In this document: positions 1 through 45,958 of the stretch, one piece after another | Position numbering within the stretch: position 1 is the first letter of the stretch | Layout of the letters: every line of letters begins with the position of its first letter | From: Candidatus Peribacteraceae bacterium | GTDB lineage: Bacteria; Patescibacteriota; Gracilibacteria; Peribacterales; Peribacteraceae | DNA length: 45,958 nucleotides | Assembly: GCA_028699155.1 (NCBI GenBank) | Contig: JAQVVD010000010.1 | Coordinates: forward strand, 1 to 45,958 | Direction: 5' to 3' | Made by a program: the position numbers and the translations under genes | Notes under the pieces: generated by a model | Databases searched by the model: none | Seen by the model: only the letters and a program-made list of their open reading frames with translations | What the model was told of the DNA's origin: nothing

Positions 1-1497
1 CTGCACTTGTTCCAGCATGGCAGCCTGCCGTGCATTCTCCGCCTCCATCTCTTCCAAATCTTTGCGGGCATGTCCTCCTTGTTCTTTGTACGCCTTGTGT
101 CCTACAAACGCACCGGAAAGCCCTGAACTCGTGTCTCCAAAAATATGTTGGCGTGCCCGTGCAAGGTACGCAGAACTCTGAGCATTATCATCCATCTGCC
201 ACGCGCCCATTGCTCCATCCATGAGCACTCTGGCAACGTCCACTCTCTGTTGCTCATTCTTCAGCCACGCTTCTTCATCTTTGCGCCGCAACATGGGATT
301 CGTGATGCTGGCAGGAGCGATCTGCATCGCTGCATCCGCTTTCAGCAGCAGCACCTCTGTGCGCGTGCAGAATGATCCCGCATCCTCCTCCAGGCGTTGC
401 AGCGCCTCCTGCAGCAGATCCACTCTGCCGCACTGCGCGGCAAGCTCCGCAGCGCCCAGTGCCATCCCCGCACGCACCGCCCCATCGCCTTCGGAACGCA
501 GGGTATCCATGATCTTCTTACATCCCTGCTCATTCTTCTGCGTAACAGCGGCGAGCGTCTTCGCAGCGACCTGATGGAGCCGTTCCAGTTGCGCACCCGT
601 CTCTGCATGTTCCGCTGCAGCTCCTGCAGCGGGATCTTCTACGACGGGAGCCGGGACAGAAGGGATGGACACCATCTCTTCTGCGCGGGGTTCTGGATCA
701 CTAGGCACCGCCGGAAGCTCCGGGAGAACAGGAAGGCTGGCCACTTCCTCTGGCTTCGGCTCCTGCTCAGCCTCGTGTGGACTCTCGGCGGGAACCGCCT
801 GCTGCGTCTCTGCGTCTCTGTTCCCCCGCAGAGGAGGCACGCCGCGCACCGCATCCACTTCTTTCTGGGAGAGGTGTCTTGCAGCTGCAGGCTTCCTCTC
901 CTCCTCCGGCCCTCCAACCCTGCTGCGCACCCATCCGACCACGCCGCCAATCGCCACAGTGGCTCCCAGCACGCCGGCAATGGTCCAGCTGTGTGCTTTG
1001 CTGCGCACGGCGTTGCGCTGCTGGGCGATAGGGGAGATCGGAGGAACCTCCGGTCCTACGGCAAGAGCGAAAGGGGGAGGGGGAGCAACGTGCGGTGCTC
1101 TGGCAGGAGAGCCATGCCCTTCCTCGCTATCCTTCTGCTGCTTGCGACGACGCAGCAGTGACTGCACCTGCTTGTCATACCGCGCCTTCTTCGTGGGATT
1201 GAGGAGAATAACGCGCGCATTGGAGAGTTCGTTGAGAAGTTTCGAGACGGTGGCAGGATGCTTAATCTGTCGCTCCCGTATGGCTCCCATACGCATGTTT
1301 GCCGCATTCTCAATCACGTTCGGATTCTGCTCAAAGAGCGGAATACTCAGCAGCGTGTAGTAGTCAAGCGGGCGAGGCACATCCGGAGAGATGCCCAGCC
1401 ATTCGTAGTATGGGTCGAATGCACGCACCGCATGTTCTGGCGAGACGTGCAGAGAATCGCTTGGGAATGCCCCGTGGTGAGGAACACCAATAGACAT
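1..1497 (-). CDS. J-like/transmembrane surface protein, paralogue 1 (3' end outside window)
   Basis: The frame stays open from an ATG at 1497 to the window edge (499 codons). Residues about 25-110 form a J-like domain common at the N-terminus of planctomycete proteins: a WLGI motif, then YYTLL, then a LLNELSNARVILLNP-type stretch ending KKARYDK. A Pro-rich linker follows, then one transmembrane helix (around WTIAGVLGATVAIGG), then a long Glu/Ala/Gln-rich helical ectodomain. I infer a single-pass protein with the J-like domain inside the cell. From the linker onward it is nearly the same as the protein at 11291-13756, while the J-like domains differ clearly. The function is unknown. A sigma70-like promoter lies just upstream, and I see no clear ribosome binding site. 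Confidence 0.8.
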   Translation of the reverse strand, partial: MSIGVPHHGAFPSDSLHVSPEHAVRAFDPYYEWLGISPDVPRPLDYYTLLSIPLFEQNPNVIENAANMRMGAIRERQIKHPATVSKLLNELSNARVILLNPTKKARYDKQVQSLLRRRKQQKDSEEGHGSPARAPHVAPPPPFALAVGPEVPPISPIAQQRNAVRSKAHSWTIAGVLGATVAIGGVVGWVRSRVGGPEEERKPAAARHLSQKEVDAVRGVPPLRGNRDAETQQAVPAESPHEAEQEPKPEEVASLPVLPELPAVPSDPEPRAEEMVSIPSVPAPVVEDPAAGAAAEHAETGAQLERLHQVAAKTLAAVTQKNEQGCKKIMDTLRSEGDGAVRAGMALGAAELAAQCGRVDLLQEALQRLEEDAGSFCTRTEVLLLKADAAMQIAPASITNPMLRRKDEEAWLKNEQQRVDVARVLMDGAMGAWQMDDNAQSSAYLARARQHIFGDTSSGLSGAFVGHKAYKEQGGHARKDLEEMEAENARQAAMLEQVQ

Positions 1498-1516
1498 TTT
1501 TTCAAGAAAGGGTGTA

Positions 1517-1546
1517 ATTTTACATGTAAAAATACGATCTTGTCAA
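1517..1546 (-). promoter_or_regulatory. sigma70-type promoter for the 1-1497 gene
   Basis: Read on the minus strand, TTGACA (1541-1546) and TAAAAT (1517-1522) are 18 bases apart and about 20 bases from the ATG. The paralogue has a similar TTGACA upstream of its start (13790-13795). The match is by eye only. Confidence 0.5.
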
Positions 1547-1642
1547 GTTCCCCATACAGGATGTCACTTGCAGTTTGCATGAATGATGTCATCGCTCCTT
1601 TACAGGAGGGTGTGAGATAGTTGGCAGGGCTGCTGGAAAAAA

Positions 1643-1701
1643 TGAAAATGGATCATTGGAAAAACCGGATGCATTCTTTCATTTTCCATTATCCATTTTC
1701 C
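1643..1701. repeat. inverted repeat of GAAAATGGAT/ATGGAAAA type
   Basis: The arms at about 1643-1663 and 1681-1701 are imperfect reverse complements, each built from quasi-repeated AATGG units. It lies in the gap between two divergent genes. It has the same architecture as the repeats at 17282, 25366 and 42662 but a different motif. No T-tract marks it as a simple terminator. Confidence 0.6.
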
Positions 1702-1802
1702 ATGTTGCATGCAACACGTATGATCTCTGCAATGGAGCTTTCCATCGTTCTTCCGGCCTACCCGTTTCACAGGCTCAGCGCAGGCTGAGCACATTCACCC
1801 CG

Positions 1803-2501
1803 ATGCATATGCCGCTGCCACTCTCCATCGTATTGCCGGCCTACAACGAAGAGGCGAACATCGAAGCTACGGTTCGTGATGTGCTCGCGTGGTTTGCCGA
1901 GCAGGGGATCGATGGCGAGATTATCGTGACCAATGACGGTTCGAAGGATGGGACGGCAGCGGTGCTCGCTCGCCTGAAGCAGGAGATTCCGATGCTCAGG
2001 GTTGTCACGCACGAAGTGAACAGAGGGTACGGGTCCGCGGTTCGGTCCGGGCTGGATCAGGCAACGAAGGAGTGGATCGCCTACATGGATAGCGATGGGC
2101 AGTTTAAAGCCTCGGATTTCAGCAAGCTCCTGCCGTATCTTGGGGAATATCAGATCGTGACCGGCAGGCGCCGCAAGCGGGCAGATCCGTTCCTGCGCAA
2201 AATCAACGCCAAGGGATTCGCATTCCTGAACCTGCTGCTCCTCGGCATCTGGGTGCGCGACATCAACTGCGCCATGAAGATCTTCCACCGTTCCATCTGG
2301 AGTAAAGTGCGCCCGGAATTCTCCACTGGAGCCCTGATCAATGCGGAGATCTTCTACCGGGCCCGGCGCAGCGGCATCCGGTGGAAACAGGTCTTCGTAG
2401 AGCACTACCCGCGCCGTTTCGGCGCGCAGACGGGAGCCAATCTCACGGTGATCCTCAGGATGTTCCGGGATATGTGGAGGCTGCGGATGGCGGAGAAGTA
2501 G
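1803..2501 (+). CDS. family 2 glycosyltransferase, polyprenyl-phosphate sugar synthase type
   Basis: GT-A glycosyltransferase of about 232 residues that probably transfers a sugar from a nucleotide donor to a lipid carrier on the inner membrane face. The N-terminus has the hallmark SIVLPAYNEEANI, followed by NDGSKDG and the DXD-like YMDSDGQF. This resembles dolichyl-phosphate mannose synthases. No clear transmembrane helix is present, unlike DPMS homologues with C-terminal anchors. The frame is open from 1656, but homology begins at the ATG at 1803 (or 1809), so the upstream 49 codons are probably not translated. The linked protein O-mannosyltransferase (13810-15327) could use its product; that link is inferred. 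Confidence 0.82.
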   Translation: MHMPLPLSIVLPAYNEEANIEATVRDVLAWFAEQGIDGEIIVTNDGSKDGTAAVLARLKQEIPMLRVVTHEVNRGYGSAVRSGLDQATKEWIAYMDSDGQFKASDFSKLLPYLGEYQIVTGRRRKRADPFLRKINAKGFAFLNLLLLGIWVRDINCAMKIFHRSIWSKVRPEFSTGALINAEIFYRARRSGIRWKQVFVEHYPRRFGAQTGANLTVILRMFRDMWRLRMAEK

Positions 2502-2505
2502 CCTA

Positions 2506-2551
2506 AGCCGCACGCCTTCGTGCGTGCGGCTCATGGCGTTCCCGCGTGCGG
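2506..2551. repeat. REP-like hairpin plus half copy
   Basis: A 9-bp perfect stem AGCCGCACG/CGTGCGGCT (2506-2531, loop CCTTCGTG) follows the glycosyltransferase stop and could act as its terminator. The next bases (GCGTTCCCGCGTGCGGC) resemble the 28-bp unit at 10313-10380. It is therefore a likely member of the REP family tied to the transposase at 10389. Confidence 0.6.
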
Positions 2552-2775
2552 CGCAGGGTGTTCCTGTGGGCGAACAGGACAAGCTGCGTTCTCCTGCCTG
2601 GAGAAACAGGGAAAGGAACAGGAGGAAGCGTGAGCGTTCTCTCTCACAGAAGAACGGAGATTCTCTCTTTCCTGAAAGGAAAAATCCACGCCTCAGGCAT
2701 TCGCAGCCGCGCAGGCCATAGGCAGCGGCATCGGTTTCTCCTGCAATGAGGGGCCTTCTTTTCCCCCTCATATCT

Positions 2776-5700
2776 ATGGATCACAGAAACAGGAGGCTCA
2801 GCATGGAGCCGCTGGAGGACCGGTGCATGCTCTCTGCAGGCGCAGAGTTCGATGCGATTGTTCCCGTGCCGGAAGACATAGCGGCGCTGCAGGGCCGGCA
2901 GATTGCCGCCATAGAGGCGACGCTGGATGCGCAGTTCCAGCCTGCACAAATTTCCCCACTGCTCTCACAGAACTTCGAAGGCGGCGATACCGCGTTCAAC
3001 GGATCGCGCGCCATCGATCTGGGGTACGTCCCCGAGTACAACCTGCAGGATTTCACAATACACGCCAAGGCGCTCTACACAGAAAAAGGAGTAGAGCAGG
3101 TGATCGTGGGGCTCAATACCCAGGCGAACCGCTCCTACGGCTACAGCGGCGTGACCCTCAATTTCAGTAGGGAAGGCGGCATGCTCAAGATCTGGTACGC
3201 GGCTCCCGATACCAATCACGAGGTATTCACGCACTTCACGCCGGAAATCGGGCGGGAGTACGACATCGTCGTTGCCAAGCAGGGAAAGCAGCTGCAGCTC
3301 TTCGTCGATGGCGAACACAGAGAGGATCTCACATGTCCGGCAGCTGAGATCATGTACAACGCCACGGGGCGCACCATGGTGAGCGGTCTCTGGTCCGGGG
3401 ACAAAGGGAGTGCCATCTACCAGCTCAATGGAGAAATTTCAGAGCTCAGAGTGTACGGCGCAGCGTACGCGCCGGCGGAGCTGCAACAGGAAGTCTGGAA
3501 AACGACAGTTGAGGATGCTCCTTTGGCGGAGGAGAGCACTGCTGCCACTATCGCGCAGGAGGCGCAGCCCGCATGCATTCCCCCTCTTCTCTCACAGACA
3601 TTCGAAGGCAGTAATTCGGCGTTCAACGGATCGCGCGCCGTAGATCTGGGGTATGTTCCGGAATACAACCTGCAGGATTTCACAATTCGCACGACCGTGG
3701 TTGCCGGAGGATCGGCGGCAGAGCAGGTGATCGTGGGGCTCAACACGCAGGCGAACCGTTCCTACGGCTACAGCGGCGTGACCCTCAATTTCAGTAGGGA
3801 AGGCGGCATGCTCAAGATCTGGTACGCGGCTCCTGATACCAATCACGAGGTCTTCACGCACTTCACGCCAGAGATCGGGCGCGCGTACGACATCACCCTT
3901 TCCAAGCAGGGGAAGCAGCTGCGGCTCTTCGTCGATGGCGAACACAGAGAGGATCTCACATGTCCGGCAGCTGAGATCATGTACAACGCCACGGGGCGCA
4001 CCATGGTGAGCGGTCTCTGGTCCGGGGATAAAGGGAGTGCCATCTACCAGCTCAACGGAGAAATTTCAGAGCTCAAAATGTACGGCGCAGCGTACGCGCC
4101 GGCGGAGCTGGATGTGCAGAAGGATAGTCGGCAGGAAGCCGTTGGCGTTCCCACTGGGTCGGCGGACGCTGCACCTATGGCAGCGCAGGGTGAATTGCAG
4201 CAGGCGGAGGCAGCGCCTTCGTACGCTCCTCGTATGCTGCTCACGGTATCGGGAGGCGGTTTCGACGCGCGTTTCCGGTCACCATACGATGTCACCTGTT
4301 TCCAGGTATTCGCGGTCCGCAATAAGGCGACTGGCGATAAGTGGTGTATCGGAGAGGAAACGGTATCCCATCCGGGCGGGCAACCTGATGGAGGGTGGGG
4401 ATGGAGTTCTGACTGGGCGCTCCTGCGGAATCCGGAGATCAAAGATATCGAAGTGGTCATGTGGTGCGGAGCGAAGGGGGACAAGGTTGCTGACCGTGCC
4501 GTTGGTTCCATTTCCTACGGGAAGCTCTCGCTGCACACGCCGCAGAGTGCATGGGAAGATATTCTTGCAGAGCAGCGCATTGAGTCGGCTGTGCAGCCCG
4601 AGCTCAACGTACTCAAGATCGAAGGGCCCAATGTGCTCGTGCACATCGCATCGCCGGCGAACCAGAGCACCGTGAATATCGGCGGCAACGGGCTGCTCGC
4701 CACGCGCACGCAGCTGCACGAGGGCGGAACCGCCTCCGCAATTTTGCAGGTGACGATGAATGCCGGCAACCCGCGCGGCGCCTACGCAATTCAGCTCATG
4801 AATGTGCCCAATGGGCTTGTCCTGGATTCCGTTCCCGTGTACTGGGACGGCTCTTCCCTCTCGCTTCTCCATGCGGAGGACGGCATGGAGGGGATGCCGG
4901 TCGAGTGGGATATTCCGCAGGAGTACTGCATGAGCAGCGCACTCGTGCGCAGCAATATGGAATCCGATCTTGCCGCGAGGAGCGGTCTCCTCATCAGCCC
5001 GGCGGCCGCGGAGGCTTCCTTCTACGAGCGGCACCCGGAGTACCGGCCGGAGAACCTGCAGGCGACTATCAATGCGGAGCACGCGCGCCTGCCGAGCTTC
5101 ACCCGCAGCCAGACGGCTGACCGCGTGCTCGGCGACATGTATGACCTCCTCACGCGCATGCACCGGGGCCTGGATGCCCTGAACAGCGCGATACAGAACA
5201 TTGTTCTCCCGGCAGCCATGAACGTCTTCCGCGGGGTCTTGAGCGGCGTACCGGAGAGCCAGCTCCACGCGCAGCTCGATGCGGCAATGCGCTGCCTCGT
5301 GGGCGGACGCATCACGGATCTGTACCTGCATACGAAGATCGCCGCACCCTCGCGCAGCGCGATTCTCGCGGCTGCGCAACAGGTCTTCTTCGAAGAGACG
5401 GATCTGATGGAGTACTACCGCGCGCAGGACCAGAAGCTCCTCGCCAAGGGCGTCGCGCCGCAAACGGAAGATCCCTTCATCACCGCCGCCCGGCAGCGCG
5501 GCGAGCTGTGGGCGCAGTACATGGGGCAGATTTCCGCAGGGCAGATGACCGCCGCACAGGCGCTCACGGCGCTGGCGGCGGATGTTTCCTCCACATCGGT
5601 TGCACAGGCGCAGCAGCAGGCGGTGGATCAGGTGATGGCACTCGTCGCAGAAGATCCCGCGCTCCTCGCCAATGCGGATGACCTGCTGACGCTGGCGGAG

Positions 5701-6504
5701 GTGGAAGTGGGGGGAGTGGAGACAGGGGATGCCGTTCTCACCGTTTCGCAGGCACAGATTCCGCTCGGCGGGACCGTGGAGGTCAATTGGGGATTCAGCC
5801 GGATCTACGGCGCAGATGTGGCGAGAGTGAGCCTGTACCTCGTTGATCGTTCCGCGAGCGGCTCTGCGCAGGAGATCATGGTACTGGAGGACCAGTGCCT
5901 GAGTGACGGCAGCTACGCGTTCGATACGTCCAAACGCATCTCGCAGGCGGGGGAGTACCGCATCCTCGCGGTTGCGACCCTCGCGAACGGGCGGCTGGTG
6001 GGAGGGCAGGCGGAGGTGAGGGTGGGGGTCGGGGAGAACAACGAGGTAATAGTTCCTGAGACGTGGGACGAGGTCACAAATCGTCGCATACAGGAATTGC
6101 ATCCTGCTATTAGAGAGATGACTCTTACATTCATTAATCGCGTTGAAGAAGAGCTAAATATTCGATTAAGAATCACACAAAACCCCTATCGTTCCTTTGG
6201 AGAACAGAATGCTTTATACGCGGCGGGGATCAGTCCGGTCAGAGGCGGAGAAAGTTATCACAATTATGGACTAGCCATTGATTTAGTGGAGATTGAAGCG
6301 AACGGCGCAGCAAATTTCCAAACAAACTGGGATGCTATTGCTCGTATTGGTAAAGATATTGGTTTTAACTGGTCGGGAGACTGGGATAATCCTTATGAGA
6401 AAGGACACTTCGATGTGAATTTCGACTTAAGGACGGATCAGCTGTTGCAGTTGTATAAAGAGAGGCAAGAGGGGCAAGAGTACGTTTCCCTTCCCACAGA
6501 ATAG
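2776..6504 (+). CDS. LEPR-type modular surface protein with two LamG-like modules and a C-terminal M15 murein peptidase
   Basis: Predicted exported protein of 1242 residues. The N-terminus (RRLSMEPLEDRCMLSA) matches the planctomycete LEPR export signature; the ATG at 2776 puts it near the start, though 2746 is possible. Residues about 62-235 and 271-444 are two nearly identical LamG/concanavalin-like modules. A short beta module follows (about 480-590), then a helical region, then an Ig-like linker (about 990-1085). The C-terminus (about 1095-1242) matches M15-family L-Ala-D-Glu/D-Ala peptidases: a HP..R start, SYHNYGLAIDLV with H1162 and D1169, and GHF with H1211. It is expected to cut peptidoglycan peptides. 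Base composition falls sharply after 6028, at the linker/peptidase border. A 219-bp copy of the linker sits at 8314-8532 before an M23 peptidase. The next gene starts 3 bp after the stop. Confidence 0.85.
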   Translation: MDHRNRRLSMEPLEDRCMLSAGAEFDAIVPVPEDIAALQGRQIAAIEATLDAQFQPAQISPLLSQNFEGGDTAFNGSRAIDLGYVPEYNLQDFTIHAKALYTEKGVEQVIVGLNTQANRSYGYSGVTLNFSREGGMLKIWYAAPDTNHEVFTHFTPEIGREYDIVVAKQGKQLQLFVDGEHREDLTCPAAEIMYNATGRTMVSGLWSGDKGSAIYQLNGEISELRVYGAAYAPAELQQEVWKTTVEDAPLAEESTAATIAQEAQPACIPPLLSQTFEGSNSAFNGSRAVDLGYVPEYNLQDFTIRTTVVAGGSAAEQVIVGLNTQANRSYGYSGVTLNFSREGGMLKIWYAAPDTNHEVFTHFTPEIGRAYDITLSKQGKQLRLFVDGEHREDLTCPAAEIMYNATGRTMVSGLWSGDKGSAIYQLNGEISELKMYGAAYAPAELDVQKDSRQEAVGVPTGSADAAPMAAQGELQQAEAAPSYAPRMLLTVSGGGFDARFRSPYDVTCFQVFAVRNKATGDKWCIGEETVSHPGGQPDGGWGWSSDWALLRNPEIKDIEVVMWCGAKGDKVADRAVGSISYGKLSLHTPQSAWEDILAEQRIESAVQPELNVLKIEGPNVLVHIASPANQSTVNIGGNGLLATRTQLHEGGTASAILQVTMNAGNPRGAYAIQLMNVPNGLVLDSVPVYWDGSSLSLLHAEDGMEGMPVEWDIPQEYCMSSALVRSNMESDLAARSGLLISPAAAEASFYERHPEYRPENLQATINAEHARLPSFTRSQTADRVLGDMYDLLTRMHRGLDALNSAIQNIVLPAAMNVFRGVLSGVPESQLHAQLDAAMRCLVGGRITDLYLHTKIAAPSRSAILAAAQQVFFEETDLMEYYRAQDQKLLAKGVAPQTEDPFITAARQRGELWAQYMGQISAGQMTAAQALTALAADVSSTSVAQAQQQAVDQVMALVAEDPALLANADDLLTLAEVEVGGVETGDAVLTVSQAQIPLGGTVEVNWGFSRIYGADVARVSLYLVDRSASGSAQEIMVLEDQCLSDGSYAFDTSKRISQAGEYRILAVATLANGRLVGGQAEVRVGVGENNEVIVPETWDEVTNRRIQELHPAIREMTLTFINRVEEELNIRLRITQNPYRSFGEQNALYAAGISPVRGGESYHNYGLAIDLVEIEANGAANFQTNWDAIARIGKDIGFNWSGDWDNPYEKGHFDVNFDLRTDQLLQLYKERQEGQEYVSLPTE
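2959..4107 (+). repeat. 627-bp-period tandem duplication of a LamG-like module
   Basis: Bases 2959-3480 and 3586-4107 align at a constant offset of 627. Long stretches are nearly identical (for example 3301-3470 against 3928-4097). They encode the two LamG-like modules of the LEPR protein and point to a recent duplication or gene conversion. Confidence 0.9.
5810..6028 (+). repeat. Ig-like linker repeat, copy 1 (in frame inside the LEPR protein)
   Basis: A 219-bp segment that recurs at 8314-8532 with about five mismatches and no gap. Sequence on both sides of the pair is unrelated. It encodes the last Ig-like strands before the peptidase tip. Confidence 0.93.
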
Positions 6505-6507
6505 ATT

Positions 6508-7299
6508 ATGATACTACTCATGCGATATATGTGTCGAAAAGTCTATATCCTTGTGTTTGTTACAGCGGTATTAGTTGCTGGTTGTTATCCTCAGGAGGGC
6601 AAATTACAGCAATCTTACTATATTGTTGAGACAGGAAATATTGAATCCTCTTTCTATGGCAGTGAGAAAACCTATGCTTTGATGGAATCAGACCCAAGAT
6701 CAGAAGGAGAGGACATGGTTATTATTGATAATATAAAGAATACGATATACGGTGAAAATGCGGACGAAGTAATCGCAGATTACGAATTGCTTACGAATAC
6801 GAAAGACGCTGCCTATATTCTTGGCAGAGTCGGACATGTAGGAGGCGATCATGTGTACCGCTCCTTAGAAATTTTTGATTTTCAAAAACAAGACTTTGTG
6901 GAGACTCCACTCAGTGAATTGTTTGAAAATCGCAATGGTATTCTTGTGAGGATCCAGGAACAGAATAGGTGGATCTGGGCTCCTTTGATGGAAGGAGGGG
7001 TGCCGATTGATGCGGATACAATATATATGTTAGATTTGAATACAGATTCATATTCAGTATTGGTGCGACTGGAGGCGGAGGAAACACTAGACGGATCCGA
7101 TCCGTGTGACACATATTCCAATGTTGCAGATATGAGTTTGGGAGAAAATGGTGTCAGATATGCGGTTTATTCTCGTACTGATCGAGACAACTTGTATTTT
7201 CATCAATATGAAGCATGTACACAACCATTAAATTTGGATGAGCAAAGAGTAAAGGCAAATGATCTGCTCATTGAATATCGAACAGTAGAATTGCCTTAA
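6508..7299 (+). CDS. lipoprotein next to the M15 tip, candidate protective partner
   Basis: About 263 residues. A basic, hydrophobic N-terminus ends in the lipobox LVAGC, so it is probably lipidated and anchored outside the membrane. The mature part is beta-rich with no motif I recognise. The start lies 3 bp after the LEPR stop, so translation is probably coupled; an internal ATG at 6520 is also possible. It is AT-rich like the M15 tip and unlike the scaffold, which suggests tip and lipoprotein arrived together. By analogy with toxin-immunity pairs it could protect the cell from the hydrolase; no sequence motif proves this. Confidence 0.78.
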   Translation: MILLMRYMCRKVYILVFVTAVLVAGCYPQEGKLQQSYYIVETGNIESSFYGSEKTYALMESDPRSEGEDMVIIDNIKNTIYGENADEVIADYELLTNTKDAAYILGRVGHVGGDHVYRSLEIFDFQKQDFVETPLSELFENRNGILVRIQEQNRWIWAPLMEGGVPIDADTIYMLDLNTDSYSVLVRLEAEETLDGSDPCDTYSNVADMSLGENGVRYAVYSRTDRDNLYFHQYEACTQPLNLDEQRVKANDLLIEYRTVELP

Positions 7300-7329
7300 T
7301 GTATTGCAAGAATCATTAATCGCGCACAG

Positions 7330-7490
7330 CACGAATGCGGTTGTACATAGTTTTTCCCAGCCAGCCGCACGTGCGGTGTGTCCCTCGTAGCTGTACGAAG
7401 TGGGGGAGACGTGCTGCTAGTGTGTTTTTGTGTTTTATTTCAACGTGCGACTGAGGACTCCGCGATATAGAAAGGTTTCATTTGAAGTGC
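7330..7490. repeat. decayed REP / insertion-sequence border
   Basis: A 12-bp palindrome CCGCACGTGCGG (7365-7376) resembles the REP stem. The following bases, up to CAACGTGCGACTGAGGACT near 7441, parallel 11030-11075, where the IS1595 remnant begins. I read this as leftover mobile sequence between two cassettes. Confidence 0.4.
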
Positions 7491-7530
7491 TTGGTCGCTT
7501 TGAATTGTTTACTATATACAGGCTCACACA

Positions 7531-8334
7531 ATGAAAAGCTTCTATTGTATTTGTATCGGCTTTGCTCTGACTGGTTGCACCCTTAGTCAATCGGATGTTT
7601 CTTCAAATACATTTTACGAAAAATCTGCACAATCTACGTATTCATCTTCGAGTTCAGCAAAAAATGAATTGACGCAAGTAGATGTCATAACCGAGTCGTC
7701 CGATGGAATGCAATGGCTTTCCTATTTCAACTCTGACCATGGTATTGCTTTTGATTATCCAGCAACTACTTGGGGTTACGGGACCACAGAACCTAAAACC
7801 TATGTGCGAGAAATAAGCGTTCAATCTTTCAATGCCCAGGAAAAAATTCGATGGAATGTTGCAGATGTCTCTCCAGATCACATGTCCGTCATTGTATTAG
7901 GAATTCAGAATTCTAATCCCCAACCCGAATTTATTTTCTACACAGATACTGTCGACGATGAATATAAGATTACCGATCTCGTTCGTAGACGGTTTGGCAC
8001 AAGTTGTCGAATCCAAAGTCAACCAATGGATGATGATCTTGTAAACATACAAGTTCGTTTAGGTGACGGAGAGGACATCATGAATACGCAATGTAAGTTT
8101 CCTAATGTTGCTGATACACTTTTGTATAGTAAATCCAGAAAAAAAATGGTGAGCCTTTTTATGGGTCAAGAAGTGCGTTTCCCGAGCAAGGATAGAAGCG
8201 ACCAACTCAATCATCGCGTGGGACACGATGGTCTGATTAAAAGAAGTCTACGATTCGTTGACTATGATAGTGCTACAGGTGAGTGGAGAATAACTCGTCT
8301 GTTTCCACTTAAAGCGCAGATGTGGCGAGAGTGA
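7531..8334 (+). CDS. lipoprotein of unknown function, 3' end overwritten by the linker repeat
   Basis: About 267 residues. The signal ends in the lipobox ALTGC, followed by a Ser-rich spacer. The domain after it starts YFNSDHGIAFDYP, a pattern seen in secreted PsbP/YP-type domains. The base content is AT-rich. Its last codons and stop (from 8314) lie inside the displaced 219-bp linker copy, so the native C-terminus was probably lost when that copy arrived. A weak promoter (TTGGTC, 16 bases, TATATA) precedes it. I do not recognise a function; as a neighbour of murein hydrolase cassettes it may be another protective partner. Confidence 0.72.
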   Translation: MKSFYCICIGFALTGCTLSQSDVSSNTFYEKSAQSTYSSSSSAKNELTQVDVITESSDGMQWLSYFNSDHGIAFDYPATTWGYGTTEPKTYVREISVQSFNAQEKIRWNVADVSPDHMSVIVLGIQNSNPQPEFIFYTDTVDDEYKITDLVRRRFGTSCRIQSQPMDDDLVNIQVRLGDGEDIMNTQCKFPNVADTLLYSKSRKKMVSLFMGQEVRFPSKDRSDQLNHRVGHDGLIKRSLRFVDYDSATGEWRITRLFPLKAQMWRE

Positions 8335-8532
8335 GCCTGTACCTCGTTGATCGCTCCGCGAGCGGCTCTGCGCAGGAGATCATGGTCCTGGATGACCAGT
8401 GCCTGAGTGACGGCAGCTACGCGTTCGATACGTCCAAACGCATCTCGCAGGCGGGGGAGTACCGCATCCTCGCGGTTGCGACACTCGCAAACGGGCGGCT
8501 GGTGGGAGGGCAGGCGGAGGTGAGGGTGGGGG
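8314..8532 (+). repeat. Ig-like linker repeat, copy 2 (orphan)
   Basis: Copy of 5810-6028 at an offset of 2504 with about five mismatches. A stop codon (TAA at 8310-8312) lies immediately before it in the linker frame, so it has lost its scaffold. It joins directly to the M23 peptidase tip. Confidence 0.93.
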
Positions 8533-9125
8533 AGGAGTGTCAACTGCCAGATGGAGCAGTAGATCTTGCAAAATTAAAACCTCGTCCAGATTATGAAGGG
8601 CATCTCGGCGCAGACTATATCCTTGATGAAGGGACACCAATTGTCTGGACGTGTCCAGATGCAAAAATTATTGAGATGAGACCAGTTGGCGGCTACGGAA
8701 CTATGGCCATTAAACTTGAAATTTGCCTTGCAGTACCGCAGGTTTTAGAGGACGAAACCCAATCGGGTTCTTCTGTATCGACAGACAAGATACATATAAT
8801 TTTGGGTCATTTGCGGCCTACAAAAGAATCCATTGCCAATGAGGATGCACAGATTCGATTTAATGAAGGAATGCTTCAAAATGATATCAGCTATAAAGTG
8901 GGAGATGTTATTGGATATGGAACTTTGCTTGGATATGTAGAGTCCGTTGCATACGGAGGATTTTCTAATGCCCCCCATGTTCATGCTGGAGCATATGACG
9001 CGCATGCCATAAATGAACTGGCCGCTCAAAATAACCTCTGGAGAGGCACTGGCGTGAGCACTGACAGTGAAATCCGCGGAAAATTCATTAATATAGAATC
9101 ACTTTTACAATTTTTACGTGCATAA
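8322..9125 (+). CDS. orphan tip: Ig-like linker fused to an M23 murein endopeptidase
   Basis: The frame opens just after 8312, and the first possible start is GTG at 8322. That GTG is an ordinary Val codon in copy 1. Residues 1-70 are the linker and have no signal peptide. Residues about 80-267 match M23/LytM metallopeptidases: HLGADY (H94, D98), GHL (H163), and PHVHAG (H219, H221). M23 enzymes cut peptide cross-bridges in peptidoglycan. Without the LEPR N-terminus it would not be exported, so it looks like a silent donor cassette. The M23 part is AT-rich while the linker is GC-rich. The next gene overlaps its last 8 bases. It may be expressed by coupling to the gene ending at 8334. Confidence 0.75.
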   Translation: MARVSLYLVDRSASGSAQEIMVLDDQCLSDGSYAFDTSKRISQAGEYRILAVATLANGRLVGGQAEVRVGEECQLPDGAVDLAKLKPRPDYEGHLGADYILDEGTPIVWTCPDAKIIEMRPVGGYGTMAIKLEICLAVPQVLEDETQSGSSVSTDKIHIILGHLRPTKESIANEDAQIRFNEGMLQNDISYKVGDVIGYGTLLGYVESVAYGGFSNAPHVHAGAYDAHAINELAAQNNLWRGTGVSTDSEIRGKFINIESLLQFLRA

Positions 9126-10245
9126 CAGTATGAGTCATACAGTTGGATATCTACATTTACGGCTACCATGGGCTATTGCCATTCTTATGGTTTGGGCAAT
9201 TATACCCACACCAATACATGCGCAATCAGATTCTCTTGTTGAGTACAAAAATGCAGCACATGGATACTCGGTTTGTTTCCCCGATCATTTGCATGTCGAA
9301 GGGTATGGAATGGATCCGGACAATATTAGTGATTATGACAATATGATCCTTAGTGAAGATGTCTCTATGAGAATAATCTCCACTCAATCTCGCCAACGTT
9401 TACCATTACGCGAATTTTCTGAATTAATATGGACATATAATATTCCTGCACAGGATAAGGCTTATGTTCAGGTAGTCACCCCATTACAAGAGGGGGATAA
9501 TTATTATTTCTTTCAAATAAACGAAGGCTATTTTTCTTTCCTTAATTCCGGAGGAGAGATGCTGTTCTCAAAACCAAAGACTGTAATTATTAAGGAAGGT
9601 CTGGACTATCGTTATTACATCTTTTATTTAGATACAAAGTTCATAGATACATTTTTACCAATCATACAAACATTGCAGGTGTTTGAGACTCAAAAGGATG
9701 GTGGTGCAAACATAGACAATGGTTGCAGCCATTACACGACAACCCCCGCCATCCAGTACCTCCTCGATCACGGCATCGCATCCGGCTACCCCGATCCTTC
9801 AGCAGGCTCAGGACAGGTGGCACTCTTCAAGCCGGAAAACCCGATCAACCGCGCGGAATTCACCAAGATCATCGTGGGAGCGGTTGGCCTGAGTACGGAG
9901 GGGCTCTGCAAAATGGCATCATTCTCCGATGTGATGGGAGCCGAATGGTACGGTCCGTTTGCGCAGGCAGCCCGGTGCGCCGGCATCATCGGCGGCTATC
10001 CGGATGGCACCTTCCGCCCGGCGAGGAACATCAACACGGCGGAAGCAGCCAAGATTGTCGTGGAGGCGTTCGGGTTGGAAGTATCTGTACAAGATGCCGA
10101 GACCTGGTATGCGCCATACATGGAAACTCTGGAGGGTATCGAAGCATTGCCCTCTACCGCTACCGATCCAGCCCACCTCCTCACGCGCGGCGAAATGGCG
10201 GAGGTCATCTATAGGGTGATGGTGCGGGTGGAGGAACAGGAATGA
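9118..10245 (+). CDS. secreted chimera: PsbP-like N-terminal domain fused to SLH domains
   Basis: About 375 residues; an ATG at 9130 (MSHTVGY) is an equally good start. A signal peptide ends near PIHAQ. Residues about 35-200 form an AT-rich domain beginning YKNAAHGYSVCFP, loosely like the lipoprotein at 7531. From about residue 203 (base 9725) the DNA becomes GC-rich and encodes SLH repeats: GIASGYPD...FKPENPINRAEFTKII, then GGYPDGTFRPARNINTAEAAKIV, then a partial third. SLH domains bind cell-wall polymers. The composition break suggests the SLH part was once the 3' end of another surface gene, possibly the LEPR gene itself. A small extra segment (PSAGSGQVA) interrupts the first SLH repeat. 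Confidence 0.75.
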   Translation: MHNSMSHTVGYLHLRLPWAIAILMVWAIIPTPIHAQSDSLVEYKNAAHGYSVCFPDHLHVEGYGMDPDNISDYDNMILSEDVSMRIISTQSRQRLPLREFSELIWTYNIPAQDKAYVQVVTPLQEGDNYYFFQINEGYFSFLNSGGEMLFSKPKTVIIKEGLDYRYYIFYLDTKFIDTFLPIIQTLQVFETQKDGGANIDNGCSHYTTTPAIQYLLDHGIASGYPDPSAGSGQVALFKPENPINRAEFTKIIVGAVGLSTEGLCKMASFSDVMGAEWYGPFAQAARCAGIIGGYPDGTFRPARNINTAEAAKIVVEAFGLEVSVQDAETWYAPYMETLEGIEALPSTATDPAHLLTRGEMAEVIYRVMVRVEEQE

Positions 10246-10294
10246 TGTTTGGTTGTTGCTGTGCGCTGCTAGCTCCGAATGCATCGCATAATTC

Positions 10295-10380
10295 AAAGCC
10301 GCACCCCTTCGTGGGTGCGGCTTTGTTGATGTTCCCGCGTGGGTGCGGCTTTGTTGATGTTCCCGCGTGGGTGCGGCTTT
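10295..10380. repeat. REP array: hairpin plus 28-bp tandem units
   Basis: A 12-bp stem AAAGCCGCACCC/GGGTGCGGCTTT (10295-10324) is followed by units starting GGGTGCGGC at 10313, 10341 and 10369, an exact 28-bp period. The array abuts the 3' end of the RAYT transposase gene, as expected for REP elements mobilised by such proteins. Confidence 0.85.
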
Positions 10381-10388
10381 GTGGATGT

Positions 10389-10877
10389 TCACGAGTACCA
10401 ATCGATCGGCGTGACGTCCCATCGTCCGGAAGCCGATGACCACGGGTACGCCGCAGGTGTTGTCGCTATCTCCCGGCGCACCGGATCGCTGTGCAGGTAT
10501 CGCAGGACTGCCACAGCGTCCTGCACGCAGCGCACGTGAAAACGTCGCTGCCAGAGAGGGCAGATCCCCGTTGCGAACACCAGCCCCGTTTTGTACGAAT
10601 GCATGATGCGCGAAACGCCGTTCCCTGGCGGGATGCGTAGGAGAATATGGCAGTGATCGGGCATCACCACAAATCCGTAGAGGATGAACGGATGCCGTTC
10701 CTGCGTCCGGTAGAGCTGTTCCACCGCTTCGCGTGCGACCGCCGCGTTGCGGAAGTATGGCACGCGCTTGCGGGTCACGGTTGTTACGAGCATGAATTCC
10801 TCGTTCTGGATCCAGTGGCGCTGTGTCACGGATCGAGTGTGCCAGATGAGGAAGGGGACACCATCCGCCGCATGCAT
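10389..10877 (-). CDS. REP-associated tyrosine transposase (RAYT, Y1/HUH family)
   Basis: About 162 residues. Hallmarks of the Y1 transposase fold are EEFMLVTTVTRKRVPYF as the first strand and the HUH motif in VMPDHCHILLR. A candidate catalytic Tyr lies downstream in MHSYKTG. A conserved tail (YLHSDPVRREI...YPWSSA) follows. These single-strand nucleases act on REP hairpins. REP arrays lie on both sides (10295-10380 and 11006-11029). I chose the ATG at 10877 because AGGGG lies 10 bases upstream. The frame is open to 11012, but the added residues show no homology and run into the REP. It may still be active because the domain looks intact. Confidence 0.85.
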   Translation of the reverse strand: MHAADGVPFLIWHTRSVTQRHWIQNEEFMLVTTVTRKRVPYFRNAAVAREAVEQLYRTQERHPFILYGFVVMPDHCHILLRIPPGNGVSRIMHSYKTGLVFATGICPLWQRRFHVRCVQDAVAVLRYLHSDPVRREIATTPAAYPWSSASGRWDVTPIDWYS

Positions 10878-11005
10878 GGAAAATATACCCCTGATGATGG
10901 AAAGCGCATGGCGCAGGCATGTGCGGCGTTCTGCGGGTGAGGAGAACGCACGCGGCACAGATGCATCCCATGGAGCCGTGTTCTCTGTATGTTGTGCGCT
11001 GTAAC

Positions 11006-11029
11006 GCCGCACCCACGAAGGGGTGCGGC
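11006..11029. repeat. REP hairpin upstream of the RAYT gene
   Basis: Perfect 9-bp stem GCCGCACCC/GGGTGCGGC with loop ACGAAG. It matches the stem at 10295-10324 in inverted loop orientation. Confidence 0.85.
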
Positions 11030-11064
11030 TATGTTTGTTGTTTTTGTTCTGTCAACGTGCGGCT

Positions 11065-11286
11065 AGAGACTACCGCGTCTTCCACGGTCAGAACGAATTC
11101 GTGCGAGGGAAGTCTCATGTGAACGGCATCGAGAGCTTTTGGAGCTTCGCGAAGAGGCGGCTCTCGAAGTTCAACGGCATTCCTTCGCACAAGTTTTCTC
11201 TGTATTTGAAGGAGTGTGAATTCCGGTTTAATCATCGGAACGAAAATTTGTATACTGTTCTTCTGTTAGTCCTCAAAAAATTCTAG
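11065..11286 (+). pseudogene. IS1595-family (ISXO2-like) transposase, C-terminal remnant
   Basis: About 70 residues match the end of ISXO2/IS1595 DDE transposases: an HVNGIESFWSFAKRRL core (with the catalytic Glu) and a YLKECEFRFNHRNE stretch. The N-terminal two thirds are missing, and the sequence upstream is REP-like. The stop at 11286 lies 4 bp from the convergent stop of the 829-codon gene. The fragment marks an old insertion here. Confidence 0.75.
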
Positions 11287-11290
11287 TTTC

Positions 11291-13756
11291 CTAGGGGAGA
11301 GCCTTAATTGATATTTTCCCAGGGACTCTTCCCGTTGAAGATAGTGGTGATACCGAAATTCTTTCAATTTGGACAGACTGATGCCAAAGACCGATGCGAA
11401 GATTCCCATGCACGTTTTCATCTGACCACTTACCTTCTGAAACAGCATCAACAGTCAATAGTTTTGGATCACCAGATATGGTTGCCTGGTTTCTCGTTAG
11501 GACAGGTTTTCCGTTTAATTTGACCGTAATTCTTACCACGTCGCTGGCAAATTGTTCCACAATAATTTCTGCCTCAGTTACTTTCTCATGCATGGACCTG
11601 TCATAAGAGATTTTCACCGGTTCTGCGTTTTTGTCCTGAGACCGTATAAAAAACCATAATTCATTATGAGTAATTGACATTTTGGCATCTTGCCCGTTAA
11701 TAGGGAAGAAAATAATAAGTTCGCCATGTTTCGTTTCCCCCCGCTCTTCCCACTGTATATGAGAAAGGCTTATTCCCGACAAGGTCACAGAATAGCTTCC
11801 GCTCGGGAAGACATTACTAGAGATCATTGGTCTTGGGTATTTTTCAATATTGCCCGAGGGCAGTGTTGCCTGAATTCTTCCATCTCTCAATTCGACATAA
11901 TTCGTTCGAGTTCTTTGGAATAAGTTAGTTATATTTTGTATCCTGCTAGAATTCTCTGCAGATCCCCCCACCCCCTCCCTCTCCAACCCATCCACCACCA
12001 GCTTCTCCGGTCCCGTGAGCGACATGCTCCTCAGCATCCCCATCTGCACAGATGCAGCCTGCTCCGCCACCCTGCGCATACGCTCATTCTCCCCGGCGAC
12101 GCGTAACCACGCCCGCACAACCGCCACCCGCTCCTCTGCCGTGTCTCCGCCCTGCAGCGTGAGTTTCGCAGCTTCTGCCATGGCGCGATCCGTTCCCTGC
12201 GCTACGTGCGGCAAACCCCGCTCCCAATCTCCCCGTGCAAGGAGCAGGTACTCCCCCAGACTCTGGTGTTCAGAGGCATTCTGCGGAGAAACCCCGCCTT
12301 CCAGCAGAGCCTGCACTTGTTCCAGCATGGCAGCCTGCCGTGCATTCTCCGCTTCCATCTCTTCCAGATCGTGACGGGCATGCTCTCCTTGTTCCTTGTA
12401 CGCCTTGTGCCCCACGAATGCACCGGCAAGCCCAGAACCCGTGTCTCCGAAGATGTGCGTGCGCGCCCGTGCAAGGTACGCAGAACTCTGAGCATTATCA
12501 TCCATCTTCCACGCGCCCGTCGCACCGTCCATGAGCACTGCGGCAACCTCCACTCTCTGTTGCTCGCTCTGCAGCCACGCCTCTTCATCCCTGCGCCGCA
12601 ACATCGGATTCGTGATACTGGCAGGAGCAATCTGCATGGCTGCATCCGCCTTCAGCCGCAGCACCTCTGTGTGCGTGCAGAATGATCCGGCATCCTGCTC
12701 CAGGCGTTGCAGTGCTTCCTGCAGCAGATCCACTCTGCCACACTGTGCGGCAAGCTCCGCAGCGCCCAGCGCCATCCCCGCACGCACCACCCCATCACCT
12801 TCGGAGCGCAGGGCATCCATGATCTTCTCACATCCCTGTTCATTCTTCTGCGTAACAGCAGCGAGCGTCTTCGCAGCGACCTGACGCATCCGTTCCAGTT
12901 GCGCACCCGTCTCTACATGTTCCAGTGTAGCTCCTGCAGCGGGATCTTCTACGACGGGAGGAATAGTCGGGATCGAAGGAATGGATACCATCTCTTCTGC
13001 GCGGGGTTCTGGATCCCTGGGCAGCGCCGGAAGCTCCGGGAGAACAGGAAGGTTGGTTACCTGCTCCTGCTCAGCCTCGTGCGGATTCTCGATGGGAACT
13101 GCCTGCTGTGGCGCTGCGCCTCTGTTTCCCCGCAGAGGAGGTACGCCACGCACCGCATCCACTTCCGTCTGAGAGAGGTGCTTGGCAGCTGCGGGAACCC
13201 TCTCTTCCTCCGGACCTCCCACCCTGCTGCGGACCCATCCGACCACGCCGCCAATCGCCACAGTGGCTCCCAGTACGCCGGCAATGGTCCAGTTGTGCGC
13301 TTTGCTGCGCACGGCGTTGCGCTGCTGCGTGACAGGGGAGATCGCGGGAACCTCCGGCCCCACAGTGAGAACGGGGGGTGCGGGAGGGGGAGACTCCTGT
13401 CGCTGGATTTTCGTTCGCAATTGCGTGTCGTACACGGCTCTCTTTCCTGCATCGAGCAGACATACCCGTGCGGAGGAAATTTCATTGAGGATGCGCTGAG
13501 ACAGACCGCTATGCCTGCCGACCTGCAACGTCCGCACATGCGCCATCCGTTGATCGGCGGCGTGTGAAATCACATCGACATCGGACTCGAACTGGGAGAT
13601 ACCCAGCAGGCGGTAATGATTGGGCGGCTGTTCCTGCGGAGGAATGCCCAGCCATTTGTGATATGCATCAAACTGCGCACCTGTATGCTCAGGGGAGGCG
13701 GACAGAGGCTTCCTGCCGGGAACATCGCTGCGGTCGCGCGAAAATTTCTCCTCCAT
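11291..13756 (-). CDS. J-like/transmembrane surface protein, paralogue 2 (complete)
   Basis: About 821 residues from the ATG at 13756; a second ATG at 13780 would add eight. The J-like domain (about 27-115) has YHKWLGIPPQEQPPNHYRLLG, a LNEISSARVCLLD segment and KRAVYD, a very planctomycete-like signature. A Pro-rich linker and one transmembrane helix (about residues 155-175) follow. The long helical ectodomain reaches about residue 600. The last 210 residues are beta-rich, perhaps concanavalin-like, and their DNA (11291-11940) is clearly more AT-rich. Linker to ectodomain is nearly identical to paralogue 1 at 1-1497, but the J-like domains diverge. This mosaic suggests exchange of both ends around a conserved middle. 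Function unknown. Confidence 0.82.
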   Translation of the reverse strand: MEEKFSRDRSDVPGRKPLSASPEHTGAQFDAYHKWLGIPPQEQPPNHYRLLGISQFESDVDVISHAADQRMAHVRTLQVGRHSGLSQRILNEISSARVCLLDAGKRAVYDTQLRTKIQRQESPPPAPPVLTVGPEVPAISPVTQQRNAVRSKAHNWTIAGVLGATVAIGGVVGWVRSRVGGPEEERVPAAAKHLSQTEVDAVRGVPPLRGNRGAAPQQAVPIENPHEAEQEQVTNLPVLPELPALPRDPEPRAEEMVSIPSIPTIPPVVEDPAAGATLEHVETGAQLERMRQVAAKTLAAVTQKNEQGCEKIMDALRSEGDGVVRAGMALGAAELAAQCGRVDLLQEALQRLEQDAGSFCTHTEVLRLKADAAMQIAPASITNPMLRRRDEEAWLQSEQQRVEVAAVLMDGATGAWKMDDNAQSSAYLARARTHIFGDTGSGLAGAFVGHKAYKEQGEHARHDLEEMEAENARQAAMLEQVQALLEGGVSPQNASEHQSLGEYLLLARGDWERGLPHVAQGTDRAMAEAAKLTLQGGDTAEERVAVVRAWLRVAGENERMRRVAEQAASVQMGMLRSMSLTGPEKLVVDGLEREGVGGSAENSSRIQNITNLFQRTRTNYVELRDGRIQATLPSGNIEKYPRPMISSNVFPSGSYSVTLSGISLSHIQWEERGETKHGELIIFFPINGQDAKMSITHNELWFFIRSQDKNAEPVKISYDRSMHEKVTEAEIIVEQFASDVVRITVKLNGKPVLTRNQATISGDPKLLTVDAVSEGKWSDENVHGNLRIGLWHQSVQIERISVSPLSSTGRVPGKISIKALP

Positions 13757-13771
13757 AGTATTGCGCACAAT

Positions 13772-13795
13772 ACATATCAAAACGGTACTTTGTCA
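13772..13795 (-). promoter_or_regulatory. candidate promoter of J-like paralogue 2
   Basis: Minus-strand TTGACA (13790-13795) is followed after 18 bases by the weak box TATTGT. It parallels the stronger pair upstream of the gene at 1-1497. A very short leader would result for a start at 13756. Confidence 0.35.
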
Positions 13796-13809
13796 ACCAT
13801 TCTTCACAT

Positions 13810-15327
13810 CTAGCACGACTTCTGCGTGAGCACGCTGTCCTTCGTGCAGCGCACGCACTTCATGTCCCAGATTTTCAGCAGGTCGCGCCGCTGGAAGGCT
13901 TCGTCCGAAAGCGGTTCGTAGTAGGTGAGCGGCCGCATGAACTGGTAGCCGCCGAAGATGAGCAGCCCGCAGATCGTCACGATCGCCGTCTTCGTCGTTG
14001 CGGTCAGGCGCAGCCCCAGGAAACGTTTGATTTCCATCACCGCGAGCCCGAACAGGATGAAGCTCATCATGAGCGGGATGAAGTAGTGGTACAGGTACAT
14101 GACGCGGGTGATGCGGCTCACTGCTGCCATGTATCCCAGATAGATCAGCAGGAACGTCGTCAGCTCGAATCTGTACTGCAATTTCTCCTGCAGCGGGAGG
14201 AAGACCGAAGCAAGCAGCAGACTCACAGCCAGGACGACTCCGGCAAGACCGAAGAACCATCCCGCCGGATTGGGAACGAGGTAGAGGTAGCTGTAGACGG
14301 GCGGGTTGCCCGGCGTCCACCATCGGTAGTTGATGGTGCGCGCTCCTGCGGGCCACAAGAACCACGGGCTGCCGTTCTCATTGGATTTGCAGAGGTCCAG
14401 CGCCGGCACGCCTTTCTCATAGTGCGGCAGGAAAGCCAGGTGCTCCCTGAGCATGAGGGAGAAGTTGAAGACAGAGCCATTGGTGCCGTTGCGCAGGATC
14501 GCCTTGTACGCGTCAGAAGCTTGGTAGTATCCGCTATCCGGCAGGGAGGAATCCACAGTCGAGCCGCGCGCGAAGTGGATGTACCAGATGCCTGCGTACA
14601 CGGTGATGAATCCGATGAGCAGAAGCGCAAGCAGCTCAGGGATTCTGTGCAGGGAAGACCGGAGGTGCCAGAGCAATGCAGGGATGAGGAGCGCCATCGC
14701 CAGGCCGTTTGCTTTCGTGGTCACGATTGCGCCGAAGGACAGTCCGAAGAGCAGCGCATAGATACGGAATTTCTTCGTATTGTTCCCGGAGCGCAGGAGC
14801 AGGAGGAAGAGGAGCACGGTTGCCACGACGAAGAAGTGCAGCGTGGAATCCAGCATGGCGGACCTGCTGTGCACGATGAGCGCGTTATCGAAGATGTAGA
14901 GGAAGCTGAAGAAGAGTGAGAACAGGCTGTTGCGCGTCAGCAGGAAGAAGACGCCGAAGAAGAGCGGCGCGGTGAGCCACGCAAGCAGCGTGGGAAAGAG
15001 CCGATACCCGGCGAAGGAGAATCCCTCGGGGAGCGTCTTGCCATAGTCGGTTCCGATGAACTGATCGGAGGCTTCATTGGGCTGCAGCAGCCGTTCGCCT
15101 GCGGCGATCAGGAGCTTGGCGAGCGGCGGGTGCGGTTCCATGAAGTAGATGCCGTGCAGGTACTTCTGCGCGCTCGCAACGTGGTAGTTCTCGTCCCAGA
15201 AGAGCGCCGGAGGATTCCAGTAGTTGTGGAAGTACGTGAAGTATGAAAGGAGCAGTACGAAGACCAGGCAGAGTACTGTCGGGTTCTTCCAGTCGATTGT
15301 TCTCGGTGTGTGCCAGGCGGCGCGCAT
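13810..15327 (-). CDS. protein O-mannosyltransferase (PMT/GT39 family)
   Basis: 505 residues with about ten or more hydrophobic helices. The first external loop has the family's catalytic acidic pair in FWDENYHVASAQKYL, followed by FMEPHPPLAKLL. Enzymes of this family move mannose from a polyprenyl-phosphate carrier onto Ser/Thr of exported proteins. It may modify the SLH and LEPR surface proteins encoded nearby; that is inference. The Cys-rich end (CVRC...KSC) is unusual. The gene is divergent from ftsH, with about 100 bp between them. Confidence 0.88.
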   Translation of the reverse strand: MRAAWHTPRTIDWKNPTVLCLVFVLLLSYFTYFHNYWNPPALFWDENYHVASAQKYLHGIYFMEPHPPLAKLLIAAGERLLQPNEASDQFIGTDYGKTLPEGFSFAGYRLFPTLLAWLTAPLFFGVFFLLTRNSLFSLFFSFLYIFDNALIVHSRSAMLDSTLHFFVVATVLLFLLLLRSGNNTKKFRIYALLFGLSFGAIVTTKANGLAMALLIPALLWHLRSSLHRIPELLALLLIGFITVYAGIWYIHFARGSTVDSSLPDSGYYQASDAYKAILRNGTNGSVFNFSLMLREHLAFLPHYEKGVPALDLCKSNENGSPWFLWPAGARTINYRWWTPGNPPVYSYLYLVPNPAGWFFGLAGVVLAVSLLLASVFLPLQEKLQYRFELTTFLLIYLGYMAAVSRITRVMYLYHYFIPLMMSFILFGLAVMEIKRFLGLRLTATTKTAIVTICGLLIFGGYQFMRPLTYYEPLSDEAFQRRDLLKIWDMKCVRCTKDSVLTQKSC

Positions 15328-15430
15328 GGAGTCCAGTGTAGAGGAAGGCAGGCGGGAAAAGAAAGCGTCTCCTTTTTATGTCTGAATTACATTCTCCCGT
15401 GGTCGACTTCCTGCTAGGCTACGTTCCGCT

Positions 15431-17329
15431 ATGGCAATTGCAGGACGGCCACAACCCCGGCGACCACATTGGCTCTTCTCCTTCTTCCTCATTGCGCTGC
15501 TCCTCTTCTTCGCAGTGCTCAATATCACCAATCCCCAACGGGAGCAGGAGAAACAGTTCAGCGGCGCGGAGGAAGTGCCCCTGAGCCAGATCACCCGCGG
15601 GTACCACGCGGAGGAGTACAGCAGGATTCTGGTGCGGGATAACAAGGTGTACGCGACGCTCAAGAGCAATTCCGGCTCGATGGTTCAGTCGTACAAAGCC
15701 GGGGAGAGTATCAGCGAACTCGGCTGGAACGATCCTAGGAACCCCACGGTTGTGGAGATCGAGAATAGGGAGTCAACGCGGCTCTTCTACGCTATCCTTC
15801 CAGATCTCCTCTTCTTCCTCCTCATCATCGCGGGGGTTGTCTGGCTCTTCCGCGGCATTGCGCGGAGCCAGAGCACTGCGCTCTCGTTCGGCAAGTCGCG
15901 CGCGCGTGTCGCAGATGCGAAACAAGTGAAGACGCGGTTCCAGGATGTGGCGGGCATGGATGAGGCGAAGGAGGACCTGGTGGAGGTGGTGGACTTCCTC
16001 AAGAATCCCAAGAAGTACACGAACATCGGAGCCAAAATCCCCAAAGGAGTGCTGCTGGTCGGCGCGCCGGGCACAGGGAAGACGCTCCTTGCTCGCGCAG
16101 TTGCGGGGGAGGCGGGCGTGCCGTTCTTCTCCATTGCGGGGTCCGAGTTCGTGGAGATGTTCGTAGGAGTCGGCGCCAGCCGCGTGCGCGACCTCTTTAC
16201 CAAGGCGAAGCGCAACGCGCCCTGCATCATCTTCATCGACGAGATCGATGCGGTCGGCCGCCAGCGCGGAGGAGCGGGGTTCGGCGGCGGGCACGACGAG
16301 CGCGAGCAGACGCTCAACCAGATCCTCACCGAAATGGACGGGTTCGAGCAGGGGACCAACGTGATCGTAGTCGCGGCGACCAACAGGCCCGACGTTCTCG
16401 ACCGCGCGCTTCTGCGACCGGGGCGTTTCGACCGGCGCATCTTCATCGATCGGCCGGATCTGGAGGCGCGCACGAAGATCCTGGAGGTGCACGCGCGCAA
16501 CAAGAAGGTGGCGAAGGACGTCAAGTTCCACGAGATTGCGAAACAGACAGTTGGGCTCGCGGGCGCGGATCTGGAGAACATCATGAACGAGGCGGCGATC
16601 ATTGCCGCCAAGCGCAAGGCGAAGACCGTCGCGCACGCCGATATCGTCGAGGCGGTGGAGAAGGTGACGATCGGCGCGGCCAAACGCTCGCGCAAGCTGA
16701 CCCAGAAGGAGAAGGAGATCACCGCATACCATGAGCTGGGGCACGCCATCGTCGGGCACCTGTGCCCGGAATCCGATCCGCTCCACAAGATTTCCGTCGT
16801 GTCGCGCGGCGCCACGCTCGGTGTGACGTGGTTCCTGCCGCAGGAGGACACGTTCACGACCAGCAGGGGGAAGTTCCTCGATGAGATCTGCGGGCTGCTG
16901 GGGGGACGCGCAGCCGAGGAGCTCGTCTTCGGCGAGATGACAACCGGCGCGAGCAATGACCTGGAGAAAGCGTCGCAGATCGCACGCGATATGGCCATGC
17001 GTTACGGCATGGGCGGCAACGATCTCGGTCCCGTGACGTACGGCGAGAAGCAGGGGACGATCTTCCTGGGAGTGGATCCTTCCTTAGGCCGCAACTACTC
17101 CGAAGAGAAAGCGCAGCAGATCGACGCATTCGTGAAGGAGACGATCGAGAAGCAGTACGATCGCGCGCTCGGCATGCTCAAACAGCACCGCGCCAGGCTC
17201 AATGATCTCGCGAAAATCCTGCTCAAGCAGGAGACGATGAGCATCGGAGAGTTCGAGGAGATCTTCTCCGGCAGGAAAAGCAGAGGGGAAAAGGGGAAAG
17301 GGAAACGGGAAACGGAGAAATCAGCGTAA
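15431..17329 (+). CDS. ftsH: ATP-dependent zinc metalloprotease FtsH
   Basis: 632 residues, normal for the family. Two transmembrane helices (about 13-30 and 118-143) bracket an external domain. The AAA module has Walker A GAPGTGKT (211-218), Walker [10 protein letters not shown], and the second region of homology with RPGRFDRRI. The zinc site HELGH is at 434-438. It degrades misfolded and short-lived membrane and cytosolic proteins as a hexamer. Its last residues (a Lys/Gly/Glu-rich tail) are encoded by the GGGAAA-type inverted repeat that extends past the stop, so the tail is probably not functional family sequence. Confidence 0.97.
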
Positions 17330-17402
17330 ACGCGAGATGAGGCCGTTCGGACTTAAACTGTACCCGTTCCTGGGTGCAGCTTGTCTTTTCCCTTTTCCCT
17401 CT
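17282..17402. repeat. inverted repeat of GGGAAAA type across the ftsH stop
   Basis: The left arm, from AGAGGGGAAAAGGGG at 17282, pairs with TTTTCCCTTTTCCCTCT ending at 17402. The left arm continues as GGGAAACGGGAAACGG. It encodes the FtsH tail and ends just before purB, and may act as a weak terminator. Confidence 0.65.
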
Positions 17403-17426
17403 ATTCAATGCTATCATGCATGCACA

Positions 17427-18737
17427 ATGCTCTCCGCTCTCTCTCCCCTCGACGGCCGCTACGCCCGGAGCGTAGGCGCGCTGCAATCGTACTTCAGCGA
17501 ACAGGCGCTCATCCGTGCGCGGCTGGAAGTGGAGATCCGGTACTTCATCGCTCTGGGCGCGCAGCGGGAAATACGGCAGTTGCCGAAGCTGAAGATCACG
17601 CAGGAGAAGGCGCTCCTGCAGCTCGTGGAGAAGTTCAGCGAGCGCGATGCCAGAGAGGTCAAGCAGATCGAGCAGCGCACCAACCACGACGTGAAGGCGG
17701 TGGAGTACTTCCTGCGCAGGAAGATCGAGCGCGTGCCGGGCATGAAGAAGCATGCGGAGTTCGTGCACTTCGGTCTCACGAGTGAGGATGTGAACAACCT
17801 CGCGTACGGCCTCATGGTGCACGGCGCGCTGCGCACTGTCATCCAGCCTGCGCTCAAAGCGCTGCAGGCCGACCTGCAGCGGCTCGCCAAACGCTGGGCG
17901 CGCGTGCAGATGCTCAGTATGACGCACGGGCAGCCCGCGACTCCGACGATGCTCGGCAAGGAGTTCCAGGTGTTCGCGGACCGGCTGCAGCGGCAGCTCC
18001 TCCAGCTCAAATCCTTCAGGATGCAGGGAAAGTTCGGCGGTGCGGTGGGCAACTACGCAGCGGTGAAGATTGCGTACCCGGAAGTCGCATGGGAGGCATT
18101 CGGGAAGAAGTTCATTCGGTCGCTCGGCCTCATTCCTCTCGAGCACACCACGCAGATCAATCCGCACGACGATCTGGCGGAACTGAGCCATCTCATTCAC
18201 CGCATTGATACCATTCTCCTCGACTTCTCGCGCGATGCGTGGCTCTACATCTCGCGCGGGATCTTCAAGCAGCGCGTGAAGCAAGGGGAGGTCGGTTCCT
18301 CCACCATGCCGCACAAGGTCAACCCCATCGACTTTGAGAATGCAGAAGGGAATCTCGGCATTGCGAATGCGCTCTTTTCCCACTTTGCAGAGAAACTCCC
18401 CGTGAGCAGGTTGCAGCGGGACCTCTCCGATTCCACCGTGCAGCGCAACATCGGCATGGCGTTCGGATATCACCTGTTGGCGCTCGTATCACTGCGCAAG
18501 GGGATACAGAAGCTGGAACTGAACAGGAGGAGAGTACGCGAAGAATTGGAAGAACACCCCGAGGTCATGGCAGAGGCGATCCAGATTCTCCTGCGCAAGC
18601 ACGGCGTTCCCCACGCGTATGAACGCCTCAAGGCGTTCACGCGGGGGCAGGATGTCACTATCGAGCAACTGCATACGTTCATCAGATCGCTGCCCCTGCC
18701 GGGTGCGGAGAAGCAGCGGCTCCTGCAATCGTTGTAA
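17427..18737 (+). CDS. purB: adenylosuccinate lyase
   Basis: About 436 residues of the fumarase/aspartase superfamily. It splits SAICAR and adenylosuccinate with release of fumarate in purine synthesis. The start at 17427 gives the canonical N-terminus MLSALSPLDGRY. Other hallmarks are TSEDVNN, the general-acid region MTHGQPATPT, and the flexible signature loop GSSTMPHKVNP. The frame is open 90 bases further up, but that part runs through the inverted repeat. No other purine genes are nearby. Confidence 0.96.
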   Translation: MLSALSPLDGRYARSVGALQSYFSEQALIRARLEVEIRYFIALGAQREIRQLPKLKITQEKALLQLVEKFSERDAREVKQIEQRTNHDVKAVEYFLRRKIERVPGMKKHAEFVHFGLTSEDVNNLAYGLMVHGALRTVIQPALKALQADLQRLAKRWARVQMLSMTHGQPATPTMLGKEFQVFADRLQRQLLQLKSFRMQGKFGGAVGNYAAVKIAYPEVAWEAFGKKFIRSLGLIPLEHTTQINPHDDLAELSHLIHRIDTILLDFSRDAWLYISRGIFKQRVKQGEVGSSTMPHKVNPIDFENAEGNLGIANALFSHFAEKLPVSRLQRDLSDSTVQRNIGMAFGYHLLALVSLRKGIQKLELNRRRVREELEEHPEVMAEAIQILLRKHGVPHAYERLKAFTRGQDVTIEQLHTFIRSLPLPGAEKQRLLQSL

Positions 18738-18920
18738 TCCGTTGGTTCTCAAACGCGTTCTGCCCCAGTCTGTAACGATCTTTGCTCTAATTTAGTTGCA
18801 GTCAGGCAGTCCATTGCTACACTTCTCTGGCTGCTCTTCACGGTGTTCAGCTCCGTTCTTTCTCACTCTTTTCATTTCAGCCGTAGCTGTCTGCCTGCGC
18901 GTCTTACGTCACCGTGCCCA

Positions 18921-18946
18921 GGCACGTCAGCTTACGCTGACGTGCC
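18921..18946 (+). promoter_or_regulatory. perfect hairpin overlapping the tRNA-Leu 5' end
   Basis: Ten-bp stem GGCACGTCAG/CTGACGTGCC with loop CTTACG. Its 3' arm covers the first three tRNA bases. CGTGCCCAGG, which spans the tRNA start (18941-18950), is also present at 18913-18922. It may be a precursor-processing signal or a duplication scar. Confidence 0.55.
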
Positions 18947-19033
18947 CAGGTGGCGGAACTGGTAGACGCGCTAGCTTGAGGGGCTAGTGGGAGCTATATT
19001 CCCGTGGAAGTTCGAGTCTTCTCCTGGGCACCA
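18944..19033 (+). tRNA. tRNA-Leu (anticodon GAG)
   Basis: 90 bases including an encoded CCA. The acceptor stem GCCCAGG/CCTGGGC pairs perfectly. The anticodon arm GCTAGCTTGAGGGGCTAG presents GAG, which reads CTC/CTT leucine codons. A long variable arm, as expected for class II tRNA-Leu, and a T-arm GTTCGAGTC are present. Confidence 0.95.
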
Positions 19034-19073
19034 CGTAAAATCGCTCGCAGCGAAGCGAGAGCTATTTTACGTG
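19032..19073 (+). terminator. stem-loop directly after tRNA-Leu
   Basis: Ten-bp stem CACGTAAAAT/ATTTTACGTG with a GC-rich inner stem (GCTCGC with GCGAG). It starts within the encoded CCA. There is no following T-tract, so it is either a non-canonical terminator or a processing structure. Confidence 0.5.
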
Positions 19074-19119
19074 GGACGTGGCGCCGCCGTGGCGGACTTT
19101 ACGTCCCTGCGAGCGATCA

Positions 19120-19344
19120 CGTGGCGCCGCCGGTTCTCCCTTCGTTCAATCGAGTACACCATTCGTCGCCCCGCATAGCGGGGCTCCTCATGGTGAGCCA
19201 TGAAAGTTTCTCCTGAACGCATGTGAAGGATTCAAGCTTGCCCTGAGCAACGCGAAAGATCTTTCCCCGGTCACCAGGCATCCGTATGCTTGCGGAATAG
19301 AAATACTATGACGAAGTAGTCGAATGTATATCGAAATAATGGCT
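19120..19344. repeat. 225-bp direct repeat, left copy
   Basis: Matches 22429-22653 without gaps at an offset of 3309, with about five mismatches. It contains hairpins GCCCCGC/GCGGGGC (19168-19184) and TCATGG/CCATGA (19188-19203), and ends at the stem ATGGCT...AGCCAT. It includes a segment (around 19230-19260) of the CTTCGCGTTGCTCAGGGC kind, a type of short repeat I associate with many genomes. Confidence 0.92.
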
Positions 19345-19403
19345 GATTTAAGCCATATATAAAGTATTTACAAATAAAAATATTATATTATAATAGCAAT
19401 CTT

Positions 19404-22400
19404 ATGTTTCGAGAAACATCTGAGATTTCTCTGGGTATAAAAGACAGTGATGCGCTGATCGCAAGTAAACAAGCGCCAGTAGATAACACTGTTGGTGATG
19501 TAGGAATTGTTGAGTATATTTCAGGAGAAAGAATTGGTGCAATACAATCCACATTAGAACGATCAAGTCCTACGTGTGATCAGACTGAAATGGATACAGC
19601 ATACTTTTGTAATGCAGACACAGTTCGAAAAGACTTAGAAGCATTTGCACAATCGATGGGTCTAGATTCAGTTGATCAATTAAGTATGCATCGCATTGAG
19701 TATTCGGCTGTACTTTGCAATGGAGAGACATGTAACTGGCAAAGATATCTGAATACTGCTGCACGTGCTTTAGGGGTACAAAAAAAAACACCCGAAGGCT
19801 CGTATCGACTCAAGCCTGTTTTGATCATGCTCAAGAAAATCGCTCAGTTGGATGTGCAAGAGTTTCCTGTAATGGATAACACATATTTTAATGATAAAGA
19901 AAAGGTATCATCCGATCTACTGCAATTTACAATTGCCTTAGGTGAGCAAAGTCCCGACGACCTCACTGCATCTAAGGGGAACATTGGAGCCCTCTGCAGT
20001 AATGGAGAGACAGTTAAGTGGACAACGTACTTACGCAGAGCTTCGAGTGCGCTCGGATTAATTCAGCGGAACGGGAAGGGAAAATACAGGGGGAACTTAC
20101 AAAAGGCACTGGAGCATCTAAAAAGAAGCATAGGCCTAGAAATCACAGTCCACAGCCCCATGAATATCCAGTACTTTGAGAATACACAGACACTTCAGTT
20201 AGATCTCTCTGCTTATGCCATCGCAGCTGGCGTAGAAGGCATTGTAGATCTGAATTCAGGTAAGGCATTCCAAGCACATGCTACATGCTGTAATGGCGAG
20301 ACATTGCAGCTTTCCAGATATGTTATTCGCGCTGGTCGCATACTAGGATTGGCAGATTCGTACGATGATGCTCGTACAAAGTTCAGGGAGATTTTGGATC
20401 ATCTCAAACGAAGTGCAGGTGTCAAAATTATTCAAGCAATGGCAAATCGTCATCTCCATGACCCAAGTGCCATGGTTGTGTATTCTCCGATGGATACTGC
20501 ATATTTCTCAAATATACCCCAGTTTCGTACAGATCTTCTCGCTTTTGCATTTGCTATGGGTTGCAAAAGTATTGCCGAGCTATCTGGGAGCAGCAGAGTA
20601 TCTCAAACGACAGCATTTTGTGTGAATGGTGAAGAGGTTAGCTGGGAAGCGTATTTACACCGTGCATCAAGAGCACTTGATATACCAAAGAGAGGTAGAT
20701 TAGTTGCAATAAAAAAGTTTGTGTGTATTGAAGTCCCAGAAGAACCAGATGAGAATTACTTTGCAGATAAAAGGCATATTCTTGCAGATTTAGATTCATT
20801 TGCGGCTGCGATGCAATTGCCAAGTACTGCGCAGCTAAATACGCGGTATCATGATACAGAAGCAGTATGCGAGAACGGGGAAATAATGAAGTGGAATACG
20901 TACCTTCGCCGTGCTGCTAAAGCCCTTGGTTATATCGAAAATCCTGGAGATTCCTGGAGCAAAAGAGAGATAGTAGATGTCTTATTGAGAACATGTGATG
21001 TGGACGTAGTGAGATATCCACCCATGGAGAGATCCTATTTTGAAAATTCATCATGTATCTCTGCAGATCTTATTGCTTTTGCAACTGCAATGGGGCTTGA
21101 TGATCCAGGCTTTATAAGTACATCCAGAGCTGGTGTAACAGCTACTTGCTGCACAGGCGAGAGTGTCAAATGGCAAGCATACATGCATCGAGCCGCAAGA
21201 GGGCTGGGGTTTGCTGTAACCGACGCAGAAAGTCGGCAAGGTATAGCGCAAGTTGTAGCGCAGCTCAAAATCATTGCGGGTATAGCCGCGCCAGAACCAT
21301 CAACCTATGCACAAGCCGTCATTCCAGAAATATTTACCTCTCCTAGGACAAAACAGCCAGGCAAGAGAGGGCGCGAACAACGCAATAGAAAGTCTACAAG
21401 GATCAAATATGAGACATTACAATCCATGAATACAACCTTTTTGAAAGGTGAAGCATTCGAGCAAATGGTAGGAGTAGCACTAGGATTACAAAATTCTGAT
21501 GAGCTCGTTATTCCTCAGTACTGCCTGTATGTAGAAGCTGAAAAAGGAATCTTTGCGGTACGTGCGGATTTTAAAGTTGGAGAAACCATTTACGAAGTAA
21601 AATGGGGGAATGCCGAAGATAATATCGATGAAACGAGAATGAGGCACATGCAGTATATCGACCAAGGAATGCGGTATCAGATAGTGCGTTTGCAAAATCC
21701 AAATGGGGCTTCTGGCGATCAAATCCTTTTTTCTTCATCTTTCGATGATACACAGAAAACTGAAGAGGTAGGGGATATGTTGTGCACTCTTCCTTTGGAA
21801 ATACAGACGATTCTTGCAGAGATAACGCTTGAAATCATGGCCGCAGCAGAAAGCAGCGATGCCGATCTGTTACTTTGTATCCGAAATCATTTATATGCAT
21901 ATTCTGAGGAAGCAAATGATTTGAAGGGCAAATATAGAATTGATTTCTTCCAGCAAAAACTGTCCGAATTGCTGAGGCAGATAGTAAATGAGGACGAGCG
22001 AGGAAACCTCCTTAGTTCTATTCCAAAACACAGATACAGCACACTTCTTGCACACTTTGAACATGATGGGCAGTTATACCGCGGGTACATAAGCCCTGCA
22101 GATCTGCAATCTGAGCAAGCAGAGCGCTACCAGACATTGTATTATTTTGACGGTCTTCCGTTTGTTTCAAGGCTTGATAGAGATATTGCTGTGATGATCG
22201 AATGTTCCGATGTTGGAGACAACGTTAGAAAATTGATTAGAGGTGACGATTTTGTGAACCATCCGATTTTCGAATGCACTGATGGCACAAGAATCACGTC
22301 GCACGAAGATCCCAATGCAGTCCAAGTGCAGAATATTTCTGAGCTCAAGAATACAATTCCATTCTCTGGCGATATGTTTGAATTTGGAGAACAGTATATT

Positions 22401-22418
22401 GCCTTAGAAGATAGCTAA
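19404..22418 (+). CDS. six-repeat modular protein with PD-(D/E)xK-like nuclease core
   Basis: 1004 residues, AT-rich. Six repeats of about 86-110 residues start at residues 63, 157, 253, 363, 449 and 541. Their consensus is MDxxYF, DLxAFAxAMG, then CxNGExVxWxxYLRRAxRALG. The W..YL.RA..LG end of each resembles the helix-turn-helix repeats that accompany homing endonucleases. A basic linker (about residues 650-672, GKRGREQRNRKSTR) precedes a core with E683/E686, D722 and E731-V-K733, the spacing of PD-(D/E)xK nucleases. About 250 C-terminal residues are not recognised. I infer a DNA-binding nuclease, either selfish or defensive. It is alone between two 225-bp direct repeats beside tRNA-Leu. No second gene of a known defence system is present. 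Confidence 0.8.
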   Translation: MFRETSEISLGIKDSDALIASKQAPVDNTVGDVGIVEYISGERIGAIQSTLERSSPTCDQTEMDTAYFCNADTVRKDLEAFAQSMGLDSVDQLSMHRIEYSAVLCNGETCNWQRYLNTAARALGVQKKTPEGSYRLKPVLIMLKKIAQLDVQEFPVMDNTYFNDKEKVSSDLLQFTIALGEQSPDDLTASKGNIGALCSNGETVKWTTYLRRASSALGLIQRNGKGKYRGNLQKALEHLKRSIGLEITVHSPMNIQYFENTQTLQLDLSAYAIAAGVEGIVDLNSGKAFQAHATCCNGETLQLSRYVIRAGRILGLADSYDDARTKFREILDHLKRSAGVKIIQAMANRHLHDPSAMVVYSPMDTAYFSNIPQFRTDLLAFAFAMGCKSIAELSGSSRVSQTTAFCVNGEEVSWEAYLHRASRALDIPKRGRLVAIKKFVCIEVPEEPDENYFADKRHILADLDSFAAAMQLPSTAQLNTRYHDTEAVCENGEIMKWNTYLRRAAKALGYIENPGDSWSKREIVDVLLRTCDVDVVRYPPMERSYFENSSCISADLIAFATAMGLDDPGFISTSRAGVTATCCTGESVKWQAYMHRAARGLGFAVTDAESRQGIAQVVAQLKIIAGIAAPEPSTYAQAVIPEIFTSPRTKQPGKRGREQRNRKSTRIKYETLQSMNTTFLKGEAFEQMVGVALGLQNSDELVIPQYCLYVEAEKGIFAVRADFKVGETIYEVKWGNAEDNIDETRMRHMQYIDQGMRYQIVRLQNPNGASGDQILFSSSFDDTQKTEEVGDMLCTLPLEIQTILAEITLEIMAAAESSDADLLLCIRNHLYAYSEEANDLKGKYRIDFFQQKLSELLRQIVNEDERGNLLSSIPKHRYSTLLAHFEHDGQLYRGYISPADLQSEQAERYQTLYYFDGLPFVSRLDRDIAVMIECSDVGDNVRKLIRGDDFVNHPIFECTDGTRITSHEDPNAVQVQNISELKNTIPFSGDMFEFGEQYIALEDS

Positions 22419-22428
22419 ATAATCACGC

Positions 22429-22653
22429 CGTGGCGCCGCCGGTTCTCCCTTCGTTCAATCGAGTACACCATTCGTCGCCCCGCATAGCGGGGCTCCTCAT
22501 GGTGAGCCATGAAAGTTTCTCCTGCAAGCATGTGAAGGATTCAAGCTTGCCCTGAGCAACGCGAAGGATCTTTCCCCGGTCACCAGGCATCCGTATACTT
22601 GCGGAATAGAAATACCATGACGAAGTAGTCGAATGTATATCGAAATAATGGCT
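22429..22653. repeat. 225-bp direct repeat, right copy
   Basis: Partner of 19120-19344. It begins 10 bp after the stop of the 1004-residue gene. Its terminal hairpin (ATGGCTTTATGAAGCCAT) differs from the left copy only in the loop region, so the stem is conserved. Confidence 0.92.
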
Positions 22654-22902
22654 TTATGAAGCCATTTTAATATCGACTTGCGCGGCAGTCTCCTCTGTAG
22701 CGTGATGCCTTGCGCCGCGCAGGATGGTTCACTATTCTGCACCGGTTCTATGAATAAGATTCACTTCTTCCTCATCCCGCTGTTCGCGCTGGTGTTCCTC
22801 ATTCTGTGAGGAGCAGGTTCTCGGCGGGTGTGACGCGCCATCAGGGTGCGTTTTTTCATGCCCGTCGTGCGCTGGCGAGACAGTCGGGTCAGCGACCGTT
22901 TC
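22654..22902. other. intergenic stretch with a tiny hydrophobic frame
   Basis: A stem TGCGCGGC/GCCGCGCA lies around 22679-22722. The frame at 22750-22809 (+) would encode a 19-residue hydrophobic peptide, MNKIHFFLIPLFALVFLIL. It could be a small membrane peptide, but I see no ribosome binding site. Nothing else is recognised here. Confidence 0.3.
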
Positions 22903-24318
22903 CTACTCGAAGATGCTGATCGTGGTCATGCTGGGAGAGACGAGCGGTGCCCCGTTCGTCGGCGAGCTCAGGGTGATGGTGAACGACTCGTTGCTCTCGC
23001 TCACATTGCTGTCTTCCAGGATCTTCACGGGGATGAGCTTCTTCGATTCGCCGTTGCGGAAGGTGAGCGTACCGGAAGTAGACTGATAATCGAATCCTGC
23101 CTGTGCGCCCGCGTTGTTGGTGGTGAAATTCACGCTCACATCACCCTTCGTTCCGCCAAAACGGAGGACGGGAACAAGCAGTAATTCTCCTTCTATGCCA
23201 TCGATGGTCGCATCGGAGAATTTAATGGAGCCTGTTCCTGTCGTAATCGCTTCGTCATCCACGACCGAGACCTGTGCATTGGAAGTCATGCCGAGCACCG
23301 CTCCCCCGGTCGGGTTGCTGAGCGTGAGGTTGAAGATCTTATTCCCTTTCTGTTCCGTGTTGTCGACGATGTTCACGACGAATGTTTTCGCAGTCTGCCC
23401 CGCATCGAATGTGAGCGTGCCGCTCGTGGCCTCGTAGTTGGTTCCGGCGAGCGCCGTGTTATTGCTCGTGGCGTAGTTCACGGAGACCTGGCCGGTCGTG
23501 CCGCCCGTGCGTTCCACTGTCACGGACAATTCTCCCGCATTCTCATCGATTGCGTATGCTGCAGCTCCCAGTGTCAGGGCTCCCTGCGCGCCCACGCTCG
23601 CCTGCGACTGCGAGGAAGATGCAGTACCGCCGGAGGAATCATTATCCAGGATCGTCACTGTGACGGTCTTTCTGGTTCCAAGCGTCGCGCCGTTCGTAGG
23701 GTTCTGGAGCGTGATGGTGAATGTGTCGGAACCTTCCGAGTCCGTATCATTCTTGAGGGAGACGGAGATGGTCTTGCTCGTCTCGCCTTCGGCGAATGTG
23801 AGCGTATCGGACATCGCCGTGTAATCCGTGCCGGCCGTGGCAGTGCCATCTGCGGTCGCATAATCCACGCGGACGGTCCCCTTGCTCCCTCCGTTGCGCA
23901 CCACGCTCACCGACGCTTTCGGAGACGACTCGCTCACATTGAAGGACTCCACAGTGAACTGAAGCCTGCCGTACTCGTTCGCTACCTCGTCATCTTCCGA
24001 TGAAGCAGATGTAGACTGCGCACTTCGCGTACTTGATGACGACTCTATCCCGCCCACCTTCTCCATGAAGCGATGCATGATGACTGCAATCTGTCCTCTG
24101 GTGAGCGGATCATCCGGTCCGAAACGCCCGTCGGCATACCCAGTGATAATGCCCTGCGCGTACATTACTCCGATGGCGTCATCGTAGTAGGAGCCGGCCC
24201 GAACATCGGAGAATACGCCCGATCCGCGCATGTCTGCGCGCACACTCACGCCGATGGCGCCGAGGCTCATGCCTGCGACGAAGGAGAGGAGAGAGACAGT
24301 GGAGAAGAATCGTTTCAT
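22903..24318 (-). CDS. secreted SLH and Calx-beta surface protein
   Basis: 471 residues. A signal peptide (about 1-28, MKRFFSTVSLLSFVAG) is followed by an SLH domain (GIITGYADGRFGPDDPLTRGQ). A Ser-rich linker leads to three Calx-beta repeats (about 120-228, 240-352 and 365-471), each with the typical YATADGTATAGTDYT / FAEGETSKTI / VTILDND pattern. Calx-beta folds bind calcium and occur in adhesins; SLH domains hold the protein on the cell wall. The protein stops in the third repeat. It is likely a short adhesin or wall-bound structural protein. Confidence 0.88.
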   Translation of the reverse strand: MKRFFSTVSLLSFVAGMSLGAIGVSVRADMRGSGVFSDVRAGSYYDDAIGVMYAQGIITGYADGRFGPDDPLTRGQIAVIMHRFMEKVGGIESSSSTRSAQSTSASSEDDEVANEYGRLQFTVESFNVSESSPKASVSVVRNGGSKGTVRVDYATADGTATAGTDYTAMSDTLTFAEGETSKTISVSLKNDTDSEGSDTFTITLQNPTNGATLGTRKTVTVTILDNDSSGGTASSSQSQASVGAQGALTLGAAAYAIDENAGELSVTVERTGGTTGQVSVNYATSNNTALAGTNYEATSGTLTFDAGQTAKTFVVNIVDNTEQKGNKIFNLTLSNPTGGAVLGMTSNAQVSVVDDEAITTGTGSIKFSDATIDGIEGELLLVPVLRFGGTKGDVSVNFTTNNAGAQAGFDYQSTSGTLTFRNGESKKLIPVKILEDSNVSESNESFTITLSSPTNGAPLVSPSMTTISIFE

Positions 24319-24370
24319 GGGATGGAGGGAAAAAACCTCGAAAGATTACCATACATTACCTTCATACGCC

Positions 24371-25180
24371 CTATTCTGCTGGCAAAAATGTTGTGCCATC
24401 TTCCCCCGGGCGCAGGAGAGCACGGGCGATGAGGGTGGGATCATTCTGAGGGTCACTGCCATTGGCGATTACGACGCGAATGCCTTGGAGTGAGAGACGA
24501 GAGCCTACTTCGCATTTGCTCGTCATACCTCCGCGGTTTCTTCCATTGGGCGTGTCGTGCACGTACCTTTCCCATTCTCGCGAACCTGCGGCGAATGTGC
24601 TGATCCTGGAATCAGGATCATGCATGTCTGCGAGTACGCCGTTCGTATTCGTGAGCAGTAGGAGGACTTTTGCATGGACGAGCTCGGAAATTTTTCCCGC
24701 TATTTCGTCATTATCCGTTATGAATTCATCAGTCGCCACAGTGTCGTTCTCGTTCACAATTGGCACGATTTGTTTGCGTGTTTCCCGCAGGTTCCAGCGG
24801 AGTGTTGCCAGAATTTTCTCGCGGGTTTTTGGGTCCTGCAGTTCCTGGTTCGTAACCAGCACCTGGCTAGCGAGCGCCTTGTGTTCCAGCAGGGAATTGT
24901 AGAACGCGATGAACAAGTGCGGTTGTCCGATCGATGCGTACTCCTGTAGTTTTCCTTCCTCGATGGTGCCTCCATTGGCACAGGTGCCATTCAGCAGGAA
25001 TTTTCCGGTTGCAATAGCACCGGAACTCACCAGAATTATCTTGTACTGTTCGCGGATTTCCCGCTGCATGATCTGTGCAACGTACGCTTGTATATTGCCT
25101 TCATTCAGGCTGTTATCCCTATGATTGACGAGTGACGTACTCAGCTTAATGACTGCAATTTGGTCTTGTTCGGTGGACAT
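24371..25180 (-). CDS. proB: glutamate 5-kinase, short form without PUA domain
   Basis: 269 residues of the amino-acid kinase family. It phosphorylates glutamate in the first step of proline synthesis. Seen: IAVIKLSTSLV at the N-terminus, ILVSSGAIATGK, PIVNENDTVATDE (glutamate pocket) and GGMTSKCEVGSRLSLQG near the nucleotide site. The C-terminal PUA domain of longer ProB proteins is absent. No proA lies in the window. The match to the family is good, but a related kinase of the same fold cannot be excluded. Confidence 0.85.
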   Translation of the reverse strand: MSTEQDQIAVIKLSTSLVNHRDNSLNEGNIQAYVAQIMQREIREQYKIILVSSGAIATGKFLLNGTCANGGTIEEGKLQEYASIGQPHLFIAFYNSLLEHKALASQVLVTNQELQDPKTREKILATLRWNLRETRKQIVPIVNENDTVATDEFITDNDEIAGKISELVHAKVLLLLTNTNGVLADMHDPDSRISTFAAGSREWERYVHDTPNGRNRGGMTSKCEVGSRLSLQGIRVVIANGSDPQNDPTLIARALLRPGEDGTTFLPAE

Positions 25181-25365
25181 GGAATTGGGAGGAAAATATA
25201 CAAAATACGCCTTCTTGTTTCAGGAGAAGGCAGGGACGTTTTTTCTACGACAGCACTACCGCCTTCCCCTCGGGGGCGGCGGGCACGGGACGAAACTGGA
25301 CAAAGTGCGTTGCATCTGAAGTAACTCTATGTACAAGGTCGGTACACGTCAAGTGATGTAGTAGT

Positions 25366-25446
25366 TAGTGGTTAGTGGGTAGTGGTAAGCAGATAGCACT
25401 AAGGCTGAGTGTACTCTGTCTTTTCTAACCACTACCCACTACCCAC

Positions 25447-25448
<2 letters not shown>
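25366..25448. repeat. inverted repeat of TAGTGGGTAGTGGTTAGTGG type
   Basis: The left arm (about 25366-25388) and right arm (about 25426-25448) are nearly perfect reverse complements made of TAGTGG units. The right arm overlaps the ligA stop codon. It probably acts as a terminator hairpin for ligA transcripts. Confidence 0.7.
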
Positions 25449-27594
<2,146 letters not shown>

Positions 27595-27729
27595 CTACTG
27601 GAAAATACGGCGCAATGTGATGGAATTGGGGCGAGTGCCCGTGACCAGCAGCATTCCGAGATATACCCGAGTACATTCTGCATCGAATGCAATTGCAATC
27701 TTTCTTCGCGCACGCCACATTCCCCGCCG

Positions 27730-27966
27730 ATGACACCCACTCATGAGCTACAGGAACAAATTGAGAAACTCGACCTGCAAATCCTCCATCTCCTCCGGGA
27801 CAGAATGCATCTCTGTTGGGATTTTTCCGGGAAGGAGGGGCATATTCCCGATGCAGAGACCGTGCTCTTCTGGGTGGAGGAAGCCATAGATCAGGGGATG
27901 GATGAGGAGATCATCGAAAAGATGGCAAAGCTCGTCGCATCGCTCTGTCGGAAGTCAGAGGAGTAA
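27730..27966 (+). CDS. small chorismate-mutase-like helical protein
   Basis: 78 residues. The pattern ELQEQIEKLDLQILHLLRDRM, then GKEGHIPDAE, then the last helix matches the all-helical AroQ chorismate mutase fold in length and spacing. AroQ enzymes turn chorismate into prephenate. The first-helix Arg of the active site is not obvious (QEQIEKLD), and the usual RE pair near D is AE here, so activity is uncertain. It may be a divergent or inactive member. No aromatic-pathway genes are near. It is followed by a strong hairpin at 27982. Confidence 0.6.
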   Translation: MTPTHELQEQIEKLDLQILHLLRDRMHLCWDFSGKEGHIPDAETVLFWVEEAIDQGMDEEIIEKMAKLVASLCRKSEE

Positions 27967-27981
27967 GAGCATTTGTCCCTT

Positions 27982-28004
27982 GGCACTTTTTTAAAAAAAG
28001 TGCC
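27982..28004 (+). terminator. hairpin GGCACTTTTTT/AAAAAAGTGCC
   Basis: Perfect 11-bp stem 15 bp after the stop of the chorismate-mutase-like gene; the T-run is within the stem. It is probably a bidirectional transcription end. Confidence 0.6.
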
Positions 28005-28375
28005 CAAAAATTTTGTCCGTTACAGCCTCGCGCAAAGCCATCGAACTTTTTTCTTTTGGGGGACTTAAGGAACCTTGTTCGGTTCCCTAAGCCCCCCAAT
28101 CCCCCCTGACCCTCCTAACTGTACCCGTATCACTCGCCAAAATGACGAGTAGTACTGCCACACGAAGTACCATTGATACATTCTGCGAAAAATGCTTGTT
28201 TGAGCTAAAAGCACGGCTTTCTGCCGGAGGCAGAAGAGACGTGCTGCAAGCGAGTTCATTTTTCGCACGTTTTGGTTACTTTGGCGCGCCAAAGTAATAA
28301 GAAAAAGAGGATCGATATGTCAGGATTTCGTAGCTTCCCATTGAGCAGAAGGGAGGAAAAGAGTACAATGCTCTG
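28005..28375. other. gene-free segment with strong hairpins
   Basis: It contains an imperfect stem GGGGGACTTAAGGAACC with GGTTCCCTAAGCCCC (28058-28097) and a 22-bp perfect palindrome at 28276-28297 centred on GGCGCGCC with flanks TTACTTT/AAAGTAA. I see no gene. Such palindromes are typical of dispersed repeat elements. Confidence 0.55.
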
Positions 28376-29434
28376 ATGCCTGCAACACAACCCAACGCCA
28401 TTTTTCAGAAAGCTGCGGAGATGGGAGCATCCGATGTGCATATTGCCGTTGGCGTCCCCGTCACCTTCCGCGTGAATGACGTGCTCACCCCCGTGACGAA
28501 AGGAGCGCTTACCGAAGCGGACGTGAAGAAGATCGTTCGTTCGGTGCTCGGAGAATCCGCGTGGAAGCAGTTCGAACGCGACCGGGAAATCGACGTATCC
28601 CATACCGTCGGCAACTCGGTCAGGCTGCGCGTGAACTGCCACTTTGAACGCGGCGTTCCGAGCCTGGCTGCGCGCATTATTCCGAATGCCATTCCTACAT
28701 TGGAGGAGGTGGGCCTCGGAGATGCGTTCGCGCCGATCCTCGAGCTCACGGAAGGGCTGATTCTCTTCACAGGTCCTGCGGGAGTGGGAAAATCCACATC
28801 CATGGCGGCCGTGATCGGGGAGATCCGCAAGAGGAGATCGCTCAACATCGTGACGCTGGAGGATCCGATAGAATTCGTCTTCCCGCGGGAGGGGGAAGGA
28901 GTTGTGCGCCAGCGCCAGTGCGGCGAAGATTTCCTCACGTTCGCGGAAGCCCTGCGGCGCGTGCTGCGCCAGGATCCGGACGTCGTGATGGTAGGAGAGA
29001 TGCGCGATCTGGAAACGATCGCAGCGACGCTGACGCTCGCAGAGACGGGGCACCTCGTCTTCGGCACGCTGCATACGCCCAATGCGATGCAGACCATCGA
29101 CCGCATCGTGGACGTGTTCCCGCCGCACCAGCAGGCGCAGGTACGCAGTCAGCTCTCGCTCTCGCTGCGCGCAATCGTGTCGCAGCGGCTGCTGCCGAAG
29201 GAGGGAGGAGGGCTCACAGCGCTGCGGGAGCTGCTCATCAACACCGCAGCGGTCGGGCACATCATCCGTGAGAATCGAACGACGGAATTGCAGACCGTTC
29301 TCCAGACGGGCACGAAGGACGGGATGTCGACGTTCGAGGCGGATGCCAAGCGGCTGCGGAAGGAGGGGGTCATTTCTGCGGATACCCTCAAACTGGCGCT
29401 CGAACTCACTGCGAAAGTCAGCAAGCGCGCGTAG
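28376..29434 (+). CDS. pilT: PilT-like retraction ATPase
   Basis: 352 residues of the secretion ATPase superfamily; PilT powers type IV pilus retraction. It has the N-terminal PAS-like part (GASDVHIAVGVPVTFRVN) and Walker A GPAGVGKST (133-141). Next are the Asp box (TLEDPIEFVF) and Walker B (ALRRVLRQDPDVVMVGEMRD), then the His box (GHLVFGTLHTPNAMQTIDRIVDVFP). The typical AIRNLIRE element of PilT is only loosely kept (AVGHIIRENRTTEL). No other pilus genes occur in the window. Confidence 0.92.
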   Translation: MPATQPNAIFQKAAEMGASDVHIAVGVPVTFRVNDVLTPVTKGALTEADVKKIVRSVLGESAWKQFERDREIDVSHTVGNSVRLRVNCHFERGVPSLAARIIPNAIPTLEEVGLGDAFAPILELTEGLILFTGPAGVGKSTSMAAVIGEIRKRRSLNIVTLEDPIEFVFPREGEGVVRQRQCGEDFLTFAEALRRVLRQDPDVVMVGEMRDLETIAATLTLAETGHLVFGTLHTPNAMQTIDRIVDVFPPHQQAQVRSQLSLSLRAIVSQRLLPKEGGGLTALRELLINTAAVGHIIRENRTTELQTVLQTGTKDGMSTFEADAKRLRKEGVISADTLKLALELTAKVSKRA

Positions 29435-29601
29435 CGTTCTTCTTCGGAAGAGAACGTCATTCATGGCTTTTTGTAGAGGAAAATAAGCAGGATGTCGCTC
29501 CGGATTTCACTGGCGGGCTTGCTGTCTGTCAGGATACTTGTGCGCAATGTATAGAATGAACTTTACAAAGTTGCACGAATAATTTAGAGTAACCATTTGC
29601 A

Positions 29602-30471
29602 ATGTCACCATTACCTGCGAGCATCGAATCTCACCTGCGTGAAGTCGGCTTCACTACCACGGAAATCCTCGTGCTGCGTCATGCGTCGGATGGGCAGGCA
29701 TTCACCGTGAGGCAGCTGGCTGCCAAGGCGGGGAAGAGTACGGGGGCGCTCGATCAGGCGGCGAGGAAACTGCTCGCCAAGGGGATCCTCGGCCGCGAGC
29801 ACATCAACGGATCGCCCAAGTACACGCTCGCATCCGCGGATGCGGTCGCGCGTTGGGTGCAGGAGCACACCAACGAGATACTCTCCATGCTCAAACGCAA
29901 GGAGCAGGATGTGCGCCTCTACTTCTCCGCCATGACGTTCAAACAGGACCGCCCGCGCATGGAGTACTTCGAGGGGGAAGAGGGGATACGCAAGGTTTAC
30001 AGGAAGCTGCTCGAGTTTGCCCCTGATGAATTGCTGATATTCCTGCCGTTGGATGCCGCGGGCGACAGTATTCCCCTGAGCGAGTTCCAAAAATCATACG
30101 TTCGCGAGCGCCGCCGGAGAGGAGTGAAATGCCGGGTCCTGGCGCACGACACCGCGCTCGGCAGGCGGTACCAATCGCGCGATGCATTCGAAGAACGCCG
30201 CACAGTGCTCGTGCCCGAGGGCCTGTATCCGTTCCAGTGCGAGCAGATTATCGCCGGCGATACCTGCACCTGTTTCCGTCCGCAGGAAGCGAAGGCATGT
30301 CTCATGCACTTCCCGAGCCTTGCCGCGTCGCAGAGGGCTCTCTTTGAATTCATATGGGAGCACTATTCCGTATCGAATGTGTTCAATGCGGTGCAACAGA
30401 GACCTGCATTCTCCCTCGAGAGCATCCCGCTTGCGGAACTGGAGTGTTACCCAGGGTTGCTGCCTGCGTAG
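29602..30471 (+). CDS. TrmB-like transcriptional regulator
   Basis: 289 residues. An N-terminal winged helix (about 10-75, with VRQLAAKAGKSTGALDQAARKL as recognition part) precedes a coiled linker. The second domain has YFEGEEGIRKVYRKLLEFA, the start of the TrmB/PLD-like effector domain. Archaeal and CPR TrmB proteins commonly control sugar or energy genes. The ligand is unknown. It stands between pilT and a sensor kinase, each transcribed the same way. Confidence 0.75.
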   Translation: MSPLPASIESHLREVGFTTTEILVLRHASDGQAFTVRQLAAKAGKSTGALDQAARKLLAKGILGREHINGSPKYTLASADAVARWVQEHTNEILSMLKRKEQDVRLYFSAMTFKQDRPRMEYFEGEEGIRKVYRKLLEFAPDELLIFLPLDAAGDSIPLSEFQKSYVRERRRRGVKCRVLAHDTALGRRYQSRDAFEERRTVLVPEGLYPFQCEQIIAGDTCTCFRPQEAKACLMHFPSLAASQRALFEFIWEHYSVSNVFNAVQQRPAFSLESIPLAELECYPGLLPA

Positions 30472-30527
30472 AGGAAGAATTGGCATGCAAGGTGGAAGCG
30501 AGCCCGTTTTTCTGCTATACTCATCTG

Positions 30528-32003
30528 ATGCCAAGACAGAAAAAGAGCAGAGGGGCTTCGTTGCTGGCAGCATTCCGGGAGAACCGGCGCATCATTGGCG
30601 TCCTGGTAGCCTGCGCGTTACTGGGGAACATCATGACGTACGTGCTCTACAACTACACGCAGAACCTCCTGAAAGCGCGTTTGCAGGATCGTATGCTCGC
30701 CATTGTCATGACTGCCGCGCTCCAGTTTGACGGCGATGAGCTTCTGGAATTCCGGAGCGAAACGGATATGGGAAGCGACGGGTACCGCCGCGTCGTCGAG
30801 AATCTGCGGTCTGTCCGGGATACGAACGAGAACATCAAGTACGCCTACATCATGCGGCGCACGGATGACCCATCGACGCTGGAATTCATCGCAGATGCCA
30901 TGAGCCTGGCATCGGAGGAGGAGATGGATGAGGATGGCGACGGTGTGCTCTCCGACGAGGAAATCGCGCCGATCCTGGGGGATCCCTATCCGGTCGATGA
31001 GTACCCGGTCCTGCGCGATGAGGCGTTCTACCATCCCTCCGTTGACAACGAACTGCTCCCGGACCAGTGGGGGCTCATGATGGCATCGTATGCCCCGATC
31101 TACGATCGCAATGGCGATGTGGCAGCGGTCATTGGGATCGATGTGTTGGTCGACGACTTCCAGCGGCAGACGCAGGCGACACTCCTGCCGTTCATGCTGT
31201 TCATCTTCGCGCTCATCCTGCTCCTCACGCTCCTCACACTCGTCATATTCCGCTACCAGAGCGAACGGGTGGAGATGATGCGCGAACTCGACCGGCAGAA
31301 AGACGAACTTTTGAGCATCGTGAGCCACCAGCTTGCGACGCCAATTTCTTCCATCAAGTGGTACCTGGAAATGCTGCTGGATGGCGATGCGGGCAAGCTC
31401 AACAGCGAGCAGAAGGAAGAACTGGAGACGATGCAGCGGACATCCACGGATCTCGCCGATCTTGTGAGCATGATTCTCGACGTGTCGCGCATTCAGCTCG
31501 GGCGCATGAAGGTCGACAGGGACAAGCTCGACCTCAGGACATTCTTCGAGGAGATCACGAAAGGAATCGAGCAGGCTGCGAAAGCGAAAGGCGTCACCTT
31601 CACGGTGCACATCCCTTCGGCGCTGCCGGTCGCCCTGCTCGATCGCCGTCTCATGCGCATGACGCTGGAGAACCTCCTGAGCAATGCGGTCAAGTACACG
31701 CCGCCCAAAGGCGAGGTGTGCCTGGAAGTGACACAGAAGAATAGTACGCTCGTCTACCAGATTTCCGACACGGGATGCGGCATCCCCAGGAAGGAGCAGG
31801 ACCAGATGTTCACCAAGCTGTTTCGCGCGAGCAACGTGCGCGACAAAATAGAGGGGAACGGGCTCGGTCTCTACGTGGCGAAAGGCGCCGTCGAAGCGCA
31901 GGACGGAACCATTGCATTCGAGAGCAGGAGCGGAAAGGGCACCACGTTCACCGTGACGCTTCCGCTCCGGCAGGCAACAGAATCCAGGAAGAAGCAGAAC
32001 TAA
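30528..32003 (+). CDS. membrane sensor histidine kinase with EF-hand in the external domain
   Basis: About 491 residues from the ATG at 30528; the frame is open further up but homology begins here. The first helix is at 22-42, the external Cache/PDC-like domain at 43-218 (ending SYAPIYDRNGDVAAVIGIDV), and the second helix at about 219-241. The kinase core has H-box SIVSHQLATP with H267, N-box LLSNAVKYTPP, SDTGCGIP and GNGLGLYVAKG. The external domain contains DEDGDGVLSDEE (134-145), a textbook EF-hand calcium loop. No response regulator gene adjoins. The 3' end overlaps the convergent permease gene by 4 bp. Confidence 0.92.
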   Translation: MPRQKKSRGASLLAAFRENRRIIGVLVACALLGNIMTYVLYNYTQNLLKARLQDRMLAIVMTAALQFDGDELLEFRSETDMGSDGYRRVVENLRSVRDTNENIKYAYIMRRTDDPSTLEFIADAMSLASEEEMDEDGDGVLSDEEIAPILGDPYPVDEYPVLRDEAFYHPSVDNELLPDQWGLMMASYAPIYDRNGDVAAVIGIDVLVDDFQRQTQATLLPFMLFIFALILLLTLLTLVIFRYQSERVEMMRELDRQKDELLSIVSHQLATPISSIKWYLEMLLDGDAGKLNSEQKEELETMQRTSTDLADLVSMILDVSRIQLGRMKVDRDKLDLRTFFEEITKGIEQAAKAKGVTFTVHIPSALPVALLDRRLMRMTLENLLSNAVKYTPPKGEVCLEVTQKNSTLVYQISDTGCGIPRKEQDQMFTKLFRASNVRDKIEGNGLGLYVAKGAVEAQDGTIAFESRSGKGTTFTVTLPLRQATESRKKQN

Positions 32004-32893
32004 GCGAGGAAGTACACGCCGATGCTCATGGCGCTCACGAGCCCGAGTTTGAGCGGGAGTTTCAGGCGCGCCTTCGCGTCGCCGAAACGCGGGAGCACTG
32101 CGAAGAGCAGGATCGAGAGCAGGAATGTGTATCCGGGGATCGTCGTTTCCACCGCCGAGACGAGCGAGGGAATCCCCAGGTCGACCGCCTTTCCGGAGAA
32201 GAACAGGGCAAGCAGGTTGATGAGCTCAATTGCGAGGATGAGTTTTACGGCGGGCCGTAGGGCCGGCAGGTTCCTCGCCAGCCGGGCGCGCGCATGCCAG
32301 AACAGCAGCGGGACCATGCCGGCGAGAATGAGGCCGAGCGTCACGATGCCGAAGCCCAGCAGAAAGGGGATTGCCTGATAGACGCTGTATTCCAGGAGGA
32401 TGAGCACCGCCTGCATCGCCGAGGCGACAGCCATAAGGAAGAGGGAATGCCAACGGGCGTGCATATTGCTGTCCAGCAGGCAGAATGCGACAGATGTTCC
32501 GATCAGTATTGCGATACCCGCGTAGTGCAGCGGCGCCAGCACTTCACCGAACCACAGGAAGCTGAGAATGACGACAAGCACAGGTACCAGATTCCAGTAG
32601 GCGGCGATGATGCCGGCTTCCGTATTCCGCAGCGCGTAGAAGTAGAGCAGCTGGCTGCACTGGATCAGAATGCCGGCGAGCAGTGCCATGGCGGCGATGT
32701 CTGCCGGCGGCATCTTCCAGTCCGCCCAGAGACCCAGTATGCTAAGCGGCAGGAGGATGAGCAGCGAGGAGAACGCGCCCGTCACGAGCCCGATCCATGG
32801 CTTTTCGAACACATCCGAGACGCAGTGCGAATCCAGCACGTGGACAATCGCGAAGCAGAGAGGACTTAGGAGGGCGAAGGCAAGCCAGGTCAT
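32000..32893 (-). CDS. EamA/DMT-family permease
   Basis: 297 residues with about ten hydrophobic helices arranged as two five-helix halves. Typical EamA elements are ALRNTEAGIIAAYWNLVPVLVVILSFLWFGEVLAPLHYAGIAILI in the first half and a similar repeat in the second. Members export or import small metabolites such as amino acids. The substrate cannot be told from sequence. It lies downstream of the polyamine pair (34 bp gap), so a polyamine or a related metabolite is possible. Confidence 0.85.
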   Translation of the reverse strand: MTWLAFALLSPLCFAIVHVLDSHCVSDVFEKPWIGLVTGAFSSLLILLPLSILGLWADWKMPPADIAAMALLAGILIQCSQLLYFYALRNTEAGIIAAYWNLVPVLVVILSFLWFGEVLAPLHYAGIAILIGTSVAFCLLDSNMHARWHSLFLMAVASAMQAVLILLEYSVYQAIPFLLGFGIVTLGLILAGMVPLLFWHARARLARNLPALRPAVKLILAIELINLLALFFSGKAVDLGIPSLVSAVETTIPGYTFLLSILLFAVLPRFGDAKARLKLPLKLGLVSAMSIGVYFLA

Positions 32894-32927
32894 CGGAGGC
32901 AGCGTAGCACGGTATTGCGCGGAGCGC

Positions 32928-33986
32928 TCACCGCTTCTTTCCGGCGGCTGCCGCGCGCTTCTTCTCCGTTGCGACCTGTTTCAGTGTTCCCTCTGCCGCC
33001 GCAACAGCTCGCGTTTCCCGGTGCTTCTCCAGCACGTACTGGAAGATGAGGGGAGCTACGATGCTTGCATCAGAGTTGATCGTGAAATTCGGCGTCGTCG
33101 TGTCCAGCTTGTACCACGTTACTTTCTCATTCGGCGGGCAGCCGGAGTAGGAGCCAAACGACGTCGTCGAATCACCGATGTGGCAGAAGAACGACCAGAA
33201 ACCGCAGTGCAGATCATGGTCCTGGATGATGCTGGGCACCACGCACATGGCGAAATCCCCCGCAATGCCGCCGCCGATCTGGAAGAAGCCGATCGGCCCC
33301 TTCTTATCATTCTCCAGGTACCACTGCGTGAGGCGCTCGAACTGCTGGGTACCGGATTTCATGGCGCTGTGGCTCTGTACATGCCCGAGCATCACATCCG
33401 CGCAGAACATGTTGCCGAGCGTCGAATCTTCCACCCCCGGAGTGAAGATGGGGATATCCATCTCACACGCCGCCACGACCCATGAGTGCTCCATGGGAAC
33501 GTGGTTCTTCCCTTCAAAGTAGCCGCTGCGGATCAGCTTGTACCAGTATTCCCAGTTCAAGTGGCTCTCTCCCTTCTTCGCAGCTTCCGCCCAGAGTTTG
33601 CGCAGCTCCATGTGCATCGCAACCATCACATCTTCCGGGATGCAGGTATCCGTAACACGGTTGAAGCCCTCATCTCTGGTTTTCAAATCCTGTTCCATGG
33701 TCAAGTACCGCCAGCCCGGTTGCAGTTTATAATCCTTGTTCCCGACCAGATTGAAGAGGTCCTCCTCCAAATTGGCGGCAGTGGAAGAAATGGCGTGCAC
33801 CTTGCCTGCCCGGATCATCTGCGCCAGCGTGATGCCGAGCTCCGCGGTGCTCATGGCACCCGCGAGCGCAACAACCATCTTACCGCCTTCATTTGCAAAC
33901 TTCTCCCAGCCTTTTGCGGCAGCGAGCGTCTCCCGGGCGTTGAAATGCCGGAAGTTCTTCTCCATGAAGTCGGCGATAGCAGCCAT
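32928..33986 (-). CDS. deoxyhypusine-synthase-like polyamine enzyme
   Basis: 352 residues. Family features: GGKMVVALAGAMSTAELG with STAANLEEDL near the N-terminus, HSWVVAACEMDIPIFTPGVEDSTLG, GGGIAGDFAMCVVP, and the lysine motif EKVTWYKLD with K293, the residue that carries the butylamine imine. A DASIVAPLIF stretch follows. In bacteria without eIF5A such enzymes often make homospermidine or related polyamines by NAD-linked aminobutyl transfer. The gene upstream (25 bp) is an AdoMet-decarboxylase-like pyruvoyl enzyme, so the two probably act in one pathway. Confidence 0.87.
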   Translation of the reverse strand: MAAIADFMEKNFRHFNARETLAAAKGWEKFANEGGKMVVALAGAMSTAELGITLAQMIRAGKVHAISSTAANLEEDLFNLVGNKDYKLQPGWRYLTMEQDLKTRDEGFNRVTDTCIPEDVMVAMHMELRKLWAEAAKKGESHLNWEYWYKLIRSGYFEGKNHVPMEHSWVVAACEMDIPIFTPGVEDSTLGNMFCADVMLGHVQSHSAMKSGTQQFERLTQWYLENDKKGPIGFFQIGGGIAGDFAMCVVPSIIQDHDLHCGFWSFFCHIGDSTTSFGSYSGCPPNEKVTWYKLDTTTPNFTINSDASIVAPLIFQYVLEKHRETRAVAAAEGTLKQVATEKKRAAAAGKKR

Positions 33987-34011
33987 GCAAAACAGGAAAG
34001 AAAACGGAGCC

Positions 34012-34533
34012 TTACACTACCACGGCAACCGGTTCCCCCAATTGCACAGAAGAACGATTCGAAGTGCCGTCAAGGATAAAATCTTCCTCCAGGACTGCAT
34101 TGCCGCGCCCGCGAATGGAGAGAATTTTCCTCTCCCCCTCATCGTCAAGGTAGCGCTCGATGAATGTTCCCTGCCATTTTTCCAGTCTGAGGAAACGGTG
34201 CGAGACTTCCACAACCTGCCGCCAGTCCACCGATTGGCAGCTGTAGAAATCAATGCGGATGTGTGGCTTGCGACCCGGTTTCTCAAAGTAGTGGCAGCTG
34301 ATGTGGCTCGTCGTGATTGCCTGGATGAAGGACCACCCCGGCGCGCGGTCGTCTACGGCATCATGAAAGTGAAGCGGACCCAGCGGCTCCATGCGCAGCA
34401 CGCGCAGGATTTCCTGAATGAACTGTTTTGCGTATGGTTCCCGATGGTCCTTTTCCAGAGGTTGTTCAAGGTACGCATCGCACACGAAGATTTCGTGTTG
34501 GAGCCGGAAGGAAGAGTCAGCAAGAACGCCCAT
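34012..34533 (-). CDS. AdoMet-decarboxylase-like pyruvoyl enzyme
   Basis: 173 residues. The segment ITTSHISCHYFE...RIDFYSCQ aligns with the self-cleavage region of bacterial SpeD/SpeH. S76 would become the pyruvoyl group; H81 and C99 match the processing His and catalytic Cys. The residue before the Ser is Thr (T75) where true AdoMet decarboxylases have Glu. This family has members changed into ornithine or arginine decarboxylases, so the substrate is open. It forms a probable operon with the deoxyhypusine-synthase-like gene: if it makes putrescine or decarboxylated AdoMet, the neighbour could use it or its product. Confidence 0.72.
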   Translation of the reverse strand: MGVLADSSFRLQHEIFVCDAYLEQPLEKDHREPYAKQFIQEILRVLRMEPLGPLHFHDAVDDRAPGWSFIQAITTSHISCHYFEKPGRKPHIRIDFYSCQSVDWRQVVEVSHRFLRLEKWQGTFIERYLDDEGERKILSIRGRGNAVLEEDFILDGTSNRSSVQLGEPVAVVV

Positions 34534-34875
34534 CTGCTATGGAAGGAGAAGCGAACAGATAGACGACATTGTGTCCATTTCTTCCAAGAATGCAAAAGCG
34601 AAAAAACCGCTTTGTGTTCTACTTATCTCAGGCATCGCAGAGAATGTACGGGCGAATGACGCGCCGGGCGCCGGTATCGCTCCGGAGGAGAAGAGCGGTA
34701 TTTGTTTGTACAGAGAGACAAGATCTCCCTTTTTCCGCGCGCCGAATCCCAGTGGAACGCAGGGGGTATTTTCTTGAATAAAAATTTTATACAACATGCA
34801 GAATCCCTGTTCGGGTGCAGCGCATTTCCGGATTGTGCTCCATCCTTCCCGCGAGTGTGGCATACTCCATCATGC
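34534..34875. other. divergent intergenic region
   Basis: 342 bases between the polyamine operon (minus) and a permease (plus). An AT-rich patch (TTGAATAAAAATTTTATACAAC, about 34775-34796) could hold promoters for both. The open frame from 34702 continues into the permease but shows no homology here. No RNA or repeat recognised. Confidence 0.4.
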
Positions 34876-35844
34876 ATGCATTGCAGGAAGCTCTTCCGTT
34901 TCGTCTCCGGCGCGCAGCACAACTGGGCGATCATTGCGCTGCTGCTCTCCGTCACCTGTTCCAACGCGCAGCCGGTGTTCAGCAAGCTGCTGTACGCGGA
35001 CGGATGGACGCCGGTCAGCATCTACTTCCTTGCGTTGCTGGTTGTCGTCATCTTCCTGGGCATCCACGAATTCCTGGAATTCGAGGAGAGGGGGCGGTGG
35101 GGAATGACGCGGGAGGATAGGAAAGGCGTGCTGCTCACGACTGTCGTCGGTGGCTTCATTTCCCCCATTCTGTACTTCACGGGCTTAGACAAAGTGCGGG
35201 CCTCCGATGCGGTGCTCCTCGTGAGCCTCACGCCGGTCTTCACCGTGGGCTTCGCAGTCCTGCTGCTCAGGGAGCGATTCAATGCCGCAACGGTCTGGGG
35301 ATCGCTCTTCCTCATCGCCGGCATCGGAGTGCTGCTCTTGCCGAATGTGCGGCAGGCGCAGTTCCACGCGGGGTCGCTCCTCCTCGTCGGCGCGTCGCTC
35401 ACGTCGGCTCTCACGACCATTCTCCACAAGAAGTACGTGAAGCACCGCCACCTGGATTCCGTCGTGCTCGTGCGGACAGTCCTCAGCCTGCTGCTCATCG
35501 GCGGATGGATGTGGCTCACGGAACCGCAGTCATTCGCGCTCTTCGAGGCTCCGCAGAAGATGTGGCTGGTGCTGGGATTCCCCATCATCGGCGTGCTATT
35601 GCCGTTCTTCCTCTTCTTCGGCGCGCTGCGCCATGTGAAAGCCATGGAGGCTGGAATGGTGTCGGGAGCGGGACCGGTTGCCGGCGTGCTGCTGGCAGCG
35701 GCATTCCTGCAGGAGCAAATCGCCGCACCGCAGATCCTCAGCCTTGTTCTGATCATCATAGGCATCCTGAACATCAATGTGCCGCTCACCAAATGGCGCA
35801 TTGTCCCGTCACGTCTCATGGAGATCGGTCCGTTGCGAAAGTAG
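34876..35844 (+). CDS. EamA/DMT-family permease
   Basis: About 322 residues from the ATG at 34876; an in-frame ATG at 34702 would add 58 residues without membrane character. Ten helices form two EamA halves, with GLDKVRASDAVLLVSLTPVFTVGFAVLLLRERFN and GMVSGAGPVAGVLLAAAFLQEQIAAPQ as the hallmark regions. It is a drug/metabolite-type transporter with unknown substrate. It is not close to the permease at 32000 in sequence. Confidence 0.85.
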   Translation: MHCRKLFRFVSGAQHNWAIIALLLSVTCSNAQPVFSKLLYADGWTPVSIYFLALLVVVIFLGIHEFLEFEERGRWGMTREDRKGVLLTTVVGGFISPILYFTGLDKVRASDAVLLVSLTPVFTVGFAVLLLRERFNAATVWGSLFLIAGIGVLLLPNVRQAQFHAGSLLLVGASLTSALTTILHKKYVKHRHLDSVVLVRTVLSLLLIGGWMWLTEPQSFALFEAPQKMWLVLGFPIIGVLLPFFLFFGALRHVKAMEAGMVSGAGPVAGVLLAAAFLQEQIAAPQILSLVLIIIGILNINVPLTKWRIVPSRLMEIGPLRK

Positions 35845-35846
35845 CA

Positions 35847-36932
35847 TCAGAGCCGGGCGATGCCCAGCCGGTCGACTGCCTGCAGCAACCGGTCCACGAT
35901 TGTAGCCGCCTCTGCGCGGTTCAGCGTCCGCTCCGCTCCGAACGTGCCGTCGGGGTTGCCTGTCATGATGCCGGTGACGTTGGCAACGCCCGCATCGAAG
36001 AAGTACCAGTGGGATACCGGCAAGTCCGCGAAGACCTGCCCCTGCGCAAGGATCGCGCCCTGCGAGGTACTCATGGCGCCCAGGAGCGCGGGGCCGAAAA
36101 TGCGGTTGATGTACGCGGCAGCCTCTCCGCGCGCGAGCGGTTCATCAGGATTGAAATCTCCGCTCGTCTCCCACTCGTTCTGCACGAAGAGGCAGAGCGG
36201 CCTGTACGCGTAGTGTGCCGTTGCGACACGCGGGATTTCCCCGCAGGAAGAAGGCATCTGTGCGAGCTGCGCTTGCTCCAGCGTGCGCGCGAGCAGCGTT
36301 ACCACCTGGCCGCGGGTGAGGGAGTCGCCGGGGCCGTACCGCCCGTCGTCGTACCCGCGAACGATCCCAAGGTTCTGCAGCCGAACGATGGCTGTGCCCG
36401 CCCAGGAGGGGATGGTGTCCGTGAATGTGTGCGTTGCAGGCGCCTGCACTTCTATGTCGGCACGGTCATAGAATCCACCGGCCCGCGCGAAGATACTCAC
36501 CTGTTCCGGCTGCGCTCCCGCAGTGAATTCGCATGTGCTGGATGAGCGGCAGTGGCTGAGGGGCTGCTCGCTCGTTCCCCGCAGGACGGACCACGTGGCT
36601 GCGATCTGCTGTTCCATCGCATCGAAAATGCCGATGGAAGTGAACCGCATCGTCTCGGATGTCATGAGCATATGCCCGCCCGGGTTCGCGGGCTCGATGC
36701 GGATGCCAAGCAGTGAGGGCGCGCGCTGCACGGATGCATCCGCACTGGCGACGAGAATACTGGCGAGATGGGATCTTGCCGGCTGCCCGCCTGCAACAGG
36801 GACCGTCGGCGCGTCTGCAGACGTACCGGTGGTTAGGAACCAGATCTGCGTTGCAAGAATGCTCGCAATACCAACGAGGAGCGTGGCGATCAGGATCTTC
36901 CGGGTCGGGTGCGTCTCTTTCGATAGATGCAT
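35847..36932 (-). CDS. membrane-anchored SLH-domain protein
   Basis: 361 residues. An N-terminal helix (about 12-33) with a basic start anchors or exports it. A beta domain (about 60-165, two Cys in SHCRSSSTCEF that may pair) precedes three SLH repeats: GIVRGYDDGRYGPGDSLTRGQ, GDFNPDEPLARGEAAAYI and TGIMTGNPDGTFGAERTLNRAEA. SLH repeats bind wall polymers, so the protein could link membrane to cell wall. It converges with the permease, ending 2 bp from it. Confidence 0.87.
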   Translation of the reverse strand: MHLSKETHPTRKILIATLLVGIASILATQIWFLTTGTSADAPTVPVAGGQPARSHLASILVASADASVQRAPSLLGIRIEPANPGGHMLMTSETMRFTSIGIFDAMEQQIAATWSVLRGTSEQPLSHCRSSSTCEFTAGAQPEQVSIFARAGGFYDRADIEVQAPATHTFTDTIPSWAGTAIVRLQNLGIVRGYDDGRYGPGDSLTRGQVVTLLARTLEQAQLAQMPSSCGEIPRVATAHYAYRPLCLFVQNEWETSGDFNPDEPLARGEAAAYINRIFGPALLGAMSTSQGAILAQGQVFADLPVSHWYFFDAGVANVTGIMTGNPDGTFGAERTLNRAEAATIVDRLLQAVDRLGIARL

Positions 36933-36995
36933 GGGTGTGGGTGTGGTACGCTCTCACTACTGCGTGGAGCACGTGCATACTAATTATATTACAAA

Positions 36996-38885
36996 ATGGA
37001 TAGTAAAACAAGTCAAGTACGGCATCCGGGGCTTCCTCTTGCACTGCTCTGCGGCATCGTCCTCGGTTCCGTTGCATTCTTCCCGCTCCATGATGCCGGC
37101 TTCACGCTCCCGAAACTGCTCCTTTTCTCCGCCGTCGCGGCGGGGGGAATGCTGTGGCTTGCCCTCTCGCCCCATGTGCAGGCGTTGCGTGTGCTGACAG
37201 GCACGCTGGCAGGGAAACTGCTGCTCGCATTCTTTGGGGTTGTACTCCTCTCGCTCCTCTGGTCGGTTGCTCCGGTCATGAGCGTGCTGGGGACTCCTCC
37301 GCGGTTCGAGGGGGTTCTGACGCACATCGTCTGGTTGGCACTTGCGCTGACCGGCATCGGGTTCGTGCAGAGCAAACGCGGAGAAGGACAGATGCTGCAG
37401 GCAGTAATCGCGAGCAATGCTCTGATCGTGCTCTACGGATTTGTACAATTCTTCCTGCTCGATCCTCTGCAGCCCTTCTGGGGAGATGGCACGTTCCTGG
37501 GTCGGACATTCTCGCTGGCGGGACAGCCGAATGTACTGGGAGGATTCATCGTTCTCACATTCCCGCTGCTCCTTACTGTTGCATTAGCGCGCAAGGAGGG
37601 CAGGAGCGAGCGGCAGTTCCTCCTGGCACTCTGTACGTTCAACTTGGCAGTGCTCATTACAACAGTCAGCCGGAGCGCGCTCCTGGGGCTGGGCGCCGCG
37701 TTCCTCTTCCTGCTCGCATTCGTACCGGGCGTTCTGCAGGCATACAGGAAGGCGAAAGGCGCCGCTATGCTGTTGCTCGGTCTCGTGTGTTTCCTGCTCC
37801 TTCTCCTCGTGTTCATTGCGTTCTCCCAGCGGTTTACCGCAGAGGGACAGGGCCGTTCGATGCGCGCTCGTAGCATCATCTGGTCGGATACGTTCTCTCT
37901 CATCCTCGATCATCCACAGGGGATCGGTTTAGAGACGCTCGGTATCGTCTACCCGCAGTACAGGAGTGCATCGCTGCTTGGCGTTGAGTCTCTGCAGGCG
38001 CAGGTGGATCGCGCCCACAACAAGCCTCTGGATCTCCTGGCGAGTCTGGGGCCGCTGGGGTTGCTCACATACTACGGGCTCATCGTCTCTCTCCTCGCGC
38101 TTGCGGTCCGGGGCGGGCGGCAGAAATCAGATGTGCATAGCGGCGCGCTGGGAGCGGGGATATTCGGTTACAGCATCACGCTCCTCTGCGGGTTCGAGCA
38201 CGCGCTCACGGGCGCATTCTTCTGGCTGCTGATCGGTTGGTTACTCGGATGCGCATGGAAAGCGCGCAAGAGGAAGGCTGCACCGCGCCTCCTCGCGCTG
38301 CGCGGAGCCGTCCTCGTGCTCGGGTTCGCATGTATCTGCGCGGGCAGCATCTTCACACTCTGGTCGCTGCAGCGCTGGCGCATGCAGCAGGCGGAGGAGT
38401 TCTTCGCACGCGGGGAACTCGTACAGTCGCTCGCGCTGTACGAGCAGGCGGCAGACATCTTCCCGCTTGACCGCACGCTGCTCCTGCGCACGGCGGAAAC
38501 CGCGCTGCTCGCTGCGGAACAGGCACAGAGCGATGTGGAACGATCGGTATTCATGAGCATTGCAGGCAGCAAGCTCGAGGCGCTCGTCGTGCTGACGGGC
38601 GGACGAGACAGCTATGCATTCCTGCTGCTCGCCTGGCGCACGGCGCTCATCCCGGATGTGCCGCTTCTCAGGCAGCTTGCGGATGAGGCGAAACAACGCA
38701 TGCCTACCACGGTCGACGCGTACCGCATTCTCACGCACAGCTTCCAGCTGGTCGGTGATACGGCTGCCGCCAGGCAGGTGCAGCGCGAACTGCGCGAACT
38801 GCTCCCTGTTTTCTGGCGGGACCGCCAGGGAGAGGCTCGCATTCTCTGGAAGGAGAATCCGTGGCTTGCAGACTATATGGAATAG
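36996..38885 (+). CDS. O-antigen-ligase-like membrane protein with TPR-like tail
   Basis: 629 residues. About twelve hydrophobic helices fill residues 12-460. The large external loop carries the Wzy_C/WaaL region with QGIGLETLGIVYPQYR and VDRAHNKPLDLLASLGPLGLLTYYGL, where the His-Asn-Lys part matches the ligase signature. The last 160 residues are helical with TPR-like pairs. Members join or polymerise glycans on lipid carriers or on proteins. In a cell with O-mannosylation it may act on surface glycans or glycoproteins. Confidence 0.85.
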   Translation: MDSKTSQVRHPGLPLALLCGIVLGSVAFFPLHDAGFTLPKLLLFSAVAAGGMLWLALSPHVQALRVLTGTLAGKLLLAFFGVVLLSLLWSVAPVMSVLGTPPRFEGVLTHIVWLALALTGIGFVQSKRGEGQMLQAVIASNALIVLYGFVQFFLLDPLQPFWGDGTFLGRTFSLAGQPNVLGGFIVLTFPLLLTVALARKEGRSERQFLLALCTFNLAVLITTVSRSALLGLGAAFLFLLAFVPGVLQAYRKAKGAAMLLLGLVCFLLLLLVFIAFSQRFTAEGQGRSMRARSIIWSDTFSLILDHPQGIGLETLGIVYPQYRSASLLGVESLQAQVDRAHNKPLDLLASLGPLGLLTYYGLIVSLLALAVRGGRQKSDVHSGALGAGIFGYSITLLCGFEHALTGAFFWLLIGWLLGCAWKARKRKAAPRLLALRGAVLVLGFACICAGSIFTLWSLQRWRMQQAEEFFARGELVQSLALYEQAADIFPLDRTLLLRTAETALLAAEQAQSDVERSVFMSIAGSKLEALVVLTGGRDSYAFLLLAWRTALIPDVPLLRQLADEAKQRMPTTVDAYRILTHSFQLVGDTAAARQVQRELRELLPVFWRDRQGEARILWKENPWLADYME

Positions 38886-38890
38886 TACGT

Positions 38891-39109
38891 TCAGCGGAAG
38901 GACCCCCGAATCTTCTTGGATGCGGCAATGAGCGAGATTCCCACGATGATCAGGAATGTCGCTACGATGTAGGCCAGCAGTTCCGGAGCGGCGAGAATGG
39001 CGATGCCGAACAGGATGCAGAGGATCCCGTTGATGAGCAACCCGTTGCCCATGCCGTTTCCCATCGGTGACCGTTGGCGGGAGGAGGAGAAGTGCTGCAG
39101 GAAGAGCAT
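38891..39109 (-). CDS. small membrane protein (DUF3096-like)
   Basis: About 72 residues from 39109 (39064 also possible, 57 residues). Two hydrophobic helices (GLLINGILCILFGIAILAAP and LLAYIVATFLIIVGISLIAA) are joined by a short turn with Pro, as in the DUF3096 family, followed by a basic tail. Function unknown. The open frame reaches 39289, but that would overlap the start of ogt. Confidence 0.6.
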   Translation of the reverse strand: MLFLQHFSSSRQRSPMGNGMGNGLLINGILCILFGIAILAAPELLAYIVATFLIIVGISLIAASKKIRGSFR

Positions 39110-39157
39110 GCCTGAAGCATACAGGATTTCTTCCCCGGAGTCGTCTACAGTACACGC

Positions 39158-39625
39158 ATGCTGACAGTGAGCCGCGCATCGTACGAGTCGCCGATCGGCT
39201 GGCTGGAGGTATCCGCCGTGGAGCGCGGAGTACGTGATGTGCAGTTTGTGGAACAACCAAGGGAATCTGTCGGTGAGGGGAACACGCACCTCTCATGCTG
39301 CCTCGGACAGCTCGCTGCGTACTTTGCAGGCAAGGAACATGCATTCAGCCGGTTCTCGCTCGCGATGCTCGGGACGGAGTTCCAGCAGCGCGTCTGGGAT
39401 GCCGCGCTGGAGATACCGTTTGGCAGCACGCGAGCGTACGCGGAGCTCGCGGAGCGACTCGGAGGCAGAAAGTACGCACGCGCAGTCGCCCGTGCACTCG
39501 GGGCAAACCCGCTGCTTCTGATTATTCCGTGCCATAGGGTCATCGCTTCCTCCGGGGATATCGGGGGATTCTCCGCTGGGGCATGGCGCAAGGAGTGGCT
39601 GCTGACATTTGAATCGGCGAAATAG
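39158..39625 (+). CDS. ogt: methylated-DNA--protein-cysteine methyltransferase
   Basis: 155 residues. It repairs O6-methylguanine by moving the methyl group to its own Cys in a single-use reaction. The acceptor motif IIPCHRVI with C125 is intact. The helix-turn-helix with RAYAELAERLGGRKYARAVARALGANP (including the Arg finger) and the ending GGFSAGAWRKEWLL are canonical. The start at ATG 39158 gives the usual N-terminal beta domain. Confidence 0.95.
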   Translation: MLTVSRASYESPIGWLEVSAVERGVRDVQFVEQPRESVGEGNTHLSCCLGQLAAYFAGKEHAFSRFSLAMLGTEFQQRVWDAALEIPFGSTRAYAELAERLGGRKYARAVARALGANPLLLIIPCHRVIASSGDIGGFSAGAWRKEWLLTFESAK

Positions 39626-39627
39626 CC

Positions 39628-40023
39628 TTATACGTCGCGCACATCCCAATCTTCATCCTCATCCTCATCTTCATCGTTTTCAGAAGATTCAGCGCTCTCC
39701 TCATCGTAGTAATCATCCAGTACGGTTCCCGCGATGCCGAATCTGCTATCTTCTACGACTTGTGCGATTAATGCGATGACCGTCTGCGCTTCGTCGGGGC
39801 GGATGCCATCCGCACAGAGAACGAGACGCTGTTCGTACAGTTCCTCTTCCTCCATTTCATTGCAAACATCGCACTCATCATTGGGGCGATCAATGCAGAG
39901 GTTGATGCGATTCGCGAGTTCTACAGAGTAGTCCTCAATTGCGGAACGCAGCATATCTTCCAGCGTATCGTCATCAACGGTACCTTCCGGGATCTCGACC
40001 AGCATGCAAACGGTGCTTCGCAT
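39628..40023 (-). CDS. acidic Cys-containing protein of unknown function
   Basis: 131 residues. The middle has four Cys (C43, C51, C54, C70 by count) in INLCIDRPNDECDVCNEM...RLVLC that could hold a metal. The end is a run of Asp/Glu (EDEDEDEDWD), and the whole protein is very acidic. Not recognised. It ends 2 bp from the convergent ogt stop. A terminator for minus-strand transcripts lies just upstream (40063-40093), so it probably has its own promoter between the two. Confidence 0.65.
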   Translation of the reverse strand: MRSTVCMLVEIPEGTVDDDTLEDMLRSAIEDYSVELANRINLCIDRPNDECDVCNEMEEEELYEQRLVLCADGIRPDEAQTVIALIAQVVEDSRFGIAGTVLDDYYDEESAESSENDEDEDEDEDWDVRDV

Positions 40024-40062
40024 AGGAGGCGTACGCTAACACACCCGGGATCCGGGGCAATA

Positions 40063-40096
40063 ACAAAAAGACCGAAACGAAGTTTCAGTCCTTTTG
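40063..40096 (-). terminator. Rho-independent terminator on the minus strand
   Basis: Read on the minus strand, stem GACTGAAAC/GTTTCGGTC with a TTC loop is followed by TTTTT. It shows that a minus-strand transcript from about 40450 ends here rather than continuing into the 39628-40023 gene. Confidence 0.75.
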
Positions 40097-40450
40097 TATT
40101 TGTGTTCCTCCGCGACGCTATCAGGCCGACAAGATGTGGCGCTGAGCGTGCTGATGGAGGGGGAGGGGAGGAGCCCTCACTTCCTGCCGTGCTCCGGTCT
40201 CTTGTTTCTCCTCGCGACCGCAGCGAGGTCCCCGTGCCAGGATCACAAACCCCGCGAGCGCGGAGGGATCCATGGGGAGTAGGGGGGCGCATTCTGCAGA
40301 GCAGCCTCGCATCTGCAGGACGACGTTGCACAGCAGAGAGGATGGTAGTCACGCTTCATCGAGGGGGCCCATGAAGGGCCTCGTGCCTTAGATTCGCCCG
40401 GCGAGCCTACGTGAGGCTTCTTCGAGCGAGTGGCGAAGGATGATGGTACT
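40063..40450 (-). ncRNA. candidate structured RNA upstream of a terminator
   Basis: About 390 GC-rich bases without a convincing reading frame. On the minus strand there are several tetraloop-like hairpins: AGCCT...AGGCT, GGCCC/GGGCC within CGAGG...CCTCG, CCGCG-CTCG-CGGG, and CCTCGC...GCGAGG. It ends at the terminator. Size fits RNase P RNA or tmRNA, but I could not find the conserved motifs of either. The strand is set by the terminator; the 5' end is a guess. The remaining 40451-40799 has only a GCAGAGA/TCTCTGC stem (about 40516-40554) and an AT-rich patch. Confidence 0.35.
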
Positions 40451-40799
40451 TACGCGAACTCACGATCACGTTGCTTGGAGGAAAGATAGGATGGATGTTT
40501 CCCAGGAACGTGCAGAGAACAGTGTCTTAAGTGACCACCATTCTCTCTGCTTGGTATCCGGCGGTGTGAAGGAACAAGTGTTTGTGTTTGTTTTTGTTGT
40601 TGGTTGTTCGGTCCTCTGTGTATTGGTTTCGATTTGCTTTGGCTGCTAGGGCTCATTGGCAAATCACGCCATCGTACGCACCACCGGAAATTTCCGCAAG
40701 AGGAAGATGTAGCATCAAATCAATCCTGTGTTCTAATATAAAATTAGTATTTGGACTTTTTAGCTTGAATAAGGGCTCCGTATGAAAATAGAAAGAGCA

Positions 40800-41219
40800 T
40801 CAATTCCATTGGTAAGAAGTATCTTTCCCACCCAGAAGGTCGAATACACGGTTTCTGAACCGGCTTATCCGGTTCCCCGCACCGGTGTTCTGCGGGAGGA
40901 TTTTCATGGAACATTGGCTTGTGTAAGGGCTCTCATAGGCAGAGAAGTCACGGTCAATCACATCGAAACTCGCTTCGATGAGTGATCGGATGGCACATTC
41001 ATCCTCCGGCAGGAACTCATCTACAGCAATAACCCATACATCTTCATGCCCGGGTATCCCGGCACTGCGCAATTCTTTGGGTACCTCCGCACTGTACAGC
41101 GCAAATGTGCTGATCCTTGCGTCCAGAATTCTGTTTGTGAGCAGCGGGGTCAGATCTCCGATTCCGGGATTGCGGACGAGGATGCTGATGCAGGGAGATG
41201 GGGGTTCCCGTTCCGGCAT
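40800..41219 (-). CDS. hypothetical protein
   Basis: 139 residues; not recognised. The run ISILVRNPGIGDLTPLLTNRILDARISTFALYSAEVPKEL followed by EDVWVIAVDEFLPEDECAIRSLIEASFDVIDRDF alternates like a folded alpha/beta protein. A GGAGG lies about 22 bases ahead of the chosen ATG, but 11 bases ahead of an ATG in another frame (41230), so the start is uncertain. It is divergent from the sigma-factor gene. A short plus-strand frame overlaps it and looks less protein-like. Confidence 0.45.
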   Translation of the reverse strand: MPEREPPSPCISILVRNPGIGDLTPLLTNRILDARISTFALYSAEVPKELRSAGIPGHEDVWVIAVDEFLPEDECAIRSLIEASFDVIDRDFSAYESPYTSQCSMKILPQNTGAGNRISRFRNRVFDLLGGKDTSYQWN

Positions 41220-41361
41220 TGGGGTACATGATGGTAGTTCCCTCCTTCCCGGTCAAAGGGTTTGCTAAAGAAGTGTGCCAAGCGCTGCACATCACTCTTT
41301 CCACCATTTGTGAAAATTTCGCACGCACATATGCGTATGAAAGGGTTAGACTGGCATCCAC

Positions 41362-41943
41362 ATGGCTGCAGGCACCTTTGGAGCAATGGCCGACGAAGCC
41401 CTCGCCGCACTCGCTGTGCGGCAGCCGGAGGCGTATGACGAGCTGATGAGGCGCTACCAAGCAAAGCTTCTGCGCTATATCCGGCGGCTCATGCTCCTGA
41501 ATGCGCAGGAGGCGGAAGACCTGCTGCAGGATGTCTTTTTAAGCGCATACGTGAATATCGGGGATTTCGACCCGGAGCTCAAATTCTCGGCATGGATCTA
41601 CCGCATCGCGCACAACAGGGTCATCAGCGAGTTCCGCAAGGTTTCCGTGCGGCCCACTGTTTCATTCGAGGTCGAGCAGGATGCAGTGCTGCGGATTGCA
41701 TCCGACGTAAACCTCCCTGTGGATATGGACAGGAAGATCCTGCAGAAGCGCATACGTGATGGGCTGCGAAAATTGCCGCTCAAGTACCGCGAAGTGCTGG
41801 AGCTCTACTATTTTGAAGGACTCGCAGTGCAGGAGATCAGCGATGTCCTGCGCAAGCCGATCGGGACCATCGGAACGCTCATGCGCCGCGGCAAGCAAGC
41901 CTTCTGTGAAATTATTGATTGCCGTACCCTCTCTCTCCTATGA
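41362..41943 (+). CDS. ECF-type sigma70 factor
   Basis: 193 residues (185 if the ATG at 41386 is used). Region 2 (YDELMRRYQAKLLRYIRRLMLLNAQEAEDLLQDVFLSAYVNI, then WIYRIAHNRVISEFRK) and region 4 (LPLKYREVLELYYFEGLAVQEISDVL...GTIGTLMRRGKQAF) are both complete. It directs RNA polymerase to a stress or envelope regulon. The next gene overlaps it by 4 bp (ATGA), as for sigma/anti-sigma pairs. Confidence 0.93.
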   Translation: MAAGTFGAMADEALAALAVRQPEAYDELMRRYQAKLLRYIRRLMLLNAQEAEDLLQDVFLSAYVNIGDFDPELKFSAWIYRIAHNRVISEFRKVSVRPTVSFEVEQDAVLRIASDVNLPVDMDRKILQKRIRDGLRKLPLKYREVLELYYFEGLAVQEISDVLRKPIGTIGTLMRRGKQAFCEIIDCRTLSLL

Positions 41944-42656
41944 CCAAACAGCCAGACATCGCCGGCAGAGTACGTTCTCTCATTCAGAAGCGCGGCATCA
42001 GGCCGAAGCCGGAGTGGGTTTTCCTGCTCAAGGAGAGCGCACTGTGGTTCCTCTTCTCCCTGAGCATAGGGCTTGGCGGTATGACAGCCGCGCTCATGAT
42101 CTTCCTCCTCTCGGAGGAAGAGGTAGACATTTACCTGCGTGCAGTCCAGAACCCTAAGATGCTCCTCATCCTCTCGATCCCGTTCCTCTGGCTGGCGGTG
42201 CTCGCCGCATTCTCCTGGGGGGCCGCTTCCAGTCTGCAGCGCACGAAGCGGGGGTACCGCTGGCATGCGATGACGCTCATCGGCATCAGTATCGCAGGGA
42301 GCGCCCTCGTCGGGGGAGTGCTCCACTCTACCGGCTGGAGCGACGCGCTCGATGCGTTCCTCGGCAGAGGGCTGCCGTACTACGAGGACATTCGCGGCGT
42401 ACGCGAACGTGCGTGGTCGCATCCGGAAGAGGGAATGCTCGCAGGCAATGTCCTGCGCTACATCGGACCTCAGACGTTCCTGCTGCTGGATCTGGAGGGG
42501 AACGTGTGGGAGGTGAACGGTTCGTATGTCTTCGCGATGCCTCTGCCGCAGGGAATGCCTGTCCGTGTCCTGGGTGTGATCAGCGGTCCGGGGCAATTTA
42601 CTGCAGAGGATGTCCGCCCCTGGCGCGCCCCCGATATGCGGATGCCTCCGTTTTAA
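41940..42656 (+). CDS. membrane protein, candidate anti-sigma partner
   Basis: 238 residues. A cytosolic N-terminus of about 25 residues leads to three hydrophobic helices (about 27-57, 73-95 and 108-126). An external beta domain of about 110 residues (PEEGMLAGNVLRYIGPQTFLLLDLEGNVWEV) follows and resembles an OB-like fold. The ATGA overlap with the sigma gene means coupled translation. No zinc-binding anti-sigma motif (HxxxCxxC) is visible, so if it holds the sigma factor it does so by another way. Confidence 0.7.
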   Translation: MTKQPDIAGRVRSLIQKRGIRPKPEWVFLLKESALWFLFSLSIGLGGMTAALMIFLLSEEEVDIYLRAVQNPKMLLILSIPFLWLAVLAAFSWGAASSLQRTKRGYRWHAMTLIGISIAGSALVGGVLHSTGWSDALDAFLGRGLPYYEDIRGVRERAWSHPEEGMLAGNVLRYIGPQTFLLLDLEGNVWEVNGSYVFAMPLPQGMPVRVLGVISGPGQFTAEDVRPWRAPDMRMPPF

Positions 42657-42661
42657 GTTTT

Positions 42662-42745
42662 AAGTTATGAGTTACGAGACGTGAGTTATGAGTGGAAAGT
42701 AGAGAACTACTTACTCATAACTCGAAACGCACGACTCATAACTTC
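42662..42745. repeat. inverted repeat of AAGTTATGAGT type
   Basis: Two 32-bp arms (42662-42693 and 42714-42745). Each has AGTTATGAGT twice around an 11-bp core. The outer and inner motifs pair exactly, while the cores (TACGAGACGTG and CGTGCGTTTCG after complementing) do not. It sits between the membrane-protein gene and the secreted repeat-protein gene. Confidence 0.8.
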
Positions 42746-42822
42746 CATGAAAAAAAGATGAAAAAAACAAATGCCATCTGCGTAGTAGTCAGTGAACATT
42801 TCATTTCTTTCCCCACTCTCGT

Positions 42823-43551
42823 ATGAAAATGACGAAACAGTTCGCACTCGGTTCCACAGTCGGCGTGATTGCGTCCATCGGACTCATGGCAGCCGTTCCT
42901 GTGATGGCATACCGCGGCGACTCCGCTGCCGCCCAAGGCAGGGGGCAGTTCGCTCCGCGTTTTGCGCCAGAGCATCATGAAGAGATGGTGCAGGCGATTG
43001 AGAGTAATGACTATGAGGCATGGAAAGCGCTCATGGAAGAGAATGGTCGTGGCGGACCGATGGTCGATTCGATCAATGAGGAGAACTTCGATACGTTTGT
43101 GCAGATGCATACGCTGATGATTGCAGGCGACCGCGAAGGCGCAGAGGCGTTGCGTGAACAGCTCGGTCTCTCTGTTCCTCCTATGCGCCGTGGATCGGGA
43201 GATGAGTTCCCGGGCAGAGGGTTTGGAACTCCGCAGCAGCACGAGGAGATACTGCAGGCGATCGAGAGCGGTGATTACAATGCATGGAAAGCGCTCATGG
43301 AGGAGAAGCCGGGCAGAGATTCCAGGATGCTCGAGATGATTACGGAAGAGAACTTCGCGATCTTCGCTGCCATGCACGAGAAGATGAAAGCAGGTGACAA
43401 GGAAGGAGTCGAAGCTCTCCGCACACAACTCGGCATAGAAGCACCGGGCGGCAAGTTCGATGCCGGGGAAGGCTGGAAGAACGGCATGATGCGCGGCAAG
43501 CGTGGCGAAGGGCGTCCGTTCCAGGCGCAGCAAGAATCCGAAGAAGAATAG
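42823..43551 (+). CDS. secreted protein with two helical repeats
   Basis: 242 residues. The signal peptide ends at MAYRG (about residue 27). Two repeats (about 48-115 and 146-210) share HEE...QAIESxDYxAWKALMEE, then xITEENFxxFxxMHxxMxAGDxEGxEALRxQLG. I recall such modules as common in Patescibacteria envelope proteins; no activity is known to me. The tail is Gly/Arg- and Glu-rich. It lies downstream of the sigma operon but separated by the inverted repeat, so it may be a target or third member of that system. Confidence 0.75.
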   Translation: MKMTKQFALGSTVGVIASIGLMAAVPVMAYRGDSAAAQGRGQFAPRFAPEHHEEMVQAIESNDYEAWKALMEENGRGGPMVDSINEENFDTFVQMHTLMIAGDREGAEALREQLGLSVPPMRRGSGDEFPGRGFGTPQQHEEILQAIESGDYNAWKALMEEKPGRDSRMLEMITEENFAIFAAMHEKMKAGDKEGVEALRTQLGIEAPGGKFDAGEGWKNGMMRGKRGEGRPFQAQQESEEE

Positions 43552-43568
43552 ATGAAGAGGAAGGACAG

Positions 43569-43599
43569 AAAAGCCCCGTGCACAAGCGGGGCTTTTTTT
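43569..43599 (+). terminator. Rho-independent terminator
   Basis: Stem AAAAGCCCCG/CGGGGCTTTT with an 8-base loop and a run of seven T, 17 bp after the stop of the helical-repeat protein gene. Confidence 0.92.
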
Positions 43600-43727
43600 G
43601 CAGAGAGCCCGAAGCAGAGGGGAAACGTGCGTATTCTTCTGCGTCACTTCCTGTTCCTTCAATTGCCTGAGCGTGTCGTTATCACGGTGAACTGCGCACC
43701 GGTCCGGCGGAGAGGTGCGACCTGGAG

Positions 43728-45446
43728 CTACGGAAGGCTCCTCACGATTTCCTCAAGATTGAACTGCTCCAGGTACTTGCGGAATCGCTCGAAGAGCGCG
43801 CGGCGCCCTTCCGCATCCAGCTGCTGCCCTTCGTAGCGGGCGAGGCCGCGCTGGATCGTTGCGAGTTCCCCGCACAGTGCTTCGAACGGCTGCACGTACT
43901 CTTCCACCGTGCGGCCCGGGAAGATATCGATGGAGCGGAAGAGCTGTGCGAGATCGTCTGCGAGCTGTTTCACTTCGAATACCTGCAGGTGTTCCAGCGT
44001 GAGCATGCGCGCCTTCATTCGCTCGAAACCGCTCCCGACCTCCTGAAATTTCGCAATGACGTATGCGCGCACCAGACCGTCCCGGCATCCATCCGCATCG
44101 CCCTGTTGCAGTGCGGGTGCGAGGTGCGCGGACTGCACCGCGAGGATCTTCTCCGCGTAGGTGCGAAACGGCGCGGTACGTACGCCGCGCAGCGCGTGGA
44201 ACGTCTGCTCCTGCGCGATCGCCGCGGCGTTCTCCGGCGTGCTCTGCGCCAGCCGCGCGCGCAGCAGCGAGAACACCTGTTCCGATCGATCGATTTCGCG
44301 CCGCAGCACCATGCCGTCGCGTTCGTTGTAGCTGCCTTTGCCGAGCATTTCCGCAAAGCGCCGCGAGAGGTTGTTGCGCACGCCCACGAGCCTGGCCATG
44401 ATGGCGGGAGGATTCACGACCCTGCGTCCGTCGCGGCGTTCGATTGTGAAATCTCCGATTTTCTCCAGCGTGTTCCCTGCGATGCGCTTGTACACGTTCA
44501 CCGCGGCGCTGAGCTTCTCCGAGCATTCCGCGATCACGGGGAGCGCCTGCGCCTCGATCTCCCGCTTGCGCGCTTCTGGCGTGCCGCGCCGCCAGGAATC
44601 AATGAGCGGCTGCAGGCCTTCCAGCTTCACGCGTACCTCCTCCAGCACGCCGATCTCGCGCTCGTAGACGTTATGCTCATGGTGCGTCTTGCGGTGCGCG
44701 CCGTACGCATCGAATACCTGTGATCTCCTCTCCGGGCGGTTGCCGTTCCCTCCGTGCCCATTCCCATTCTCAGAGGTGTAGAGGATCCGCCCGTCGGTGA
44801 GCACGATCAGGCGGCAGTTGCCCGGTTCGAGCTGCCGCGCTCCGCGCAGGAGCCCGCGCAGCGCTTCGATGGCGGCAGGATCCTGCTTCTTGCGCCAGCG
44901 GTCCAAAGGCGAATCCGATTCCTCAAACGAGACGATGCCGAGTTTTGCAGCCAGGTCATCCGCCACGCACTCCGGATCGAGGATCATTCCGTCCGTGCAG
45001 AGCTCCTGATCTTCCAGCATCCGGCGCTCGCGCGGCAGCACGCGCTGCCCGCGCGCACAGAAGCACTCCTGCAATCGCTTGAAGGTGCCGCCCGGCAGGC
45101 GCTTCCATGCGGCTTCCCGCTCGGTTTCCGGCAGGTCGGCAAGTAGTACAAAGTGCGTATCCCACGGGGCGTAATTCGCATCGGTCCGATGGGTTTCGTT
45201 GAAGCGATGTACCTGGCCTTCCGCCGCTTCGTACGACGTTTGCTCCACATCGTCATGCTGCGTCAGCAGTGCCTGCACGAACCTGCGTGCGCGGCTGATG
45301 CGCGCCTGCAGCCTGCGACGCACGGCAGGGTCTCGCTCCTGTGCGAGCGCGGTCTCACTCTGCTCATAGCGCTCGGCGCGCTGCGAGCACTGCGCGTCGG
45401 CGCGCTGTGTGAATTCCCGGAGGGTTGCGGTCTTCAGAGGGGACAT
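43728..45446 (-). CDS. large helical protein of unknown function
   Basis: 572 residues, mostly charged helices with coiled-coil character near the N-terminus (QRAERYEQSETALAQERDPAVRRRLQARISRA). There is no signal peptide or membrane helix, so it is probably cytosolic. A middle strand-rich patch, CRLIVLTDGRILYTSENGNGHGGNGN, is followed by a Gly/Asn-rich loop. I do not recognise any domain. A promoter for the minus strand would lie in 45447-45509. Related genes in other genomes would be needed to assign a role. Confidence 0.7.
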   Translation of the reverse strand: MSPLKTATLREFTQRADAQCSQRAERYEQSETALAQERDPAVRRRLQARISRARRFVQALLTQHDDVEQTSYEAAEGQVHRFNETHRTDANYAPWDTHFVLLADLPETEREAAWKRLPGGTFKRLQECFCARGQRVLPRERRMLEDQELCTDGMILDPECVADDLAAKLGIVSFEESDSPLDRWRKKQDPAAIEALRGLLRGARQLEPGNCRLIVLTDGRILYTSENGNGHGGNGNRPERRSQVFDAYGAHRKTHHEHNVYEREIGVLEEVRVKLEGLQPLIDSWRRGTPEARKREIEAQALPVIAECSEKLSAAVNVYKRIAGNTLEKIGDFTIERRDGRRVVNPPAIMARLVGVRNNLSRRFAEMLGKGSYNERDGMVLRREIDRSEQVFSLLRARLAQSTPENAAAIAQEQTFHALRGVRTAPFRTYAEKILAVQSAHLAPALQQGDADGCRDGLVRAYVIAKFQEVGSGFERMKARMLTLEHLQVFEVKQLADDLAQLFRSIDIFPGRTVEEYVQPFEALCGELATIQRGLARYEGQQLDAEGRRALFERFRKYLEQFNLEEIVRSLP

Positions 45447-45509
45447 AGTAGGAGGAAGACTATCAGGAAATTGCGCTTACAAGTCAACAGGGCAGCTGCC
45501 AATCTGCCG

Positions 45510-45824
45510 TTAATCTCCCGCGAGGATCTCATCTGCCACGTGGTTCATGAGCAATTCCAGCACTCGTTCCCTGCGTTTCGTTTCCTTCAGCGGGATATCT
45601 GCGTCGTGCAGCGGGATGCCGTGCCGTTGCAGCACGGTGTTCCCGACAGTCAATCCAACGTACTCAACGACATTCCTGATCACTTCGTCCTCCGCACGCA
45701 TCTGCTCTCGTATCGGATGCAGGTACTGGAAGACGTGGAGCGGCGTAATACGGGCATCGGGACCGATGCGTTTGGCCAGGGCAATCGCCACGCGCATTTC
45801 TGTGGTGATGCGCGTAATCTGCAC
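45510..45824 (-). CDS. small hypothetical protein
   Basis: 104 residues, helical, no signal peptide. Sequence starts MQITRITTEMRVAIALAKRIGPDARITPLHVFQYL and ends in an acidic helix. Not recognised. The gene runs the same way as 43728-45446 with 63 bp between them and could share a transcript. Confidence 0.55.
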   Translation of the reverse strand: MQITRITTEMRVAIALAKRIGPDARITPLHVFQYLHPIREQMRAEDEVIRNVVEYVGLTVGNTVLQRHGIPLHDADIPLKETKRRERVLELLMNHVADEILAGD

Positions 45825-45901
45825 CGGATCTGCGGCAGTAGACCAGATATGAGTTGGTAATAATTGTGAGGTAGGCTTCTATAAGCCATTTCCTCCCGAT
45901 T

Positions 45902-45958
45902 ATGTCTGCAAGAACAATTTTCTGTCTTTCCTGCGGTGCGGCAGGCGCACACAAATAC
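45902..45958 (+). CDS. possible start of a gene cut by the window edge
   Basis: An ATG at 45902 opens MSARTIFCLSCGAAGAHKY to the edge. The CLSC pair could begin a zinc ribbon. There is no clear ribosome binding site and only 19 codons are visible. Confidence 0.2.
   Translation, partial: MSARTIFCLSCGAAGAHKY

What the first reader, a model, noticed from the sequence alone, without database searches (positions are those of the whole stretch)
19404..22418. Six-module repeat protein with nuclease core: possible programmable or homing-type nuclease
Six about 95-residue modules each end in a W..YL.RA..LG helix pair, and differ in between. They precede a basic linker and an E...D-x8-ExK core (E683/E686, D722, E731, K733). 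Repeated DNA-reading modules before a PD-(D/E)xK nuclease recall modular nucleases and homing-endonuclease repeats, but I know no family with this exact repeat. Alone on an AT-rich island, it may be a selfish element or a single-gene defence.
Basis: partly seen in the sequence, partly recalled or inferred. Interest (0 to 1): 0.8.

Follow-up and report, generated by a model that had tools for sequence, protein, structure and literature searches.

The report
New tandem-module nuclease in Gracilibacteria
An AT-rich, apparently imported gene in a small uncultured bacterium encodes six copies of an undescribed ~86-residue building block joined to a probable DNA-cutting domain; the same block, in one to eight copies, occurs in other proteins of this bacterial class, several of them DNA motor proteins, so it looks like a previously unnamed DNA-binding module, although binding and cutting have not been tested.

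Summary
The repeat is real. The 1004-aa protein (19404-22418, +) holds six copies of an ~86-aa module; a profile built only from other genomes finds all six (E 6e-14 to 1e-20; 0 of 200 shuffles). Pfam, NCBIfam, PHROGs and PADLOC do not know it. AlphaFold2 gives a confident fold (pLDDT 91: helices, beta-hairpin, helix, helix) without a Foldseek match; it is not a recognisable helix-turn-helix. The module occurs in 20 of 353 genomes of the class and was not found outside it in a phylum sample. In relatives it is fused to SF2 (RadD/HsdR-like) helicases and to SNF2 ATPase plus methyltransferase, which argues for DNA binding. The C-terminal core keeps E686, D722 and E731-x-K733 in two module-free homologues, as in PD-(D/E)xK nucleases; fold prediction there failed. 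The gene is AT-rich (43% vs 57%) and flanked by 237-bp direct repeats. A module gene in another family has the same arrangement (end of cysE duplicated), but so does an unrelated insertion in this window, so I read the repeats as a scar of horizontal acquisition. Best reading: a site-directed nuclease; restriction/defence favoured over homing. Programmability is untested.

The parts
19404..22418 (+). Module-nuclease gene, 1004 aa
   Evidence: ORF list; AT-rich 42.8% vs 57.4% flanks; only copy in its genome
19593..19850 (+). Module 1 (residues 64-149)
   Evidence: held-out profile E 1.1e-20
19875..20138 (+). Module 2 (residues 158-245)
   Evidence: held-out profile E 1.5e-20
20169..20423 (+). 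Module 3 (residues 256-340), lacks the W
   Evidence: held-out profile E 9.1e-17
20493..20699 (+). Module 4 (residues 364-432), last helix missing or degenerate
   Evidence: held-out profile E 6.3e-14
20748..21002 (+). Module 5 (residues 449-533)
   Evidence: held-out profile E 1.2e-18
21030..21284 (+). Module 6 (residues 543-627)
   Evidence: held-out profile E 7.6e-16
21336..21413 (+). Basic linker (residues 645-670, TSPRTKQPGKRGREQRNRKSTRIKYE)
   Evidence: read from the translation
21438..21698 (+). PD-(D/E)xK-like core (residues 679-765): E686, D722, E731-x-K733
   Evidence: these residues invariant in two module-free homologues of G317; fold not confirmed
21771..22415 (+). C-terminal region (residues 790-1004), conserved with the core in a module-free homologue
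   Evidence: alignment with L048:5815-7245
19120..19356 (+). Left copy of 237-bp direct repeat
22429..22665 (+). Right copy of 237-bp direct repeat (96% identical), 10 bp after the stop codon
18944..19033 (+). tRNA-Leu(gag) upstream of the island; purB-tRNA-Leu order recurs in many relatives

Best explanation
A horizontally acquired, single-gene, site-directed DNA nuclease. The six modules form a DNA-binding array (inferred), the basic linker holds DNA non-specifically (inferred), and the C-terminal E-D-ExK core cuts DNA with a metal ion (inferred from conserved catalytic residues). Each module would touch DNA through residues in the loop before the beta-hairpin (module positions 33-39) and at the start of the helix after it (49-55), which vary from copy to copy between invariant framework residues. 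The likeliest role is restriction of foreign DNA, by analogy with the same module on HsdR/RadD-like SF2 helicases and on an SNF2 ATPase plus methyltransferase protein. The gene was brought in by a recombination event that left about 240 bp of the target in two copies. Shown: modules, their spread, the fusions, conserved catalytic residues, AT-rich island, direct repeats. Inferred: DNA binding, cutting, target choice, biological role.
For: Modules and profile statistics. Fusion to DNA-acting ATPases: ResIII/Helicase_C with at least 3 modules in G089 and 5 in G121, 5 in G289; modules + SNF2 + Methyltransf_11 in G239, SNF2 in G256. Catalytic residues invariant in three nucleases. Confident, repeated module fold. 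Column entropy within single proteins peaks at module positions 33, 36-38, 51, 55, 65 and 74, next to near-invariant Y53, L54, A57, C42, N44, G45. In near-identical modules of G089 the loop 33-41 differs at pN 0.36 while framework 42-48 differs at 0.013; pN/pS is about 1.1 in that loop in G089 and L025 against 0.3-0.8 for helix 1. Island traits.
Against: No binding or cleavage data. AF2 of the nuclease part failed for lack of homologues (pLDDT 33). The nuclease fusion was found in this one genome only; most module proteins have no recognised enzyme domain and many carry an unknown NMMRK...TFVI domain instead. No partner methyltransferase that would protect the host was recognised beside the gene. 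No PADLOC match. pN/pS is about 1 at most in the variable loop, so relaxed constraint explains it as well as diversifying selection.
Confidence: 0.5

Rival explanations
1. Selfish homing-type element. The nuclease cuts an empty allele at the target, and repair from the element-bearing copy inserts the gene together with a replacement of the adjacent target stretch, leaving the old stretch behind as a duplicate, as WHO elements do at yeast FBA1.
For: 237-bp repeats (96%) abut the gene. In a different family (G239, code 25) a module gene is flanked by a 142-bp repeat whose right copy is the headless 3' end of the upstream cysE-like gene; most differences between the copies are at third codon positions (6 of 10). 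The WHO model predicts such remnants (PMC7282813, PMC7282806).
Against: The G239 protein has an SNF2 ATPase and methyltransferase, no recognised nuclease. Only 2 of 17 tested loci show the repeats. An unrelated AT-rich insertion in the same window (between 5810-6028 and 8314-8532, 219 bp, 97.7%) shows the same arrangement. No allele pair was available.
Confidence: 0.15
2. Recombination or repair protein of the chromosome, RadD/HsdR-like, in which the modules hold branched or single-stranded DNA without sequence preference.
For: Helicase relatives score best with RadD and HsdR-type models in NCBIfam; module genes sit alone among housekeeping genes.
Against: Patchy distribution (20 of 353 genomes) and an AT-rich imported island do not suit a core repair function; module copies diverge at fixed positions.
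Confidence: 0.15
3. The module binds protein, peptide or another ligand, not DNA; the array is a scaffold or recognises phage or partner proteins.
For: No known DNA-binding fold matched; many module proteins lack any DNA-acting domain.
Against: All five recognised helicase/ATPase fusions and the nuclease fusion are with DNA-acting enzymes; two further module proteins carry HTH-like regions.
Confidence: 0.2

Closest known systems
TALE and TALE-like proteins (TALE, BurrH, MOrTL, STAR)
   Same: Tandem modules with a constant framework and a few variable positions; can sit beside an effector domain
   Different: Unit about 86 aa with a beta-hairpin instead of about 33-35 aa all-helical; no Pfam match; DNA reading not shown. 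The systematic screen of DNA-binding tandem repeat proteins covered unit lengths 15-35 only (PMC11417379), so it could not have seen this module
Helicase-associated (HA) domains and homing-endonuclease-associated repeats (HNH_repeat, NUMOD/IENR1)
   Same: Small tandem DNA-binding units attached to helicases or nucleases (from general knowledge); the motif NGE.v.f.tYl.rAa.aLG recalls the F.S...Aa..lG phrase of NUMOD1 by eye only
   Different: No profile match for any of 24 modules in Pfam at E up to 5
PD-(D/E)xK nucleases
   Same: E...D...ExK order and spacing with conserved E686, D722, E731, K733, and G735 after them
   Different: No known family matched in Pfam, NCBIfam, PHROGs, PADLOC or PDB sequences
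WHO homing elements of yeast (Coughlan et al. 2020)
   Same: Free-standing gene with duplicated target sequence at both sides
   Different: Different nuclease type; here the duplicated stretch is intergenic; the same scar also surrounds an unrelated insertion
Type I / type III restriction helicases (HsdR, Res) and RadD
   Same: The helicase relatives of the module family carry ResIII + Helicase_C domains
   Different: Scores far below NCBIfam equivalog cut-offs; no HsdM/HsdS partners looked for systematically; the window protein has no helicase

Membership tests
PD-(D/E)xK nuclease superfamily | Conserved E/D...D...(D/E)xK catalytic residues | tested here: met
   E686, D722, E731, K733 invariant across window, L048 and L144 proteins
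PD-(D/E)xK nuclease superfamily | alpha-beta-beta-beta-alpha-beta core fold | tested here: inconclusive
   single-sequence AF2 pLDDT 33
PD-(D/E)xK nuclease superfamily | Significant profile match to a known member family | tested here: not met
   no match in Pfam, NCBIfam, PHROGs, PADLOC, PDB sequences
TALE-like repeat proteins | 33-35-aa two-helix repeat with repeat-variable diresidue | tested here: not met
   86-aa alpha/beta module, no Pfam match
Homing-endonuclease-associated repeats (HNH_repeat, NUMOD, IENR1) | Sequence profile match | tested here: not met
   24 modules scanned, E up to 5
Helicase-associated (HA) domain | Sequence profile match | tested here: not met
WHO-type homing element | Target stretch duplicated on both sides of a free-standing gene | tested here: met
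   237-bp repeats in the window, 142-bp in G239; but also at an unrelated insertion
WHO-type homing element | Encoded nuclease cuts the empty target allele | not testable with these tools
   needs a cleavage assay
WHO-type homing element | Repeated insertion of relatives at the same target | tested here: not met
   module genes lie among different neighbours in each genome examined
Restriction or defence system | Match to a known defence protein model | tested here: not met
   window protein has no PADLOC hit; a helicase relative hits restriction-enzyme models in its helicase part only
Restriction or defence system | Protects against phage or foreign DNA | not testable with these tools
   needs phage and plasmid assays

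The most novel reading that the evidence does not exclude
The ~86-residue module is a new fold of sequence-reading DNA-binding unit, confined to the class Gracilibacteria, in which each copy reads a short stretch through the variable loop and helix start; arrays of one to eight or more units are plugged onto nucleases, SF2 and SNF2 motors as interchangeable targeting parts, making natural, possibly reprogrammable site-directed nucleases.
Probability: 0.2. Interest if true: 0.9.

Novelty: new variant of a known kind. Interest (0 to 1): 0.6.

Why it matters
If the modules read DNA sequence they would be another naturally modular DNA-targeting scaffold beside zinc fingers and TALEs, already found joined to a nuclease and to DNA motors, in a poorly understood branch of bacteria. 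Even without sequence reading, it is a lineage-specific tandem module family absent from the libraries searched, which gives a handle and a partner list to many unannotated large proteins of Gracilibacteria and Peribacteria.

Tried and rejected
Phage records and viral contigs with the protein, the module pattern and the nuclease: no relatives, so no support for a phage origin. PDB sequence searches for module and nuclease: only chance hits. Foldseek of the module pair against PDB and viral models: nothing below E 0.26. Single-sequence AF2 of residues 660-1004 failed. Nuclease hit in G031 rejected: weak, with a stop inside, no matching ORF. I considered that the direct repeats prove homing and rejected it as unproven, because an unrelated 2.3-kb AT-rich insertion in the same window has the same scar. 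Strong diversifying selection on modules was considered: a crude count looked extreme, but proper site counting gives pN/pS near 1 in the variable loop, so the claim was reduced to relaxed or diversified positions. Which copy of the cysE end in G239 is native could not be decided: no close enough relative.

Full report
Observation. The 1004-aa ORF at 19404-22418 (+) contains six copies of one module. An iterative profile started from the six copies found more than 50 further copies in homologous proteins. To avoid circularity I built a profile from other genomes only: it finds all six window copies (i-E 1.1e-20 to 6.3e-14) and nothing in 200 shuffled versions of the protein. The consensus is DEEYFEDPEKVRADLEAFAKAAGGKSVEDLSTSNISTEAICQNGESVKFETYLKRAAVALGLAKNSKEAKSKKAEVLKELKKIAGI. 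Module 3 lacks the W and module 4 is cut short.

Known or not. No library knows the module: Pfam, PHROGs, NCBIfam, PADLOC, PDB sequences. AF2 on a two-module fragment, with an alignment of window modules and modules from four named-genome loci, gave pLDDT 91: short helix, long helix, beta-hairpin around the near-invariant C.NGE turn, helix, helix. Foldseek found nothing similar in the PDB (best E 0.77) or in viral models (best E 0.26). This is therefore not a recognised helix-turn-helix; pTM 0.68 leaves the mutual arrangement of the two modules less certain.

Distribution. In 353 genomes of the class, 20 carry the module. In an even sample of 380 genomes of the phylum only five hits occurred, all within that class. 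The named relatives are Candidatus Peribacteria TH-11nov19-141 and Candidatus Gracilibacteria bin_em_oilr2.006, and several hits read TGA as a sense codon, as expected for some Gracilibacteria. The published screen of DNA-binding tandem repeat proteins looked at units of 15-35 residues only (PMC11417379), so this module was out of its range.

Architectures. SF2 helicase (ResIII + Helicase_C, closest to RadD and HsdR-type models but far under their cut-offs) followed by modules: G089, G121, G289. In G089 one contig ends inside such a gene and another begins inside a module array with near-identical units, so they are probably one protein split by assembly (inference). Modules + SNF2 ATPase + methyltransferase: G239; SNF2 with HTH-like regions and two modules: G256. 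Modules without a recognised partner, up to eight: G121, G352, G161. Modules behind a shared ~110-aa domain, NMMRKxSY...P.L.r.ilVCDE.gn.TFVi: seven proteins. One divergent N-terminal module with a long low-complexity tail in the window's own family: G068, G051, G010, G017. Modules + nuclease core: the window alone. The recognised fusions are all with DNA-acting enzymes, which is the main argument for DNA binding.

Nuclease. The C-terminal part has relatives only in G317, in two proteins without modules. All three share G..FE, R.DF.V, YE.K.G, that is E686, D722, E731 and K733. This order and spacing fit PD-(D/E)xK, but the fold itself was not confirmed: with no usable homologues AF2 gave pLDDT 33. 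The residues after the core (790-1004) are partly conserved with it in L048, of unknown role.

Variable positions. Within single proteins, column entropy is high at module positions 33, 36-38, 51, 55, 65, 68, 74 and 80 and close to zero at 4-5, 14, 45, 53 and 81. Positions 51 and 55 lie one turn apart on the helix that follows the hairpin. Among the near-identical modules of G089, loop 33-41 differs at pN 0.36 whereas the neighbouring framework 42-48 is nearly unchanged (0.013); pN/pS in the loop is 1.08 in G089 and 1.16 in L025 against 0.79 and 0.36 for helix 1. This suits specificity-determining positions, but relaxed constraint would look the same.

Island. The gene has 42.8% G+C in 57% surroundings. 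It lies behind purB and tRNA-Leu(gag), an order found in many family members, and what follows the tRNA differs from genome to genome; in G022 the SLH/Calx-beta gene that follows here is preceded by two unrelated ORFs. A 237-bp direct repeat (96%) begins 284 bp before the start codon and again 11 bp after the stop codon. It includes short interspersed sequences that recur in family genomes, but in this genome the whole repeat exists only here. In G239 the module-SNF2 gene is flanked by a 142-bp repeat (93%), the right copy being the headless end of the upstream cysE-like gene; six of ten differences are at third positions. WHO elements of yeast leave such duplicates (PMC7282813, PMC7282806). 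However, a control scan of 454 kb shows another case in this same window: a 219-bp repeat (97.7%) at 5810-6028 and 8314-8532 around a 41% G+C segment with unrelated genes, where four of five codon differences are silent and joining the flanks gives one intact reading frame. The duplicated edges therefore look like a general way in which foreign DNA enters this lineage, for example single-crossover integration through a short stretch of homology (inference), rather than the mark of this nuclease.

How it most likely works. Array binds DNA, core cuts. Restriction or defence is favoured over homing because the module's partners are restriction-type motors and because module genes sit among different neighbours in each genome, but neither role is shown. 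I put 0.5 on a DNA-targeted nuclease acting on foreign DNA, 0.15 on homing, 0.15 on a repair-type role and 0.2 on a non-DNA ligand for the module.

Noticed in passing
window 5810-6028 and 8314-8532: 219-bp direct repeat (97.7%) enclosing a 41% G+C segment with two lipoprotein-like genes and a new M15-peptidase end of a 1252-aa surface protein; joining the flanks gives one intact frame of 1291 codons.
   Followed up: partly
window 19034-19131: 98-bp element behind tRNA-Leu that recurs, in some genomes several times, across many genera of the family; it starts with an inverted repeat (CCACGTAAAATCGCTC/GAGCTATTTTACGTGG).
   Followed up: partly
L027, L028, L031, L032, L033, L035, L084: Shared ~110-aa domain with NMMRKxSY...VCDE.gN.TFVI signature in front of the modules in seven proteins; no Pfam match in those scanned.
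   Followed up: partly
L028:7075-9408 (-): A second, different tandem repeat (W..M....R..F...G..L..IA..FGL...YL.LGKKIYG) upstream of two modules in one protein.
   Followed up: no
L087:5371-7443 (+): Another tandem repeat (kF..adFpPfGKG.AFa.aILGk.v..v....L..IAd.L) with HTH_26 similarity following one module.
   Followed up: no
window 2938-4110: 546-bp tandem duplication (89%) inside the 1252-aa surface protein, two Laminin_G_3-type domains.
   Followed up: no
window 1-1085 and 12311-13392: Two ~1.09-kb stretches 87% identical, one inside an 829-aa minus-strand ORF and one at the window edge.
   Followed up: no
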